Assembly (NCBI RefSeq): GCF_014646055.1
Contig: NZ_BMMS01000038.1
Span: 1 to 50,754, forward strand
Length of the DNA stretch: 50,754 bases
Reading direction: 5' to 3'
Source: Wenjunlia tyrosinilytica
GTDB taxonomy: Bacteria; Actinomycetota; Actinomycetes; Streptomycetales; Streptomycetaceae
Shown here: positions 1 through 50,754 of the stretch, piece after piece
How the letters are laid out: each line of letters begins with the position of its first letter
Position numbering within the stretch: the stretch's first letter is position 1
The notes under the pieces: generated by a model
What the model was told of the DNA's origin: nothing
Seen by the model: only the letters and a program-made list of their open reading frames with translations
Database searches by the model: none
Position numbers and translations under genes: made by a program

Positions 1-171
1 CTCACGCCAACCCAGCAAACCGTCAACCGCGCACTGTCCGCAGCGCGGGCACCGGTCGAGCGCGGCGTCGCACGTCTGAAGTCATGGCGGATCCTCCGCA
101 GGGCACGACGCAGTCCGAATCGAATGTCGTCAATCACCGCAGCCATCCTCGCCCTGGAGCGGCAGCGCTGA
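1..171 (+). pseudogene. IS5-type DDE transposase, C-terminal end (cut by window start)
   Basis: Frame 1 is open from the first base to a TGA at 169-171. It encodes the typical tail of DDE transposases of IS5-like elements: a VNRALSAARAPVERGVARLK stretch followed by SWRILRRARRSPNRM and a short helical end. The PVERG motif carries the last catalytic acidic residue of the DDE triad in this family. Only about 56 residues are visible, so I cannot tell whether the gene is intact upstream. It abuts the ISAzo13-like remnant only 13 bp away, which points to a nest of insertion sequences at this end of the island. Confidence 0.7.
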
Positions 172-183
172 AAACGCTCACTG

Positions 184-1844
184 TCAGCGACGGGGTTCGG
201 TGGGAGTCGCCCGGGTGTGTAGCTGTTCCAACATGCGGGCTGCCGATCCGGGTAAGGGCGGGACGACGGCCTGGTGCAGGTCCAGGAGCGTGTTTCCGTC
301 CTGGCATTGGTTGGACGAGTTGGTGCGAGTGACGCCCGGCAACTGGGCCAGGAAGGTAGTGGTCACCGCTCTGCGGCGGCGCAAGATGGCTGCCAGGAGC
401 CGGTGGAGGTGGTCCACGCTGCTGGTTTGCGGGTGGAGGTAGCTTCGCGGGCGGTGAAAGCGTCGCTGGAATGCCGCCTCGGCCATGGCGTCCCAGTAGG
501 GTTCCCGGGACCGCTACCAAATGCTCGAAGTCGGTCCGTGACATGCCGGTCAGGGCCGGATCGGTGAGCATCATGGTCAGGTTCGGGTCGATCCGGCGAG
601 CGCTTGCCGGCGCCTGTGGCGTTCGAGGCGGGATGGGAACCAGTGTGTAGTTCCAGTCGCCGTGGAAGGCGTTTGGTGTGATCGGCAGGGCGTGGAACTC
701 GGCGGGAGTGACGCTGATCCCCAGGTCGTAGCTGCCTGTGTCCAGTTCGGCCCCGATGGGCAGCCCGGTTCTGGTGGTTGTGGCGGCGATGGTCTCGATG
801 ACGACCTGGTAGCTGGTCAGCGGCCGCCACCGCCAGTTTGCAGTGATGTGGCAGAACATCCGATGCTCGATCTTGTTCCACTTCGAAGTTCCGGGCGGTA
901 GGTGGCAGACCGATATCTCCAACCCGCTTTCCCGTGCGAAGGCGGCCAGGTTGTTCTTCCATGTCCAGCGGCGGGGGTCGTTGGAGCCGCCGGCCTCGGC
1001 GGTAATCAGGAGCCGGGTGGCATTCGGGTGGTCTGCCCGCCCGCGGTGCTGCCACCAGCGACGGATGGACTCCACCGCGAACTCGGCGGTGTCGTGGTCG
1101 GTTCCGACGTTGACCCATCCGGTGTTGGCGATGTCGTAGATCCCGTAGGGGATCGCCATCGGCTGGTCGTTGGTGGTGAACGTGTGGCAGTCCACCTTGA
1201 TCGCGTCTTTGCCCGGCCGCCAGGTGCGACCGGACCGGTCACGGTTCCCGAGCCATTCCTTGGCCTTGGTGTCGACGCTGATCACCGGCGGAGCGTCGTT
1301 GAGGAAGGCGGTGGCGGTGGCCTTGAGGTGGGAGAACTGGGCATCGCGGTCCGGATGCCTGATGCCCTCCGTCGTCTTCGCGGTTCCCTGCAGGCTGTAG
1401 CCCAGGGTGTGCAGCAGGTGTCCGACGGTTGAAGCGCTGACCGAATGGCCCTGTGCGGTGAGGGTCGTGGCCGGGGCTCGCAGCGACAAGGTGGTCCAGC
1501 CGCAAGGGGGAGACGGAGTCGCCTCGGGTGTGCGGCTCGATCAGCGACTCCAGCGTGGACAGCAGACCGGAGTCGGTGTCTGTCGGCCGCTTGCGGCCGG
1601 CGCCTGGAGCCCGGATCCGTAGGGTCGGCACGGAGCAACCGGCCAACTCGGCGATACCGCGCGCGATAGTTGCGGTACTGGTGCCGGAGGCGGCGGCGAC
1701 TCGAGTGATCCCGCCGTGGCCGATGGCGGTGGCCTCGCTGGCCAGGTACAGCCGACGGCGGCGCTCGTCCAAGTGCGGCAGTATCTGATCGAACTCGGCC
1801 CGCAGCGCATCGGTGGAGAGATAGCCTGGCAGACACGTGGTCAT
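184..1844 (-). pseudogene. ISAzo13-like transposase, two frameshifts
   Basis: Reading right to left, the N-terminus starts at ATG 1844 (MTTCLPGYLSTDALRAEFDQ). One extra base near 1500 shifts it into the frame that carries SLQGTAKTTEG, VISVDTKAKE and the family hallmark PPGTSKWNKIEHRMF. A second shift near 510 moves it into a frame with REPYWDAMAEAAF and a C-terminal stretch VDHLHRLLAAILRRRRAVTT that ends at 184. The first catalytic Asp is present (VDTK). The motif usually written TADAGGSN in my memory of this family reads TAEAGGSN here, so a catalytic Asp may have become Glu. Two frameshifts plus this change argue for a dead copy. Assignment to the ISAzo13 family rests on recognised motifs, not on a search. 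Confidence 0.72.
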
Positions 1845-1892
1845 ATCCCAGGCCCCCACCAACACCCGCCTACCGAGCACTCATTGACGTAC

Positions 1893-2492
1893 AGGCCCCC
1901 CCGCAGCACCGAGAACCGCCAGATAGGCGTCTTCGCCGCCTACGCCTCGTCCAAGGGCCGGGCCCTGGTGGACCGGGAGCTGTATCTGCCGAAGTCCTGG
2001 ACATCCGACTCAGGCCGCTGCCGGGCAGCGAAGATCCCCGACGAGCGGGGATTCGCCACCAAGGGCGAACTGGCCAAGGCCATGGTGGTGCGGGCGCTGA
2101 GCTCGCCGCCGCCGAACGCCTGGGTCACCGCGGATTCCGCCTACGCCCAGGAATGGCGCTTCCGCCGCATGCTGGAGGAAGCCGACGTCGGCTACGTCCT
2201 GGCCGTGCCGAAATCCCAGCACGTCCACGGTCTGGGCCGCATCGATTTCGCCATCACCCAGGGCCCCCGAGGAGGCATGGGAGCGCCACACCTGCGGCGA
2301 GGGGGCCAAGGGCCCGCGCGTCTACGACTGGGCGGCCGCCCGATTGCCGGCCATCGACGACTTCGACGGCGACCAGCCCACCCGCGAGCGGTGGGTCCTG
2401 GCCCGCCGCAGCCTGGCCCGCCCGGACGAGATCGCCTACTATCTCGCCTACGCACCGGGCGGAACCGCCGTCGCTGATCAGATCCCGGCACG
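1893..2492 (+). pseudogene. IS701-like transposase fragment, truncated at both ends and frameshifted
   Basis: The reading frame beginning STENRQIGVFAAYASSKGRA and continuing through LVDRELYLPKSW, ATKGELAKAMVVRAL and WVTADSAYAQEWRFRRMLEE matches the central catalytic part of IS701-family transposases. Near 2262 the frame shifts. The next frame continues with APEEAWERHTCGEGAKGPRV and then RERWVLARRSLARPDEIAYY, ending at about VADQI. The N-terminal third and the C-terminal helical end of a normal copy (about 400 residues) are missing. This is a dead relic in the transposon-rich edge of the island. Confidence 0.75.
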
Positions 2493-2552
2493 TCTCCCAC
2501 ACGTCCGGCCCGACCATCTCGCCGACCCACTCACCCATCGCCACACAACGAG

Positions 2553-2584
2553 TCTGGCCCTGCCGCTCACGCGGCAGGGCCAGA
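2553..2584. terminator. Perfect 14-bp hairpin, terminator-like
   Basis: The arms tctggccctgccgc (2553-2566) and gcggcagggccaga (2571-2584) are exactly complementary around a four-base loop (tcac). No T-tract follows on either strand, which is common for Streptomyces terminators. It lies between the IS701 relic and the RsbW-like scrap. It could end transcription in either direction or be a leftover element end. Confidence 0.5.
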
Positions 2585-2619
2585 ACCCAAGATTCTTCAT
2601 CAGCCTTCTAGGCACCGCC

Positions 2620-2760
2620 ACACTGAGCACCGACGACGCCAGCGACCGGGGCCTCGGACTCCTCCTGATCCGGGCCAGAGCCAACCGTTGGGCTCTACTG
2701 CCACACATCCGGCGGAAAGTCCGTCTGGGTAGAGGTGTCCACTCTCATCCCGGCGCCACC
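2620..2760 (+). pseudogene. RsbW-like ATP-binding (anti-sigma type) C-terminal scrap
   Basis: One frame reads DDASDRGLGLLLIRARANRW. After a one-base shift near 2711 another reads GGKSVWVEVSTLIPAP. Together they resemble the end of the small GHKL ATPases related to RsbW/SpoIIAB that are abundant in Streptomyces, where a GRGLLLV-ALADRW motif precedes a GGKxVW strand. The N-box half of the domain is absent. The match is short and made from memory, so the call is tentative. Confidence 0.4.
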
Positions 2761-3083
2761 CCCGGGAGCCCGGCGCCAGCAGCGCGCAAGCGGCCCCGAT
2801 GCTCATCGGGCGATTCCTGACGCGAGCTGTAGTCAGACAACGGCGGCGGGCCGCGCCCCTTTCTCCTCACCCAGGGAATGGGGCAGACACCGAATCCGGG
2901 GTTATTGGCTTCCCGCCCCTCGCTACCCCGACCAAAGTAAAGGCCGTGTTCGCAAGTCTGACCGACAGCTTCGCACTCCACTTTGCAGCCCTCGGCAAGC
3001 AGCCGTGAATCCGGTAGGGGCGATCACACGAAGGGTTTTCCACAGGCTCATCGGATCCAGCGCGATCTGGCTACGCTGTGCCC
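2761..3083. other. Intergenic region upstream of the methyltransferase gene
   Basis: No gene is supported here. The only candidate signal is TACGCT at 3072-3077, a TANNNT-type -10 hexamer ending six bases before the ATG at 3084. This is the spacing seen for leaderless transcripts in actinobacteria. A clear -35 hexamer at the usual distance is not visible. Confidence 0.4.
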
Positions 3084-4643
3084 ATGGCAGCAGAGGTAGC
3101 AGCAGCGGAAACGGATCTTGTAACCCGCACGGAAGCGAGGAGGCAGGAGTCATCTTCGGCTCTTGATCCCAAGGAGCGTGCGAAGCGCGGTCAGTACTTC
3201 ACGCCTGCCCCCGCTGCGGACTTCATTGCCTCGCTGGCGCGGCTGGACGGCGCAGCCCCGATTCGGCTCCTCGACCCCGGTGCTGGGACGGGGTCTCTGA
3301 CCGCCTCGGTCGTAGCGCGCATCCTCCGCGAACACCCACAAGCCCAGATCAACGTGACCGCATGCGAGAACGATCCACAGCTTCTCAAGACCCTCTCTGC
3401 AACGTTGGAGGACTGCGCGAGCACGGCCCGAGCAGCCGGCGGAAGAGTTGAGACCACCCTGGTGAAGGACGACTTCATCACCTGGGCGACCGAGGATGCA
3501 GGACTGTTCGGTGAGGATCGGGGTCCGTTCGACCTCGTAGTCATGAACCCCCCCTACAAGAAGCTGGCCGCCAACTCACGTGAGCGCAGGGCAGTCGCTG
3601 CGGCCTGCACAGAGACCTCGAACCTCTATTCGGCATTCATGGCACTGGGGATCCACCTCCTCGCCCCAAGCGGCCAGCTCGTCGCCATCACGCCCCGGAG
3701 CTTCGCGAACGGCCCTTACTTCCGACCGTTCCGCAAGTATCTTCTGGACCGCATGCATATTGATCGCGTACACCTGTTTGAATCGCGAAACAAGGTATTT
3801 GCCGATACGGACGTACTCCAGGAGAACGTGATCTTCTCGGCAACGCGCACCGACACGTCCGACCGAGGCCCCATCATCGTTTCCTCAAGCCACAGCTACG
3901 GCGATGCAATCCGCAGCCGCTCGGTGGAGTACGGCGAGATGGTGAATCCAGAAGACGGCGAGCACTTCATCCACATCAGCGCAGATGAGGAAGACGCACA
4001 GCTCGCGGCTACCCATGCCAACCTTCCCGCCACCCTCACACAAATCGACTGCCAGGTTTCGACGGGGCGCGTTGTAGACTTCCGCTCCAAGGAACACCTG
4101 CGAGCCGACCCAGAAGAGGGCGCGGTTCCCCTAATCTATCCGCTTCACATGCGTAACGGCGGAATCCATTGGCCTGTACCCGGCGCCAAAAAAAACAATG
4201 CGATCATGCTCACCCCAGACAACCATAAGATGACTTTCCCATCCGGGTATTACGTTGTGGTGAAGCGCCTCTCCTCCAAGGAGGAGAAGCGCCGCGTGGT
4301 CGCTACCGTATTCGATCCAGAAGTGACAACCGACCCTCGGATTGGATTCGAGAATCACGTAAACGTGTTCCACAGGTCAGGGGCCGGACTCCCCAAGGAC
4401 GTCGCACGCGGTCTGTGTTTCTGGCTCAACTCCACCCTGCTAGACCGGCTCATTCGTCGGTTCAGCGGCCACACACAGGTGAACGCGACCGACCTACGGA
4501 ACCTCCGCTACCCGAGCGAGGCGCAGCTGCGAGCCATCGGTGGCGAGTGGATAGAGGATGGGTGGCCCGACCAGGAGAAGCTCGACGACCTCGTCGAACG
4601 TCATCTAGAGGTGGAGGAGGCCGTCTCGTCCGGCGGAGCGTAG
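3084..4643 (+). CDS. N6-adenine DNA methyltransferase of a PstI/BsuBI-type restriction-modification system
   Basis: The 519-residue protein transfers a methyl group from S-adenosylmethionine to adenine in the recognition site, protecting the host from the partner nuclease at 4788. It has the RGQYFTP motif near residues 36-41, the cofactor loop DPGAGTGSL near 64-72, and the N6-adenine catalytic motif NPPY at about 155-158. These are followed by a long C-terminal target-recognition half. From memory, M.PstI and M.BsuBI are about 500 residues, so the length fits. I chose ATG 3084 over GTG 3078 because no ribosome site is visible and TACGCT ends six bases upstream, suggesting a leaderless message. 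The region looks less GC-rich than the core genes downstream, as expected for an acquired cassette. Family membership comes mainly from pairing with the nuclease gene. Confidence 0.88.
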   Translation: MAAEVAAAETDLVTRTEARRQESSSALDPKERAKRGQYFTPAPAADFIASLARLDGAAPIRLLDPGAGTGSLTASVVARILREHPQAQINVTACENDPQLLKTLSATLEDCASTARAAGGRVETTLVKDDFITWATEDAGLFGEDRGPFDLVVMNPPYKKLAANSRERRAVAAACTETSNLYSAFMALGIHLLAPSGQLVAITPRSFANGPYFRPFRKYLLDRMHIDRVHLFESRNKVFADTDVLQENVIFSATRTDTSDRGPIIVSSSHSYGDAIRSRSVEYGEMVNPEDGEHFIHISADEEDAQLAATHANLPATLTQIDCQVSTGRVVDFRSKEHLRADPEEGAVPLIYPLHMRNGGIHWPVPGAKKNNAIMLTPDNHKMTFPSGYYVVVKRLSSKEEKRRVVATVFDPEVTTDPRIGFENHVNVFHRSGAGLPKDVARGLCFWLNSTLLDRLIRRFSGHTQVNATDLRNLRYPSEAQLRAIGGEWIEDGWPDQEKLDDLVERHLEVEEAVSSGGA

Positions 4644-4787
4644 TGTCCGCGACCGCAGCCGCAGAGTGGCTATTAAGGTTGGCGTGGCGGAAACTTGGCG
4701 CCCCTCATCCACTGGCAGCGCGCCCCCTCGATGCCCTGTAGCCTGAGCCGCGCTCACTGCATCGATGTGGCTGGGGAGGGCCAGCGA

Positions 4788-5780
4788 GTGACAAAGGCAC
4801 AGCAAGAAAAGAAGCTCGAAGAGGCGAAGGATATTCTCGCCGCTATAGGGATGCCCCCGAAGCAGCAGAACACCCGGACCGCGCTTGTCCTGCTTGCAAT
4901 GTTCGACCTTCGCCCGGATCAAGAATGGGCGGAGGTGAGCTCCAACACACTCGGCATCACCGAGTGCATGGATTGGATGGCCGCCTACTACCCCGATATA
5001 CCAAAAGGGACGAAGGACCCGAGCAGGTACGCCCCTAACAGTCGCGAGTCCGTGCGCAAGGAATCTGTCCACCAGCTCATCGATGCCGGCATCCTCGTCA
5101 AGAATTCTGACGCCCCTGGACGGGCCACAAACGATAAGAACAACCGATACCACCCGAGCCAGCTGGCTATAAGGGCGCTAATGACCTACGGAACTTCGAC
5201 ATGGCAGGAATCGCTTGACGAATTCCACGCCGAATGGGAGAAGCTGACCGAGCTCTGGGCTGCCGAGAGGTCGATTCATCGAGTCCCCGTCAGGCTTCCC
5301 GACGGGAGGGAGGTCGAGCTCAGCCCTGGCGAGCACAGCGAACTCATCGGGACTGTCGTCGAACGCTTCGCATCCCAGTTCACCCCGGGAGGCACGGTCG
5401 TCTACTTGGGCGACACGGGCTCCAAGTGGATCGTCAACGAGCTCGAGTACCTCGCCGAGCTCGGCGTGGTCGTGGATGCTCACGGCAAGATGCCTGACGT
5501 GGTCATTCACTACACGGAGAGGGACTGGCTGGTGCTTGTAGAGGCAGTCACCTCGACCGGGCCAGTCAACGGTTTGCGGGTCGCACAGCTCAAGAAACTC
5601 TTCGAGGGAGCGCGCCCGGGACTGGTCTTCGTCACTGCCTTTCAGACGAAGAGGAAGTTCCGCCAGTTCGCAGCCGACATCGCGTGGGAAACGGAAGTCT
5701 GGGTCGCGGAGGAAGAGACGCACATGGTGCACTTCAACGGCGAGCGCTTCCTCGGCCCCTACGACGACACTCACGAATAA
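4788..5780 (+). CDS. Type II restriction endonuclease, BsuBI/PstI family
   Basis: The 330-residue protein should cut unmethylated DNA. The family's known members PstI and BsuBI recognise CTGCAG, but the specificity here is inferred. The N-terminal half (residues 1-160) is helical with a winged-helix feel. The C-terminal half carries VVYLGDTG near 204-211, KMPDVVIHY near 234-242 and VEAVTSTGPV near 251-260, the conserved core of BsuBI/PstI nucleases (a PD-(D/E)XK-like arrangement). PstI is 326 residues. GTG 4788 is chosen because ggggaggg lies seven bases upstream; the open frame extends to 4695 but has no such site. The gene lies 144 bp after the methyltransferase on the same strand and is followed by a strong bidirectional hairpin. 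Confidence 0.88.
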   Translation: MTKAQQEKKLEEAKDILAAIGMPPKQQNTRTALVLLAMFDLRPDQEWAEVSSNTLGITECMDWMAAYYPDIPKGTKDPSRYAPNSRESVRKESVHQLIDAGILVKNSDAPGRATNDKNNRYHPSQLAIRALMTYGTSTWQESLDEFHAEWEKLTELWAAERSIHRVPVRLPDGREVELSPGEHSELIGTVVERFASQFTPGGTVVYLGDTGSKWIVNELEYLAELGVVVDAHGKMPDVVIHYTERDWLVLVEAVTSTGPVNGLRVAQLKKLFEGARPGLVFVTAFQTKRKFRQFAADIAWETEVWVAEEETHMVHFNGERFLGPYDDTHE

Positions 5781-5785
5781 GCGAC

Positions 5786-5816
5786 GAGGGCCGCCCCGCG
5801 AGGCGGAGCGGCCCTC
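5786..5816. terminator. Shared bidirectional terminator between nuclease gene and 5S rRNA
   Basis: Arms 5786-5799 (gagggccgccccgc) and 5803-5816 (gcggagcggccctc) pair over 14 positions with one mismatch around a three-base loop. It sits six bases after the nuclease stop codon and about eight bases beyond the 3' end of the minus-strand 5S gene. It can therefore serve both converging transcripts. Confidence 0.75.
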
Positions 5817-5823
5817 AATCAGA

Positions 5824-5941
5824 GACCGGCGACAACCTACTCTCCCACGAGGTCCCCCTCGCAGTACCATCGGCGCTGGCAGGCTTAGCTTCCGGGTTCG
5901 GAATGTTGCCGGGCGTTTCCCCACCGCTATGGTCACCGAAA
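5824..5941 (-). rRNA. rrf: Orphan, diverged 5S ribosomal RNA
   Basis: The minus strand reads as a full 5S rRNA. It has the universally conserved stretches ACATTCCGAACCCGGAAGCT, AGCGCCGATGGTACTGC and GGGAGAGTAGG in the right order and spacing. The ends close helix I (CGGTGAC with GTCGCCG, one wobble pair), and the arm CGAGG pairs with CCTCG. Compared with the usual Streptomyces 5S as I remember it, several stem positions differ on both sides so that pairing is kept. No 23S or 16S sequence lies upstream (5942-6312), so this is not part of an rrn operon. It sits between a restriction gene and a GHKL gene inside an island. It may be a foreign 5S copy, a relic, or a repurposed structured RNA. Exact ends are uncertain by a few bases. 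Confidence 0.85.
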
Positions 5942-5950
5942 GTTCGGTGA
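5933..5950 (-). repeat. Inverted repeat overlapping the 5' end of the 5S RNA
   Basis: The sequence tcaccgaaagttcggtga is a perfect eight-base inverted repeat with a two-base loop. In the minus-strand transcript, the leader segment ucaccgaa could pair with uucgguga, which is the 5' strand of 5S helix I. The leader could therefore compete with, or aid processing of, the mature end. Confidence 0.6.
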
Positions 5951-6312
5951 GCGACCCCTTGCGTAGGAGCGCTTTCGTGAGGTGTGTATACAGGGCGGGT
6001 GCCGACTGAATGGACACGCCCAGCTGGACCCGCCCACCATGCACAGCTGCCGAAGAGTGGGCGGGACGGCAGCAGAGGGCAACCGGCTACCCACATGACC
6101 GCATGGGGCGGACATCGGATGGATCCCGCAGTCAACGATGCTCAGGTGGGCCGACGGGGCCTTTGCGTAGTGATGGATGAGAACCAGCCAAGTGTGCCGC
6201 GCGCCAGGGGAGTTATCCGGCCACTGGCCCGTGACCGTCTGTGCTGATGGCTACGCTGACGTGCCTCCAATAGATCTTGTGAATCGGGCGGATCTAACCC
6301 GAAGGAGGACGC
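5951..6312. other. Intergenic region between the 5S gene and the GHKL gene
   Basis: No gene is supported in this 360-bp stretch. It must hold the divergent promoters of the minus-strand 5S gene and the plus-strand GHKL gene. On the minus strand a TATACA motif lies about 50 bases upstream of the 5S start, but its -35 partner is not clear. The short open frames here look like chance. The GHKL ribosome site gaaggagga lies at 6300-6308. Confidence 0.4.
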
Positions 6313-8352
6313 TTGAGCACTCATCTGCGCTTTGCACCGGAGATCCTGATCCGCCTGGGTGAGGAGCTGATCCCCCATCCAGACCTCGGGGTGATCGAGC
6401 TGGTCCGCAACGCGTACGACGCGGACGCGACGAAGAGCACCGTCCAGCTCCACAACGCCACGCAGCCTGGCGGCACCCTTGTCGTCGAGGATGACGGTGA
6501 TGGCATGACAGCTGAGGAGATCCGAGAGGGTTTCCTCCTCATCGGGCGGTCGTCGAAACCAGGAACACCGGACAGCCGGTCCAACCGACGCCGGATTGGA
6601 GAAAAGGGCCTCGGCCGACTGGCAGCGCTTCGTCTGGGACGCCGGGTAGAGCTGGTGTCCCGCCCGCGAAGCGAACCCGGCATGGAGCACACGCTTGTCA
6701 TCGACTGGTCTGACTACGACTCGGTTCGCTCCGTTGAGGAAGTTGAGCTCTCGATCGTTAGCCGGGCTACCTCAAAGGCTCCCGGCACCTCGCTGGCCGT
6801 ACACCGCTTGCGGCAGGGCTTCGACAAGGAGCAGATGGAGCGTCTTGCACGGGCCATGCGGCTACTTACAGGCTTCTTCAACGACGAGGATACCGGTTTC
6901 ACAGCGACGCTGGTCGCCCCGCAGTTCGAGCAGGTATCCGACGCGGTGAACCGCAGCTTCTTCGACGAGTACGAGTACAAACTCGAGGCCCATCTCGATG
7001 AACAGGGCTATGCGAGCACAGTCCTCTACGACTGGAAGGGCCAGGTGATCACACGCGGAGACCACATCGATGTGGCACCGGGCGACCGCAGCGGCCGCTT
7101 GCAGCCCCCGCTTCAGTACCAGGCGCCAGCTGCCTCCTTCGAGCTGTGGATGTTCCTGTTGAACAAGCGCTCGTTCGAACTGCGAGGGTCGAAGCGCAAG
7201 TTCGCTGATCTACGGCCTTGGCTACGCGTCGTAGGCGGTGTGCACCTGTTCCATCGGGGGCTGCGCGTGCATCCCTACGGAGACCAGGGCTTCGATTGGC
7301 TAGACCTCAACCTCCTCCGGGCTCGTAGCCCGGAGCTGCGGCCTTCAACCAACACCAGCATCGGGCGAGTGTCGGTCGAGGACCCGGAGGGCTCGCTCAT
7401 CCCCAAGACCGACCGGATGGGGTTCCAGGAAAACGCCGCGTTCATAGAACTTCGGGAGTTCGCACGAAGCGCCACAGACTGGGCGGCAAGGGAGCGGAAG
7501 CGGATCCGAGACGAGGAGCGGCTTGGGAAGCCTGCACCAACTCAACGTGCTGCATTCATCCCTGCCGTTAAGCCCAGTACGGCTTCCAAGGATCCCTCAA
7601 GGGGTGGGGAGGCTGGTGAGTTCGTGGCGCAGCCGGAACTGCTGACTCTGGTACCCAGTGTGCCCGCCCAGCGTCACGAGGCCCGGTTGCCCATGGTGCC
7701 GCAGGAGCGTCTTCTCTATCGGTCGCTTGCCACGGCCGGGATCCTTGCTGTCGCCTTCGCGCATGATGTGGCCGCCGAGGGCGAGAGTGGTCTCGGGGCA
7801 GTCGAGCTTGCAGGGATCGCTAGTCGGGCCGCCCAGACGAGGGCCTTCCAGGTTCGGATCCTGGAACTGAACGAGGTGGTCGGGAGTGCCTTGAGTGTGA
7901 TGCGGCCTCTGCTGGAGCGGCGGCGCATCACTCTCCATGAGGAGCTCCGGGATGAGCCGATCCACGTCGCGGGCGCAGCTGCTGACCTGGAAGCGGCGAT
8001 TTTTAACCTCGCCGCCAACGCCCTGAGTGCGCTGGCAGGAGCAGGTGACCTCTTGGGGGAGCGGGCGATACTAGTTCGGATTCGGGTAGATGGTGGCCAC
8101 GCGGTGGTCGACTTCTCGGACTCAGGCCCCGGCATCGTTGATGTCGACATCGTGGATATGTGGCGCCCGGGTGTTACCGGCGGAAGGTCCAAGGGCGTCG
8201 GCCTCGGACTGACGGTGGTCCGAGACGCAGTGGCCGACATGTACGGACCGTTGGCAGACACTGGGGAGGGCTGCGTTTCGGCAGATGCGTATGGTGAGCT
8301 CGGAGGGGCCTCCTTCCACATCCGTCTGCCGTTGCACTCCGCCGTCGAGTAG
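6313..8352 (+). CDS. Double-GHKL ATPase: Hsp90/MORC-like N-terminus plus histidine-kinase-like C-terminus
   Basis: This 679-residue protein has two ATP-binding folds. The first shows an N box (E29, N33, AYDAD), DDGDGM at 60-65 and IGEKGLGRLAAL near 95-106, as in MORC/MutL/Hsp90-type ATPases. A central region of about 300 residues with no motif I recognise follows. The second fold shows an H-box-like AFAHDV with His484, an N box (NLAANAL), DSGPGI near 603 and GVGLGL near 628, as in sensor kinases. No membrane segment, PAS or receiver domain is seen. TTG 6313 is chosen because gaaggagga precedes it by four bases. Established work links MORC-type ATPases to bacterial restriction systems, and a PstI-type system lies immediately upstream. 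A role in defence is inference; the output partner is not in the window. Confidence 0.75.
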   Translation: MSTHLRFAPEILIRLGEELIPHPDLGVIELVRNAYDADATKSTVQLHNATQPGGTLVVEDDGDGMTAEEIREGFLLIGRSSKPGTPDSRSNRRRIGEKGLGRLAALRLGRRVELVSRPRSEPGMEHTLVIDWSDYDSVRSVEEVELSIVSRATSKAPGTSLAVHRLRQGFDKEQMERLARAMRLLTGFFNDEDTGFTATLVAPQFEQVSDAVNRSFFDEYEYKLEAHLDEQGYASTVLYDWKGQVITRGDHIDVAPGDRSGRLQPPLQYQAPAASFELWMFLLNKRSFELRGSKRKFADLRPWLRVVGGVHLFHRGLRVHPYGDQGFDWLDLNLLRARSPELRPSTNTSIGRVSVEDPEGSLIPKTDRMGFQENAAFIELREFARSATDWAARERKRIRDEERLGKPAPTQRAAFIPAVKPSTASKDPSRGGEAGEFVAQPELLTLVPSVPAQRHEARLPMVPQERLLYRSLATAGILAVAFAHDVAAEGESGLGAVELAGIASRAAQTRAFQVRILELNEVVGSALSVMRPLLERRRITLHEELRDEPIHVAGAAADLEAAIFNLAANALSALAGAGDLLGERAILVRIRVDGGHAVVDFSDSGPGIVDVDIVDMWRPGVTGGRSKGVGLGLTVVRDAVADMYGPLADTGEGCVSADAYGELGGASFHIRLPLHSAVE

Positions 8353-8494
8353 GCGGCTGCACGACGTCGTTACTGGGAGCCGTCTGGGAGCCAACCCGCT
8401 CCCCAAGCCCCTTCGAGACCACCCGAGACCGCCCCACCCCGGCGCCCTGACCAGGCAAAACAGCAAACCACCCGGTGGCGATCTTGACCGAACC

Positions 8495-8537
8495 TCGTTC
8501 GGGACGAAGAGGTCGTGGGTTCAAATCCCGCCACCCC
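8495..8537 (+). repeat. tRNA-Pro(CGG) 3' fragment, probable att site of the island
   Basis: The sequence contains the anticodon loop TTCGGGA (CGG anticodon at 8500-8502), its 3' stem CGAAG, a T arm with GTGGGTTCAAATCCCGC, and the acceptor end CACCCC. The 5' half of a tRNA is absent: upstream sequence does not form a D arm or acceptor strand. Integration of mobile elements into the 3' end of tRNA genes leaves such fragments at the far junction. Orientation implies that the element lies to the left and native DNA to the right. The intact tRNA-Pro should lie beyond position 1. Confidence 0.78.
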
Positions 8538-8551
8538 TTCAGAGAAACACC

Positions 8552-8593
8552 AGGTCAGGACCGGTACTGAGAGATCAGCACCGGGTCTGACCT
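8552..8593 (+). terminator. Hairpin downstream of the tRNA-Pro fragment
   Basis: Positions 8552-8565 (aggtcaggaccggt) pair with 8580-8593 (accgggtctgacct) over 14 positions with one mismatch and one wobble. It begins 15 bases after the tRNA 3' end, where the terminator of the original tRNA gene would be expected. This supports the right side being native chromosome. Confidence 0.6.
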
Positions 8594-8799
8594 CCTTTGC
8601 GGGCCTGTTTTGGCAGCTGGCTTCGGGGAGCGGCTCCCCGGCGGCTCCCAGCGAGTGGCGTTCCGTCTTCGAGCACGCCGTGCGCCGCGGGCGCCCCGCA
8701 AGAGTCACCCCACGGCTTGTGCCGAGGAGACCACAGGCGGTACGACGATAGACATGCACCGATGGTCTCCGTTAATGGCCGGCAGCCCGCCGCTCCTCA

Positions 8800-9346
8800 C
8801 TCGCATCGGGGCGGAACCGACCCCGTCACGTCGGACAGTCCCGAGCTCGCTCTCACCGCCCGCGCGCTCAAGGAACGGCGCCTGATCACCATGCCCAAGC
8901 AGAATGGGAAGTGGCAGGCGGAGATCACTGACGCAGGACGCTTCTAACTGAGCACGGCCATCACCCGGACCGGCCGGAACCAGCTCCGCGCAAGCAGCGA
9001 TCGGCAGGTGCCGAGCAAGACGCGAACACCCCCTCCAGCTCAGAAGCGAGCCGCAGCCTCGTCAACGACGGCGCCCCAGCGCACCGCGAAGCCCTCACGG
9101 CCGTCGTCGGCGGAAGTCGGAGCGGCTTTGATCGCGGAGGTAACAGCAGGCTGGGCGGTTCCTCCGGATCCCGAACCCCAACGACGAGGAGCGAGCCCGC
9201 TAGCGCAGGGCGTTCGACGCAGCCCGGCAGTGTGCCCCCGAGGGGTACAGCCTGAAGTACAGCGGGTGGGCGAAGGGGGACTTCTTCCTCGGCCTGCTCA
9301 GAGTGACCGGCGAGGATGAGACCTCGGCGGAGGGTCAGTCTTGCTG
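8800..9346 (+). pseudogene. Decayed actinobacterial hypothetical gene
   Basis: Three frames can be joined. The first reads LALTARALKERRLITMPKQN then GKWQAEITDAGRF (winged-helix-like) and stops at 8945-8947. An overlapping frame continues with LLTEHGHHPDRPEP and a variable linker. A third reads RRFLRIPNPNDEERAR, hits a TAG at about 9209-9211, then continues AFDAARQCAPEGYSLKYSGW and AKGDFFLGLLRVTGEDETS to a TGA near 9346. I believe intact versions are common hypothetical proteins in Streptomyces, but I do not know their function. At least one frameshift and one internal stop mean it is dead. The 5' end is not defined. Confidence 0.5.
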
Positions 9347-9556
9347 ACGGCCCGAGACGGGCTTACTGACGGGGTATCAAATCAGCAGTCTCCGAAAGCC
9401 TGCACCAGGCGACAACAGTCACCTGCAGACCGCTTGCGATCCAAGTCAGGTCAGGGGACGTCATCCGGCGCACGGGTAGACGGCACAAGGGGTGGCCACG
9501 CCAACATGGAGTCTGCGGTAGTGCACGAGAACACTGGTGCAGCGGAGGCGAAGCCC

Positions 9557-9778
9557 ATGGCCAAGCTCACGGAGGAGCAGAAGCGACGACGAGCCGCCAA
9601 ACGTGCTCTACGCTCGGCCCTCGATGCCGAAGCAGATGACCAGCGGCGCCGTGAGCGGGATGAGCGGTGGAAGCGGGAAGGTACGCACCTCAGCTGGTCG
9701 GAGTACGTGGCCGGTGAGCCATGCCGGGGTTGCGGTCAGCCCATGACGGACGAGCTGGGGAACTGGCCGCCCCCATGA
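9557..9778 (+). CDS. Small charged protein with one CxxC motif
   Basis: The 73-residue product is rich in Arg, Lys and Glu (residues 1-45 form one long charged helix) and ends with a CRGCGQPM motif that could contribute to a zinc knuckle. ATG 9557 is chosen because ggagg lies eight bases upstream; an in-frame ATG at 9506 has a poorer, more distant site. Its stop overlaps the start of the next gene (ATGA), so the two are probably translated together. I do not recognise the family. No function is assigned. Confidence 0.55.
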   Translation: MAKLTEEQKRRRAAKRALRSALDAEADDQRRRERDERWKREGTHLSWSEYVAGEPCRGCGQPMTDELGNWPPP

Positions 9779-10308
9779 AGTTGTCCGAGCCGGAGAAGCG
9801 CGAGTACGAGGAAGCCGACCGAAAGTTCCGCGAGCGGCACGCCGACTGCCGGGATGCTCGGTGGAGCGTCAGTGGTTCTCGGGTGACACATTGCTGTTTC
9901 TGCTGTCCACTGCCGCCGATGGGGCCGAAGCAGATCGAGGGCCTCGCCAGGCTGTTCGCTTCCTGGCCCTCACCGGAGGAACGCAAGAAGGACCTCGATA
10001 CCTGGAACCTCATTCTCCGTTGCGACCACGTGGTGCCCCACATTCAGCATCGCGAGGGCACCTACGTTTCCACCCGCGTCGTCGACTGCCCAGAATGCGG
10101 GGAGCGTCGCGGGGTGGTGAGCCGTGAGCGGGTAGGGCCCGCGTATCGCGATGGCGGGACCATTCGTGAGCGTGCGGCAGCCGATCGAGGACGGCTCGCC
10201 CGGGAACTGGCAGCTGCCGAGGCGAAGCTGGCCCGTCAGCAGAAGAATGCGGCGGCAACCCAACGTCGTATTGCCGATATCCAGGACAGGCTCGGCAGCG
10301 AGTCCTGA
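9775..10308 (+). CDS. Cysteine-motif protein coupled to the preceding gene
   Basis: The 177-residue product contains HCCFCCPLPP near residues 39-48, a CDHVVPH/QH segment near 84-93, and DCPECGERRG near 105-114, which together could bind one or two zinc ions. The last 50 residues are a charged coiled-coil-like helix (RERAAADRGRLARELAAAEA and onward). The start overlaps the previous stop by four bases, which decides ATG 9775 over the earlier in-frame ATG 9721. I do not recognise the family. The zinc-ribbon look would suit nucleic-acid binding, but that is a guess. Confidence 0.6.
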   Translation: MKLSEPEKREYEEADRKFRERHADCRDARWSVSGSRVTHCCFCCPLPPMGPKQIEGLARLFASWPSPEERKKDLDTWNLILRCDHVVPHIQHREGTYVSTRVVDCPECGERRGVVSRERVGPAYRDGGTIRERAAADRGRLARELAAAEAKLARQQKNAAATQRRIADIQDRLGSES

Positions 10309-10500
10309 TGAGATGAAGCGCAGCGGGCGACGCCGGGTCATTGCCCGGCATCGCTTGCGATGGGTTACCGGCTTGGGAGCCTTCGTGGATCGAGGTGTCA
10401 GGACTCAGCGGCCGAATCGCACCTGGGCCAGTGCTTCGGCGGGGTGACGGCCGGGTCCGTGATCTGGAGGCACTTCTGCCGGGTCGGGTCGATCGCGACA
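10309..10500. other. Intergenic remnant
   Basis: The minus strand continues open from the broken regulator next door as DPTRQKCLQITDPAVTPPKH to a stop near 10398. That stretch does not match the expected continuation of the family, so it looks like unrelated sequence joined at a deletion. Nothing else is supported. Confidence 0.3.
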
Positions 10501-10530
10501 ACGTCACGGAACGACGACGTCACGGAACGA
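10501..10530. repeat. 16-bp-period duplication that breaks the regulator fragment
   Basis: The sequence acgtcacggaacga occurs at 10501-10514 and again at 10517-10530. A 16-bp insertion is not a multiple of three and explains the frameshift in the overlapping minus-strand relic. Confidence 0.8.
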
Positions 10531-10680
10531 GTAGAGGATCGGCCTCTCACTGGAGATCTCGGGCACGAGTATCGCGCCCTTGGGCCCGGAGGCTCGGCGC
10601 CAGTGGGACAGCTGGCGCAGCGTGGCGCGGGAATGAGCCGCAGCGGGTTTGGGTTCTTACGACGCCCCGCACCTCCTTCC
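10501..10680 (-). pseudogene. MerR/DUF433-like regulator, N-terminal fragment with a 16-bp duplication
   Basis: The minus strand encodes HSRATLRQLSHWRRASGPKG followed by AILVPEISSERPILYSFRDV. This resembles the N-terminal helix-turn-helix of MerR-like proteins that carry DUF433 (family pattern: RQLxxWRR, PLLVPE, YSFRDVVALRTF). The frame then stops because the 14-base sequence acgtcacggaacga is repeated with a 16-bp period at 10501-10530. Removing one period restores VVAID but not the expected RTF continuation, so the gene is also truncated. The start is not visible. Confidence 0.45.
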
Positions 10681-11125
10681 GCCCCCATGCCCCCATCGAT
10701 ACGGGCCTGAACGAACCCCATTTTCCTAGAAGCCACTCGGCACAGAAGTCGAAGGGCCCATTCAGGGCGGGCCTGGCGCACTCCATTGCCACACACGCCG
10801 CTGCCACGGAACCGCGCTACAGGCCCGGTCTCCTGCTTCTGGGGTTGTCCCACTCCCACGGGCACGGCGAGAGGCGTTGCTGCAACCAATGCCGAGCGGG
10901 GCGCGGCCGGCCTCGGGACCGACGTGCCTGCCTGGCCTGTCATTTTCTGGGCTCCCCCGGATGGTGCTCACAGACCACGAGACAGAGCGCCTGGTCGAGC
11001 CTGTCGCCAGAGGAAGCGGGCCAGCCCGGCTTGTTGACGGAGACCGAGCCGCTGCTTGGCACACGTCCGTGGCATTTTCGGCCACACACCGGCGGCGACC
11101 GGATGCGCCGCGTAACCTCACGGGC
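10681..11125. other. Gene-free stretch upstream of the Wadjet operon
   Basis: Only chance open frames are seen across this 445-bp stretch. The one useful signal is TAACCT at 11113-11118, a TANNNT-type -10 hexamer ending seven bases before the jetA ATG. No ribosome site precedes that ATG, so the operon is probably read from a leaderless message. I see no clear -35 element. Confidence 0.4.
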
Positions 11126-12748
11126 ATGGGGGCATCCGCATCCGGCGCAGCTCAGGACGCCGACGAGGAGGCGCGCCGACGGCTGAACGCGTACACGTAC
11201 CTGAGCGCGCCCGAGCGGCTGGAGCACGTCGCGATCATGCGGGTCTTCTGCGGAACACTGCTGGCCGATCTTGCCGTTCCGGACATCATGGCGAAACTGC
11301 GCCAGGCCGGTGGCTCTGCCGCGGGGCTCGACGCCGACCCCCTCACGGTCCGGCTGGAGCAACTGGTGCAGTGGGGAAACCTGCTGCGCAGCAGCCATAT
11401 GGTGAAGGCGTCCAGCATCAGCGAGTACCAGCGTTCCCGCTCGCGCTACCAGCTGTCGAAACTGGGAGAACGCATCCAGCGGGACGCCGACGGGGTCCTG
11501 GCCGAGGCCGACGCTGCCCGCGAGGTGAGCAACGAACTGCTGGCACTGGTCGAGCGCGGGCTGCGGGAGCTGGCCGACCTCGTGACCGCGCCGGGCGGCA
11601 TCGAGCCGCAGGACGGGCTGGAGCGGGTCAGCACGCTGTTCGTGCAGTTCACCGAGTTCGCGGACTCCATACGCGACTTCTACGCCTACCTCGGCCAGGT
11701 GCTGTCCCGCTACGACCTGGACAGCGCCGAGTACCAGGGCTTCAAGGAACTGCTCCTGGACTACGTCGAGGCGATCACGGAGGACGTGGCGTTCCGCGCG
11801 CCCCGTATCTCGGGGGCACTGGACACCCTGTTGCCGCACATCCCGGCCCTGCTGGACCGACTGGACACCCATGCCCAGGGCCTCGTCGGGCTGTCTCCGC
11901 AGGGCGAGAACCGCATGGAGATCCGGGTCCAGCGCAGTCGGGGCCGCGAGCTCGCGGACTGGGAGGGCCTGCGCGGCTGGTTCAGCGACACCGACGGCCA
12001 GGGCAGCCAGGTCGACCAGCTGCGGGACGCCACCCTGCGCGCGTTGCAGTCGCTGCTCGCCAACGCCAAGCGGATGCTGCGGTCGGCCACCGGGGAGATG
12101 TCCCGGCGCAAGGATCTGCTGCGGCTGGCCCGCTGGTTCGACGAAGCGGCGCCGCAGGACGCACACGACATCGCCGTCGCCGCCTTCGGACTGTACGGCG
12201 CCCGCCATCTGGGCATATCTCCGGCCACCGACGAGGTGGTGCCCGCCTACACAAGCTGGTGGACCGGTCCGGGGGTCGAGGTACCGGTGGCCCTGCGTGA
12301 AAGGGGCAGCCACGCCCAGCGGGGCCGGGCCTCCGCGGTGGAGGACCACTCCGCGCAGAAGCAGCGGCTGAGGGAGGCCGCCCGTCAGCGGGCAGTAGCC
12401 AGGGCAGAAGCGGCGGACGAACTGCGCAGCGCGTCCGGCCGGTTCGCCGAGGTACGACTCACGTCGGCGGCGCTCGGGCTGCTCCTGGAGCTGCTGGCCA
12501 CGGCACTCGGAAACGCTCAGCTCAGGAGGCGCGCCGGTACGGACGGGCAGGGGACGGAGGGGTTCGACCTGGACTCGGCGCGCAGCGAGGACGCCGAACT
12601 GGGCATCCGGCTCACCGTGCGCCGGACGGCGGGCACGCGGACGGTGCTGTACTCGGCCGACGGCGACCTGCTGCTGGACGACCTGGAGCTGGACATCGGT
12701 CGTATCTCCGCCGCGGTCGACGGCGAAGCGGAGGCGAGCGTGTCATGA
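11126..12748 (+). CDS. jetA: Wadjet component JetA, DUF2397 (TIGR02677) family
   Basis: The 540-residue protein is the kleisin-like subunit of the Wadjet condensin-type complex, which holds the ATPase heads together while the machine extrudes and tests circular DNA. The N-terminal segment near residues 20-50 (LNAYTYLSAPERLEHVAIMR) and the following RSRYQLSKLGERI region are characteristic of DUF2397 proteins. A largely helical middle follows, and a C-terminal winged-helix-like part lies near residues 430-520. ATG 11126 is chosen because TAACCT lies seven bases upstream and homology begins soon after; the open frame runs back to 10877 without similarity. The stop overlaps jetB by four bases. 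All four genes of the operon are intact and overlap in this way, so fixed stoichiometry is likely. Confidence 0.9.
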   Translation: MGASASGAAQDADEEARRRLNAYTYLSAPERLEHVAIMRVFCGTLLADLAVPDIMAKLRQAGGSAAGLDADPLTVRLEQLVQWGNLLRSSHMVKASSISEYQRSRSRYQLSKLGERIQRDADGVLAEADAAREVSNELLALVERGLRELADLVTAPGGIEPQDGLERVSTLFVQFTEFADSIRDFYAYLGQVLSRYDLDSAEYQGFKELLLDYVEAITEDVAFRAPRISGALDTLLPHIPALLDRLDTHAQGLVGLSPQGENRMEIRVQRSRGRELADWEGLRGWFSDTDGQGSQVDQLRDATLRALQSLLANAKRMLRSATGEMSRRKDLLRLARWFDEAAPQDAHDIAVAAFGLYGARHLGISPATDEVVPAYTSWWTGPGVEVPVALRERGSHAQRGRASAVEDHSAQKQRLREAARQRAVARAEAADELRSASGRFAEVRLTSAALGLLLELLATALGNAQLRRRAGTDGQGTEGFDLDSARSEDAELGIRLTVRRTAGTRTVLYSADGDLLLDDLELDIGRISAAVDGEAEASVS

Positions 12749-14070
12749 CCCTTCCCTCGACTCACGACGTGGCCCTGGCGGCCGAGCGCCGTACCGCCGC
12801 CCGGCTGCTGCTCGCCCACCCCTTGGTCGCGTCGGACGGCCCCCATGCCGATCTCTTCCCGCTGATCCGCAGGCACGCCGACTGGCTGGGCAAACGGTTC
12901 CAGCAGGTGCTCGGCTACCGCCTGCTGGTCGACAGCTCCTTCGCCCGGCTGTTCAAGGCGGGGCTGGGGGCCGGTTCGGGTCACCGGCTGGAGCGCTCCT
13001 CCGGCACGCCCTTCACCCCGCACACGTACGCCTGCCTCGCGCTGGCGCTGTCCGTGCTGGTGACCGCGCCCGAGCAGATGCTGCTGTCTCAGCTGGTCGC
13101 CGACATCAGGGCAGCCGCGGCCGACGCGGGGATCGAGCTGGAGGAGACGGGCCGGGTGGCCGGGAAGCGGACCCTGGTCACGGCTCTGCGTCAGTTGGTC
13201 GATTGGGGCATGCTCATCGAGACCGAGGGCCATGTGACCGCGATTGCGCAGGAGGCGGGCGGAGAGGCCCTGATCACGGTGGATCGGGAGCTGGCACGCG
13301 CGGTCGTCGCCGGCCCGCTCACACAGGCCCGGGACGGCGCCGACCTGGTCCGGCGGGCAGCGGACCCAGGGTTCGGTGGACCTCGCACCTATGTGCGCCG
13401 GATGCTGGTCGAGACGCCCGTCGTCCACCTCGACGAGCTGACCGATGCCGAGCGCGACTGGCTGCGCACCCGGCAGCGCCGGGAAGCCCAGGCTTTCTCC
13501 GAACTCCTGGGTCTGGAGATGGAGATCCGTGCCGAGGGGGTCGCGCTGGTGGATCCGGAGGAGGAGCTGACGGATCTGCACCTGCCGGGCACCGGGACCG
13601 TCGCACAGGCCGCGCTGCTGCTGGCGGAGCGGCTCGTGGAGCGGCTTCGGCCGCAGGAACCAGGGCATCCAGCGGCTGGAGGGACTCTCGTCATCGGGGT
13701 GGCTGTGCCGGACGGCCTGGTGGACGAGCTGCTGGCCGGGCTGATCGCCGAGTACGGGCAGCGCAGCAACTGGCGGCGCGGCTACCTGGAGGACCTCCCC
13801 GCCCTGCGGGAGGCCGCGCTGGATCTGCTCGTCCGCATGCAGCTGATGGCCCGCGCCGGGCGGCTGCGTGCCGAGGGGGAAGGGCTGCCGGAGGGGTACG
13901 TCGAAGAGGCACCGGAAGGACGCACGGTGACCGATGTCCATGGCGCACGGCCCGGCGGCGACGGCTGGGTGCTGCTGGCCGCAGCGGCGCGCTACGCCAC
14001 CCACGTCACCGTGCGCCCTGCCACCGCGGCCGGCAAAGGCACGGACGTTCAAGAGGAGCTGCCGCTATGA
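12745..14070 (+). CDS. jetB: Wadjet component JetB, DUF2398 (TIGR02678) family
   Basis: The 441-residue protein is the MukE-like partner that binds the kleisin JetA. Recognised landmarks are an N-terminal helical region (AAERRTAARLLLAHPLVASD), the stretch HADWLGKRFQQVLGYRLLVD near residues 33-52 followed by SSFARLFKAG, and TYACLALALSVLV near 94. An acidic tail (DVQEELPL) ends the protein. ATG 12745 overlaps the jetA stop in an ATGA, and the gene's own stop overlaps the jetC start in another ATGA. The order and size match the DUF2397-DUF2398-TIGR02680-TIGR02679 cassette. I see no frameshift or missing part. Confidence 0.9.
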   Translation: MTLPSTHDVALAAERRTAARLLLAHPLVASDGPHADLFPLIRRHADWLGKRFQQVLGYRLLVDSSFARLFKAGLGAGSGHRLERSSGTPFTPHTYACLALALSVLVTAPEQMLLSQLVADIRAAAADAGIELEETGRVAGKRTLVTALRQLVDWGMLIETEGHVTAIAQEAGGEALITVDRELARAVVAGPLTQARDGADLVRRAADPGFGGPRTYVRRMLVETPVVHLDELTDAERDWLRTRQRREAQAFSELLGLEMEIRAEGVALVDPEEELTDLHLPGTGTVAQAALLLAERLVERLRPQEPGHPAAGGTLVIGVAVPDGLVDELLAGLIAEYGQRSNWRRGYLEDLPALREAALDLLVRMQLMARAGRLRAEGEGLPEGYVEEAPEGRTVTDVHGARPGGDGWVLLAAAARYATHVTVRPATAAGKGTDVQEELPL

Positions 14071-17000
14071 CCACTGACGCGCGTGGCCTCGTTCCGCTGC
14101 CGCGTTCCGGCCCCGCGACGACTACCAGCGTCCGCTTCCGGCTGCACCGGGCGGGCATCCAGAACGTCTGGCAGTACGACGCACAGGAGTTCTCCTTCGG
14201 CCACGGACGGCTGCTGCTGCGCGGCAAGAACGGCGCGGGCAAGTCCAAGGCCCTGGAAATGCTGCTCCCGTATCTTCTGGACGGCGACTCCCGGGCACTG
14301 GACGCCACAGGCACCGGCCGCACCACGCTCGCCTGGCTGATGCTGGACGGGTTCGAGCAGACCAACCGCCTCGGCTACCTGTGGGCGGAGTTCCGGGGCA
14401 CGGCCGACGACGGCAGTCACCGCCACCTGACGCTCGGTGCCGCCATCCGTGCCTCGAAGTCGACGCAGAAGGCACTGCCGACGTTCTTCGTCACCCCGCT
14501 GCGGATCGGCGAGGACCTGCAGCTGGTCGAGGCCGGGAAGCCGCTGCCGGTCGACCGGCTCAAGGAGATCGTAGGCTCCGACAACGCGACCGAGCGTGCG
14601 GTCCTGCACCGCTCCCGTGTGGCCCGGGAACTGTTCGGCATCACCGACGCGACGCGTTACCGCAACCTGACCCAGCTCCTCCACCGGTTGCGGCGCCCCA
14701 CGGTCGGGGACCGCATCGAGCACGGGGGCCTGGCCTCCCTGCTCAGCGAGACCCTGCCGGGGCTCGACGAGGACGTGGTCGAGAAGGTGGCGCGCAACCT
14801 CCACGACCTCGACGCCGTCCGGGACGAACTGGGCCGCCTGGAACGCACCAACGCTGCACTGCGCACGTTCCTCACCAGTTACCGCGGCTACCTGGCCGGA
14901 GTCCTGCGCACATCCGCCCAGAGAGTGAGCCACGAGCTGGGCGTCCTCCAGCAGCGGCGCCGGGCTGCCGGAGACGCCGCACAGCGGACGAGCGACCTGA
15001 GGACGCAAGAGGAGGAATCGGAGGGCCGACTGGAGACCCTCCGCGACGGGGAACAGGCCGCCCGGACCGACCTGGCCGCCCTGCACGCCAGTCACGCCTA
15101 CCGCAGCCTGGGCGAACTGTCGGAACGCCGCGGCACGGTGGAGGCGCTGCACTCCGCGGCCGTCGCCGCCTTTACCACTGTGCGGAACGCACACGACGCG
15201 GAGGAGAGCGCGGCGGAGCGGCTGGCCGAAGGTGTCGAACACCTCGGGAGCCGGCTGGCCGAGCTGGGAACCGAGCACCGGGAACTGCTGACGCAGGCAG
15301 AGAAGGCCGGGCTTCCCACCGGCCATCTCGGCGAGGCGGTGGCCCTGCCGGGCACGGTTCTTGCCCAGGCCACCGAGACAAAGCTGACCACTCCGGACGG
15401 GGAGACGCGCACCGTACGGCACCGGTCGGTGGTCCGCGTGGACACGGCCACCACGCACGAGGGGCTGCGGTCCTGGCAGAACCAACTGGAGAATGTCGAG
15501 GCGGTCGCGAGGAACCGGGCCCGGATGGTTCAGGAGGTGACCCGTCTCATCTCGCGGGCGGACGAGGCCCGCGCCCGGGCGGCTCAGGCCGATGCCGAGC
15601 GGGAACGGCTGGAGGGCGAGGCGGAAGAGGCCGCCGGCCGTCTCGACGTCAGCCGCCAGAAGGTCGCCGAGGAGAGCGGCGCCTATGCGCGCCGTGTCAC
15701 CGAGTGGGCGGCGCACACGGGGACCGCGCTGGGGCCGGGCTGCCCGCCACTGGACGCCGTCCACGCCGCCGTCGGCCGCGAGACCTCCACCGACGCACCG
15801 TTCGCGGACCGCACACTGCCGCCCGACATCGACAGCCAGGCGTGGCAGGCCGCTCAGGCCGCCCTGGAGTCGTACGGCGAGGAACTCACCGCGCGCCGGG
15901 ACGCCCTGGCGCTCGGCTCCGGCCGGCTCGGCGAGGAACTCGACCGCCTGGCCGAGCAGAAGCGGGACTGGGAGCGGCGTACCGACCCTGAGCCGACGGC
16001 CCCGCCCCATCGTGTCGCCGCGAGGACGCCGGGCAGCGGAGCACCCTTCTACCGGCTGGTGGACTTCGCGGACGACCTGGCTCCGGCCGACCGGGCCGGT
16101 CTGGAAGGAGCCCTGGAGGCGAGCGGAATCCTGGACGCGTGGGTGGGCGCGGACGGCGTCCTTTTCGATCCCGGCACCCGGGACACTCTTCTCCGGCCCG
16201 GTCCCGTGCTGTCGGACGGGCCGAGTCTTGCCTCGGCCCTGCGCCCGGCCCCTGAACCGGGTTGCGGCGTCACGTCCGAGCGGGTGGAGCGTCTGCTGAC
16301 CGCGCTCGCGCTCGCGCCAGCAGAGGAGGCCTCCGCTCACGACGCGGTGTACTACGACGGCAGTTGGCGTCTGGGCGTCCTCAGCGGCCGTCACGACAAA
16401 GGTGTCACCGAGTACGTGGGGGCCGCCGTACGTGCCGAGACCCGGCGGCGCATCCTCGCCGAGCTGGAGGAGCGGATCGCGCAGACCGAACAGCGACTGG
16501 CCGACGTCCGCGAGGAGCTCGCCGTGGCCGATGCCATGCGTCGGGCTCTCACTCTCGCGGAGCGGGACTTCCCCCGGGCGCGGAACCTCGCGGATGCCTG
16601 GAGCAGGACCGAATCAGCCGAGAGGGCCCTGGGTGACCTGACCACCAAGGCGGCCCGAGCGGCACGGCTGGCCGAGGAGGCCCGCGTTCTCGCGGTATCG
16701 GCGCGCGCCGAGGCGGAAGCCACCTCGACCGCCCACGACCTGCCCAGCGACCCCGCCGCCCTGGACCGCGTACGCACGGCGCTGGCTGCTCTGCTCAGCG
16801 GTATCGGGCATCTGCGCAGGGCCGTCGGCGGTACGGGCGAGCGGCTCGGCGCGAACCAGGCGGATGCCGAGCGGCACGAACGTGCCCGAGAGGACCGCGT
16901 GGACGCGGAGGAAGGCTACGGACTCCACCTCGCCGCGCTGCGTACCGCGCAACAGGACCTGCGCACCCGCGAGGAGGCCATCGGGTCGTCCGAAGAGGAG

Positions 17001-18305
17001 ATCCTCACCCGCGAGCAGGAGGCCAAGCAACGTATCGCGAACGCCGTCCACGCCCTCCCCGCGGCGCAGCGAGCCCGCAACGAATTCCACGACCTGCGCG
17101 TGCGCGCGGAAGAGGAGGAGAAGCGCCTGCGGGGGAACCTGGCGGACCAGGAGACGGCGGTCATCGACACCGGCAGCGCTCTTCGCGGTGCTCTCGGCCG
17201 ACAAGAGGTGGTGCGCGGTGCCGGGCTGGACCGGTCCTCGCTGCCCGAGTACGTATCGGACGATCCCGGCGCGGACGTCCGCAGCCGTCTGCGAGCACTG
17301 CGGGCGCTCGCCGACGCCGTGGAGCAGGCCCTCGGCCGCCCGAAGGGCGAGGTGTCGGACAGTACCCTGCTCAACCGCCACACCGAGCTGCGCGACCAAC
17401 TGGCCGGCGGGTTCGACGCGCAGCTGGAAGAACGCGACGGGATCAAGGTGTGCCGCCTGGTCGACGACCACGGATCCCATGACGTCGCGGCCGTGGGCGA
17501 GCGGATCGCGGTCCAGGCCGCGGAGGCCCGGGGACGGCTCACCGAGCGCGAGCGCGAGGTGTTCCAGCGGTTCCTGACCGGCGAGCTCGGCGACCACCTC
17601 TCGGCACAGGTCATCACCGCGGCGAACCTGGTCGCAGCTCTCAACGACACCCTGCGGACCGTACGCACATCCCACGGTCTTGGTGTCGAGCTGCTGTGGA
17701 AGCTGGACGAGGACGTGGACGCGGACGTGCGCGCGGCCGTCGAGCTGCTGCGCAGTGCGTCGAGCCTCAGGACGCGCGAGCAGACCGAGCAGCTCCGCGA
17801 GGTACTGCAACGCCGGATCGAGGACGCCCGACGCGCCGACCCGTCAGCCGGTTACGCCGCCCATCTGCGGACCGCGCTGGACTACCGCGACTGGTTCCGT
17901 TTCCACACCTTCGTGGTCGAGGACGCGGCCCCGGGCCGCCGTCGGAAGCTCACCGGCCGGACCGGGCTCAGCCAGGGCGAGCAGCGGGTGCTCTCCTACC
18001 TCGTGCTCTTCGCCGCGGCTGCCGCCCACTTCACCAGCCTCGCCGAGTCGGCACCACACGCGCCACGGCTGATCCTCCTGGACGACGCCTTCGCCAAGGT
18101 CGACGAACCCACCCATGGCCGACTGGGCCGCATCCTCGTGGACCTCGATCTCGACTTCGTCCTCACCAGCGAGCGGCTCATGGGCAACTGGCCCGAGGTT
18201 CCGTCTCTGCACATCTACGAGTGTCTGCGTGATCCCCATGTGCGCGGGGTGGCCACCCTGCACTACACCTGGGACGGTCGGCACCGGCGTCTGGTGTCGG
18301 TGTGA
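14067..18305 (+). CDS. jetC: Wadjet component JetC, SMC-like ATPase (TIGR02680)
   Basis: The 1412-residue protein is the MukB/SMC-like motor that drives loop extrusion. Walker A (GKNGAGKSK) lies at residues 53-61, two long coiled-coil arms rich in Glu, Arg and Ala flank a central hinge-like region around residues 600-760, the ABC signature GLSQGEQRVLSY lies near 1300-1311, and Walker B (LILLDDAF) lies near 1336-1343. The arrangement of head, coil, hinge, coil and head is complete. ATG 14067 overlaps the jetB stop; the open frame extends to 13203 but only in the shadow of jetB. The stop overlaps jetD (GTGA). Such proteins are often misnamed SbcC. Here the DUF2397, DUF2398 and TIGR02679 partners decide the identity. 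Confidence 0.93.
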   Translation: MTTDARGLVPLPRSGPATTTSVRFRLHRAGIQNVWQYDAQEFSFGHGRLLLRGKNGAGKSKALEMLLPYLLDGDSRALDATGTGRTTLAWLMLDGFEQTNRLGYLWAEFRGTADDGSHRHLTLGAAIRASKSTQKALPTFFVTPLRIGEDLQLVEAGKPLPVDRLKEIVGSDNATERAVLHRSRVARELFGITDATRYRNLTQLLHRLRRPTVGDRIEHGGLASLLSETLPGLDEDVVEKVARNLHDLDAVRDELGRLERTNAALRTFLTSYRGYLAGVLRTSAQRVSHELGVLQQRRRAAGDAAQRTSDLRTQEEESEGRLETLRDGEQAARTDLAALHASHAYRSLGELSERRGTVEALHSAAVAAFTTVRNAHDAEESAAERLAEGVEHLGSRLAELGTEHRELLTQAEKAGLPTGHLGEAVALPGTVLAQATETKLTTPDGETRTVRHRSVVRVDTATTHEGLRSWQNQLENVEAVARNRARMVQEVTRLISRADEARARAAQADAERERLEGEAEEAAGRLDVSRQKVAEESGAYARRVTEWAAHTGTALGPGCPPLDAVHAAVGRETSTDAPFADRTLPPDIDSQAWQAAQAALESYGEELTARRDALALGSGRLGEELDRLAEQKRDWERRTDPEPTAPPHRVAARTPGSGAPFYRLVDFADDLAPADRAGLEGALEASGILDAWVGADGVLFDPGTRDTLLRPGPVLSDGPSLASALRPAPEPGCGVTSERVERLLTALALAPAEEASAHDAVYYDGSWRLGVLSGRHDKGVTEYVGAAVRAETRRRILAELEERIAQTEQRLADVREELAVADAMRRALTLAERDFPRARNLADAWSRTESAERALGDLTTKAARAARLAEEARVLAVSARAEAEATSTAHDLPSDPAALDRVRTALAALLSGIGHLRRAVGGTGERLGANQADAERHERAREDRVDAEEGYGLHLAALRTAQQDLRTREEAIGSSEEEILTREQEAKQRIANAVHALPAAQRARNEFHDLRVRAEEEEKRLRGNLADQETAVIDTGSALRGALGRQEVVRGAGLDRSSLPEYVSDDPGADVRSRLRALRALADAVEQALGRPKGEVSDSTLLNRHTELRDQLAGGFDAQLEERDGIKVCRLVDDHGSHDVAAVGERIAVQAAEARGRLTEREREVFQRFLTGELGDHLSAQVITAANLVAALNDTLRTVRTSHGLGVELLWKLDEDVDADVRAAVELLRSASSLRTREQTEQLREVLQRRIEDARRADPSAGYAAHLRTALDYRDWFRFHTFVVEDAAPGRRRKLTGRTGLSQGEQRVLSYLVLFAAAAAHFTSLAESAPHAPRLILLDDAFAKVDEPTHGRLGRILVDLDLDFVLTSERLMGNWPEVPSLHIYECLRDPHVRGVATLHYTWDGRHRRLVSV

Positions 18306-19573
18306 GCGGGCTGCCCTCCGCAACGCGCGACTGGCTGACGGGACCTGGGCTCACCCGGCTCTGGGAGGGGGTACGCAAACGTCTGGAGAGCAACGGCGTG
18401 CAGGTCACCGGTTCGCTCCGGCTGACCGTGGTGAACGCCCAGGAACGCAACGACCTGTCTCTCCTCCTGGGCAAACCCCTCACAGGTGCCGCAGTGACCG
18501 TACGGCTCGACGTGCTCGACGCACGGCTACGCGTCTCGGCCGCCGGACTCGGCCTCAGGGAGACCCTTGAGGAACTCGGCCCGCCACTCACCGACCGCCG
18601 TGCCGCCCGCGCGGACGTTGCGGCGCGGCGGCAGCGGGTCTGGTCGTCCCTCGCTTCATCGTTGGACGCCTCCCCCCTCGCCGGCCAGGAATGGCCCCGG
18701 CAGTGGTACGACCTGCTGCGCCGTGCCGGCGTTCCGAGAGGCGTGACGCCCGAAGCAGCGTCATGGACACTCCAGCAGGCGGTCCAAGTCCTCACCGTTC
18801 TCCTCGGCTCCGAGCGCAGCGGCACACACGGCCGAGGAGAACTCGCCGCCGTGGTGACCGGCTCCGCTCACGGCCTGGACGACGGCACATGGCTCGCACG
18901 CCTCGTCCAACGCGGTGTCGCCCTCGCCCATGGCACCGAGTTCCCCGACGACGCGGCCGGTCGACGCGCTCTGTGGCGGTTGGTGTCCATCACGCCGGAC
19001 GAGGTCTCCAGCACGGTGCTGGCCTACGGGCTGCGACCCGTCGGCGAGGGCTGGCGGGAGCGTGCCCTGCGGGAGCGGGCTGAACATCACTCCGAAGCCC
19101 ACCTCACACCGCGCGACCTGCATGGCCTGCGGCTGCGACTTCCCGCCGGAACAATGATCCACATCTGCGAGAACCCGCGCGTGGTGGAAGCCGCGGCGGA
19201 CGCGGCCTGCGTCCAACCCCTGGTGTGCACGTCCGGCAGCGCCGCCACGGTGGTCCTCACGCTTCTCGACGCCCTCGCCGCCACGGGCTGCCGCTTCGCG
19301 TACCACGGTGACTTCGACTGGCCGGGGGTCGCTCTGGCCAACCGGGTCATCCGCCGCTACGACGCCTTGCCGTGGCGCATGGGCACCGCGGATTACGAGC
19401 ACCTGGTCGCTCGCAGTCAGGCTGAGGGCATCCCTCAGCTGGCGCTCGACGGCCAGCCGGTCAGCGCGGACTGGGACCCGGATCTCGCCCCTGCCATGAC
19501 CGCCCTCGGCGTCGCGCTCCATGAGGAGGCCACCCTCGAACTTCTGGTCGACGACCTGTCACACCAGACGTAG
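18302..19573 (+). CDS. jetD: Wadjet component JetD, Toprim-type nuclease (TIGR02679, DUF2399)
   Basis: The 423-residue protein is the nuclease that cuts DNA once the JetABC motor has tested it as a small circle. The C-terminal half carries Toprim-like residues: Glu290 in ICENPRVVEAA, and Asp337 and Asp339 in YHGDFDWPG, which would bind the catalytic metal as in topoisomerase VI subunit A. The N-terminal part (RLWEGVRKRLESNG, NDLSLLLGKPL) is the arm-like domain typical of the TIGR02679 group. GTG 18302 overlaps the jetC stop by four bases, which fixes the start. All catalytic acidic residues are present, so the system is likely active. A terminator-like hairpin follows at 19598. Confidence 0.9.
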   Translation: MSGLPSATRDWLTGPGLTRLWEGVRKRLESNGVQVTGSLRLTVVNAQERNDLSLLLGKPLTGAAVTVRLDVLDARLRVSAAGLGLRETLEELGPPLTDRRAARADVAARRQRVWSSLASSLDASPLAGQEWPRQWYDLLRRAGVPRGVTPEAASWTLQQAVQVLTVLLGSERSGTHGRGELAAVVTGSAHGLDDGTWLARLVQRGVALAHGTEFPDDAAGRRALWRLVSITPDEVSSTVLAYGLRPVGEGWRERALRERAEHHSEAHLTPRDLHGLRLRLPAGTMIHICENPRVVEAAADAACVQPLVCTSGSAATVVLTLLDALAATGCRFAYHGDFDWPGVALANRVIRRYDALPWRMGTADYEHLVARSQAEGIPQLALDGQPVSADWDPDLAPAMTALGVALHEEATLELLVDDLSHQT

Positions 19574-19597
19574 GCGTGCCGGGCTCTGGGAGCCATC

Positions 19598-19626
19598 AGA
19601 GCGCCGTCCTTCAGGAGCGGCGCTCT
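19598..19626 (+). terminator. Terminator-like hairpin after jetD
   Basis: The arms agagcgccg (19598-19606) and cggcgctct (19618-19626) are exact complements with an 11-base loop. They lie 25 bases after the jetD stop codon and 18 bases before the end of the convergent DGQHR gene. It can end both transcripts. Confidence 0.65.
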
Positions 19627-19643
19627 TCGTTCCGGTTCATCGC

Positions 19644-20909
19644 CTACAGGGCGGCGGGGGCCTTCTTGTACCAGCTGGCGATAACGCCCACTAGGTGGAC
19701 GATGTTCTGCGTCCGCATGATCGGTGCCGAAGCGTTCGGCTCGAAGTCGACGTTGGCCGCGGTGGTACGCCAAATGCTGGTCTCGGAGACCGGCGCGGCC
19801 ATGTGCGGGTCGAGGCGCTTGAAGAAGTCGGTGACGTCGTCGAGCTCTACCGGGTTCTCGCCCGCCCGCAGTTCTCGGAACACTCCACCGAGAACACGGA
19901 GCATACCCACCGAGCCGAGGAGCGATGCCCGGCGTACTTCCTGGGCCATGGTGAGCTCCCCGGGCTGACGCTCCGCCTCGGGGTCGTCCTCGGTGAGGGA
20001 GGCGAGGTCGGTGAAGCCGTTGGAGATGACGTCGAGGAAGTCCTTGACCTGCTCGATCACCTCGCCGTCGGTGAGAGTCTGCTCGGCCTTTTTGCTGATC
20101 CGGCCGCCGGCACCGGCGATGACGGCGCGGGTGATGTCGGCGACGTGCTTGGCACCCATGAAATTGGGGTTCTTGAGCGTCATGCGGTCCTGCTCGGCGT
20201 CGACTCGGCCCTTCAGCAGCGGGTGGTCGATGACGTCGGACAGGGTGCGGTTGGCAACCTTGTAGCTGTCGAACCGGGCGCGGACGGCGCTGCTGATGCC
20301 CTTGGCGTTGTCGGCGACGTCCACGAACATCTGCTGAGACTTGATCGGGTCCGGCTCGACATAGATGTCCAGGCCGACGTACTCGGCCTTGAGGCGATTC
20401 ATCTGGCCGATGAGCTTCTCGCGCTCGGCCTCGAGTTTCTCGGCCTTCTCCGGGCTGACCTTGCGAGCCATTTCGCGGTCGACCGCGGAGATGGCGTCCG
20501 TGATGCGCTGCTTCTCAATGGCGACGCCCAGCACGCGGTGCTGGCCGTCGATGGTCCGCAGGCTGGAGATGCCGCCGATCGCCCACGGAACGGTGAGGTA
20601 GCCGACGGCGCCCTGGTCATCGACCTTCTCGAAGGTGCATCCGCCGCCGTCCCGGGCCAGCAGAGCGGGGGCCACCCAGTCCTGCTTCGTGTCGAGGTAC
20701 TCGCCGAAGTGCTTGGCGTGAAGCCGGTCGACCTTGCGGTTGTCCTTGTCGACGTTGTTCGGATCGGGGACGGGGAGGATGGTCGGCAGGTCGAGGAGGG
20801 GGACGCGCACGCTGTAGACCGTGCGGCCGCCCTGAGGGGTCTTGATGGCGAGGTACGTGCTGGAGTCCTGCGGCTTGGACAGTCGCAGCGGGTCGACGGC
20901 GATGCTCAC
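19644..20909 (-). CDS. DGQHR-domain protein, DndB-like
   Basis: The 421-residue protein has the hallmark TIDGQHRVLG near residues 118-127, preceded by VDRLHAKHFGEYL and followed by a charged helix and by VDVADNAKGISSAVRARFDS. This is the pattern of DGQHR proteins, including DndB, which regulates DNA phosphorothioation. DndA, C, D and E are not in the window, so this is an orphan here. Many such orphans occur in Streptomyces and their roles are unclear. GTG 20909 is preceded by ggggg at a suitable distance. The gene converges on the Wadjet operon, which suggests membership of the same defence neighbourhood, but functional linkage is inference. Confidence 0.8.
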   Translation of the reverse strand: MSIAVDPLRLSKPQDSSTYLAIKTPQGGRTVYSVRVPLLDLPTILPVPDPNNVDKDNRKVDRLHAKHFGEYLDTKQDWVAPALLARDGGGCTFEKVDDQGAVGYLTVPWAIGGISSLRTIDGQHRVLGVAIEKQRITDAISAVDREMARKVSPEKAEKLEAEREKLIGQMNRLKAEYVGLDIYVEPDPIKSQQMFVDVADNAKGISSAVRARFDSYKVANRTLSDVIDHPLLKGRVDAEQDRMTLKNPNFMGAKHVADITRAVIAGAGGRISKKAEQTLTDGEVIEQVKDFLDVISNGFTDLASLTEDDPEAERQPGELTMAQEVRRASLLGSVGMLRVLGGVFRELRAGENPVELDDVTDFFKRLDPHMAAPVSETSIWRTTAANVDFEPNASAPIMRTQNIVHLVGVIASWYKKAPAAL

Positions 20910-21130
20910 GAGAAGCCCCCAATGGAATCAGCCACGCACTTGACTGGCGCGGCAACAACCAAACCGTAGGGTGCAGTCGGTAATCCATACGGTTAACTTT
21001 TTACCTTTCGCCTTAAGTTGGCGATAGCTGTCCTCAAGTTGTGGATGTGCACGACCGAATTTGACGGCGACTGCCCGATTGCGTGTGGCGCAGCCCGTGA
21101 GGGGTAAAAGGCCGCCATCCCGACACAGGC
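20910..21130. other. Promoter region of the DGQHR gene
   Basis: This AT-richer stretch has no supported gene. On the minus strand it contains a run with gttaacc and several T/A-rich hexamers about 90-110 bases upstream of the GTG. A definite -35/-10 pair cannot be chosen. Confidence 0.35.
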
Positions 21131-21164
21131 CAGGGCCTGATCCATTCCAATGGATCAGGCCCTG
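21131..21164. terminator. Perfect 16-bp hairpin, second terminator after the glucanase gene
   Basis: The arms cagggcctgatccatt (21131-21146) and aatggatcaggccctg (21149-21164) are exact complements with only two bases between them. It lies downstream of the hairpin at 21196-21218 in the direction of the glucanase gene, so the two may act in series. It also insulates the DGQHR promoter. Confidence 0.65.
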
Positions 21165-21195
21165 ACGCGTTGCCGACCTTCCGGGGGGAGCGGGG

Positions 21196-21218
21196 CGGCC
21201 CGCCCGCTGGGCGGGCCG
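21196..21218 (-). terminator. GC-rich terminator of the glucanase gene
   Basis: The arms cggcccgccc (21196-21205) and gggcgggccg (21209-21218) are perfect complements with a three-base loop. They start 14 bases after the stop of the minus-strand family 16 glycosidase. Confidence 0.75.
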
Positions 21219-21231
21219 TCCTCGTGAGAGG

Positions 21232-22731
21232 TCAGCTGAAGGGGATGTCGACCACTGACTGGTTGCCTACGCCGACCGTGGAGGGGCCGTTGCCGATGGC
21301 GTTCCAGACTTCGACCCGGACCTTTCCGTTGACCAGGTTGCCCAGGCTGCCCGTGCTGGATTTCAGGCCCCGGCTTTGGGTGTAGTGCTCGTAGCCGGTG
21401 ACCGGGTCGGTGGCGAAGTAGTTGTACGTTTCCGTGCGGTCCCAGCTGCCGTCGCCGGTCAGGTCGTACGAGACGCGGACCTGCTGGCCGTTGCCGACCG
21501 CGGTCCCCGCGTCCACGGAGAGGTCGAACTGGGTGGAGCCGCCGTTGTAGGTGCGGGTGATGCCGGAGGAGGTGAACGTCTGCGGCTGGGTCGGCGTCCC
21601 GTCGTGGTTGGCGCCGCCGGCCGAGGCCACGGTGACGTCGGCGGCGGATCCCGTCGAGTCGCCGAGGGCGCCTCCGCTACGCAGGTAGAGCGTGGGCGAA
21701 CCGGACGCCGGAGGTGTGGAGGAGGGCGACGGCGAGGGGGATGTGATGGTGGAGCCGCCGCGGCTCCAGACGCCGACGTAGTCGACGATCATCGGATGGC
21801 CGGGTTCGGTCGCGGCGGTCGGGGTGGAGCCGCCCAGCGCGTCGGGGAAGGCGCCGCCGATGGAGACATTGAGCAGAATGAAGTAGCCCGCGTGATCGGT
21901 CATGTTGGACCAGGTGGCGGCGTCGAACTGACTCTGGTTCACGCTGTGGTACTGCGTTCCATCGACGTACCAGCGCAGCTGGTTGGGGGTGACGCTGCGG
22001 TCCCACTCGAATGTGTAGGTGTGGAAGGCGGACTGGCATGTGGAGTTGGGACAGGCACGGCTGCTGCCGAGACCTGTCGTCTCGTTGCACGGCCCGCCGG
22101 GGTTCACGCCGCAGTGCAAGGTGCCGAACACGGAGTTCAAGCCGTTGACGTTCTCCATGATGTCGTACTCGCCGATGCTGGGCCAGTTCCAGTAGTTGCC
22201 CCGGTAGGGCGACCCGACCGCCCAGAAGGCCGGCCAGTATCCGCTGGCGGCGGCTCCTGTGACATTCGGCATCTGAATGCGGCTCTCGATGCGCAGGGTA
22301 CCGCCCGCCGGTGCCTTGAAGTCCGCCCGGCGGGTCTCGATGCGGGACGAGGTCCAGTTGCCGGAGCCGTCACGCAGCGGGGTGATCTTCAGGTTGCCCG
22401 AGCCGTCGAGGCTGATGTTGTTCGTGGAGTCGGTGAAGCTCTGGACCTCGTTGGTGCCCCAGTTGGCGGGTCCGCCGGGGTAGGAGTGGCCCAGGTCGAA
22501 CTGCCAGTTGGCCGACGACGGCAGTGTGCCGCTGGCGCCGTTGAAGTCGTCGCTCCACTCCAGGTTCCAGCCGGGGGTGGACGGGACGGCGCCGTGCGCC
22601 TGGGGAGTGGCGACGAGGGAAGCGGCCGCGCCGACGAGGGCCAGGGTCGTGGCTATGAGCGCACTCAGTAGTGCACGGCGTCGGCGGGGCAGGGGCGGAG
22701 GTGGGGCGGTGTCTGTGGTTCTCGTGCTCAC
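21232..22731 (-). CDS. Secreted family 16 endo-beta-1,3-glucanase with C-terminal binding module
   Basis: The 499-residue enzyme should hydrolyse beta-1,3-glucans such as laminarin or fungal wall glucan outside the cell. It starts with an Arg-rich signal peptide (PRRRRALLSALIATTLALVG) with likely cleavage after AQAHG-type residues near 47. The catalytic domain spans about residues 50-325, with the ExDxxE motif EYDIME at 188-193 (nucleophile E188, acid/base E193) and WPAFW just before. After a Ser-Pro linker (PSPSPSSTPP), residues 345-499 form a beta-rich domain that I take for a glucan-binding module, possibly CBM56. GTG 22731 is preceded by aggagg at nine bases. A LacI-type palindrome lies 43 bases upstream. 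Tandem hairpins follow. Confidence 0.9.
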   Translation of the reverse strand: MSTRTTDTAPPPPLPRRRRALLSALIATTLALVGAAASLVATPQAHGAVPSTPGWNLEWSDDFNGASGTLPSSANWQFDLGHSYPGGPANWGTNEVQSFTDSTNNISLDGSGNLKITPLRDGSGNWTSSRIETRRADFKAPAGGTLRIESRIQMPNVTGAAASGYWPAFWAVGSPYRGNYWNWPSIGEYDIMENVNGLNSVFGTLHCGVNPGGPCNETTGLGSSRACPNSTCQSAFHTYTFEWDRSVTPNQLRWYVDGTQYHSVNQSQFDAATWSNMTDHAGYFILLNVSIGGAFPDALGGSTPTAATEPGHPMIVDYVGVWSRGGSTITSPSPSPSSTPPASGSPTLYLRSGGALGDSTGSAADVTVASAGGANHDGTPTQPQTFTSSGITRTYNGGSTQFDLSVDAGTAVGNGQQVRVSYDLTGDGSWDRTETYNYFATDPVTGYEHYTQSRGLKSSTGSLGNLVNGKVRVEVWNAIGNGPSTVGVGNQSVVDIPFS

Positions 22732-22773
22732 GGAGGAGCACCTCCTGACGGGAGGGTGGTTCGCGCAGGATTG

Positions 22774-22787
22774 AGAGCGCTCTCAGG
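22774..22787 (-). promoter_or_regulatory. LacI-family operator, CebR-like palindrome
   Basis: The sequence tgagagcgctctca is a perfect 14-bp palindrome 43 bases upstream of the glucanase GTG. It has the central AGCGCT core of Streptomyces LacI-family operators such as the CebR box TGGGAGCGCTCCCA. Its placement fits repression of the glucanase gene until a glucan oligosaccharide is present. The regulator is not in the window. Confidence 0.75.
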
Positions 22788-22949
22788 CTTTTTAGGCCCC
22801 GCCCCCGAATGACGTCAATGTTTTGAACGTGTTAACTTCTTGAACGCTTTTGAGCATCCGCAATGGCAGATCGGTCAACTACCGCACAGATATGGCCCGT
22901 TGCCTCCAACTTTGGGGGTCGAATACAGTGTCGACCCCCTTGAAACAGG

Positions 22950-23338
22950 ATGGTGGTGCGCCGCCCCGTGATCGCCACTCCGGCCAAATCCAGCGATCTG
23001 TCCCATTTGATCGCCTTTCGGGAGGAGGCCGCGGGGTGGATCCAGGAGCTTGGATACGACCAGTGGCGGCAGGCTTATCCTCCGGAGCGGCTGTCGGACG
23101 GCATTGACTCGGGGAGCGTCTTCTTGGTGCGCGACGCAGCGGTGACTGCCGCGACGCTCACGCTCACCGTCGACGCCGACCCGGAGCTCTGGGGGGATGG
23201 CGAGCTCGGTGAGCCCGCGGGCTTGGTCTCCAAACTCACCGTGGCCCGGACACACGGCGGTCAGAACCTCGAGGGCGGTTGATCGACTGGGCCGTGGATC
23301 GGGCATTTCGGGCAGGAGCCAAGTGGCTGCGACTCGAC
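22950..23338 (+). pseudogene. GNAT acetyltransferase, frameshifted and truncated
   Basis: The first frame encodes PAKSSDLSHLIAFREEAAGW and later GLVSKLTVARTHGGQNL, which are the N-terminus and acetyl-CoA-binding loop of a GNAT enzyme, and stops at 23280-23282. From about 23270 the next frame continues RLIDWAVDRAFRAGAKWLRL followed by DA, the expected continuation of the fold. It then ends abruptly where the sequence becomes the tail of the minus-strand DUF4760-like relic. So the gene has one frameshift and has lost its C-terminal strands, most likely through the deletion that joined the two relics. Confidence 0.65.
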
Positions 23339-23808
23339 GCGTGCAGGCGCGGTTCGCCCTGGTCGTGCCGCTGGCTCTCGATCCATGGGCGGTAGTTCTC
23401 GTACAGGGCGCGATCACCCCGCCCCACGCCTAGTCGATGACGGCAACGCCGAAGGCGTCCGACTGCGCGGCCACACCCAGGTAGTTGTAGATGGTCAGGT
23501 ACCCGGAGACCAGCCTCATCGCATCGCCGTCGCCCACCGCCGACCGGCTGATGAGCGCCGCCACGGCCGCCTGGTCCCGGTCGTCGGGGACGCCCTCGTC
23601 GCGCAGTGCCCTGCGCCGGTCCATCGTGGCGCTGAGGTACTCCATCGTCGCCTGCTCGCGCCGCCGGTCGTGGTCCAGCGTCGTCGTGGTCCAGCGTCGT
23701 GGAACGGGACAGCATCAGCAGTTGCCATGCCAGCGCGCCGAAGGCGACGACGCCGACCACGAGAGTGCCCAACGAAGCTATGAGAGACCAGCGTTCATAC
23801 GACGTCAC
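23338..23808 (-). pseudogene. DUF4760-like membrane-anchored protein, broken by a 16-bp duplication and a stop
   Basis: From ATG 23808 the product begins MTSYERWSLIASLGTLVVGV and continues with a membrane helix. At 23667-23698 a perfect 16-bp tandem duplication shifts the frame. Removing one copy gives SRSTTLDHDRRREQATMEYL, continuing through MDRRRALRDEG to LTIYNYLGVAAQSDAFGVAV. A TAG then follows at about 23431-23433. After one more shift the expected ALYENYRPWIESQR tail appears. The pattern of a membrane helix, REQATMEYL and ENYRPWI is that of DUF4760 proteins as I remember them. Three lesions make it dead. Confidence 0.6.
23667..23698. repeat. Perfect 16-bp tandem duplication
   Basis: The unit gtcgtggtccagcgtc occurs twice head to tail at 23667-23682 and 23683-23698, followed by a partial third copy (gtgg). 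It disrupts the overlapping minus-strand gene, and deleting one unit restores the reading frame. Confidence 0.9.
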
Positions 23809-23868
23809 GTCCGCCTACCCCACGGATGCCATGGAGGAGTTCCGCCACTTCGGCGAAGGTCCCCGACC

Positions 23869-24432
23869 TCAGCCGGCCGCGGTGCCGTCGGCTTCCAGTG
23901 CTCGGCGCCCGGCGTCCGCGAACGCCTTGAGGGCCGCGGTGAACTCGAGCCCCGCCATGGCCAGGTCGTCGGTCGTCGAGCGGCGGTACCGCTCGTCGGC
24001 TTGCGGATGATCCTCCAGGGCGCGGATGGCTTCTCCCAGGGGCTTGATGCACCGGTGCGCCTCGCCGGTGACCTCGAGCATCGGCTCGATGATCGACTCC
24101 GGCCCCTCGAGCTGCACATGGGTCCCCAGGTGGTCCAGCTTCTCCACCTCCTGATGGAACACGTCCATCTCGCCCACATGGGCGTCCTGGTACCTGCCGA
24201 GGGCTCGCTCCACCGCGCGCCCCTGGGCGATGAAGTCGGCGTACGCCTGCCGACGAGGCTCCCGTCGCTCGCGGTGGTGGTCGAAGCCGAGCTGACGCCG
24301 GGCGCTCCGCTCCTGAGCGGCGAGTTGCCGCTCCGTGCTTCGAGCGCCCCACCAGCTGGTCGCGAACGCCGCGGCGGTCGTCCCCACCGCTCCCACCATC
24401 GCTCCCAGAACGGCAGCCGTCCCCGCATCCAT
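23869..24432 (-). CDS. Small membrane-anchored helical protein of unknown function
   Basis: The 187-residue product starts MDAGTAAVLGAMVGAVGTTA with one N-terminal membrane helix (about residues 3-26). A charged helical cytoplasmic part follows: ERQLAAQERSARRQL, then RRQAYADFIAQGRAVERALG, then helices to the end. I recognise this architecture as common among Streptomyces hypothetical proteins but cannot name a function. ATG 24432 is chosen because the helix follows directly; the open frame runs back to 24546 with non-conserved-looking sequence. The site agggg lies rather far upstream. It has the same layout as the broken DUF4760-like gene 60 bp downstream on the same strand, so the two may have worked together. 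Confidence 0.6.
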   Translation of the reverse strand: MDAGTAAVLGAMVGAVGTTAAAFATSWWGARSTERQLAAQERSARRQLGFDHHRERREPRRQAYADFIAQGRAVERALGRYQDAHVGEMDVFHQEVEKLDHLGTHVQLEGPESIIEPMLEVTGEAHRCIKPLGEAIRALEDHPQADERYRRSTTDDLAMAGLEFTAALKAFADAGRRALEADGTAAG

Positions 24433-24555
24433 GGCCACAGTCTGGCCGACCCCTCCCGCCGAACAGCCGACGGGTTCCCACCGGGCGGCGCCCACCACCC
24501 CGTCCGGCCTGGGCGCCTTCTCCTCCGTAGTCGGGCGCGGACTCACCGCACATCA

Positions 24556-24597
24556 CCAGCGTGTTTCGGTGGGCTCCCAGCACTCCCCAGCGTGTTT
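24556..24597. promoter_or_regulatory. Pair of 11-bp direct repeats upstream of the sigma factor gene
   Basis: The sequence ccagcgtgttt occurs at 24556-24566 and 24587-24597, 31 bp apart (about three helical turns), ending 64 bases before the ATG at 24662. The spacing is compatible with a regulator binding one face of the DNA or with duplicated promoter elements. This is a suggestion only. Confidence 0.35.
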
Positions 24598-24661
24598 ACC
24601 GGACGGTAATGTCCCCTGCCATCGGCGCCCGCACCTTGGGCGTCAGCGCGAAGGGGCACTG

Positions 24662-25870
24662 ATGGCGACGTACAAGCATCCCGCGCATCCGGGCGGACCG
24701 GGTGCCTGTTCGGGCGAGCGGTGGCAGCGCATGTGGAGCCACCGGGAACAGCTGCTGAAGGTGGCGCGACGGCGGTCGGTGAGCGTCGAGGACGCCGAGG
24801 ACGCGGTGCACGAGGCGATGCTCCGTGCCGTGGAGAACCCGCACGTCGACGACGAACGGCTGGGCGCCTGGCTGACCACGGTGACCATGCGGCTGTGCAT
24901 CGACCGGCACCGCCAGGTCAACCGCGAGGTCGAGGTCCGCAGCCGCTCCACGCTCGCCGCCCCGGGCCCCGTTCCCGTCGAGGAAGTGGTCTGCGACCGC
25001 GCGGAGGCGAAGTGGCTCGCCGATCGGAGCGGGGAACTGCCCGCCCGGCAGGCGCAGGCGCTGCGGCTGAAGTCGGAGGACCGGGACGTCGGCCAGGTCG
25101 CCCACGAGATGGGGTTGAGCTACGAGGCTGTTGAGTCGCTGCTGGCCAGGGCCAGACGCACCCTGCGCAACTCGCTCGCCGGCACGCTCGCCCTCGTGCT
25201 GTGGGTGTGCGACCGAGGCCGGCCCCGCGCGGGCGGTGGCGGGGGCGGTGGCGGGGGCACCCAGGCCGTGGCCATGGTCTCGACGGCGGCGTCGCTGGCA
25301 GTCCTGGGGCTCTCCGTTCCCTACGCGCACGACCCGCAGCCCTCCCGCCCTCCGCAGTCCTCCACCTCCTACCGGACCCCGGGCCCGGCCCTCCCGGGTC
25401 ATCAAGGGCCGCCCCCCGTGTGGGACGACACCAAGGCCCAGTCCCGGGCGGACGGGACCCTCCCGCCCAGCCCCGGCAGGGGTTCCGGCGGCCCGCAGGA
25501 CCTGCTGCCCGCGCTGACCCTTCCCACGATGCCCGGCCTCCCAGCGATTCCGGGGCTGCCCTCCGGGGCGGTCGCGTCCGTTCCCCAGGTGCCCGACGTG
25601 CCATCCGTGCCGTCCGTGCCGCCCATGTCGGATGTGCCGCCGGTGCCGTCCGTGCCGGATGTGCCGGATGTGCCGTCGACGCCGAAGGTGCCGTCCGTTC
25701 CCTCGCTCTCTCACCCTCCGCACGTCTCGCTGACGCCCGCGGTGCCTTCGGTCCCCACCAAGACCACCGGAGCCGTCAAGACCGCCGCAGCCCCCTGGAC
25801 CACCACCACGGCCCCCGGTGCCGGCGCCCTCACCCCCGTCCCCACGGACGCGCCTGTCCCCCAGCGCTGA
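24662..25870 (+). CDS. ECF sigma factor with polyglycine linker, membrane segment and Val-Pro tail
   Basis: The 402-residue protein has sigma region 2 at about residues 27-90 (VEDAEDAVHEAMLRAVENP, GAWLTTVTMRLCIDRHRQ) and region 4 at about 125-175 (LPARQAQALRLKS, VAHEMGLSYEAVESLLARAR). A run of nine glycines (191-199) leads to a hydrophobic helix (about 201-220). The remaining 180 residues are Pro-rich with many Val-Pro-Ser/Asp repeats (VPDVPSVPSVPP and similar) and could span the cell wall. The sigma factor therefore looks tethered to the membrane and would need proteolysis or conformational release. ATG 24662 is preceded by aagggg. No separate anti-sigma gene is adjacent, so the tail may supply that function. 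That is inference. Confidence 0.75.
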   Translation: MATYKHPAHPGGPGACSGERWQRMWSHREQLLKVARRRSVSVEDAEDAVHEAMLRAVENPHVDDERLGAWLTTVTMRLCIDRHRQVNREVEVRSRSTLAAPGPVPVEEVVCDRAEAKWLADRSGELPARQAQALRLKSEDRDVGQVAHEMGLSYEAVESLLARARRTLRNSLAGTLALVLWVCDRGRPRAGGGGGGGGGTQAVAMVSTAASLAVLGLSVPYAHDPQPSRPPQSSTSYRTPGPALPGHQGPPPVWDDTKAQSRADGTLPPSPGRGSGGPQDLLPALTLPTMPGLPAIPGLPSGAVASVPQVPDVPSVPSVPPMSDVPPVPSVPDVPDVPSTPKVPSVPSLSHPPHVSLTPAVPSVPTKTTGAVKTAAAPWTTTTAPGAGALTPVPTDAPVPQR

Positions 25871-25923
25871 CCCGGGTCCGGCCACCCCGCGGCACACCCC
25901 GCCCCGAGCCGACGCCGGGACAC

Positions 25924-26075
25924 CCCGACCGGCACCCCGTCCAGCCCCGACCGGCAACCCCGACCGGCACCCCGTCCAACCCCGACCGGCGACCCCGACC
26001 GGCACCCCGTCCAACCCCCACCGGCACCCCGTCCAGCCCTGACCGGCACCCCGTCCAGCCCTGACCGGCCCTGAC
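25924..26075 (+). repeat. Tandem repeat of a 22-bp GC-rich unit
   Basis: About five imperfect copies of a unit close to ccccgaccggcaccccgtcc plus two bases occur here, mixed with two 13-base half units (for example ccccgaccggcga). The core caccccgtcca recurs five times, near 25933, 25968, 26003, 26025 and 26047. The repeat begins about 50 bases after the sigma factor stop. It is a minisatellite, not a CRISPR array, because there are no unique spacers. Confidence 0.8.
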
Positions 26076-26459
26076 CGGCGCCCCGCGGGCCTGTCAAAAA
26101 ATCTTCCCTTCTCCGCGACGGACGCCCCGCCCGCCCCCGTAGAGCAGATGACAGACCTGCTCCACGCACACGGGAAGGGGATCGCCAAGTGGGCCCAGTG
26201 GCTCGACACAGGTGCGGGACGGAGCCCGCCGACCTCCGCGTCGTTTCGCGGGCGGCCGGGGACGCCGCTCGTTGTCTGCCCGCGCGCACCCCATGCCCTG
26301 TTGGAAACAGGGTTCCGAGCGGGCGGCACCGCCTCGCGCACCGAGCGCGGGCGGTGACCTGAGCTGCCGGGTGTGCGGACTCTTCCCCCCTCCTTCTGGT
26401 CCGCACACCCGGCTTCGCCTCCGCATCGTCCGTCCGTCCACGGCTGAAGGGTGTCCCAG
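26076..26459. other. Upstream region of the mce operon
   Basis: No gene is supported here. It holds a small hairpin (ccctgtt/aacaggg, 26296-26312) and a long perfect hairpin at 26366-26413, described separately. The ribosome site gaaggg for mkl is at 26446-26451. Confidence 0.45.
26366..26413 (+). promoter_or_regulatory. Perfect 14-bp inverted repeat in the mce leader
   Basis: The arms gccgggtgtgcgga (26366-26379) and tccgcacacccggc (26400-26413) are exact complements separated by a 20-base pyrimidine-rich loop. It ends 46 bases before the mkl ATG. It could be a two-half-site operator for a TetR/GntR-type regulator, an attenuator, or a terminator of upstream transcription. Confidence 0.55.
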
Positions 26460-27419
26460 ATGGGTGTCGAGATCTGTGTGGAAGGGCTGACCAAGTCCTT
26501 CGGCCACCAGGTCATCTGGCGGGACGTCTCGCTGACCCTGCCCGCCGGGGAGATCTCGGTCATGCTCGGTCCCTCGGGCACGGGCAAGTCGGTCTTCCTC
26601 AAGACGCTCGTCGGTCTGCTGAAACCGGACCGGGGCTCGATCACGATCGCGGGCCGGGACATCACCCGGCTGCGCGAGCACGACCTCTACGAGGTGCGGA
26701 AACTCTTCGGCGTCCTCTTCCAGGACGGCGCCCTGTTCGGCTCGATGGACCTGTACGACAACATCGCCTTCCCCTTGCGCGAGCACACCCGCAAGCCGGA
26801 GAGCGAGATCAGGCGGATCGTCCTCGAGAAGATGGACATGGTCGGCCTGATCGGAGCCGAGAGGAAGCTGCCCGGCGAGATCTCCGGCGGCATGCGCAAG
26901 CGCGCGGGGCTGGCCCGGGCGCTGGTGCTCGATCCGGAGATCATCCTCTTCGACGAGCCCGACTCCGGTCTGGACCCGGTGCGGGTGGCATACCTCAACC
27001 AGTTGATCGTCGATCTCAACGCGCAGATCAACGCGACCTTCCTCATCGTCACCCACGACATCGCCTCGGCCCGGCAGGTGCCCGACAACATCGGGCTGCT
27101 CTTCCGCCGCGAACTGGTGATGTTCGGCCCCCGTCAGGTGCTGCTCGACAGCGACGAGCCGGTCGTCGGCCAGTTCCTCAACGGCCGGATGCAGGGGCCG
27201 ATCGGTATGGCTGAGGAGAAGGACGCGGCCCAGGTCGAACAGGAACTGGCCGAGCTCGGCGCCGGGCACCGCCGCGGCCCGCAGGGCGGCAAGGGCGCGA
27301 CGGGTGCGGGGGTCACTCCGCGTCTGCTGCCCAGCCCCGGCATCGTCCGGCCGCCTCGCTGGCAGGACATCGCGGACCGGGAGTCCGGGCCGCGCGCACG
27401 GGAGGGGGCGGACCTGTGA
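26460..27419 (+). CDS. mkl: Mce transporter ATPase (Mkl/MceG, MlaF-like)
   Basis: The 319-residue ATPase powers lipid or sterol import through the YrbE permeases and the Mce proteins encoded downstream. Walker A is GPSGTGKS (37-44), the Q loop is in VLFQDGALFGS, the signature is ISGGMRKRAGLARAL, Walker B is IILFDEPDSGLDP, and the switch His is in VTHDIASA. The last 80 residues form the Mce-specific extension with MQGPIGMAEEKDA. ATG 26460 has gaaggg eight bases upstream; GTG 26451 is a possible alternative. The GTGA overlap with the next gene shows operon coupling. In mycobacteria one MceG usually serves several unlinked mce operons, whereas here it leads the operon. Confidence 0.93.
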   Translation: MGVEICVEGLTKSFGHQVIWRDVSLTLPAGEISVMLGPSGTGKSVFLKTLVGLLKPDRGSITIAGRDITRLREHDLYEVRKLFGVLFQDGALFGSMDLYDNIAFPLREHTRKPESEIRRIVLEKMDMVGLIGAERKLPGEISGGMRKRAGLARALVLDPEIILFDEPDSGLDPVRVAYLNQLIVDLNAQINATFLIVTHDIASARQVPDNIGLLFRRELVMFGPRQVLLDSDEPVVGQFLNGRMQGPIGMAEEKDAAQVEQELAELGAGHRRGPQGGKGATGAGVTPRLLPSPGIVRPPRWQDIADRESGPRAREGADL

Positions 27420-28186
27420 GCCTGTCGCCCACCGCGGGTCTGCGGCACACGGGCAGCCTGTTCGCGCTGGCCCTGGACGTCCTCCGTACGCTGCCACGGC
27501 GGCCGTTCCAGGCGCGGGAGTTCATCCAGCAGGCATGGTTCGTCGCCGGTGTGACGATCCTGCCCACCGCACTGGTCTCCATCCCGTTCGGGGCCGTGAT
27601 CGCCCTGCAGATCGGCAGCCTGACCAGGCAGCTCGGCGCCCAATCCTTCTCCGGAGCCGCGTCCGTGCTGGCCGTCCTGCGGGAGGCCTCGCCCATCGTG
27701 ACGGCCCTGTTGATCGCGGGAGCCGGCGGCTCGGCGATCTGCGCGGACCTGGGGGCGCGCAAGATCCGTGAGGAGATCGACGCCATGGAGGTGCTCGGCA
27801 TCGACCCGATCCACCGCCTCGTCGTGCCTCGCGTCCTGGCCTCGATGGCCGTCGCGGTCCTGCTCAACGGGCTGGTCTCGGTGGTCGGGGTGGCCGGCGG
27901 CTACTTCTTCAACGTGGTCCTCCAGCACGGCACCCCCGGCGCCTATCTGGCCTCCTTCACCACCCTCGCCCAGCTGCCCGACCTGTGGACGGCGGAGCTG
28001 AAGGCGCTGGTCTTCGGCGCCATCGCGGCGATCGTCGCCTCGTACAAGGGCCTGACGGCCAAGGGCGGTCCGAAGGGTGTGGGCGACGCGGTGAACCAGT
28101 CGGTGGTGATCACCTTCATGTTGCTCTTCGTCACGAACTTCGTGATGACCGCCGTGTACTTCCAAGTCGTTCCGCAGAGGGGATAG
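27416..28186 (+). CDS. yrbEA: Mce permease subunit YrbEA (MlaE-like)
   Basis: The 256-residue integral membrane protein is one half of the permease pair of the Mce importer. It has five to six hydrophobic segments, a conserved loop LGARKIREEIDAMEVLGIDP near residues 110-130 (the EExDAMEVLG motif of the MlaE family that contacts the ATPase), and an amphipathic N-terminal helix. GTG 27416 overlaps the mkl stop. The gene is followed after two bases by yrbEB. No lesion is seen. Confidence 0.92.
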   Translation: MSLSPTAGLRHTGSLFALALDVLRTLPRRPFQAREFIQQAWFVAGVTILPTALVSIPFGAVIALQIGSLTRQLGAQSFSGAASVLAVLREASPIVTALLIAGAGGSAICADLGARKIREEIDAMEVLGIDPIHRLVVPRVLASMAVAVLLNGLVSVVGVAGGYFFNVVLQHGTPGAYLASFTTLAQLPDLWTAELKALVFGAIAAIVASYKGLTAKGGPKGVGDAVNQSVVITFMLLFVTNFVMTAVYFQVVPQRG

Positions 28187-28188
28187 CG

Positions 28189-29016
28189 ATGGCTCTGGCG
28201 GATCGAGTCTTCGGACGGCCGCTCCGCTCCCTGGAGGAGCTCGGCGACCAGCTGTCGTTCTACGGGCGCTCGCTGGGCTGGACCGGCCGCACACTGCGCC
28301 GCTACAAGAAGGAAGTCCTGCGCCTGCTCGCCGAGGTGAGCTTCGGCCGAGGCGCGCTGGCGGTCGTCGGCGGCACCGTCGGCGTCATCGCCTTCCTGTC
28401 CTTCTTCACCGGCACCGAGGTCGGGCTCCAGGGGTACGCCGCCCTCAACCAGTTGGGCACGTCCAACTTCGTGGCGTTCCTGTCCGCCTACTTCAACACC
28501 CGCGAGATCGCTCCCCTGGTGTCCGGCCTGGCGCTGTCCGCGACGGTCGGCGCGGGGTTCACCGCCCAGCTCGGCGCCATGCGGATCAGCGAGGAGGTCG
28601 ACGCTCTCGAGGTGATGGGCATCCCCTCGCTGCCGTTCCTGGTGACCGCCCGGATGATCGCCGGGTTCGTGGCGGTGATCCCGCTGTACGTGGTCGGCCT
28701 GCTGTCCTCCTACTTCGCCGCCCGCACGATCACCACCGGCTACTACGGCCAGTCGCCGGGCACCTACGACCATTACTTCCAGCAGTATCTGCCGCCCGTC
28801 GACGTGCTCTGGTCGTTCGGCAAGGTGATCGTCTTCGCCGTCGTGATCATCCTCGTGCACTGCTACCACGGCTACTACGCGAAGGGCGGCCCGGCGGGCG
28901 TCGGCGTCGCGGTCGGCCGCGCGGTGCGCACCTCCATCGTCGCGGTCAACATCCTTGACTTCTTCCTCAGCCTGGCGATCTGGGGAGCCAACACGACCGT
29001 GCGGATCGCGGGGTAG
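28189..29016 (+). CDS. yrbEB: Mce permease subunit YrbEB (MlaE-like)
   Basis: The 275-residue protein is the second permease half. It carries the MlaE-family loop LGAMRISEEVDALEVMGIPS near residues 125-145 and repeated hydrophobic helices, ending with LDFFLSLAIWGANTTVRIAG. ATG 28189 lies two bases after the yrbEA stop with agagggga just upstream as ribosome site. The next gene, mceA, starts three bases after its stop. Together with YrbEA it forms the membrane channel that receives lipid from the Mce tunnel. Confidence 0.92.
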   Translation: MALADRVFGRPLRSLEELGDQLSFYGRSLGWTGRTLRRYKKEVLRLLAEVSFGRGALAVVGGTVGVIAFLSFFTGTEVGLQGYAALNQLGTSNFVAFLSAYFNTREIAPLVSGLALSATVGAGFTAQLGAMRISEEVDALEVMGIPSLPFLVTARMIAGFVAVIPLYVVGLLSSYFAARTITTGYYGQSPGTYDHYFQQYLPPVDVLWSFGKVIVFAVVIILVHCYHGYYAKGGPAGVGVAVGRAVRTSIVAVNILDFFLSLAIWGANTTVRIAG

Positions 29017-29019
29017 CCG

Positions 29020-30315
29020 ATGCTGATGCGCGAAACCACCCCGCCGTCGAGGACCGCGGTGCTCTCCCGGCCGGCCGAACTGCGGCTGTACGGCGCCGTC
29101 TTCATCGCGGTCATCGCGCTGCTGCTGTCCCTGACCGTCGCGGTCTACCAGCAGGTCTTCACCTCCGTCGTCCGGATCACGCTGCAGGCCGACACCATCG
29201 GCAACCAACTGGAGCCGCCCGCCGACGTCAAACTGCGCGGGCTGATCGTCGGAGAGGTCCGCCATGTGCGGGCCGACGGCGAGAAGGCCACCCTCGACAT
29301 CGCGTTGAAGCCCGAGCACGTCACCCTCATCCCCTCCGACGTCCACGCGCGCCTGCTGCCCAAGACGCTGTTCGGCGAGAAGTACGTCGACCTGGTCGTC
29401 CCCGAGCGGCACTCCGCACGCCCCATCCGGGCCGGGGACGTGATCACCCAGGACCGCACCAGGCTCGGCATCGAGCTCCAGCGGCTGATGAACGACCTGC
29501 TGCCGCTGCTGCGCACGGTCGAGCCCGGCAAGCTCAACGCCACGTTGTCCGCGTTCTCCACCGCGCTCGAAGGGCGCGGCGACCGGATCGGCGCCAATCT
29601 GACCCGGCTGGACCGCTACCTGGGCAGGCTCAATCCGCACATGCCGGCCCTGAAGACCGATATCTCCCGGTTCGCCGATGTGGCGGAGGTCTACGGCGAC
29701 GCCGCCCCCGACCTGTTGAGAGTGCTGGACAACGCGATCACCGGCAGCCGGACCCTCGTGGACAAGAAGAAGGCGCTCGCGTCCCTGCTGAGCGGGACCA
29801 CGTCGTTCGCCGGCACCGCGCAGGACGTACTCGACGAGAACTCCGACCGGATCATCTCCCTCAACCGCCTCTCCCGTCCCACGCTGGCCCTGCTCGCCCG
29901 CTACTCGCCCGAATACCCCTGCCTGCTGGGCGGGCTGACGAGGTCGCAGCCGCTGGCGGAGCAGGCGTTCGGCGCTGGGCGGATGCACATCACCCTGGAG
30001 GTCGTCCTGCCGCGATCCGCCTACCGCCCCGGCGAGGAACCGCGCTACGCCGACCGCTCGGGGCCCAACTGCAGAGGGCTGCCGCGTCCGGGCATTCCCG
30101 CCCCCGGCGTCAAGCTCAACGACGGAACGAAGGCCGCGGGCGCGGCAGGCGCCTCCCCCGGCGGGCACGGCACCGTGACCGGGACCGCGGCGGAGCAGCA
30201 TGTGATCGGTTCGCTCGTCGCCCCCGTCCTGGGGGTTCCCGCGGACGAGGTGCCGTCGGTGGCGACCCTGCTGTTCGGCCCGATGGCCCGGGGTACGGCG
30301 GTGAGCGTCGTATGA
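29020..30315 (+). CDS. mceA: Mce-family substrate-binding protein MceA
   Basis: The 431-residue protein is the first of six Mce subunits thought to form a tunnel across the cell envelope. It has one N-terminal membrane helix (about residues 22-45, LYGAVFIAVIALLLSLTVAV) and an MCE domain at about 48-125 (DVKLRGLIVGEVRHVRADG, FGEKYVDLVVP). A long helical region follows, and the C-terminus has CLLGGL and a variable Gly/Ala-rich end. ATG 29020 follows the yrbEB stop by three bases. Its stop overlaps mceB by four. The order from here to mceF matches the mycobacterial arrangement. Confidence 0.9.
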   Translation: MLMRETTPPSRTAVLSRPAELRLYGAVFIAVIALLLSLTVAVYQQVFTSVVRITLQADTIGNQLEPPADVKLRGLIVGEVRHVRADGEKATLDIALKPEHVTLIPSDVHARLLPKTLFGEKYVDLVVPERHSARPIRAGDVITQDRTRLGIELQRLMNDLLPLLRTVEPGKLNATLSAFSTALEGRGDRIGANLTRLDRYLGRLNPHMPALKTDISRFADVAEVYGDAAPDLLRVLDNAITGSRTLVDKKKALASLLSGTTSFAGTAQDVLDENSDRIISLNRLSRPTLALLARYSPEYPCLLGGLTRSQPLAEQAFGAGRMHITLEVVLPRSAYRPGEEPRYADRSGPNCRGLPRPGIPAPGVKLNDGTKAAGAAGASPGGHGTVTGTAAEQHVIGSLVAPVLGVPADEVPSVATLLFGPMARGTAVSVV

Positions 30316-31340
30316 GGGCCGGGGAAACGACCGCTCCGCTCGTCAAGTTCGGCATCTTCGCGGTGGTGACCGCGCTGGCGACCACCGTGCTCGCCGCCAC
30401 CATCGTCAACTTCCGCCTGACGCCCACCGACACGTACTCCGCGGTGTTCAGCGACGTCACCAGCCTGGAGACGGGCGACGACATCCGGGTCGCCGGTGTG
30501 CGGGTCGGGGAAGTCGAGGACATCCGGATCAAGGACCGGACGCTGGCCGAGGTGAGGTTCACGGTCTCCCGCGACCGTCCGCTGCTGTCCGGCACCCGCG
30601 CGGTGATCCGCTACCGCACCCTGGTCGGGCAGCGGTACATCGCCCTGACCGAGGGGCCGGGCCGGGGCACACGGCTGCGCCCGGGCAGCCGGATCCCGCT
30701 CTCAAGGACGGAGCCGGCGCTCGATCTGAACGCCCTGCTGAACGGGTTCAAGCCGCTGTTCGCCGCCCTGAGCCCGAAGGACGTCAACCAGTTGGCCTTC
30801 GAGATCATCAAGACCCTCCAGGGCGAGGGCGGCACGGTCAACAGCCTGCTCGCCCACACCGCCTCGCTCACCTCGTCCCTCGCGGACCGCGACAAGCTCA
30901 TCGGCTCCGTCGTGGACAACCTCAACGAGGTGCTCGGCACCGTGGACAGGCGAAGCGCCAAGTTCTCCTCACTGCTGAGGCAGTTGCGGCGGGTGGTCTC
31001 GGGCCTGTCGTCGGACCGCAGGGCCATCGGCGACTCGCTGACGGGGATCAGCGACCTGTCCGCCGCGACGTCCGGTCTGCTCGAGCAGGGCCGTCCGGCG
31101 CTGAAGACCGACATCGCCGGGCTGTCCAAGCTCTCCGGGACGCTCGACGACAACGGAAGGACCGTGGAGGGCGTGCTGAAACGGCTGCCGCGCAAGCTCA
31201 ACAAGCTGACCGGGACAGCGTCCTACGGGTCCTGGTTCAACTTCTACCTGTGCGACTTCGACGGCCGGATCGTGCTGCCGAAGACCGCGGAGGCGATCAC
31301 CCCCGACTTCCACGTCGGCCGAGCGAGGTGCGGCCGGTGA
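30312..31340 (+). CDS. mceB: Mce-family protein MceB
   Basis: The 342-residue protein has an N-terminal membrane helix (about residues 11-33, KFGIFAVVTALATTVLAATI) and an MCE domain at about 38-115 (TGDDIRVAGVRVGEVEDIRI, VGQRYIALTEGPGRG). A predicted long helix to about 270 follows, with a C-terminal NFYLCDFDGRIVLP motif seen in MceB proteins. ATG 30312 overlaps the mceA stop (ATGA). It is expected to stack with MceA and MceC-F in the periplasm-like space to pass lipid. Confidence 0.9.
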   Translation: MRAGETTAPLVKFGIFAVVTALATTVLAATIVNFRLTPTDTYSAVFSDVTSLETGDDIRVAGVRVGEVEDIRIKDRTLAEVRFTVSRDRPLLSGTRAVIRYRTLVGQRYIALTEGPGRGTRLRPGSRIPLSRTEPALDLNALLNGFKPLFAALSPKDVNQLAFEIIKTLQGEGGTVNSLLAHTASLTSSLADRDKLIGSVVDNLNEVLGTVDRRSAKFSSLLRQLRRVVSGLSSDRRAIGDSLTGISDLSAATSGLLEQGRPALKTDIAGLSKLSGTLDDNGRTVEGVLKRLPRKLNKLTGTASYGSWFNFYLCDFDGRIVLPKTAEAITPDFHVGRARCGR

Positions 31341-32341
31341 CCCCCTTCCGCGAGCGCAACCCCGTGACGATCGGAGCCGTCGGGCTCACCGTGGTCGTGC
31401 TCCTGATCGTCGCGGCGTTCAATGTCCAGGACCTGCCGCTGATCGGCAGCGGCGAGAGGTACACGGCCGCCTTCTCCGAGGCGGGCGGCCTCAAGTCCGG
31501 TGACGAGGTGCGGATCGCCGGGGTGAAGGTGGGCAAGGTCGACGACGTCGACCTCGACGGGGACCATGTGCGGGTCACCTTCCGGATCAAGGAAGGGCCG
31601 CGCTTCGGCACCCGCACCGGCGCCTCGATCCGGGTCAAGACCATCCTCGGCGCCAAGTACCTGTCGCTGGAGCCCAAGGGGCCCGGCCGGCTGTCTCCCG
31701 GGACCGAGATCCCGCTGAGCCGCACGGTCTCCGCCTACGACGTGGTGGCGGCGTTCAGCGACCTCACCACGACCACGGAGAAGGTCGACACCCGGCAGCT
31801 GGCTACGGCCATGAGGACGATGTCCTCGACGTTCAAGGACTCACCGGCGGAGGTCAGGGCGTCCATCAGGGGCCTGTCCCGGCTCTCCCGGACGGTCTCC
31901 TCCCGCGACCAGGCGCTGCGCGACCTGCTCGATCATGCCCGGGGCGTCACCGGTGTGCTCTCCGACCGCTCGGACGACCTCACCACGCTGATCGACGACG
32001 GCGGCAAGCTGTTCCGGGAGATCAGCGCCCGGCGCAGGGCGATCCACGCCCTGCTGAAGAACGCCTCGGCGCTGGGTGTGCAGCTGTCCGGTCTGGTCGC
32101 CGACAACCGGCGGCAGATCGGTCCGGCCCTCAAACGCCTGAACGCGGTGGTGACCCTGCTCAAGCGCAACGAGGGCAGCCTCAACCGCAGCGTCAAGCTG
32201 CTGGCGCCCTTCGCCCGGGTCTTCACCAACACCCTCGGCAACGGCCGCTGGTTCGACAGCTATGTGCAGAACCTCGTCGCCGTTCCCGTGGCCCCGAAGA
32301 ACGGTCCATCCGCGAAGACACCCTCAGGAGGGTCACGATGA
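31337..32341 (+). CDS. mceC: Mce-family protein MceC
   Basis: The 334-residue protein has an N-terminal membrane helix (about residues 10-28, VTIGAVGLTVVVLLIVAAF) and an MCE domain at about 37-115 (SGDEVRIAGVKVGKVDDVDL, ILGAKYLSLEPKGPG). Helical repeats follow, ending in NTLGNGRWFDSYVQNL. GTG 31337 overlaps the mceB stop (GTGA) and has gagg eight bases upstream; an in-frame GTG at 31328 is possible but less favoured. Its stop overlaps mceD. No lesion is seen. Confidence 0.9.
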   Translation: MTPFRERNPVTIGAVGLTVVVLLIVAAFNVQDLPLIGSGERYTAAFSEAGGLKSGDEVRIAGVKVGKVDDVDLDGDHVRVTFRIKEGPRFGTRTGASIRVKTILGAKYLSLEPKGPGRLSPGTEIPLSRTVSAYDVVAAFSDLTTTTEKVDTRQLATAMRTMSSTFKDSPAEVRASIRGLSRLSRTVSSRDQALRDLLDHARGVTGVLSDRSDDLTTLIDDGGKLFREISARRRAIHALLKNASALGVQLSGLVADNRRQIGPALKRLNAVVTLLKRNEGSLNRSVKLLAPFARVFTNTLGNGRWFDSYVQNLVAVPVAPKNGPSAKTPSGGSR

Positions 32342-33480
32342 GCCGGCGCTTCGCCCGCCGCCTGGCGCTCGTACCGGTGCTGTTGCTCGTGGCCGGCCTG
32401 GCCTTCGTGTTCTGGCCGAGGCCGCGGCAGGTCGAGGTCACCGCGTACTTCCCGCGAACGGTCGGGATCTACCCCGGATCCGACGTCCGGGTGCTCGGCG
32501 TCAAGATCGGCGAGGTCACCTCCATCAAGCCGCAGGGCCGCTCCGTGCGGGTCGGGCTGCGGTACGAGGCCGGCCGCAAGGTCCCCGCGGACGCCAAGGC
32601 CGCCATCATCAACTCCTCGGTGGTCAGCGACCGCTACGTGCAGCTGCTGCCGGTGTACCGGGGCGGTCCGGCGATGAGGAACGGCGCCGTCATCCCCGAG
32701 CGGCGCACGGCCGTACCCGTCGAGCTGGACCGGATCTTCGACAGCCTCCACACGACGGCCGGCGCCCTCGGTCCCCGCGGGGCCAACAAGGACGGGGCGC
32801 TGTCCGAACTCCTCGGCGTCAGCGCGTCCAACCTGCACGGCCAGGGCGACCAGCTGCACCGGACCGTCGAGGACCTGTCCACGGCGGTCACCACCTTGTC
32901 GGACGGCCGCGGGGACCTGTTCGGGACGGTCCGCAATCTGCAGGTGTTCACCGCGGCTCTGGCGTCCGACGACGGCGATGTCCGCTCGTTCAACGAGAGC
33001 CTGGCCACGGTGGCCGGGCAGCTCTCCGGTGAGCGCGAGGACCTCGCGGCGGCGCTGAAGCACTTGGCGGCAGCGCTTCCCGAGGTGGCCGACTTCGTGC
33101 GCGACAACAAGAAGTCGCTCACCTCCAATGTGAAGGACCTCAGCCAGGTCACCCGCGTGCTGGTCGAACAGCGCGCCGCGCTGCGGGAGCTGATGGACGT
33201 GGTGCCCACCGGCCTCGGGAACCTCGCCAACGCGTACAACCCGGCGTCGGGAACGCTCGACACGCGCAACAACGCCGAGCAGGCCCAGGATCCGGGCGGC
33301 GCGCTCTGCTCGCTGCTGAAGTCGGCGGGTCGGAAGGGGGACTGCGCCCGGTTGCGCAAGCTCTTCGACTCCCTGCCGGACCTGCCGTCCGGCGATCCCC
33401 TCACCGGAGCGCCGAAGTCGTCACCGGCCACCGCCTCGATGGACCGCACGCTCGGCGGAATCCTGGGAGGCAAGGCATGA
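32338..33480 (+). CDS. mceD: Mce-family protein MceD
   Basis: The 380-residue protein starts with a short Arg-rich stretch and a membrane helix (about residues 9-27, LALVPVLLLVAGLAFVFW). An MCE domain follows at about 30-108 (PGSDVRVLGVKIGEVTSIKP, VSDRYVQLLPVY). A helical middle and the MceD-type segment LGNLANAYNPASGTLDTRNN near 295-315 come next, with two Cys after it. ATG 32338 overlaps the mceC stop, and the stop overlaps mceE. It belongs to the same lipid-import assembly. Confidence 0.9.
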   Translation: MSRRFARRLALVPVLLLVAGLAFVFWPRPRQVEVTAYFPRTVGIYPGSDVRVLGVKIGEVTSIKPQGRSVRVGLRYEAGRKVPADAKAAIINSSVVSDRYVQLLPVYRGGPAMRNGAVIPERRTAVPVELDRIFDSLHTTAGALGPRGANKDGALSELLGVSASNLHGQGDQLHRTVEDLSTAVTTLSDGRGDLFGTVRNLQVFTAALASDDGDVRSFNESLATVAGQLSGEREDLAAALKHLAAALPEVADFVRDNKKSLTSNVKDLSQVTRVLVEQRAALRELMDVVPTGLGNLANAYNPASGTLDTRNNAEQAQDPGGALCSLLKSAGRKGDCARLRKLFDSLPDLPSGDPLTGAPKSSPATASMDRTLGGILGGKA

Positions 33481-34832
33481 GCGCCCCCGCGCGTGGATCC
33501 TCGCGCCGCCACCCGTGCCGGGACCTGCGCGCAGCGCCGGTCTGGGCGGCGGTCGGATCGGTGCTCCTGCTGTCCGGATGCGAGTTCAACGGCCTGAGCG
33601 ACGTCCAACTGCCGGGCGGCGCCGCGGCGGACGGGCACGCCTACCACGTCACCGTCGAGTTCAGGGACGTGCTCGACCTGGTGCCGCAGTCGGCGGTGAA
33701 GGTCAACGACGTCACCGTGGGCGCGGTCGAGAAGGTGCAGCTCAAGGGCTGGCATGCGCGGGTCCGGCTCCGGGTCTCCGACTCCGTGAGGCTCCCCGCC
33801 AATGCCACCGCCGAGCTGCGCCGGACCAGCATGCTGGGCGAGAAGTATGTGTCGCTGGCCCGGCCGACCGGGGTGAAGCCGGTCGGCAGGCTCACCGACG
33901 GCGACCGCATCCCGCTCTCCCGCAGCGGCCGCAACCCGGAGATCGAAGAGGTGCTGTCGGCGCTGTCGTCCCTGCTCAACGGCGGTGGGGTCGCCCAGCT
34001 GAAGACGATCACCGTGGAGCTCAACAAGGCGCTGCACGGCCGTGAGGACCGGGTCAAGGACCTGCTGAGCCGGCTCGACACGTTCGTCGGCGGACTCGAC
34101 GAGCAGCGGACCGAGATCACCCGCGCCCTCAAGGGCATCGACAAGCTGTGCAGGACGCTCAGGGCGCAGAGGACCACGATCGGCCGGGCGGTCGACGCCA
34201 TTCCGTCGGGGCTGAAGGTGCTGGCCGACCAGCGCCGCGACCTGACGAAGATGCTGCGTTCCCTGTCCAGCCTCGGCAAGGTGGGCACCAAGGTGATCAA
34301 TGCCTCCCGGGCCGACACGATCGCCGACCTGCGCAACCTCGTGCCGATCCTGGACCGGCTCAACGCCGCGGGCGACGACCTGCCCAACGCGTTGGAGATG
34401 CTCACGACGTATCCGTTCCCGCGCAATGCCTCGAGCGCCATCAAGGGCGACTACGTCAATCTGAGGATCACCGCCGATCTCGACCTGAAAAGCCTCTACG
34501 GCAACCTCGACGGGCAGGGGCCCAAGCTGCCGGGCAAGCCGGACCCGGAGCTCCCCGAGCCCCCGGACGTACCGGACCTGCCCCATCCGCCGGACCTGCC
34601 GGAACCCCAGCTGCCCGAGCCCTCGGGCCTGCCCCATCTGCCGACGCCCACGCCGGACCCGGGCGGGTCGACCGGATCCGGCAGCTCGGGCGGCTCGGCA
34701 GGATCGGGCGGCGGCGTGCTCTGTCCGCCGGTGTGCCACAGCAGCTACACCGCGAACAGCGGCGGCCCCCCGGCGCCGAGCGGCGTCGACATGTCCCTGG
34801 CCGAGCTGATGACGAGGGGGATGCAGCCGTGA
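33477..34832 (+). CDS. mceE: Mce-family lipoprotein MceE
   Basis: The 451-residue protein is the lipid-anchored member of the set. A signal peptide ends in the lipobox LLSGC with Cys35, and an MCE domain lies at about 58-130 (SAVKVNDVTVGAVEKVQLKG, LGEKYVSLARP). A long helix follows, then a Pro-rich spacer of about 60 residues (PELPEPPDVPDLPHPPDL and on) and a Gly/Ser run. The tail has CPPVC. In mycobacteria this subunit is LprK-like. ATG 33477 overlaps the mceD stop. The Pro-rich and Gly/Ser-rich spacer may span the wall. Confidence 0.9.
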   Translation: MSAPARGSSRRHPCRDLRAAPVWAAVGSVLLLSGCEFNGLSDVQLPGGAAADGHAYHVTVEFRDVLDLVPQSAVKVNDVTVGAVEKVQLKGWHARVRLRVSDSVRLPANATAELRRTSMLGEKYVSLARPTGVKPVGRLTDGDRIPLSRSGRNPEIEEVLSALSSLLNGGGVAQLKTITVELNKALHGREDRVKDLLSRLDTFVGGLDEQRTEITRALKGIDKLCRTLRAQRTTIGRAVDAIPSGLKVLADQRRDLTKMLRSLSSLGKVGTKVINASRADTIADLRNLVPILDRLNAAGDDLPNALEMLTTYPFPRNASSAIKGDYVNLRITADLDLKSLYGNLDGQGPKLPGKPDPELPEPPDVPDLPHPPDLPEPQLPEPSGLPHLPTPTPDPGGSTGSGSSGGSAGSGGGVLCPPVCHSSYTANSGGPPAPSGVDMSLAELMTRGMQP

Positions 34833-36106
34833 TCACTCGAACCGTCAAGGCCCAACTGCTCGGCTTCGCCACCGTCACCGCGCTCGGTGTGTCCTATGTC
34901 GGCGCCGAGTACGCCGGGCTGGCCGACCAGGTCGTGGACCGCGACTACAGCGTGCGGGCCGACTTCGCCGACTCCGGGGGCATCTTCTCGGGCGCCGAGG
35001 TCACCTACCGCGGTGCTCCCGTGGGCCGGGTGGGCCGGCTGCGCCTGGACTCCGACGGGGTCTCGGTGGACCTGCGCATCAAGAAGGGCCCCCGCATCCC
35101 GGCCGACACCCTCGCCGTGGTGGCCAACCGCTCCGCGGTCGGCGAGCAGTACGTCGACCTCCAGCCCCGCGGCAAGAGCGGCCCCTACCTGCGCGAGGGC
35201 AGCAGGATCGCCCGCCGTGACACCCGCACACCGCTGCCCACGACCTCGCTGATCCACAGCCTGGACCGGCTGGTCAACTCCGTCGGCAAGGACGACCTGC
35301 GGACCACGGTCGACGAGTTGGGCAAGGCGTTCGCGGGCACGGGCCCGCCCCTGTCCAAGCTCGTGGACTCGGGCAACGCGCTGATCGAGACGGCGAGTGA
35401 CAACCTCCCGCAGACCATCTCGCTGATCGAGGACTCCCAGAAGGTCCTCAAGACCCAGGCCGACGAGGGCTCGTCGATCAAGTCGTTCTCCCGGGACCTC
35501 GCGGACCTCACCACACAGCTCAAGAAGAGCGACGGGGACATCCGCAGGGCGGTGGACGGCGGCGCGCCCGCGGCGGGTGAGCTCGACTCGTTGTTGAAGG
35601 CCAACCGGAAGGCGCTTCCCGTCCTGCTGGGAAACCTGGTCAGCGGCAGCCAGATCACCGTGGCGCGGCTGCCCGGACTGGAGCAGACGCTGGTGACCTT
35701 CCCCGTGGTGGTGGCGGGCAGCTTCACCGTCCTGCCGGGGGACGGCACCGTCCACTTCGGGATGGTGCTCAACGCCGACGACCCGCAGCCGTGCCGCCAG
35801 GGGTACGGCACCAAGCGGCGCGACCCCTCGGACACCCGTGAGCGCCGGGCGAACACCTCCGCCGAGTGCACGGCCCCCCGGGGCAGCGCGTCCACGGTCC
35901 GCGGTGCGCAGAACGCACCCCGGCCGTCGGGATCCGCCGACGCCGGACCGTACGACCAGGCGTCGTACATCGCGCCCTACGACCCCGAGACCGGCGCCGC
36001 GAACGGCCCGGACGGCAAGCCCGTCGAGATCGGCTCGACGGGCGGAGAACAGAGCATGTTCGGAAAGGAGTCCTGGCAATGGCTGCTCGTGGGACCCATG
36101 GCATGA
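34829..36106 (+). CDS. mceF: Mce-family protein MceF
   Basis: The 425-residue protein closes the set of six. It has an N-terminal membrane helix (about residues 8-25, QLLGFATVTALGVSYVGAEY) and an MCE domain at about 36-115 (FSGAEVTYRGAPVGRVGRLR, VGEQYVDLQPRGKSG). Helical repeats follow, then the MceF-type TFPVVVAGSFTVLPGDGTVH near 290. The last 120 residues are hydrophilic, with QASYIAPYDPETG. GTG 34829 overlaps the mceE stop. The 3' end overlaps the start of the Mce-associated gene. Confidence 0.9.
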   Translation: MITRTVKAQLLGFATVTALGVSYVGAEYAGLADQVVDRDYSVRADFADSGGIFSGAEVTYRGAPVGRVGRLRLDSDGVSVDLRIKKGPRIPADTLAVVANRSAVGEQYVDLQPRGKSGPYLREGSRIARRDTRTPLPTTSLIHSLDRLVNSVGKDDLRTTVDELGKAFAGTGPPLSKLVDSGNALIETASDNLPQTISLIEDSQKVLKTQADEGSSIKSFSRDLADLTTQLKKSDGDIRRAVDGGAPAAGELDSLLKANRKALPVLLGNLVSGSQITVARLPGLEQTLVTFPVVVAGSFTVLPGDGTVHFGMVLNADDPQPCRQGYGTKRRDPSDTRERRANTSAECTAPRGSASTVRGAQNAPRPSGSADAGPYDQASYIAPYDPETGAANGPDGKPVEIGSTGGEQSMFGKESWQWLLVGPMA

Positions 36107-36654
36107 CCGGCCGGATCCTGGCCGGGGTGACGAGTCCGCCGCGCCGGGCGCTGGTCGCGGCGGTGGTCGCGGCCCGGCGCGGCAGGGCACTGCCGGTGGG
36201 CCTCGCGCTCGCGCTGGCGCTGGTGGCGGTGCCCGCGGGGTGGCTCGGTGTCCAGCAGCACCGGCAGCACCAGCAGGAGCGGCGCGACCAGGACATCCTG
36301 GCCGCGGCCCGGCAGTCGGCGCTCAACTTCACCTCGCTGGACTACCGGCACTACGACCGGGACAGCCAGAACGTGCTGAGCGGCGCCACGGGCGACTTCA
36401 AGCGGCAGTTCGCGGCGCAGACCAGGCAGTTGACCAAGCTGGTCGCGCAGAACAGGTCGGTGTCGCAGGGGCAGGTGCTCGAGGCGGGCATCGCCGACGC
36501 CGACGACGAGTCGGCACGGGTGCTGGTCGTGGCCGACAGCACGGTGACCAATGTGGCCGCGCCGAAGGGCCGGTCGCGCAACTACCGGTTGCAACTCGAC
36601 CTCGTGCACGAGGGCGGGCGTTGGCTGACGTCCGACGTCGAGTTCGTCGGCTGA
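36079..36654 (+). CDS. Mce-associated membrane protein (Mas type), first
   Basis: The 191-residue protein has one N-terminal membrane helix (GLALALALVAVPAGWLGVQQ) followed by a small alpha/beta domain with LNFTSLDYRHYDRDSQNVLS and ADSTVTNVAAPKGRSRNYRL. This is the pattern of Mce-associated proteins that follow mceF. ATG 36079 has aaaggag nine bases upstream and starts inside mceF. ATG 36103, overlapping the mceF stop as ATGA, is an equally serious candidate and would drop eight residues. Such proteins probably stabilise the transporter. Confidence 0.85.
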   Translation: MAARGTHGMTGRILAGVTSPPRRALVAAVVAARRGRALPVGLALALALVAVPAGWLGVQQHRQHQQERRDQDILAAARQSALNFTSLDYRHYDRDSQNVLSGATGDFKRQFAAQTRQLTKLVAQNRSVSQGQVLEAGIADADDESARVLVVADSTVTNVAAPKGRSRNYRLQLDLVHEGGRWLTSDVEFVG

Positions 36655-36788
36655 TCCCCCGCAGGCCAGCAAGACCGGCAAGGCCCGCAAGCCCACAAGG
36701 CTCGTAGCGCCGTAGGCCTCGCAACGCCCATAACGCCCAAAACGCCGTAGCGCCTGTAACACCCGCAACGCCCGTAAGGAGAGACCCA
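36655..36788 (+). repeat. Degenerate short repeats between the two Mce-associated genes
   Basis: The gap contains many variants of cgcaacgcccgtaa (for example cgcaacgcccataacgccc, acgccgtagcgcctgtaa and acccgcaacgcccgtaa) and of caaggcccgcaag. The period is roughly 9-10 bases and the copies are imperfect. The ribosome site aaggag for the next gene is at 36776-36781. Confidence 0.6.
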
Positions 36789-37514
36789 GTGTCGAAGCTG
36801 TCCGTTCGAGAGCGTGCCGGGAGCGGCACACCCCGTCGGCGAGGCGTGGCGGCGGCGGCCCGCGCCGCGGCGAGGCGAACCGAGAGGGCGCACCGGTCCC
36901 CCGAGGCGCCGCAAGCCGTCGGGGCACCCGAAGCCTCGCGGGCCGCGAATGCGGCGAGGATCACGGAGAAGGAGCCCTCCACGGCCGGTGCGGACGCCGC
37001 TCCGGCCGGGCGCCGCAGGGGGCTGCTGAGCGCGGTCCTGGCGATCCTCGTGGTGGCCGCCCTGGCCGCCACCGGGGTGCTGGCGTGGCAGTACCGCGAG
37101 GCGGAGCGGACCCGGCAGGCGCGGACCCAGGCGCTGGCGGCCGCGCGCAAAGCGGCGCCGGTGATCATGTCGTACGACTACAGGCGTCTGGACCGTGACT
37201 TCGCCGCCGCGCGCGGTCACCTCACCGGTGCCTTCCGGGAGAAGTACCGCAAGACCACGGAGGGCGTGGTCGCGCCCACCGCCCGGAAGTACCACGGGGT
37301 GGTGAGGGCCACGGTGGCCGAGCCCCCGACCGGCGGCACCCCGGCCGCCTCGGTGGTGTCCGCCTCCCCCGACAGGGTCGTCGTCCTGCTGTTCATGAAC
37401 CAGGTCACGAACAGCACCCAGGTCACCGGCCCCCGCCTCGACCTCAACCGCGTCCGCCTGACCCTCGTCCCGACCCCCCACGGCTGGAAGATCACCACGG
37501 TCGACGCGCTGTAG
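36789..37514 (+). CDS. Mce-associated membrane protein (Mas type), second
   Basis: The 241-residue protein has a long basic and Ala-rich cytoplasmic lead (residues 1-75) and a membrane helix (about 78-100, LLSAVLAILVVAALAATGVL). A conserved outer domain follows, with APVIMSYDYRRLDRDFAAAR, FREKYRKTTEGVVAPTARKY and VLLFMNQVTNSTQVTGPRLD, typical of actinobacterial Mce-associated proteins. GTG 36789 is preceded by aaggag at seven bases. It is the last gene of the operon; a G-tract block follows. Confidence 0.85.
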   Translation: MSKLSVRERAGSGTPRRRGVAAAARAAARRTERAHRSPEAPQAVGAPEASRAANAARITEKEPSTAGADAAPAGRRRGLLSAVLAILVVAALAATGVLAWQYREAERTRQARTQALAAARKAAPVIMSYDYRRLDRDFAAARGHLTGAFREKYRKTTEGVVAPTARKYHGVVRATVAEPPTGGTPAASVVSASPDRVVVLLFMNQVTNSTQVTGPRLDLNRVRLTLVPTPHGWKITTVDAL

Positions 37515-37515
37515 C

Positions 37516-37735
37516 CCCCGCTCGCCTCCGGATGTCCCCACCCGGGGGTCCGGGGGTTCGGGGGTCCGGGGTCCGGGGGACCGGGGGGACGGGGGTCCGG
37601 GGTCCGGGGGACCGGGGGACCGGGGGGACGGGGGGACGGGGGGACGGGAGGTCTGCGCCCCCAGCCGCAGAAGCGGCGCAGCCCGCCCCCCCGAAAGCGG
37701 CACCCGCCACGGGGAGCCCCGCTCGCCTCCGGATG
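37516..37735 (+). repeat. G-tract block flanked by 19-bp direct repeats
   Basis: The 19-mer ccccgctcgcctccggatg occurs at 37516-37534 and again at 37717-37735. Between them, 37542-37652 holds more than fifteen runs of four to six G separated by one to four bases (tccggggg, accggggggac and similar). Such DNA could form G-quadruplexes on the plus strand or in RNA at the end of the mce message. No gene is supported between 37515 and 37885. Confidence 0.75.
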
Positions 37736-37885
37736 CCCGGCGCCGTGCGCCGGAAAAAAACTTCGCGGACCATGTCGATTTCGCCGTGCCTCGTTCGACG
37801 CGTAGGCAGAGGCTGGGAACACGGCCGGTCATCGGACCGGCCCGCCGCCCGGCTCAGGACATGAGACGAGAGAGGCACGACGACC

Positions 37886-38341
37886 ATGCGATTCATGCTG
37901 CTGATCAAGAGCGACGCCAACGCCGAGGCCGGAGTGATGCCGAGCCCCGAGCTGATCGACGCCATGGGCAAGTACAACGAGGAACTGGTCAAGGCCGGGG
38001 TGCTGCTGGCCGCCGAGGGCCTGCAGCCGAGCTCCAAGGGGGCCAAGGTCCACTACTCCGGTGGCAAGCGCACCGTCACCGACGGGCCGTTCGCCGAGGC
38101 GAAGGAGCTGATCGCCGGGTTCTGGATCATCCAGGCCAAGTCGAAGGAGGAGGCACTGGAGTGGGCGCTGCGCGTCCCCTTGGAGGCGGGCGATCCCCAG
38201 TCCAGCGACGGTGTCGCCGAGATCGAGGTCCGACAGGTGTTCGACATCAGCGACTTTCCGGAGGACGTGCTCTCCCCCGAGGCCGCCGCGCGCGAGGAGG
38301 CCCTGCGCCTGCAGGTCGAGAAGAACGCCGCCGGCCAGTAG
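37886..38341 (+). CDS. DGPF-domain (YciI-like) protein partnered with ECF42 sigma factor
   Basis: The 151-residue protein is a ferredoxin-like-fold member of the YCII family with the DGPF signature at residues 66-69 (TVTDGPFAEAKELIAGFWII) and the N-terminus MRFMLLIKSDANAEAG. Established knowledge: DGPF proteins are conserved neighbours and likely targets or partners of ECF42 sigma factors. Their enzymatic role is unclear. ATG 37886 is preceded by gagagagg. The stop lies 59 bases before the sigma gene on the same strand, so they are probably co-transcribed. Confidence 0.9.
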   Translation: MRFMLLIKSDANAEAGVMPSPELIDAMGKYNEELVKAGVLLAAEGLQPSSKGAKVHYSGGKRTVTDGPFAEAKELIAGFWIIQAKSKEEALEWALRVPLEAGDPQSSDGVAEIEVRQVFDISDFPEDVLSPEAAAREEALRLQVEKNAAGQ

Positions 38342-38400
38342 CACCGAGCACGGCGCGGCCCCGACCGCTTGCGGCGCCGGGAGCGGGGCTGATCTGATGG

Positions 38401-39693
38401 ATGTCCGTGAGCGCTTCCGACACCCATCGCGCCATCGACGCCGTCTGGCGCATCGAGTCGGCGCGCCTGATCGCCGGTCTCGCGCGGATGGTGCACGACA
38501 TCGGCCTGGCCGAGGAACTCGCCCAGGACGCTCTGGTCGCCGCGCTCGAACAGTGGCCCGAGTCGGGCGTCCCGCGCAATCCGGGCGCCTGGCTCATGGC
38601 CACGGGCAAACGCCGGGCGATCGACCTGCTGCGCCGCAAGGAGCGGTTCCAGCGCAAGCTGGAGGAGCTCGGCCATGAGCTCGAGACCGGTGGTGAGTGG
38701 GCCGAGCCGGACTTCAGCGCCGGCCTCGACGACGACATCGGCGACGATCTGCTGCGCCTGGTGTTCACCGCCTGCCACCCGGTCCTGTCCACCGAAGCCC
38801 GTGTGGCGCTGACGCTGCGCCTGCTCGGCGGGCTGACGACCGACGAGATCGCGCGGGCGTTCCTCGTCCCCGAACCGACGATCGCCCAGCGCATCGTGCG
38901 CGCCAAGCGCACCCTCGCGAAGGCGGGTGTCCGCTTCGAGGCCCCCGAGGGGGACGAGCGGGACGCCCGCCTCTCGTCGGTGCTCGAGGTGGTCTACCTC
39001 GTCTTCAACGAGGGCTACTCGGCGACGGCCGGTGACGAGTGGATGCGCCCGGCGCTGTGCGAGGAGGCGCTGAGGCTGGGCCGGATCCTGGCCGAGCTGG
39101 TGCCGAAGGAGCCCGAGGTGCACGGCCTCGTCTCGCTCATGGAGATCCAGGCATCGCGTTCGGCGGCCAGGACCGGGCCGTCCGGGGAGCCCGTCCTCCT
39201 ACTGGAGCAGGACCGCTCCCGCTGGGACCGCTTGCTCATCGGCCGCGGTCTCGCCGCCCTGGAGCGGGCGGAGGCGCTGGGCGGGGCGGCCGGTCCCTAC
39301 GCCCTGCAGGCCGCGCTCGCCGCCTGCCACGCCCGCGCCGGGACCGCGGAGGAGACGGACTGGGTGCGGATCGCGGCGCTGTACGAAGCGCTGGCGCGGC
39401 GCGCGCCCTCACCCGTCGTGGAGCTGAACCGCGCGGTCGCGCTCTCCATGGCGTTCGGCCCCGCCGAGGGCCTGGAGCTCGTCGACACACTGACGTCGAA
39501 GCCGTCGCTCAAGGCCTACCACCTGCTGCCGAGCGTGCGCGGTGACCTGCTCGCCAGGCTCGGGCGGTACGAGGAGGCACGGGAGGAGTTCGAGCGCGCG
39601 GCCTCCCTCACGCGGAACGAGCGTGAACGCGCCCTGCTCCTCGACCGTGCTGGGGCCTGCGCGCGCGGCGAGGGCGCCACCGCCATCCCCTGA
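38401..39693 (+). CDS. ECF42-type RNA polymerase sigma factor with helical C-terminal extension
   Basis: The 430-residue protein has sigma region 2 at about 15-85 (ARMVHDIGLAEELAQDALVA, GAWLMATGKRRAIDLLRR) and region 4 at about 130-180 (LTLRLLGGLTTDEIARAFLV, TIAQRIVRAKRTLAKAGVRF). A 240-residue TPR-like extension begins with VVYLVFNEGYSATAGDEWMR and contains SPVVELNRAVALSMAFGPAE. The extension is the hallmark of ECF42, which lacks an anti-sigma factor and is thought to be controlled through this domain. ATG 38401 is the given start; GTG 38407 in the same frame is possible. The gene follows its DGPF partner. Confidence 0.92.
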   Translation: MSVSASDTHRAIDAVWRIESARLIAGLARMVHDIGLAEELAQDALVAALEQWPESGVPRNPGAWLMATGKRRAIDLLRRKERFQRKLEELGHELETGGEWAEPDFSAGLDDDIGDDLLRLVFTACHPVLSTEARVALTLRLLGGLTTDEIARAFLVPEPTIAQRIVRAKRTLAKAGVRFEAPEGDERDARLSSVLEVVYLVFNEGYSATAGDEWMRPALCEEALRLGRILAELVPKEPEVHGLVSLMEIQASRSAARTGPSGEPVLLLEQDRSRWDRLLIGRGLAALERAEALGGAAGPYALQAALAACHARAGTAEETDWVRIAALYEALARRAPSPVVELNRAVALSMAFGPAEGLELVDTLTSKPSLKAYHLLPSVRGDLLARLGRYEEAREEFERAASLTRNERERALLLDRAGACARGEGATAIP

Positions 39694-39804
39694 TCCCTGC
39701 TGATCCAGGCCGATCCGGGGAGAATCCCGACTTCTCGCGCTCCAGAGGCCGCGGATGCCGCCAGAGGGCAGAATCGGGAGCAGGGGCACGGGAGGAGGCA
39801 GCGC

Positions 39805-41595
39805 GTGCGCGACGACCGGTGGCCGGGACGCTCTCGGTGGCGTCTGGACCGCATGGCGCGTGGGCCGTTGCCTTTGCGGCGGGCGGTGGGGGCGGTGGCC
39901 GACCTGCTGACCGTGCCGCGGCGTCTGGCGTGGCTCAACGAGGCCGGCGAGCGCATCGGCACCACCCTCGATCTGGAGCGGACCGCGGGCGAGCTGGCCG
40001 AGTTCACCGTGCCCCGGCTCGCCGACGGATGCGCGGTGGACCTGCTCGAATCGATTCTGCGCGGCGAGGAGGGGGACCGCTGGCGGCTGCCCGGCACCCC
40101 GGTGACCCGGGCGATGGCCGTGGCGCAGATCGACGGCCTCGACCTGGAGCCGGATCCGGTGGGGCACCTGTCGACGCACACCCCGGAGGGGCTGTCCAGC
40201 CGCTGCCTGGAGACCCGGGAGCCGGTGCTGGTCACCAGGATGACCTCGGAGACCTTCAACCGGATAGCGCCGACGAGGAGTGCCGCGCTGAAAATGCGGC
40301 GCGAGGGCGTCCACAGCTACATGGCGGTGCCGCTGATCGCCCGCGGCGTGCTGCTGGGGGCCGCGGACTTCATACGGGTGGGGAAGCGGCCTCCGTTCAG
40401 CACCACCGATCTGGCGCTGGCCATGGAGCTGGCCTCCAAGGCCGCGGTCTTCATCGACAACGCCCGCCTCTACGGCCGTGAACGCGAGCACGTCGTCACC
40501 CTCCAGCGCGCCCTGCTGCCGAGGGTCACCCCCAGCACCCCCGGTCTGGATGTCGCCTCCTGCTACACCCCCACGCCCGACCCGGGCAGGGTGGGCGGCG
40601 ACTGGTTCGACGTGGTGGCCCTGCCGAGCGGGCGGACCGCGCTGATGGTCGGGGACGTGATGGGGCGGGGCCTGTCCGGGGCCGCCACGATGGGCAGCAT
40701 GCGCTCGGTGGCCCGCACCCTCATGGCGCTGGACATCGCGCCGGAGCGGGTGCTCGCCCGTCTGGACCTCGCCGCGCGGGACCTGGAGGAGGACCAGGTG
40801 GCGACCTGCCTGTGCGCGGTGTACGACGCCGCCACCGCCACCTTCCGGATGGCCAGCGCGGGCCACCCGCCTCCCCTCCTGCTCTTCGCCGACGGCGAGG
40901 CGCAGTACGTGGACGTGCCCGTCGGCGGCCCGATCGGCGCCGGGGTGATCCCTTACGACCCCGTGGAGTGCCGCGCCCCCGACGGCGGCGGGCTGCTGCT
41001 CTTCACGGACGGCCTGATCAAGTCCCGGACCGAGGATCTCGACACTCAGCTGGAGCTTCTGCGGGAGGCCGCACGCGGTCTTCGGCCGGGCGAGGGCAAT
41101 CCGTGCGAGCTGCTGAGCGCCCGGATGGGCGGCGACCGCTCGGACGACGCGATCGTGCTGGTGGCGGGCACCAAGCCGCTGGAGCCGGAGGCCGAGGTGC
41201 GGGTCTGGACGCTCTCCCCGGACGGGTCGGCGGCCGGCGAGGCACGCAAGATCGTCAAGGAACAGCTCGAGCTGTGGGGCATGGACGACCTCGTCGAGGT
41301 CACCGAGCTGGTCGTGAGCGAGCTGGTCGGGAACGCCCTGCGCTACGGAGGCGCCCCCGGAGAGCTGCGGCTGATCCGGTACGAGCGCCTGTGTGTCGAG
41401 GTCTCCGACACCGGTCCCGACCTGCCGCAGATCCAGCCCGTCTCGCTCATCGACGAGGGCGGCCGCGGCCTCCAGCTGATCAATATGCTCTGCCGCCGCT
41501 GGGGCTCCTGCCGCACCACGACCGGCAAGGTGGTGTGGGCGGAGCAGGACATCCCGGCGGGTTCCGGGACGGCATCGGGTTTGATGGGGGGATGA
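39805..41595 (+). CDS. PP2C/SpoIIE-type phosphatase with GAF and GHKL domains
   Basis: The 596-residue protein looks like a partner-switching regulator. A GAF domain (about 45-220) is followed by a PP2C phosphatase (about 230-450) with GGDWFDV, LMVGDVMGRG, SAGHPPPLLL and LLLFTDGLI, ending in DRSDDAIVLV. A small RsbW-like ATPase (about 465-590) follows, with VSELVGNALRYGG, DTGPDLP and GRGLQLINML. Metal-binding Asp residues of the phosphatase are present. Such proteins dephosphorylate and rephosphorylate anti-anti-sigma factors to control a sigma factor. GTG 39805 has ggaggagg six bases upstream. The stop overlaps the next gene by four bases. Confidence 0.9.
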   Translation: MRDDRWPGRSRWRLDRMARGPLPLRRAVGAVADLLTVPRRLAWLNEAGERIGTTLDLERTAGELAEFTVPRLADGCAVDLLESILRGEEGDRWRLPGTPVTRAMAVAQIDGLDLEPDPVGHLSTHTPEGLSSRCLETREPVLVTRMTSETFNRIAPTRSAALKMRREGVHSYMAVPLIARGVLLGAADFIRVGKRPPFSTTDLALAMELASKAAVFIDNARLYGREREHVVTLQRALLPRVTPSTPGLDVASCYTPTPDPGRVGGDWFDVVALPSGRTALMVGDVMGRGLSGAATMGSMRSVARTLMALDIAPERVLARLDLAARDLEEDQVATCLCAVYDAATATFRMASAGHPPPLLLFADGEAQYVDVPVGGPIGAGVIPYDPVECRAPDGGGLLLFTDGLIKSRTEDLDTQLELLREAARGLRPGEGNPCELLSARMGGDRSDDAIVLVAGTKPLEPEAEVRVWTLSPDGSAAGEARKIVKEQLELWGMDDLVEVTELVVSELVGNALRYGGAPGELRLIRYERLCVEVSDTGPDLPQIQPVSLIDEGGRGLQLINMLCRRWGSCRTTTGKVVWAEQDIPAGSGTASGLMGG

Positions 41596-43367
41596 CCGAT
41601 GAGATGCCTGCTTGGGAGAAGCGGTTCCGGGCGCCGCGGGTGGGACTGCCGGACTGGGCGGAGGACGCACCGGACAGGTCGCTGTTCGTCTCCAACACGA
41701 CGGGAACCTACGAGCTCTACGCCTGGGACCGGGCGAGCGGCTCACGGCGGCAGGTGACCGACCGGCCGAACGGGACGACGGACGGCGTTCTCACCCCCGA
41801 CGGCGAGTGGATCTGGTGGTTCCGCGACACCGACGGCGACGAGTTCGGCGTGTGGATGCGCCAGCCGTTCACGGGCGGCGAGGACGAGCCGGCCACCCCC
41901 GGCCTCGAGCCCTCCTACTCCGCGGGACTCGCCCTCGGGCGGGACGGCCTGGCCGTCGTCGGGCGCTCCACGGACGAGGACGGCTCGACGGTCCATGTGG
42001 TCCGTCCCGATGCCGAGCCCGTGGAGATCTACCGCCACCGGGAGTCCGCCGGCGTCGGCGACCTGTCCCACGACGGAACGCTGATCGCGATCGAGCACAC
42101 CGAGCACGGCGACGCCATGCATGCCGCGCTGAGGGTCGTGGACCTGAGCGGCGCCACCGTCGCCGAACTCGACGACACCGGGCGGGGCGACGAGCCACTC
42201 GGCCTGGAGTGCCTGGGTTTCGCCCCGGTCGAGGGCGACCGGCGGCTGCTGGTCGGGCACCAGCGGCGGGGACGCTGGGAGCCGCTGATCTGGGACACGG
42301 CCGGGGCAGGCGAGACCGAGCTCGACTTCGAGCTGCCGGGGGACGTGGCCGCGGAGTGGTATGCGGACGGAAGCGCCCTGCTGGTCGTGCACTCCTTCCA
42401 GGCCCGCAGCGAACTCTTCCGCTACGACCTGTCGAGCGCCGAGCTGACCCGGCTCGACACCCCGCCGGGTTCGGTGTCGGGCGCCACGGCGCGGCCGGAC
42501 GGGCAGGTGGAGTTCCTCTGGTCCTCCTCGGCCCTGCCGCCCGCCGTGCGGACGACGAGCGGTGACGTGGTGCTGGAGGCCCCCGGGCTGCGGGCGCCGG
42601 AGTCGCTGCCCGTGGAGGACGCGTGGGTGGAGGGCCCGGGCGGCAGGGTGCACGCCCTGGTGCAGAGACCGGCCGGTGAGGGACCGTTCCCGACCGTCTT
42701 CGAGATCCACGGCGGGCCGACCTGGCACGACAGCGACGCGTTCTCGGCCGGGCCGGGCGCCTGGCTGGACCACGGGTTCGCGGTCGTGCGCGTCAACTAC
42801 CGGGGGTCGACCGGCTACGGGCGCGAGTGGACGGACGCGCTGCGCCACCGTGTGGGGCTGATCGAGCTCGAGGACATCGCGGCCGTGCGCGAGTGGGCCG
42901 TGCAGTCCGGGCTCGCGGACCCGCGCAAACTGGTGCTGTCCGGGGGTTCCTGGGGCGGGTATCTCACCCTGCTGGGCCTCGGGACGCAGCCGGACGCATG
43001 GACCGTCGGGCTCGCCGCCGTGCCGATCGCGGACTACGTCACCGCGTACCACGACGAGATGGAAGCCCTGAAGGCGATGGACCGCACGCTGGTGGGCGGC
43101 ACGCCGGAAGAAGTGCCCGAGCGGTACGAGGCATCGTCCCCGCTGACCTACGTGGAGAAGGTCATGGCGCCGGTGTACATCAGCGCCGGGATGAACGATC
43201 CGCGCTGCCCGATCCGGCAGATCGACAACTATGTCGAGAAGCTGGAGGAGTTGGGCAAGGTCCACGAGGTCTACCGGTACGACGCGGGGCACGGGTCGCT
43301 GGTCGTGGAGGAGCGGATCAAGCAGGTGCGGCTGGAGCTGGACTTCGCCAGGCGCCACCTGGGGTGA
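41592..43367 (+). CDS. S9-family (prolyl oligopeptidase-like) serine peptidase
   Basis: The 591-residue cytoplasmic peptidase has an N-terminal beta-propeller (about 20-330, with LTPDGEWIWWFRDTDGDEFG and LSHDGTLIAIEHTEHG) and a C-terminal alpha/beta hydrolase domain. The triad is Ser453 in GGSWGGY, Asp536 in GMNDPRCP and His567 in AGHGS. It should cut short peptides. ATG 41592 overlaps the phosphatase stop (ATGA) with a run of G as ribosome site, so the two genes are coupled, although no functional link is obvious. It converges on the SURF1 gene with seven bases between the stops. Confidence 0.92.
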   Translation: MTDEMPAWEKRFRAPRVGLPDWAEDAPDRSLFVSNTTGTYELYAWDRASGSRRQVTDRPNGTTDGVLTPDGEWIWWFRDTDGDEFGVWMRQPFTGGEDEPATPGLEPSYSAGLALGRDGLAVVGRSTDEDGSTVHVVRPDAEPVEIYRHRESAGVGDLSHDGTLIAIEHTEHGDAMHAALRVVDLSGATVAELDDTGRGDEPLGLECLGFAPVEGDRRLLVGHQRRGRWEPLIWDTAGAGETELDFELPGDVAAEWYADGSALLVVHSFQARSELFRYDLSSAELTRLDTPPGSVSGATARPDGQVEFLWSSSALPPAVRTTSGDVVLEAPGLRAPESLPVEDAWVEGPGGRVHALVQRPAGEGPFPTVFEIHGGPTWHDSDAFSAGPGAWLDHGFAVVRVNYRGSTGYGREWTDALRHRVGLIELEDIAAVREWAVQSGLADPRKLVLSGGSWGGYLTLLGLGTQPDAWTVGLAAVPIADYVTAYHDEMEALKAMDRTLVGGTPEEVPERYEASSPLTYVEKVMAPVYISAGMNDPRCPIRQIDNYVEKLEELGKVHEVYRYDAGHGSLVVEERIKQVRLELDFARRHLG

Positions 43368-43374
43368 GCGCGCT

Positions 43375-44247
43375 CTACGGGGCGGGTGCCGGTTCCGTCG
43401 TCGTTTCTTCCGCCGACCCCGCGGCGGGCGTCGCGGGCACGCCCCTCACGTCCGGCGCGTCCCTCACGTCCGGCGCGTCCGGCACCAACCCGAGCTCGAT
43501 GTCGCGCCGGGCCTCCGCCTCGCGACGAGCGAAGCGGAACCACATGAAGAGCACGAAGCCCGCGAAGACGAACCACTCACCGGTGTAGCCGAGGTTCTGG
43601 AACGCCTTGATGTCCAGTCCGCTGCCGTGCGGCGCCACCGGAGGCACCGGCTTCAGTCCCGGGTCCGCGTCCGACAGCGCCACCCAGGCGTTGTGCACGG
43701 AATACGGGACCACGTTGACCAGCGACGACGCCCTGATCACCCCGAGCTGGCCGACGGGCAGGCCTCCGGCGTGGGCGCCCCCGGTGTCGTTGTCCTCCGG
43801 CTGCTGGAGCGTGCCGCGCACGGTCACGGGGCCGGAGGGGGGAGCGTCCGCCGCGGTGGGCGCCCTGCCCTCGTGCCAGCCGCGCACCACGGGGACGGCC
43901 GCGCCCCCGCCGTCCACGCGCAGGAGGGTCAGCACGTAGTACCCGGGCCTGCCGTGGAGGGCCCGGTCGGGTACGACGAGTTGGTGGCGGGCGTCGTACC
44001 GGCCACTCGCGGTGACCGTCTTCCCCGCGTCCCCGGGACCGACCGCGTCCTGCGGCGAGACCAGCACCTGGCCGAACGGCACCGCCGGCGCCGACGTCCC
44101 GGGCCGCTGCTCCGCCTCGCGGTGGGACTCCACCCGGTCGCCGAAGCGCCCCAGCTGCCAGGTGCCCATGAGCACGCAGACCACGACGGCCAGTACGGCG
44201 AGCAGGGTGCCGGCGAGCCGGCGCGGGGTGAGGAGGAACCGGTACAC
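43375..44247 (-). CDS. SURF1-family cytochrome oxidase assembly protein
   Basis: The 290-residue membrane protein has two membrane helices, near residues 10-30 (RLAGTLLAVLAVVVCVLMGT, followed by WQLGRF) and near 222-240 (WFVFAGFVLFMWFRF). Between them is an outer domain with TASGRYDARHQLVVPDRAL, GYYVLTLLRVDG and VPVVRGWHEGRAP, all typical of SURF1. It helps assemble the haem-copper oxidase. The C-terminus is a short Asp/Val/Pro-rich tail with a repeated APDVRDAPDVRGVP. GTG 44247 is chosen because the first helix follows directly. Confidence 0.9.
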   Translation of the reverse strand: MYRFLLTPRRLAGTLLAVLAVVVCVLMGTWQLGRFGDRVESHREAEQRPGTSAPAVPFGQVLVSPQDAVGPGDAGKTVTASGRYDARHQLVVPDRALHGRPGYYVLTLLRVDGGGAAVPVVRGWHEGRAPTAADAPPSGPVTVRGTLQQPEDNDTGGAHAGGLPVGQLGVIRASSLVNVVPYSVHNAWVALSDADPGLKPVPPVAPHGSGLDIKAFQNLGYTGEWFVFAGFVLFMWFRFARREAEARRDIELGLVPDAPDVRDAPDVRGVPATPAAGSAEETTTEPAPAP

Positions 44248-44373
44248 GGGTCAACGGTAACGGCGCCCCGGCCCACGCCCGCAGCCACCCCGCACGGCAG
44301 CGCTCCCCGCGCCCGGTCGTTTCCGCCAGAAGGCCGCCCCGCAAGCCCGGCGCGGGAGCCCCGGCACAAACAA

Positions 44374-44403
44374 CGGGGGCGGGTCCCATGGGACCCGCCC
44401 CCG
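44374..44403 (-). terminator. Perfect 30-bp palindrome, terminator
   Basis: Positions 44374-44388 (cgggggcgggtccca) are exactly complementary to 44389-44403, with no loop base left over. It lies 32 bases after the stop of the minus-strand membrane protein gene at 44436 and is the likely terminator of the sigma-membrane protein operon. Confidence 0.7.
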
Positions 44404-44435
44404 CTCTCCTCCCCCTCCGAGGTCTTTGCTCCCCG

Positions 44436-45752
44436 CTACGCCGCCGGTGCGATCGGCGGGGTGTAGTAGACGGTGCCGGCGCACACGTTCTGCACCGTGG
44501 CGCTCGCCGCGCCGCCCCCCTCCGGGGCATAGGTCACCGTGACGCTGCCGGCCTGCGGCGGGTCCGGCTCGGCGGCCGGGGTGCTGCCCGTGCCGCTGTC
44601 GCCCTCGGTGGTGCCGCTCGTCCCGCCGCCGCTGTCGGTGGTGGACGGAGGGCCCGTGTCGCAGCCGTTGCCGCCGGAGGCGGGCACCCATCCGAACTTC
44701 ACCTGGAACGACTGCCCGGGCTCCAGCACGAACTCCTGCGCCGCGGTGGCGGGAAGCTCGGTCGCCGGGTCGCCCGCGGTGTGCTGGGCCTGGCTGACAC
44801 GGCTGGGATCGGCGCCGCTCTGGGCCGCGGCGCTCAGCGATCCGGGGCCGCTGACCGAGCAGCTCTCGGTCGAGCTGTTGGAGACGGTGAATGTGCCGTA
44901 GACCTTGCCCTCGCCGTCGGGAGCGCCGATCTCGGGGCTGCCGTTGGTGAACTGGCCCGCCGTGCAGGCGGATGAGTTGGCGTCGTGGGTGGCCTGGACG
45001 TCCGGCGTCTGGGACGGACCGGCGGAGGCCCCGCCGGACGGAGCGCCCTTGGAGCCCTTGTCCTTGCCCCCGGAGCCCTCGTCCGTGCCCTTCGAGGAGT
45101 CGGCGCCGTGCGGCTTGTCCTGGGGCTTCGCGCTCGGACCTGCGCTGGCCCCGCCTGTGCCGCCCCGGGACTCGTGGGAGGCGGTGTTGCCGAGCGGCGA
45201 CGCGGCCGAACTGCTGGAGGTGTTGGCGGTGTGGATGAGCGCCGGGACGGCCGTCACCGCGAGGAGCATGGAGGCCGCCGCGCCCACGAGGGCCTGGCGG
45301 CGGTGCGCCCGCCGCGCCGGAACGGCGCGGCGCAGGTGCTCCAGCGCACGGGGCGAGCCCTCGAGTCCCTGGACGGAGTTCTGGAGGAGGCGGCGCAGCA
45401 CCTCCTCCTCCGAGGTGAGTCCGCCGGACTCGTCGGAGTCGAGGTCCGCGAAGTCGAGGTCCACGAAGTCGAAGTCATCGACGGCGAGGTCGTCCGGGGC
45501 GGGGCGCTCGGCCGCGGGTCCGGTGGGGAGCCCGCTCGACGGCCGACTCTCGGCGCCCGTGGCGCCCTCGGCGGTGGCGTCGGGCGTCTGTTCGGGCGTG
45601 GGTCCGACCTCGCGGTCGTCGTCTTGTGATGCCATCCGCTCGTACTGGGTGGGGTCGGGACACTCGTTGGGGGAATCGCTGTGATCCCTGGCGTCCACCG
45701 AATCCTGGGGTTCCTTGGGATTGGGGTCCATGGGTTCCTTGGAGGAGGTCAT
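44436..45752 (-). CDS. Single-pass membrane protein coupled to an ECF sigma factor, putative sigma regulator
   Basis: The 438-residue protein has an acidic cytoplasmic part (residues 1-150, with DDFDFVDLDFADLDSDE and a helix EEEVLRRLLQNSVQGLEGSP). One membrane helix follows (about 153-176, QALVGAAASMLLAVTAVPAL), then a Ser/Gly/Lys-rich spacer and a beta-rich outer domain with four Cys that could form two disulfides. ATG 45752 overlaps the sigma stop in an ATGA, the arrangement of sigma/anti-sigma pairs. It lacks a recognisable zinc anti-sigma HxxxCxxC motif, so if it controls the sigma factor it does so through another fold. The role is inference from context. Confidence 0.75.
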   Translation of the reverse strand: MTSSKEPMDPNPKEPQDSVDARDHSDSPNECPDPTQYERMASQDDDREVGPTPEQTPDATAEGATGAESRPSSGLPTGPAAERPAPDDLAVDDFDFVDLDFADLDSDESGGLTSEEEVLRRLLQNSVQGLEGSPRALEHLRRAVPARRAHRRQALVGAAASMLLAVTAVPALIHTANTSSSSAASPLGNTASHESRGGTGGASAGPSAKPQDKPHGADSSKGTDEGSGGKDKGSKGAPSGGASAGPSQTPDVQATHDANSSACTAGQFTNGSPEIGAPDGEGKVYGTFTVSNSSTESCSVSGPGSLSAAAQSGADPSRVSQAQHTAGDPATELPATAAQEFVLEPGQSFQVKFGWVPASGGNGCDTGPPSTTDSGGGTSGTTEGDSGTGSTPAAEPDPPQAGSVTVTYAPEGGGAASATVQNVCAGTVYYTPPIAPAA

Positions 45753-46465
45753 GACTGCGCCTCCATGGCGACGCGCAACGCCGCGATACCGCGGGAGCCG
45801 TACGCCTTGACCGAACCCACCGATATACCGAGGGTCTCGGCCGCCTGCGCCTCGGTCATGTCGGCGAAGTAGCGCAGCACCAGGACCTCGCGCTGGCGGC
45901 GCTGGAGGCCGCGCAGCGCCTTGATGAGCTGGTCGCGTTCGAGCTGCTCGTAGGCGCCCTCTTCCGCGCTGGCCATGTCGGGCATCGGCTTGGACAGCAG
46001 ACGCAGGCCGAGGATGCGGCGGCGCAGCGCGGACCGGGAGAGGTTCACCACGGTCTGGCGCAGGTAGGCGAGGGTCTTCTCGGGCTCCCGGACGCGGCTG
46101 CGCGCGGAGTGCACTCGGATGAATGCCTCCTGGACCACGTCCTCGCAGGAGGCGGTGTCGTCGAGCAGGAGCGCGGCGAGTCCCAGCAGGGATCGGTAGT
46201 GGACGCGGTAGGTCTCGGTCAGATGGTCGACCGTGGTCCCGATTGCCACTGTCTCGTCGCGCTCGCCGCGGTCAGCGGGAAGACGCACGATGGGCCAAGG
46301 CGCGATCACGGGCAGGCCGCTGGGCGCACGAAGCGCCCGCGGCATACGCTCGCCGCGGCTGACCGTCTCGATACCCAGTGCCTCTGCCACGACTGTTGGA
46401 CACGCGTCCCCCCGCCAGGGTTGTACGTTGCGGACACCGATTTTTCCGGCGCCTGAAGCGTCCAT
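45749..46465 (-). CDS. ECF RNA polymerase sigma factor, SigE-like family
   Basis: The 238-residue protein has sigma region 2 at about 90-160 (YRVHYRSLLGLAALLLDDTA, CEDVVQEAFIRVHSA, TLAYLRQTVVNLSRSALRRR) and region 4 at about 185-235 (GLQRRQREVLVLRYFADMTE, AQAAETLGISVGSVKAYGSR). The first 75 residues are not part of the sigma fold. ATG 46465 is the longest start; ATG 46342 (MPRALRAPSG) or a GTG near residue 73 could be the true one, as no strong ribosome site decides. Its stop overlaps the membrane protein gene. The pair likely forms an envelope-signalling unit. Confidence 0.88.
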   Translation of the reverse strand: MDASGAGKIGVRNVQPWRGDACPTVVAEALGIETVSRGERMPRALRAPSGLPVIAPWPIVRLPADRGERDETVAIGTTVDHLTETYRVHYRSLLGLAALLLDDTASCEDVVQEAFIRVHSARSRVREPEKTLAYLRQTVVNLSRSALRRRILGLRLLSKPMPDMASAEEGAYEQLERDQLIKALRGLQRRQREVLVLRYFADMTEAQAAETLGISVGSVKAYGSRGIAALRVAMEAQS

Positions 46466-46744
46466 GTTCGTCCGGTACCACTGGCCTTCTCACCCTCCGC
46501 GCAACAACCGTCTGTCAGCGAACCGTTCCACGCACGGGGGAAGCCCGGACACAAAGACGCCCCCTGCCTCACCGCGGTTCCGGCTGCGGGAGACAGAGGC
46601 ACGAATTTTCGACCGAATTCTTCTTCAGATCAAGCCGAGCAGACTGTTTCTGCGGGCGCAACGGCCCAACAGGGGCAAACCATGCCGCGTTTTGCCTGCT
46701 TGACAAGACGAAGGACCCTGATTGACAAGACGAAGGACTTCGTA
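46466..46744. other. Region between asd and the sigma factor gene, with a 17-bp repeat
   Basis: No gene is supported. The 17-mer ttgacaagacgaaggac occurs at 46700-46716 and 46722-46738 (22-bp period), just beyond the asd stop. The rest is somewhat AT-rich and must contain the promoter of the sigma operon. No clear terminator for asd is seen. Confidence 0.6.
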
Positions 46745-47833
46745 TCAGCCGGAGGACGGTCCCGACTGGCCGAGCTCCGCGGCGACGACCTCGGCGATCT
46801 GCGCCGTGTTCAGCGCGGCGCCCTTGCGCAGGTTGTCCCCGCAGACGAACAGCTCGAGCGCGGTCGGGTCGTCGAGCGAACGCCGTACCCGCCCCACCCA
46901 TGTCGGGTCCGTGCCGACGACGTCGGCCGGGGTCGGGAACTCCCCCTCGGCCGGGTTGTCGTAGAGCACCACTCCGGGCGCACCGCGCAGGATCTCGTGC
47001 GCCCGATCGACGGTGACCTCGCGCTCGAAACGCGCGTGCACCGTCAGCGAGTGCGTGGTGATCACCGGGACGCGGACGCAGGTGGCGCTGACCCGCAGAT
47101 CCGGAAGCCCAAGGATCTTGCGCGACTCATTGCGCACCTTGAGTTCCTCGGAGGACCACCCGTCGTCCTGCAGCGAGCCCGCCCACGGCACGACGTTGAG
47201 CGCCATCGGTGCCGGGAACGGCCCGAAGTCGCCCACGGCCCGGCGGACATCGCCCGGCTGCGTGCCCAGGTTGGAGCCCGCGACCTTGGTGATCTGGTCG
47301 CGCAGCGTCTCTATCCCCACCTGTCCAGCGCCCGAGACCGCCTGGTACGAGGAGACGATCAGCTCGGTGAGGCCGAGTTCGGCGTGGAGGGCGCCCAATG
47401 CGACGATCATGGAGAGCGTCGTGCAGTTGGGGTTGGAGATGATGCCGCGCGGACGCACCCGCGCCGAGTGCGCGTTCACCTCCGGCACCACCAGCGGCAC
47501 ATCGCCGTCCATGCGGAACGCGCCCGAATTGTCCACCACGACCGCGCCCTTGGACGCGGCGATCGGCGCCCACTGCGCGGACAGTTCGTCCGGCACGTCG
47601 AACATGGCCACGTCGACGCCGTCGAAGCACTCCTCGCTCAGGGCGACGACCTCGACCTCCTCACCGCGCACCATGAGCTTGCGCCCCGCCGAGCGCGGGG
47701 ACGCGACGAGGCGGATCTCGCCCCACACGTCCTCGCGCGTCGACAGCAGCTCGAGCACGACGGTGCCGACCGCACCGGTCGCGCCGACCACAGCAAGCGT
47801 CGGCTTCCTCCGGCCGCTCAGCTGGGGAGTCAT
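46745..47833 (-). CDS. asd: Aspartate-semialdehyde dehydrogenase
   Basis: The 362-residue enzyme reduces aspartyl phosphate to aspartate semialdehyde with NADPH, the second step to lysine, threonine, methionine and diaminopimelate. The N-terminal Rossmann motif is VVGATGAVG near 15-23. The catalytic Cys lies in SNPNCTT near 133-139. Substrate-binding His and Arg lie in [16 protein letters not shown] near 257-272. ATG 47833 overlaps the lysC stop (ATGA), so it is translated together with aspartokinase. The length is normal. Confidence 0.95.
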
Positions 47834-48351
47834 CGGCCGGTGCCTCCATAGACGACGGCCTCGCTGCTGTCGCTGTCGAGGCCGAAGGCCGTGTGCACGG
47901 CACGGACCGCGTCCTTGACCTCGTCCTCGCGGGTGACGACGGAGATGCGGATCTCGGAGGTGGAGATCAGCTCGATGTTCACACCCGCGTTGGACAGCGC
48001 CTCGAAGAACGTCGCCGTGACACCGGGGTTGGTGCGCATACCCGCGCCGACCAGGGAGATCTTGCCGATCTGGTCGTCGTAGCGCAGGGACTCGAAGCCG
48101 ATCTGGGGCTGCGCCTTCTTCAGCGACTCGATGGCCTTGTGGCCGTCGGTCTTCGGAAGGGTGAACGAGATGTCGGTCAGGCCGGTGGCGGCAGCCGACA
48201 CGTTCTGCACGACCATGTCAATGTTCAGCTCGGCGTCGGCGATCGTGCGGAAGATCTGCGCCGCCTCACCGGGCTTGTCCGGCACACCCACGACCGTGAT
48301 CTTGGCCTCGGACGTATCGTGGGCGACCCCGGAGATGATCGCCTGCTCCAT
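47830..48351 (-). CDS. Aspartokinase beta subunit from an internal start
   Basis: In-frame ATG 48351 ([20 protein letters not shown]) is preceded by aaggag at eight bases (plus-strand 48360-48365). This is the same place where the lysC beta subunit begins in Corynebacterium glutamicum (an established case of an alpha2-beta2 enzyme). The 173-residue product consists only of the two ACT domains and would assemble with the alpha subunit. Expression is inferred. Confidence 0.8.
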
Positions 48352-49101
48352 GGCTTCTGCTCCTTCGGGCTTGTTGCGCACCCAGGTGCCCACGTGGCCG
48401 GAGAACGACGACCGGACGTGGATGGGAATGGCGTAGCGGCGGGCGTACTCGACACAGCGCAGGTGCAGCACCTTGGAGCCGCTGGCCGCGAGTTCGAGCA
48501 TGTCCTCGTAGGGGATGTCGTTGATCTTGCGAGCCTTCTTCACCACACGCGGGTCGGCGGTGAACACGCCGTCCACGTCGGTGTAGATCTCGCACACCTC
48601 GGCGTCCAGAGCCGCCGCCAACGCAACCGCGGTGGTGTCGGAGCCGCCCCGGCCGAGGGTGGTGATGTCCTTGCTCTCCTGGGACACGCCCTGGAAGCCC
48701 GCAACGATCGCGACCGCACCGAGGTCGAGCGCGTCCCGGATACGCCCGGGGGTCACGTCGATAATGCGCGCTTTGTTGTGGACCGAGTCGGTGATGACTC
48801 CTGCCTGGCTGCCTGTGAACGACAGCGCCTCGTGTCCGAGGTTTTTGATCGCCATCGCCAGCAGTGCCATGGAGATCCGCTCTCCGGCGGTCAGCAGCAT
48901 GTCGAACTCGCGGCCGGCAGGGATCGGGGATACCTGCTCCGCGAGGTCGATCAGCTCGTCCGTAGTGTCACCCATCGCCGACACCACGACGACCACTTCG
49001 TGGCCGGTCTTCTTGGCATCGACGATTCGCTTGGCAACTCGCTTGATGCCTTCGGCATCGGCAACGGAGGAGCCGCCGTACTTCTGCACGACAAGGCCCA
49101 C
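47830..49101 (-). CDS. lysC: Aspartokinase, alpha subunit
   Basis: The 423-residue enzyme phosphorylates aspartate. The kinase domain (1-245) starts with [20 protein letters not shown] and contains [20 protein letters not shown] and the [16 protein letters not shown] motif. Two ACT domains (about 265-420, [15 protein letters not shown] and [19 protein letters not shown]) bind lysine and threonine for feedback inhibition. GTG 49101 has gaggag six bases upstream; the longer frame to 49212 is not conserved. As in other actinobacteria an internal start makes a beta subunit (separate entry). asd overlaps its stop. Confidence 0.95.
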
Positions 49102-49308
49102 GTGCGCTCCTCGCAACTGTGTCTTCCGGGTCGCTGCCCGGACCCCGCAGGGGGGAATGCGGTCGGCTCTCAGTCTAACGAGCGGGCTCCCAACCCCCTG
49201 GCGATACCACATACTGAGATCTCTTGCTCAGAAAATGAACCAGATCCATCGCATGCGGTCATGACCGACCAGGGAAGCCCGCTCGAAGGCGGCACCTGCC
49301 CAGCGGAG
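49102..49308. other. Leader region of lysC-asd
   Basis: No gene is seen. The stretch contains the lysC ribosome site and presumably its promoter. I looked for a lysine riboswitch and see nothing that looks like its conserved core. Confidence 0.35.
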
Positions 49309-49360
49309 GGCCCGGCCACGCCTGAAGTGGTGCGCATCACACGACGGGCGTGGCCGGGCC
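49309..49360 (-). terminator. Terminator of the DUF3103-like gene
   Basis: Arms 49309-49322 (ggcccggccacgcc) and 49347-49360 (ggcgtggccgggcc) are perfect complements with a 24-base loop. The hairpin begins seven bases after the stop of the minus-strand gene ending at 49367. Confidence 0.7.
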
Positions 49361-49366
49361 TCGGTG

Positions 49367-50527
49367 TCAGAAGCCCTGGACGTAGTAGGGCTCGACGGTC
49401 ATCCAACCGTTGCCGCGTGCTCCGTTGCGGCGGCCGGAGTCGTTCCTGGCGAGGGTGTACCAGGAGTCGACGTAGTCCGGGTCGTCGGTCCACCAGTCGT
49501 TCGGGATGGCGTCCAGGACGGCGTTGACCAATGGGATGTAGGCGCCCTGGTCGGCGATGGTGAGCAGGGCGGTGGCGATGGCCTTCGCGAGGTCGCGGTA
49601 GTTGGTGCTGCCGTCCTCCTCCATCATCACGGCGTCGGCGAGGTTGTACTTGTAGTTGGACCAGTTGACCAGGATCTGGTTGGGGTAGTAGACGTGCCCG
49701 TCGTTGTCCAGGTAGGGCATGTCGACCGGGTCGACGCGGACCTTGCCGTCCCAGCCGAAGCCGCTGACCAGCGAATAGATCTCGGCGTCACCCTTGAACC
49801 AGGGCTCCTCGTCGTCCGAGAGCTCGACCGCGTTGATCCGGGTGGTCCACATGCCCGCGGCCGCCGTGCGGGCCGGCGCCGGGCGCGGGGCGGACAGGCC
49901 CCGCTCGGCGAACTCCTGGCGCAGCACGTCCAGGCCGGCCGTGAGCGCCTTGTCGACGTCGATGTCGACGAGGTAGACGGGACTCTCGGGAACCCGGGTC
50001 AGATCCAGGAGGTGGGCCCGGCCCCGGCTGTCGTAGGCGGTGGCGGTCCTGGCGTGGTCGTCGGCGGGAGCGACGGCCACCAGGGGGACGGCACCCGCGG
50101 TGAGGTCCTTGCGCATCGAGTCGGCGCCCAGGCGGACGCGCAGGAGGGAGCCGGTGTTCCTGCCGAGCCCCTTCGCGGCGGTGACGGCCCGGTCGGCCTT
50201 GGTGACGGCGGACTTCAGATGCGCCCCGGCCCCTGCGGGGGCATGGGCGGCCAGGGCGCGCAGGTCGACCTGGCGGGAGGCGAGGGCCGCGGTCCGCACC
50301 TCGGAGCGCCAGGCCGGGTCCGCCAGCGAAGCGGCAACGGCCCGTGCCGTCCGGTCCTCGATACGGGTGACGGCGGACGTGCGGGGGTGCGTGGCGTGGT
50401 GTGGGGATGGGGCCGGCGCCGGGGCCGCGTGGGCTGCGGGCGTGATGGCGCCCTGCACGGCGGCGACGGCGGCGGCCGAGAGCATGACGCCGGCGAAAGC
50501 GTTGCGCCGTACGTTCTCTCTGCTCAA
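49367..50527 (-). CDS. Secreted protein, probably DUF3103 family
   Basis: The 386-residue protein starts LSRENVRRNAFAGVMLSAAA with a signal peptide that probably ends after AAHAA near residue 35. The mature part has an Ala-rich helical half (residues 50-130) and a beta half with VYLVDIDVDKALTAGLDVLR, AGMWTTRINAVELSDDEEPW and LVNWSNYKYNLADAVMMEED. I recall similar DUF3103 proteins in Streptomyces, but the function is unknown. TTG 50527 is chosen because aggagg lies five bases upstream; an in-frame TTG at 50545 would overlap that site. A terminator follows. Confidence 0.7.
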   Translation of the reverse strand: MSRENVRRNAFAGVMLSAAAVAAVQGAITPAAHAAPAPAPSPHHATHPRTSAVTRIEDRTARAVAASLADPAWRSEVRTAALASRQVDLRALAAHAPAGAGAHLKSAVTKADRAVTAAKGLGRNTGSLLRVRLGADSMRKDLTAGAVPLVAVAPADDHARTATAYDSRGRAHLLDLTRVPESPVYLVDIDVDKALTAGLDVLRQEFAERGLSAPRPAPARTAAAGMWTTRINAVELSDDEEPWFKGDAEIYSLVSGFGWDGKVRVDPVDMPYLDNDGHVYYPNQILVNWSNYKYNLADAVMMEEDGSTNYRDLAKAIATALLTIADQGAYIPLVNAVLDAIPNDWWTDDPDYVDSWYTLARNDSGRRNGARGNGWMTVEPYYVQGF

Positions 50528-50742
50528 GAGGTCCTCCTGGAGCAAACGGGCAGCCGCCCGGGCCCGGGCGGCTGAGGTGTTCCGGGTGCGCTGAGGATGG
50601 AGCCGTGGATCTGGCGGAACCAGGCGGGTCTATGCGAGTAGACCCCGCTGGGGAAAGAATGACGCTGACATGCCAGAAACCGCAAGGGACTCGGCATGAA
50701 CAGAAGAGGCGGAGCAAACTGCCTCCAGGCAGCGCAAGAGGC

Positions 50743-50754
50743 GGGGGGGGGGGG
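50743..50754. repeat. Run of 12 G at the window end
   Basis: The last 12 bases are all G. This is typical of an assembly break or of a padded read end, and may not be real biology. Confidence 0.9.

Follow-up and report, generated by a model that had tools for sequence, protein, structure and literature searches.

A stand-alone 5S rRNA gene recurs beside BsuBI/PstI-type restriction endonucleases

Type II restriction-modification systems of the BsuBI/PstI kind, SdaI among them, join an endonuclease to an adjacent N6 methyltransferase, the same pair that is found in the cassette described here. PstI and BsuBI cut CTGCAG, which we take as the candidate site of cassette enzymes of this family. Ribosomal RNA genes are regarded as core genes, bound to rrn operons and rarely mobile. 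Orphan or additional bacterial 5S genes form the other described group, and the term 'orphan 5S' reportedly occurs in two Francisella genome papers; such genes share with the present one a place outside the rrn operon, and no link to a restriction system was found there. A literature search of open-licence papers likewise showed, among the matches listed, no report of an orphan or solitary 5S linked to restriction or defence.

The 5S gene of the window and its cassette

The window, the whole 50,754-base stretch of Wenjunlia tyrosinilytica DNA analysed here, carries a stand-alone 5S rRNA gene at 5824..5940 on the minus strand. The gene lacks CTGCAG, matches RF00001 (cmscan, 5940-5824) at 97.1 bits over model positions 1-120 against a gathering score of 38, and is the sole Rfam match over its gathering score in the window. 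No 23S or 16S was detected in the window by cmscan, so the gene does not stand in its usual rrn place behind a 23S, and no tRNA was detected there by ARAGORN. An earlier note on this DNA had described a full-length minus-strand 5S with no 16S or 23S nearby, placed between a PstI-type nuclease and a GHKL ATPase, and both parts of this description are borne out. On one side lies a BsuBI/PstI-family type II restriction endonuclease gene (4788..5780, plus strand), which, scanned as the open reading frame 4695-5780, matches PF06616 (E 1.8e-63, 213 bits) and PF17728 (E 1.5e-48, 164.6 bits), both above the curated cut-offs; it matched no family in NCBIfam, and SdaI (2ixs, 221 bits) is the sole solved relative found by sequence. 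The adjacent N6-adenine methyltransferase that characterises BsuBI/PstI restriction-modification is present in the same cassette (3078..4643, plus strand; Eco57I-type, PF07669/PF02384; PADLOC MTase_II, 565 bits). The GHKL ATPase gene on the other side (6313..8352, plus strand; PF13589, PF02518) is a neighbour only. The methyltransferase side of the cassette holds two transposase genes (PF07592 and PF13546; 134-1489 and 1716-2477), and a Wadjet-type JetABCD operon (10877-19573; PADLOC JetA2/B2/C2/D2) is found about 2.5 kb past the GHKL gene.

A BLAST-type search recovered the host rrn 5S as three matches at contig ends, which cut the gene off and confine the comparison to 77 bases, and these are 88% identical to the window 5S. 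On this ground the window 5S is not a host rrn copy, and the passive relic that the earlier note had tied in part to identity with host copies is not favoured. The window copy is the only 5S given for the draft genome by a covariance-model search (150 of 633 candidates scored), no 23S was found in the draft host assembly, and its rrn operons are collapsed. Compared with rrn types, the window 5S shows 14-23 mismatches, with 17-18 to the two commonest types and 17 to an rrn 5S of Streptomyces A1136. The suggestion of a foreign 5S carried by the island is compatible with the latter value, but no donor was found for it, the best rrn match in 297 genomes of the family being 90% identical (G006) and the three rrn matches of a species-wide scan being 86-89% identical.

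Recurrence and anatomy of stand-alone copies

A pattern for this 5S subtype, fitted to the window and Streptacidiphilus jiangxiensis copies, checked on known loci and loosened at one position for the species scan, occurred at eight places in a set of about 85,000 species genomes. At three of them, in MAGs labelled Candidatus Nanopelagicales, Micropruina and Propionibacteriaceae, it falls in an rrn operon with a 23S; the other five are stand-alone, in S. jiangxiensis and in Streptomyces AC1-42W, A1136, NBC_01214 and SirexAA-E. A PF06616 endonuclease (Pfam) adjoins each of the five stand-alone copies, which are 94.7-99.1% identical to the window 5S over 114 bases, the adjoining enzymes being 24-92% identical to the window enzyme. 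With a seventh stand-alone 5S of a different sequence type, which adjoins another PF06616 enzyme in genome G172, all seven copies stand beside a BsuBI/PstI endonuclease. The collapsed rrn operons of the draft might suggest an rrn-operon relic or an assembly artefact, a reading we find scarcely credible given that six more genomes, among them the complete record of SirexAA-E, show the arrangement and that conservation is far higher in the 5S than in its flanks; an rrn relic was rejected on this conservation and recurrence.

Searches starting from the enzyme (by endonuclease, Pfam family and alignment, in overlapping sets of 297 family, 391 order and 286 class genomes) returned 17 loci in 16 genomes, with a 5S beside the enzyme at four: the window's own locus, A1136 (G424), S. 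jiangxiensis (G045) and G172. By taxonomy these are four of the eight loci in the window's family and none of the nine outside it, of which three are weak negatives (G670 at a contig end, G666 and G546 as fragments). One contig of G299 encodes two distinct enzymes of the BsuBI/PstI type at a distance of 2-3 kb (L066, 6030-10198), one of them in an 847-codon open frame. A second pattern, combining a -10-like box with the start of a family-type 5S and derived from known stand-alone copies, matched four of 394 family genomes, once in an ordinary rrn operon and three times in stand-alone copies (own, G045 and G172) that all adjoin an endonuclease. The stretches scanned around stand-alone copies, of at least 3 kb on the upstream side, contained no 23S, and homing of the enzyme into an rrn 5S is not supported, as no stand-alone copy lies beside a 23S in them.

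It is the endonuclease, and not the GHKL gene, to which the 5S is linked. A GHKL gene is common to the window and A1136, and at five of the seven stand-alone loci the scanned flanks gave no GHKL match, by which a GHKL partnership as a general rule was rejected; in G070, GHKL and endonuclease are present and the 5S is absent beside the enzyme. The G070 locus (L053, 9224-14869) places a 78% identical GHKL beside a distant BsuBI/PstI-type enzyme and a methyltransferase. Since it repeats the pairing without a 5S, GHKL and this enzyme family are linked more than once. Of the earlier suggestions, that of a structured RNA is supported in the sense of one carried with the neighbouring system, with the endonuclease rather than GHKL as the linked gene; the 5S is kept in related islands, where its absence had been named as a mark of a relic.

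Within the window, an extended -10-like box (TGTATACA; 5985..5992, minus strand), recognised by conservation only, lies 44 nt upstream of the 5S, and each of the seven stand-alone copies has a similar box whose end lies 40-49 nt ahead of the 5S (TGTATACA, GGTATACT and TGTAAGCT once each, TGTATGCT and TGTATACT twice each), with no common -35 hexamer apparent by eye among the seven. Between box and 5S there may be a leader hairpin (5950..5973, minus strand; -11.5 kcal/mol, z -1.7), for which the evidence is weak; a consensus of five of the seven leaders has nine pairs, three of them with changes on both sides. A GC-rich terminator-like hairpin, read directly and assigned to no strand (5786..5816), occupies the interval from the endonuclease stop to the 3' end of the 5S, and a comparable hairpin was seen by eye 3' of the 5S in 7/7 copies.

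At five loci 43-72 bases separate the enzyme stop from the 5S; the distance is 333 bases for NBC_01214 and 937 for AC1-42W, which has a transposase gene in between. The 5S of NBC_01214 is flanked on its 3' side by a remnant, about 180 bases long, of an enzyme gene of the window type (DNA identity 82-88%), and a second, intact, SdaI-like enzyme lies on the other side of an intact 5S (L147; remnant at 9279-9452, intact restriction pair at 9904-12503). Near the SirexAA-E copy is a STAND NTPase gene with a SIR2-like domain (L148, 5187-8453), and in the G172 cassette (L052, 13085-14692) a tyrosine integrase gene is directly beside the methyltransferase. At five of the seven loci the enzyme gene lies tail to tail with the 5S, an arrangement that, with the G172 integrase gene, would suit a role in regulation or integration, the 5S or its DNA controlling enzyme expression in cis or forming an attachment or recombination site. 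We consider such a role highly improbable: the orientation varies, with S. jiangxiensis and the intact enzyme of NBC_01214 codirectional with the 5S, the AC1-42W transposase gene separates the partners, no 23S surrounds the stand-alone copies in the stretches scanned, and partial 5S matches elsewhere in the window are at most 14 bases long. Duplication of an attachment site was rejected, no partial match in the rest of the window exceeding that length.

Carriage by phages or plasmids was rejected on the records covered. The subtype 5S pattern occurred at no place in the viral_contigs set, an alignment search of viral contigs gave no relative, and BLAST found no 5S at 15 viral loci that encode a related endonuclease. 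Phage records gave one 5S match, at a contig end (81% over 57%). A related endonuclease was found in 119 plasmid records, and 54 plasmid records matched the 5S, the best-ranked among the 20 of 54 listed being 85% identical over 71% of the query; one plasmid record fell in the 90-95% identity band.

Conservation and fold

Between the window and A1136, the 5S is identical at 114 of 117 positions, and at 113 of the first 114, against 84.8% for the endonuclease DNA, 67.5% for its third codon positions (32.5% differ), 69.5% for the promoter-leader and 62.2% for the further spacer. At the third-position rate, the probability of at most one change in 114 bases is about 2e-18, and a pseudogene or neutral 5S is excluded by this comparison. 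The SirexAA-E comparison gives 113 of 117 for the 5S, 91.2% for the endonuclease DNA, 80.6% for third positions, 40.7% for the promoter-leader and 44.5% for the further spacer.

The compensatory stem changes claimed earlier are real, with three pairs of the window 5S changed on both sides relative to an A1136 rrn 5S (8-109, GC to AU; 81-92, AU to GC; 82-91, GC to AU), and selection on the fold is supported across ten sequences, in which 91.4% of cells pair compared with 87.2% in shuffled and 25-45% in slid alignments. Cells changed on both sides number 19 versus 6.8 in shuffles, and 0/500 shuffles were as high; two controls were weaker: as many pairs with a double change turned up in 10 of 500 shuffles, and as many 'further pair types' in 258 of 500, so that the latter measure is not above shuffles. 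The differences among stand-alone copies, and between these and rrn copies, mostly preserve pairs. As read from the sequences, the anatomy and selection of the stand-alone 5S are well supported, and a ribosome-competent 5S would be the simplest reading, because the covariance scores equal those of rrn copies.

One possibility is that a once-captured 5S was kept as a useful passenger for extra 5S supply, its linkage to the enzyme reflecting common cassette descent. The 5S distance to the window copy does roughly track that of the enzyme, with 3-4 differences beside enzymes of 88-92% identity, 8 in AC1-42W (42%) and 9 in S. jiangxiensis (24%), but NBC_01214 (6 differences, remnant enzyme) and G172 (22) are exceptions, and neutral decay is excluded. 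More than descent is also suggested by the different 5S body of G172 beside another enzyme and by the retention of the NBC_01214 5S after its first enzyme decayed, and we regard the passenger reading as rather unlikely.

The variant 5S could instead be a translation-protecting part of a defence, by which some ribosomes would resist a phage factor or toxin acting on the host 5S. The terminal helix and 3' tail set the stand-alone subtype copies apart from rrn 5S, defence genes lie nearby (JetABCD in the window, the STAND NTPase/SIR2-like gene near the SirexAA-E copy), and passages of PMC10914614 describe a phage protein, PhiKZ014, that clamps the end of the host 5S rRNA. This explanation is unlikely in our judgement, as it leaves the 7/7 link to one endonuclease family unexplained. 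It also counts against it that we know of no 5S-acting factor in Streptomyces phages.

CTGCAG sites and a possible restriction-proof spare

Three host rrn 5S types (G172, A1136 and SirexAA-E) share a single 6-bp palindrome, CTGCAG. It is present in each of the 29 rrn 5S genes that were read from six carriers, whose genomes hold more copies; the window's own genome has three matches to a pattern of CTGCAG in 5S context. Six of the seven stand-alone 5S genes lack it, including the window, S. jiangxiensis and AC1-42W copies, a loss that the six subtype copies may owe to one event, and the G172 copy retains it. Genome-wide 5S positions were taken for the nine non-carriers, defined by an enzyme, no adjoining 5S and a readable rrn 5S. 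Seven (G371, G451, G299, G300, G649, G602 and G725) are free of CTGCAG in all 18 copies read, and two (G106 and G070) have it in the rrn 5S. The resulting table of 7/2 in non-carriers versus 0/7 in carriers gives a Fisher p of 0.003, with ascertainment (three carriers came from the 5S search) and taxonomy mixed in it, and the family-only, enzyme-first set (4/2 versus 0/2) gives a one-sided p of 0.21. Within the family, 249 of 297 genomes, a set that includes some with no assembled 5S, have CTGCAG in a 5S-type context. The G106 enzyme is SdaI-like (347 bits) and presumably recognises the 8-bp SdaI site CCTGCAGG, which does not occur in the G106 rrn 5S, and the enzymes of G070 and G172 both belong to a distant subfamily. 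GGGNCCC, along with five other gapped palindromes, offers only a lead for the G172 type; noted post hoc, these are common to the three rrn 5S types and absent from all four stand-alone sequences compared.

The exclusive link to one enzyme family calls for an explanation beyond a ribosome-competent 5S. We tentatively propose, at somewhat less than an even chance, that the gene is a functional, probably independently transcribed 5S of a BsuBI/PstI-type restriction-modification cassette that acts as a restriction-proof spare, a proposal made because of the CTGCAG pattern, the cost of 5S loss in E. coli and the self-restriction that follows loss of a system. Ammons et al. 1999 are said to have found that 5S gene loss costs E. 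coli more fitness than expected. Passages of PMC11324026 describe how cells that lose a type II system restrict their own DNA at unmodified sites. The proposed cut target would be the rrn 5S, the last gene of the rrn operon, with CTGCAG in the carriers' copies read. Where methylation is incomplete, on cassette entry or through imbalance of the two enzymes, cutting at this site would remove the 5S while the upstream 16S and 23S would still be transcribed; a CTGCAG-free cassette 5S with its own putative promoter would then sustain the supply of 5S to ribosomes and make the restriction genes less costly to bear.

The spare-5S mechanism, which we infer, is moderately supported, on small numbers, and suggests that some restriction systems may come with a spare component of the ribosome. 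Also counted in its favour are AC1-42W, with its transposase gene between enzyme and 5S, and the intact 5S of NBC_01214 next to an enzyme remnant and a second enzyme. Two results tell most strongly against it: CTGCAG is retained in the G172 copy, and in G070 it is present in the rrn 5S with no 5S beside the enzyme. NBC_01214 also counts against it, the 5S there having, by its flanks, outlasted its first enzyme partner beside an intact enzyme that is SdaI-like, as does the presence of 11 CTGCAG sites in the window alone, because of which failed methylation would be harmful elsewhere too.

If a 5S travels with a restriction system under strong selection, defence would be tied directly to ribosome supply, a natural case of heterogeneous ribosomes would be at hand, and the cost of restriction systems in highly transcribed genes would become testable in ordinary laboratory Streptomyces. 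The stronger claim, that an rRNA gene is a third functional part of restriction-modification, a cleavage-proof, separately transcribed 5S protecting translation from the system's own endonuclease, is somewhat doubtful; were it true, the cassette 5S would be, to our knowledge, the first ribosomal RNA immunity element of a defence system. We know of no report of an rRNA gene as third member of a BsuBI/PstI-type system. The cassette 5S resembles rrn-operon 5S (RF00001) in length, fold and score, stand-alone copies scoring 93-107 bits and full rrn copies of the carriers 98-107, and differs from it in having its own upstream box and downstream hairpin, in the lack of a nearby 23S and, for the window copy, in the loss of CTGCAG. 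Set beside the BsuBI/PstI and SdaI systems, the cassette differs in its recurrent third member, an rRNA gene.
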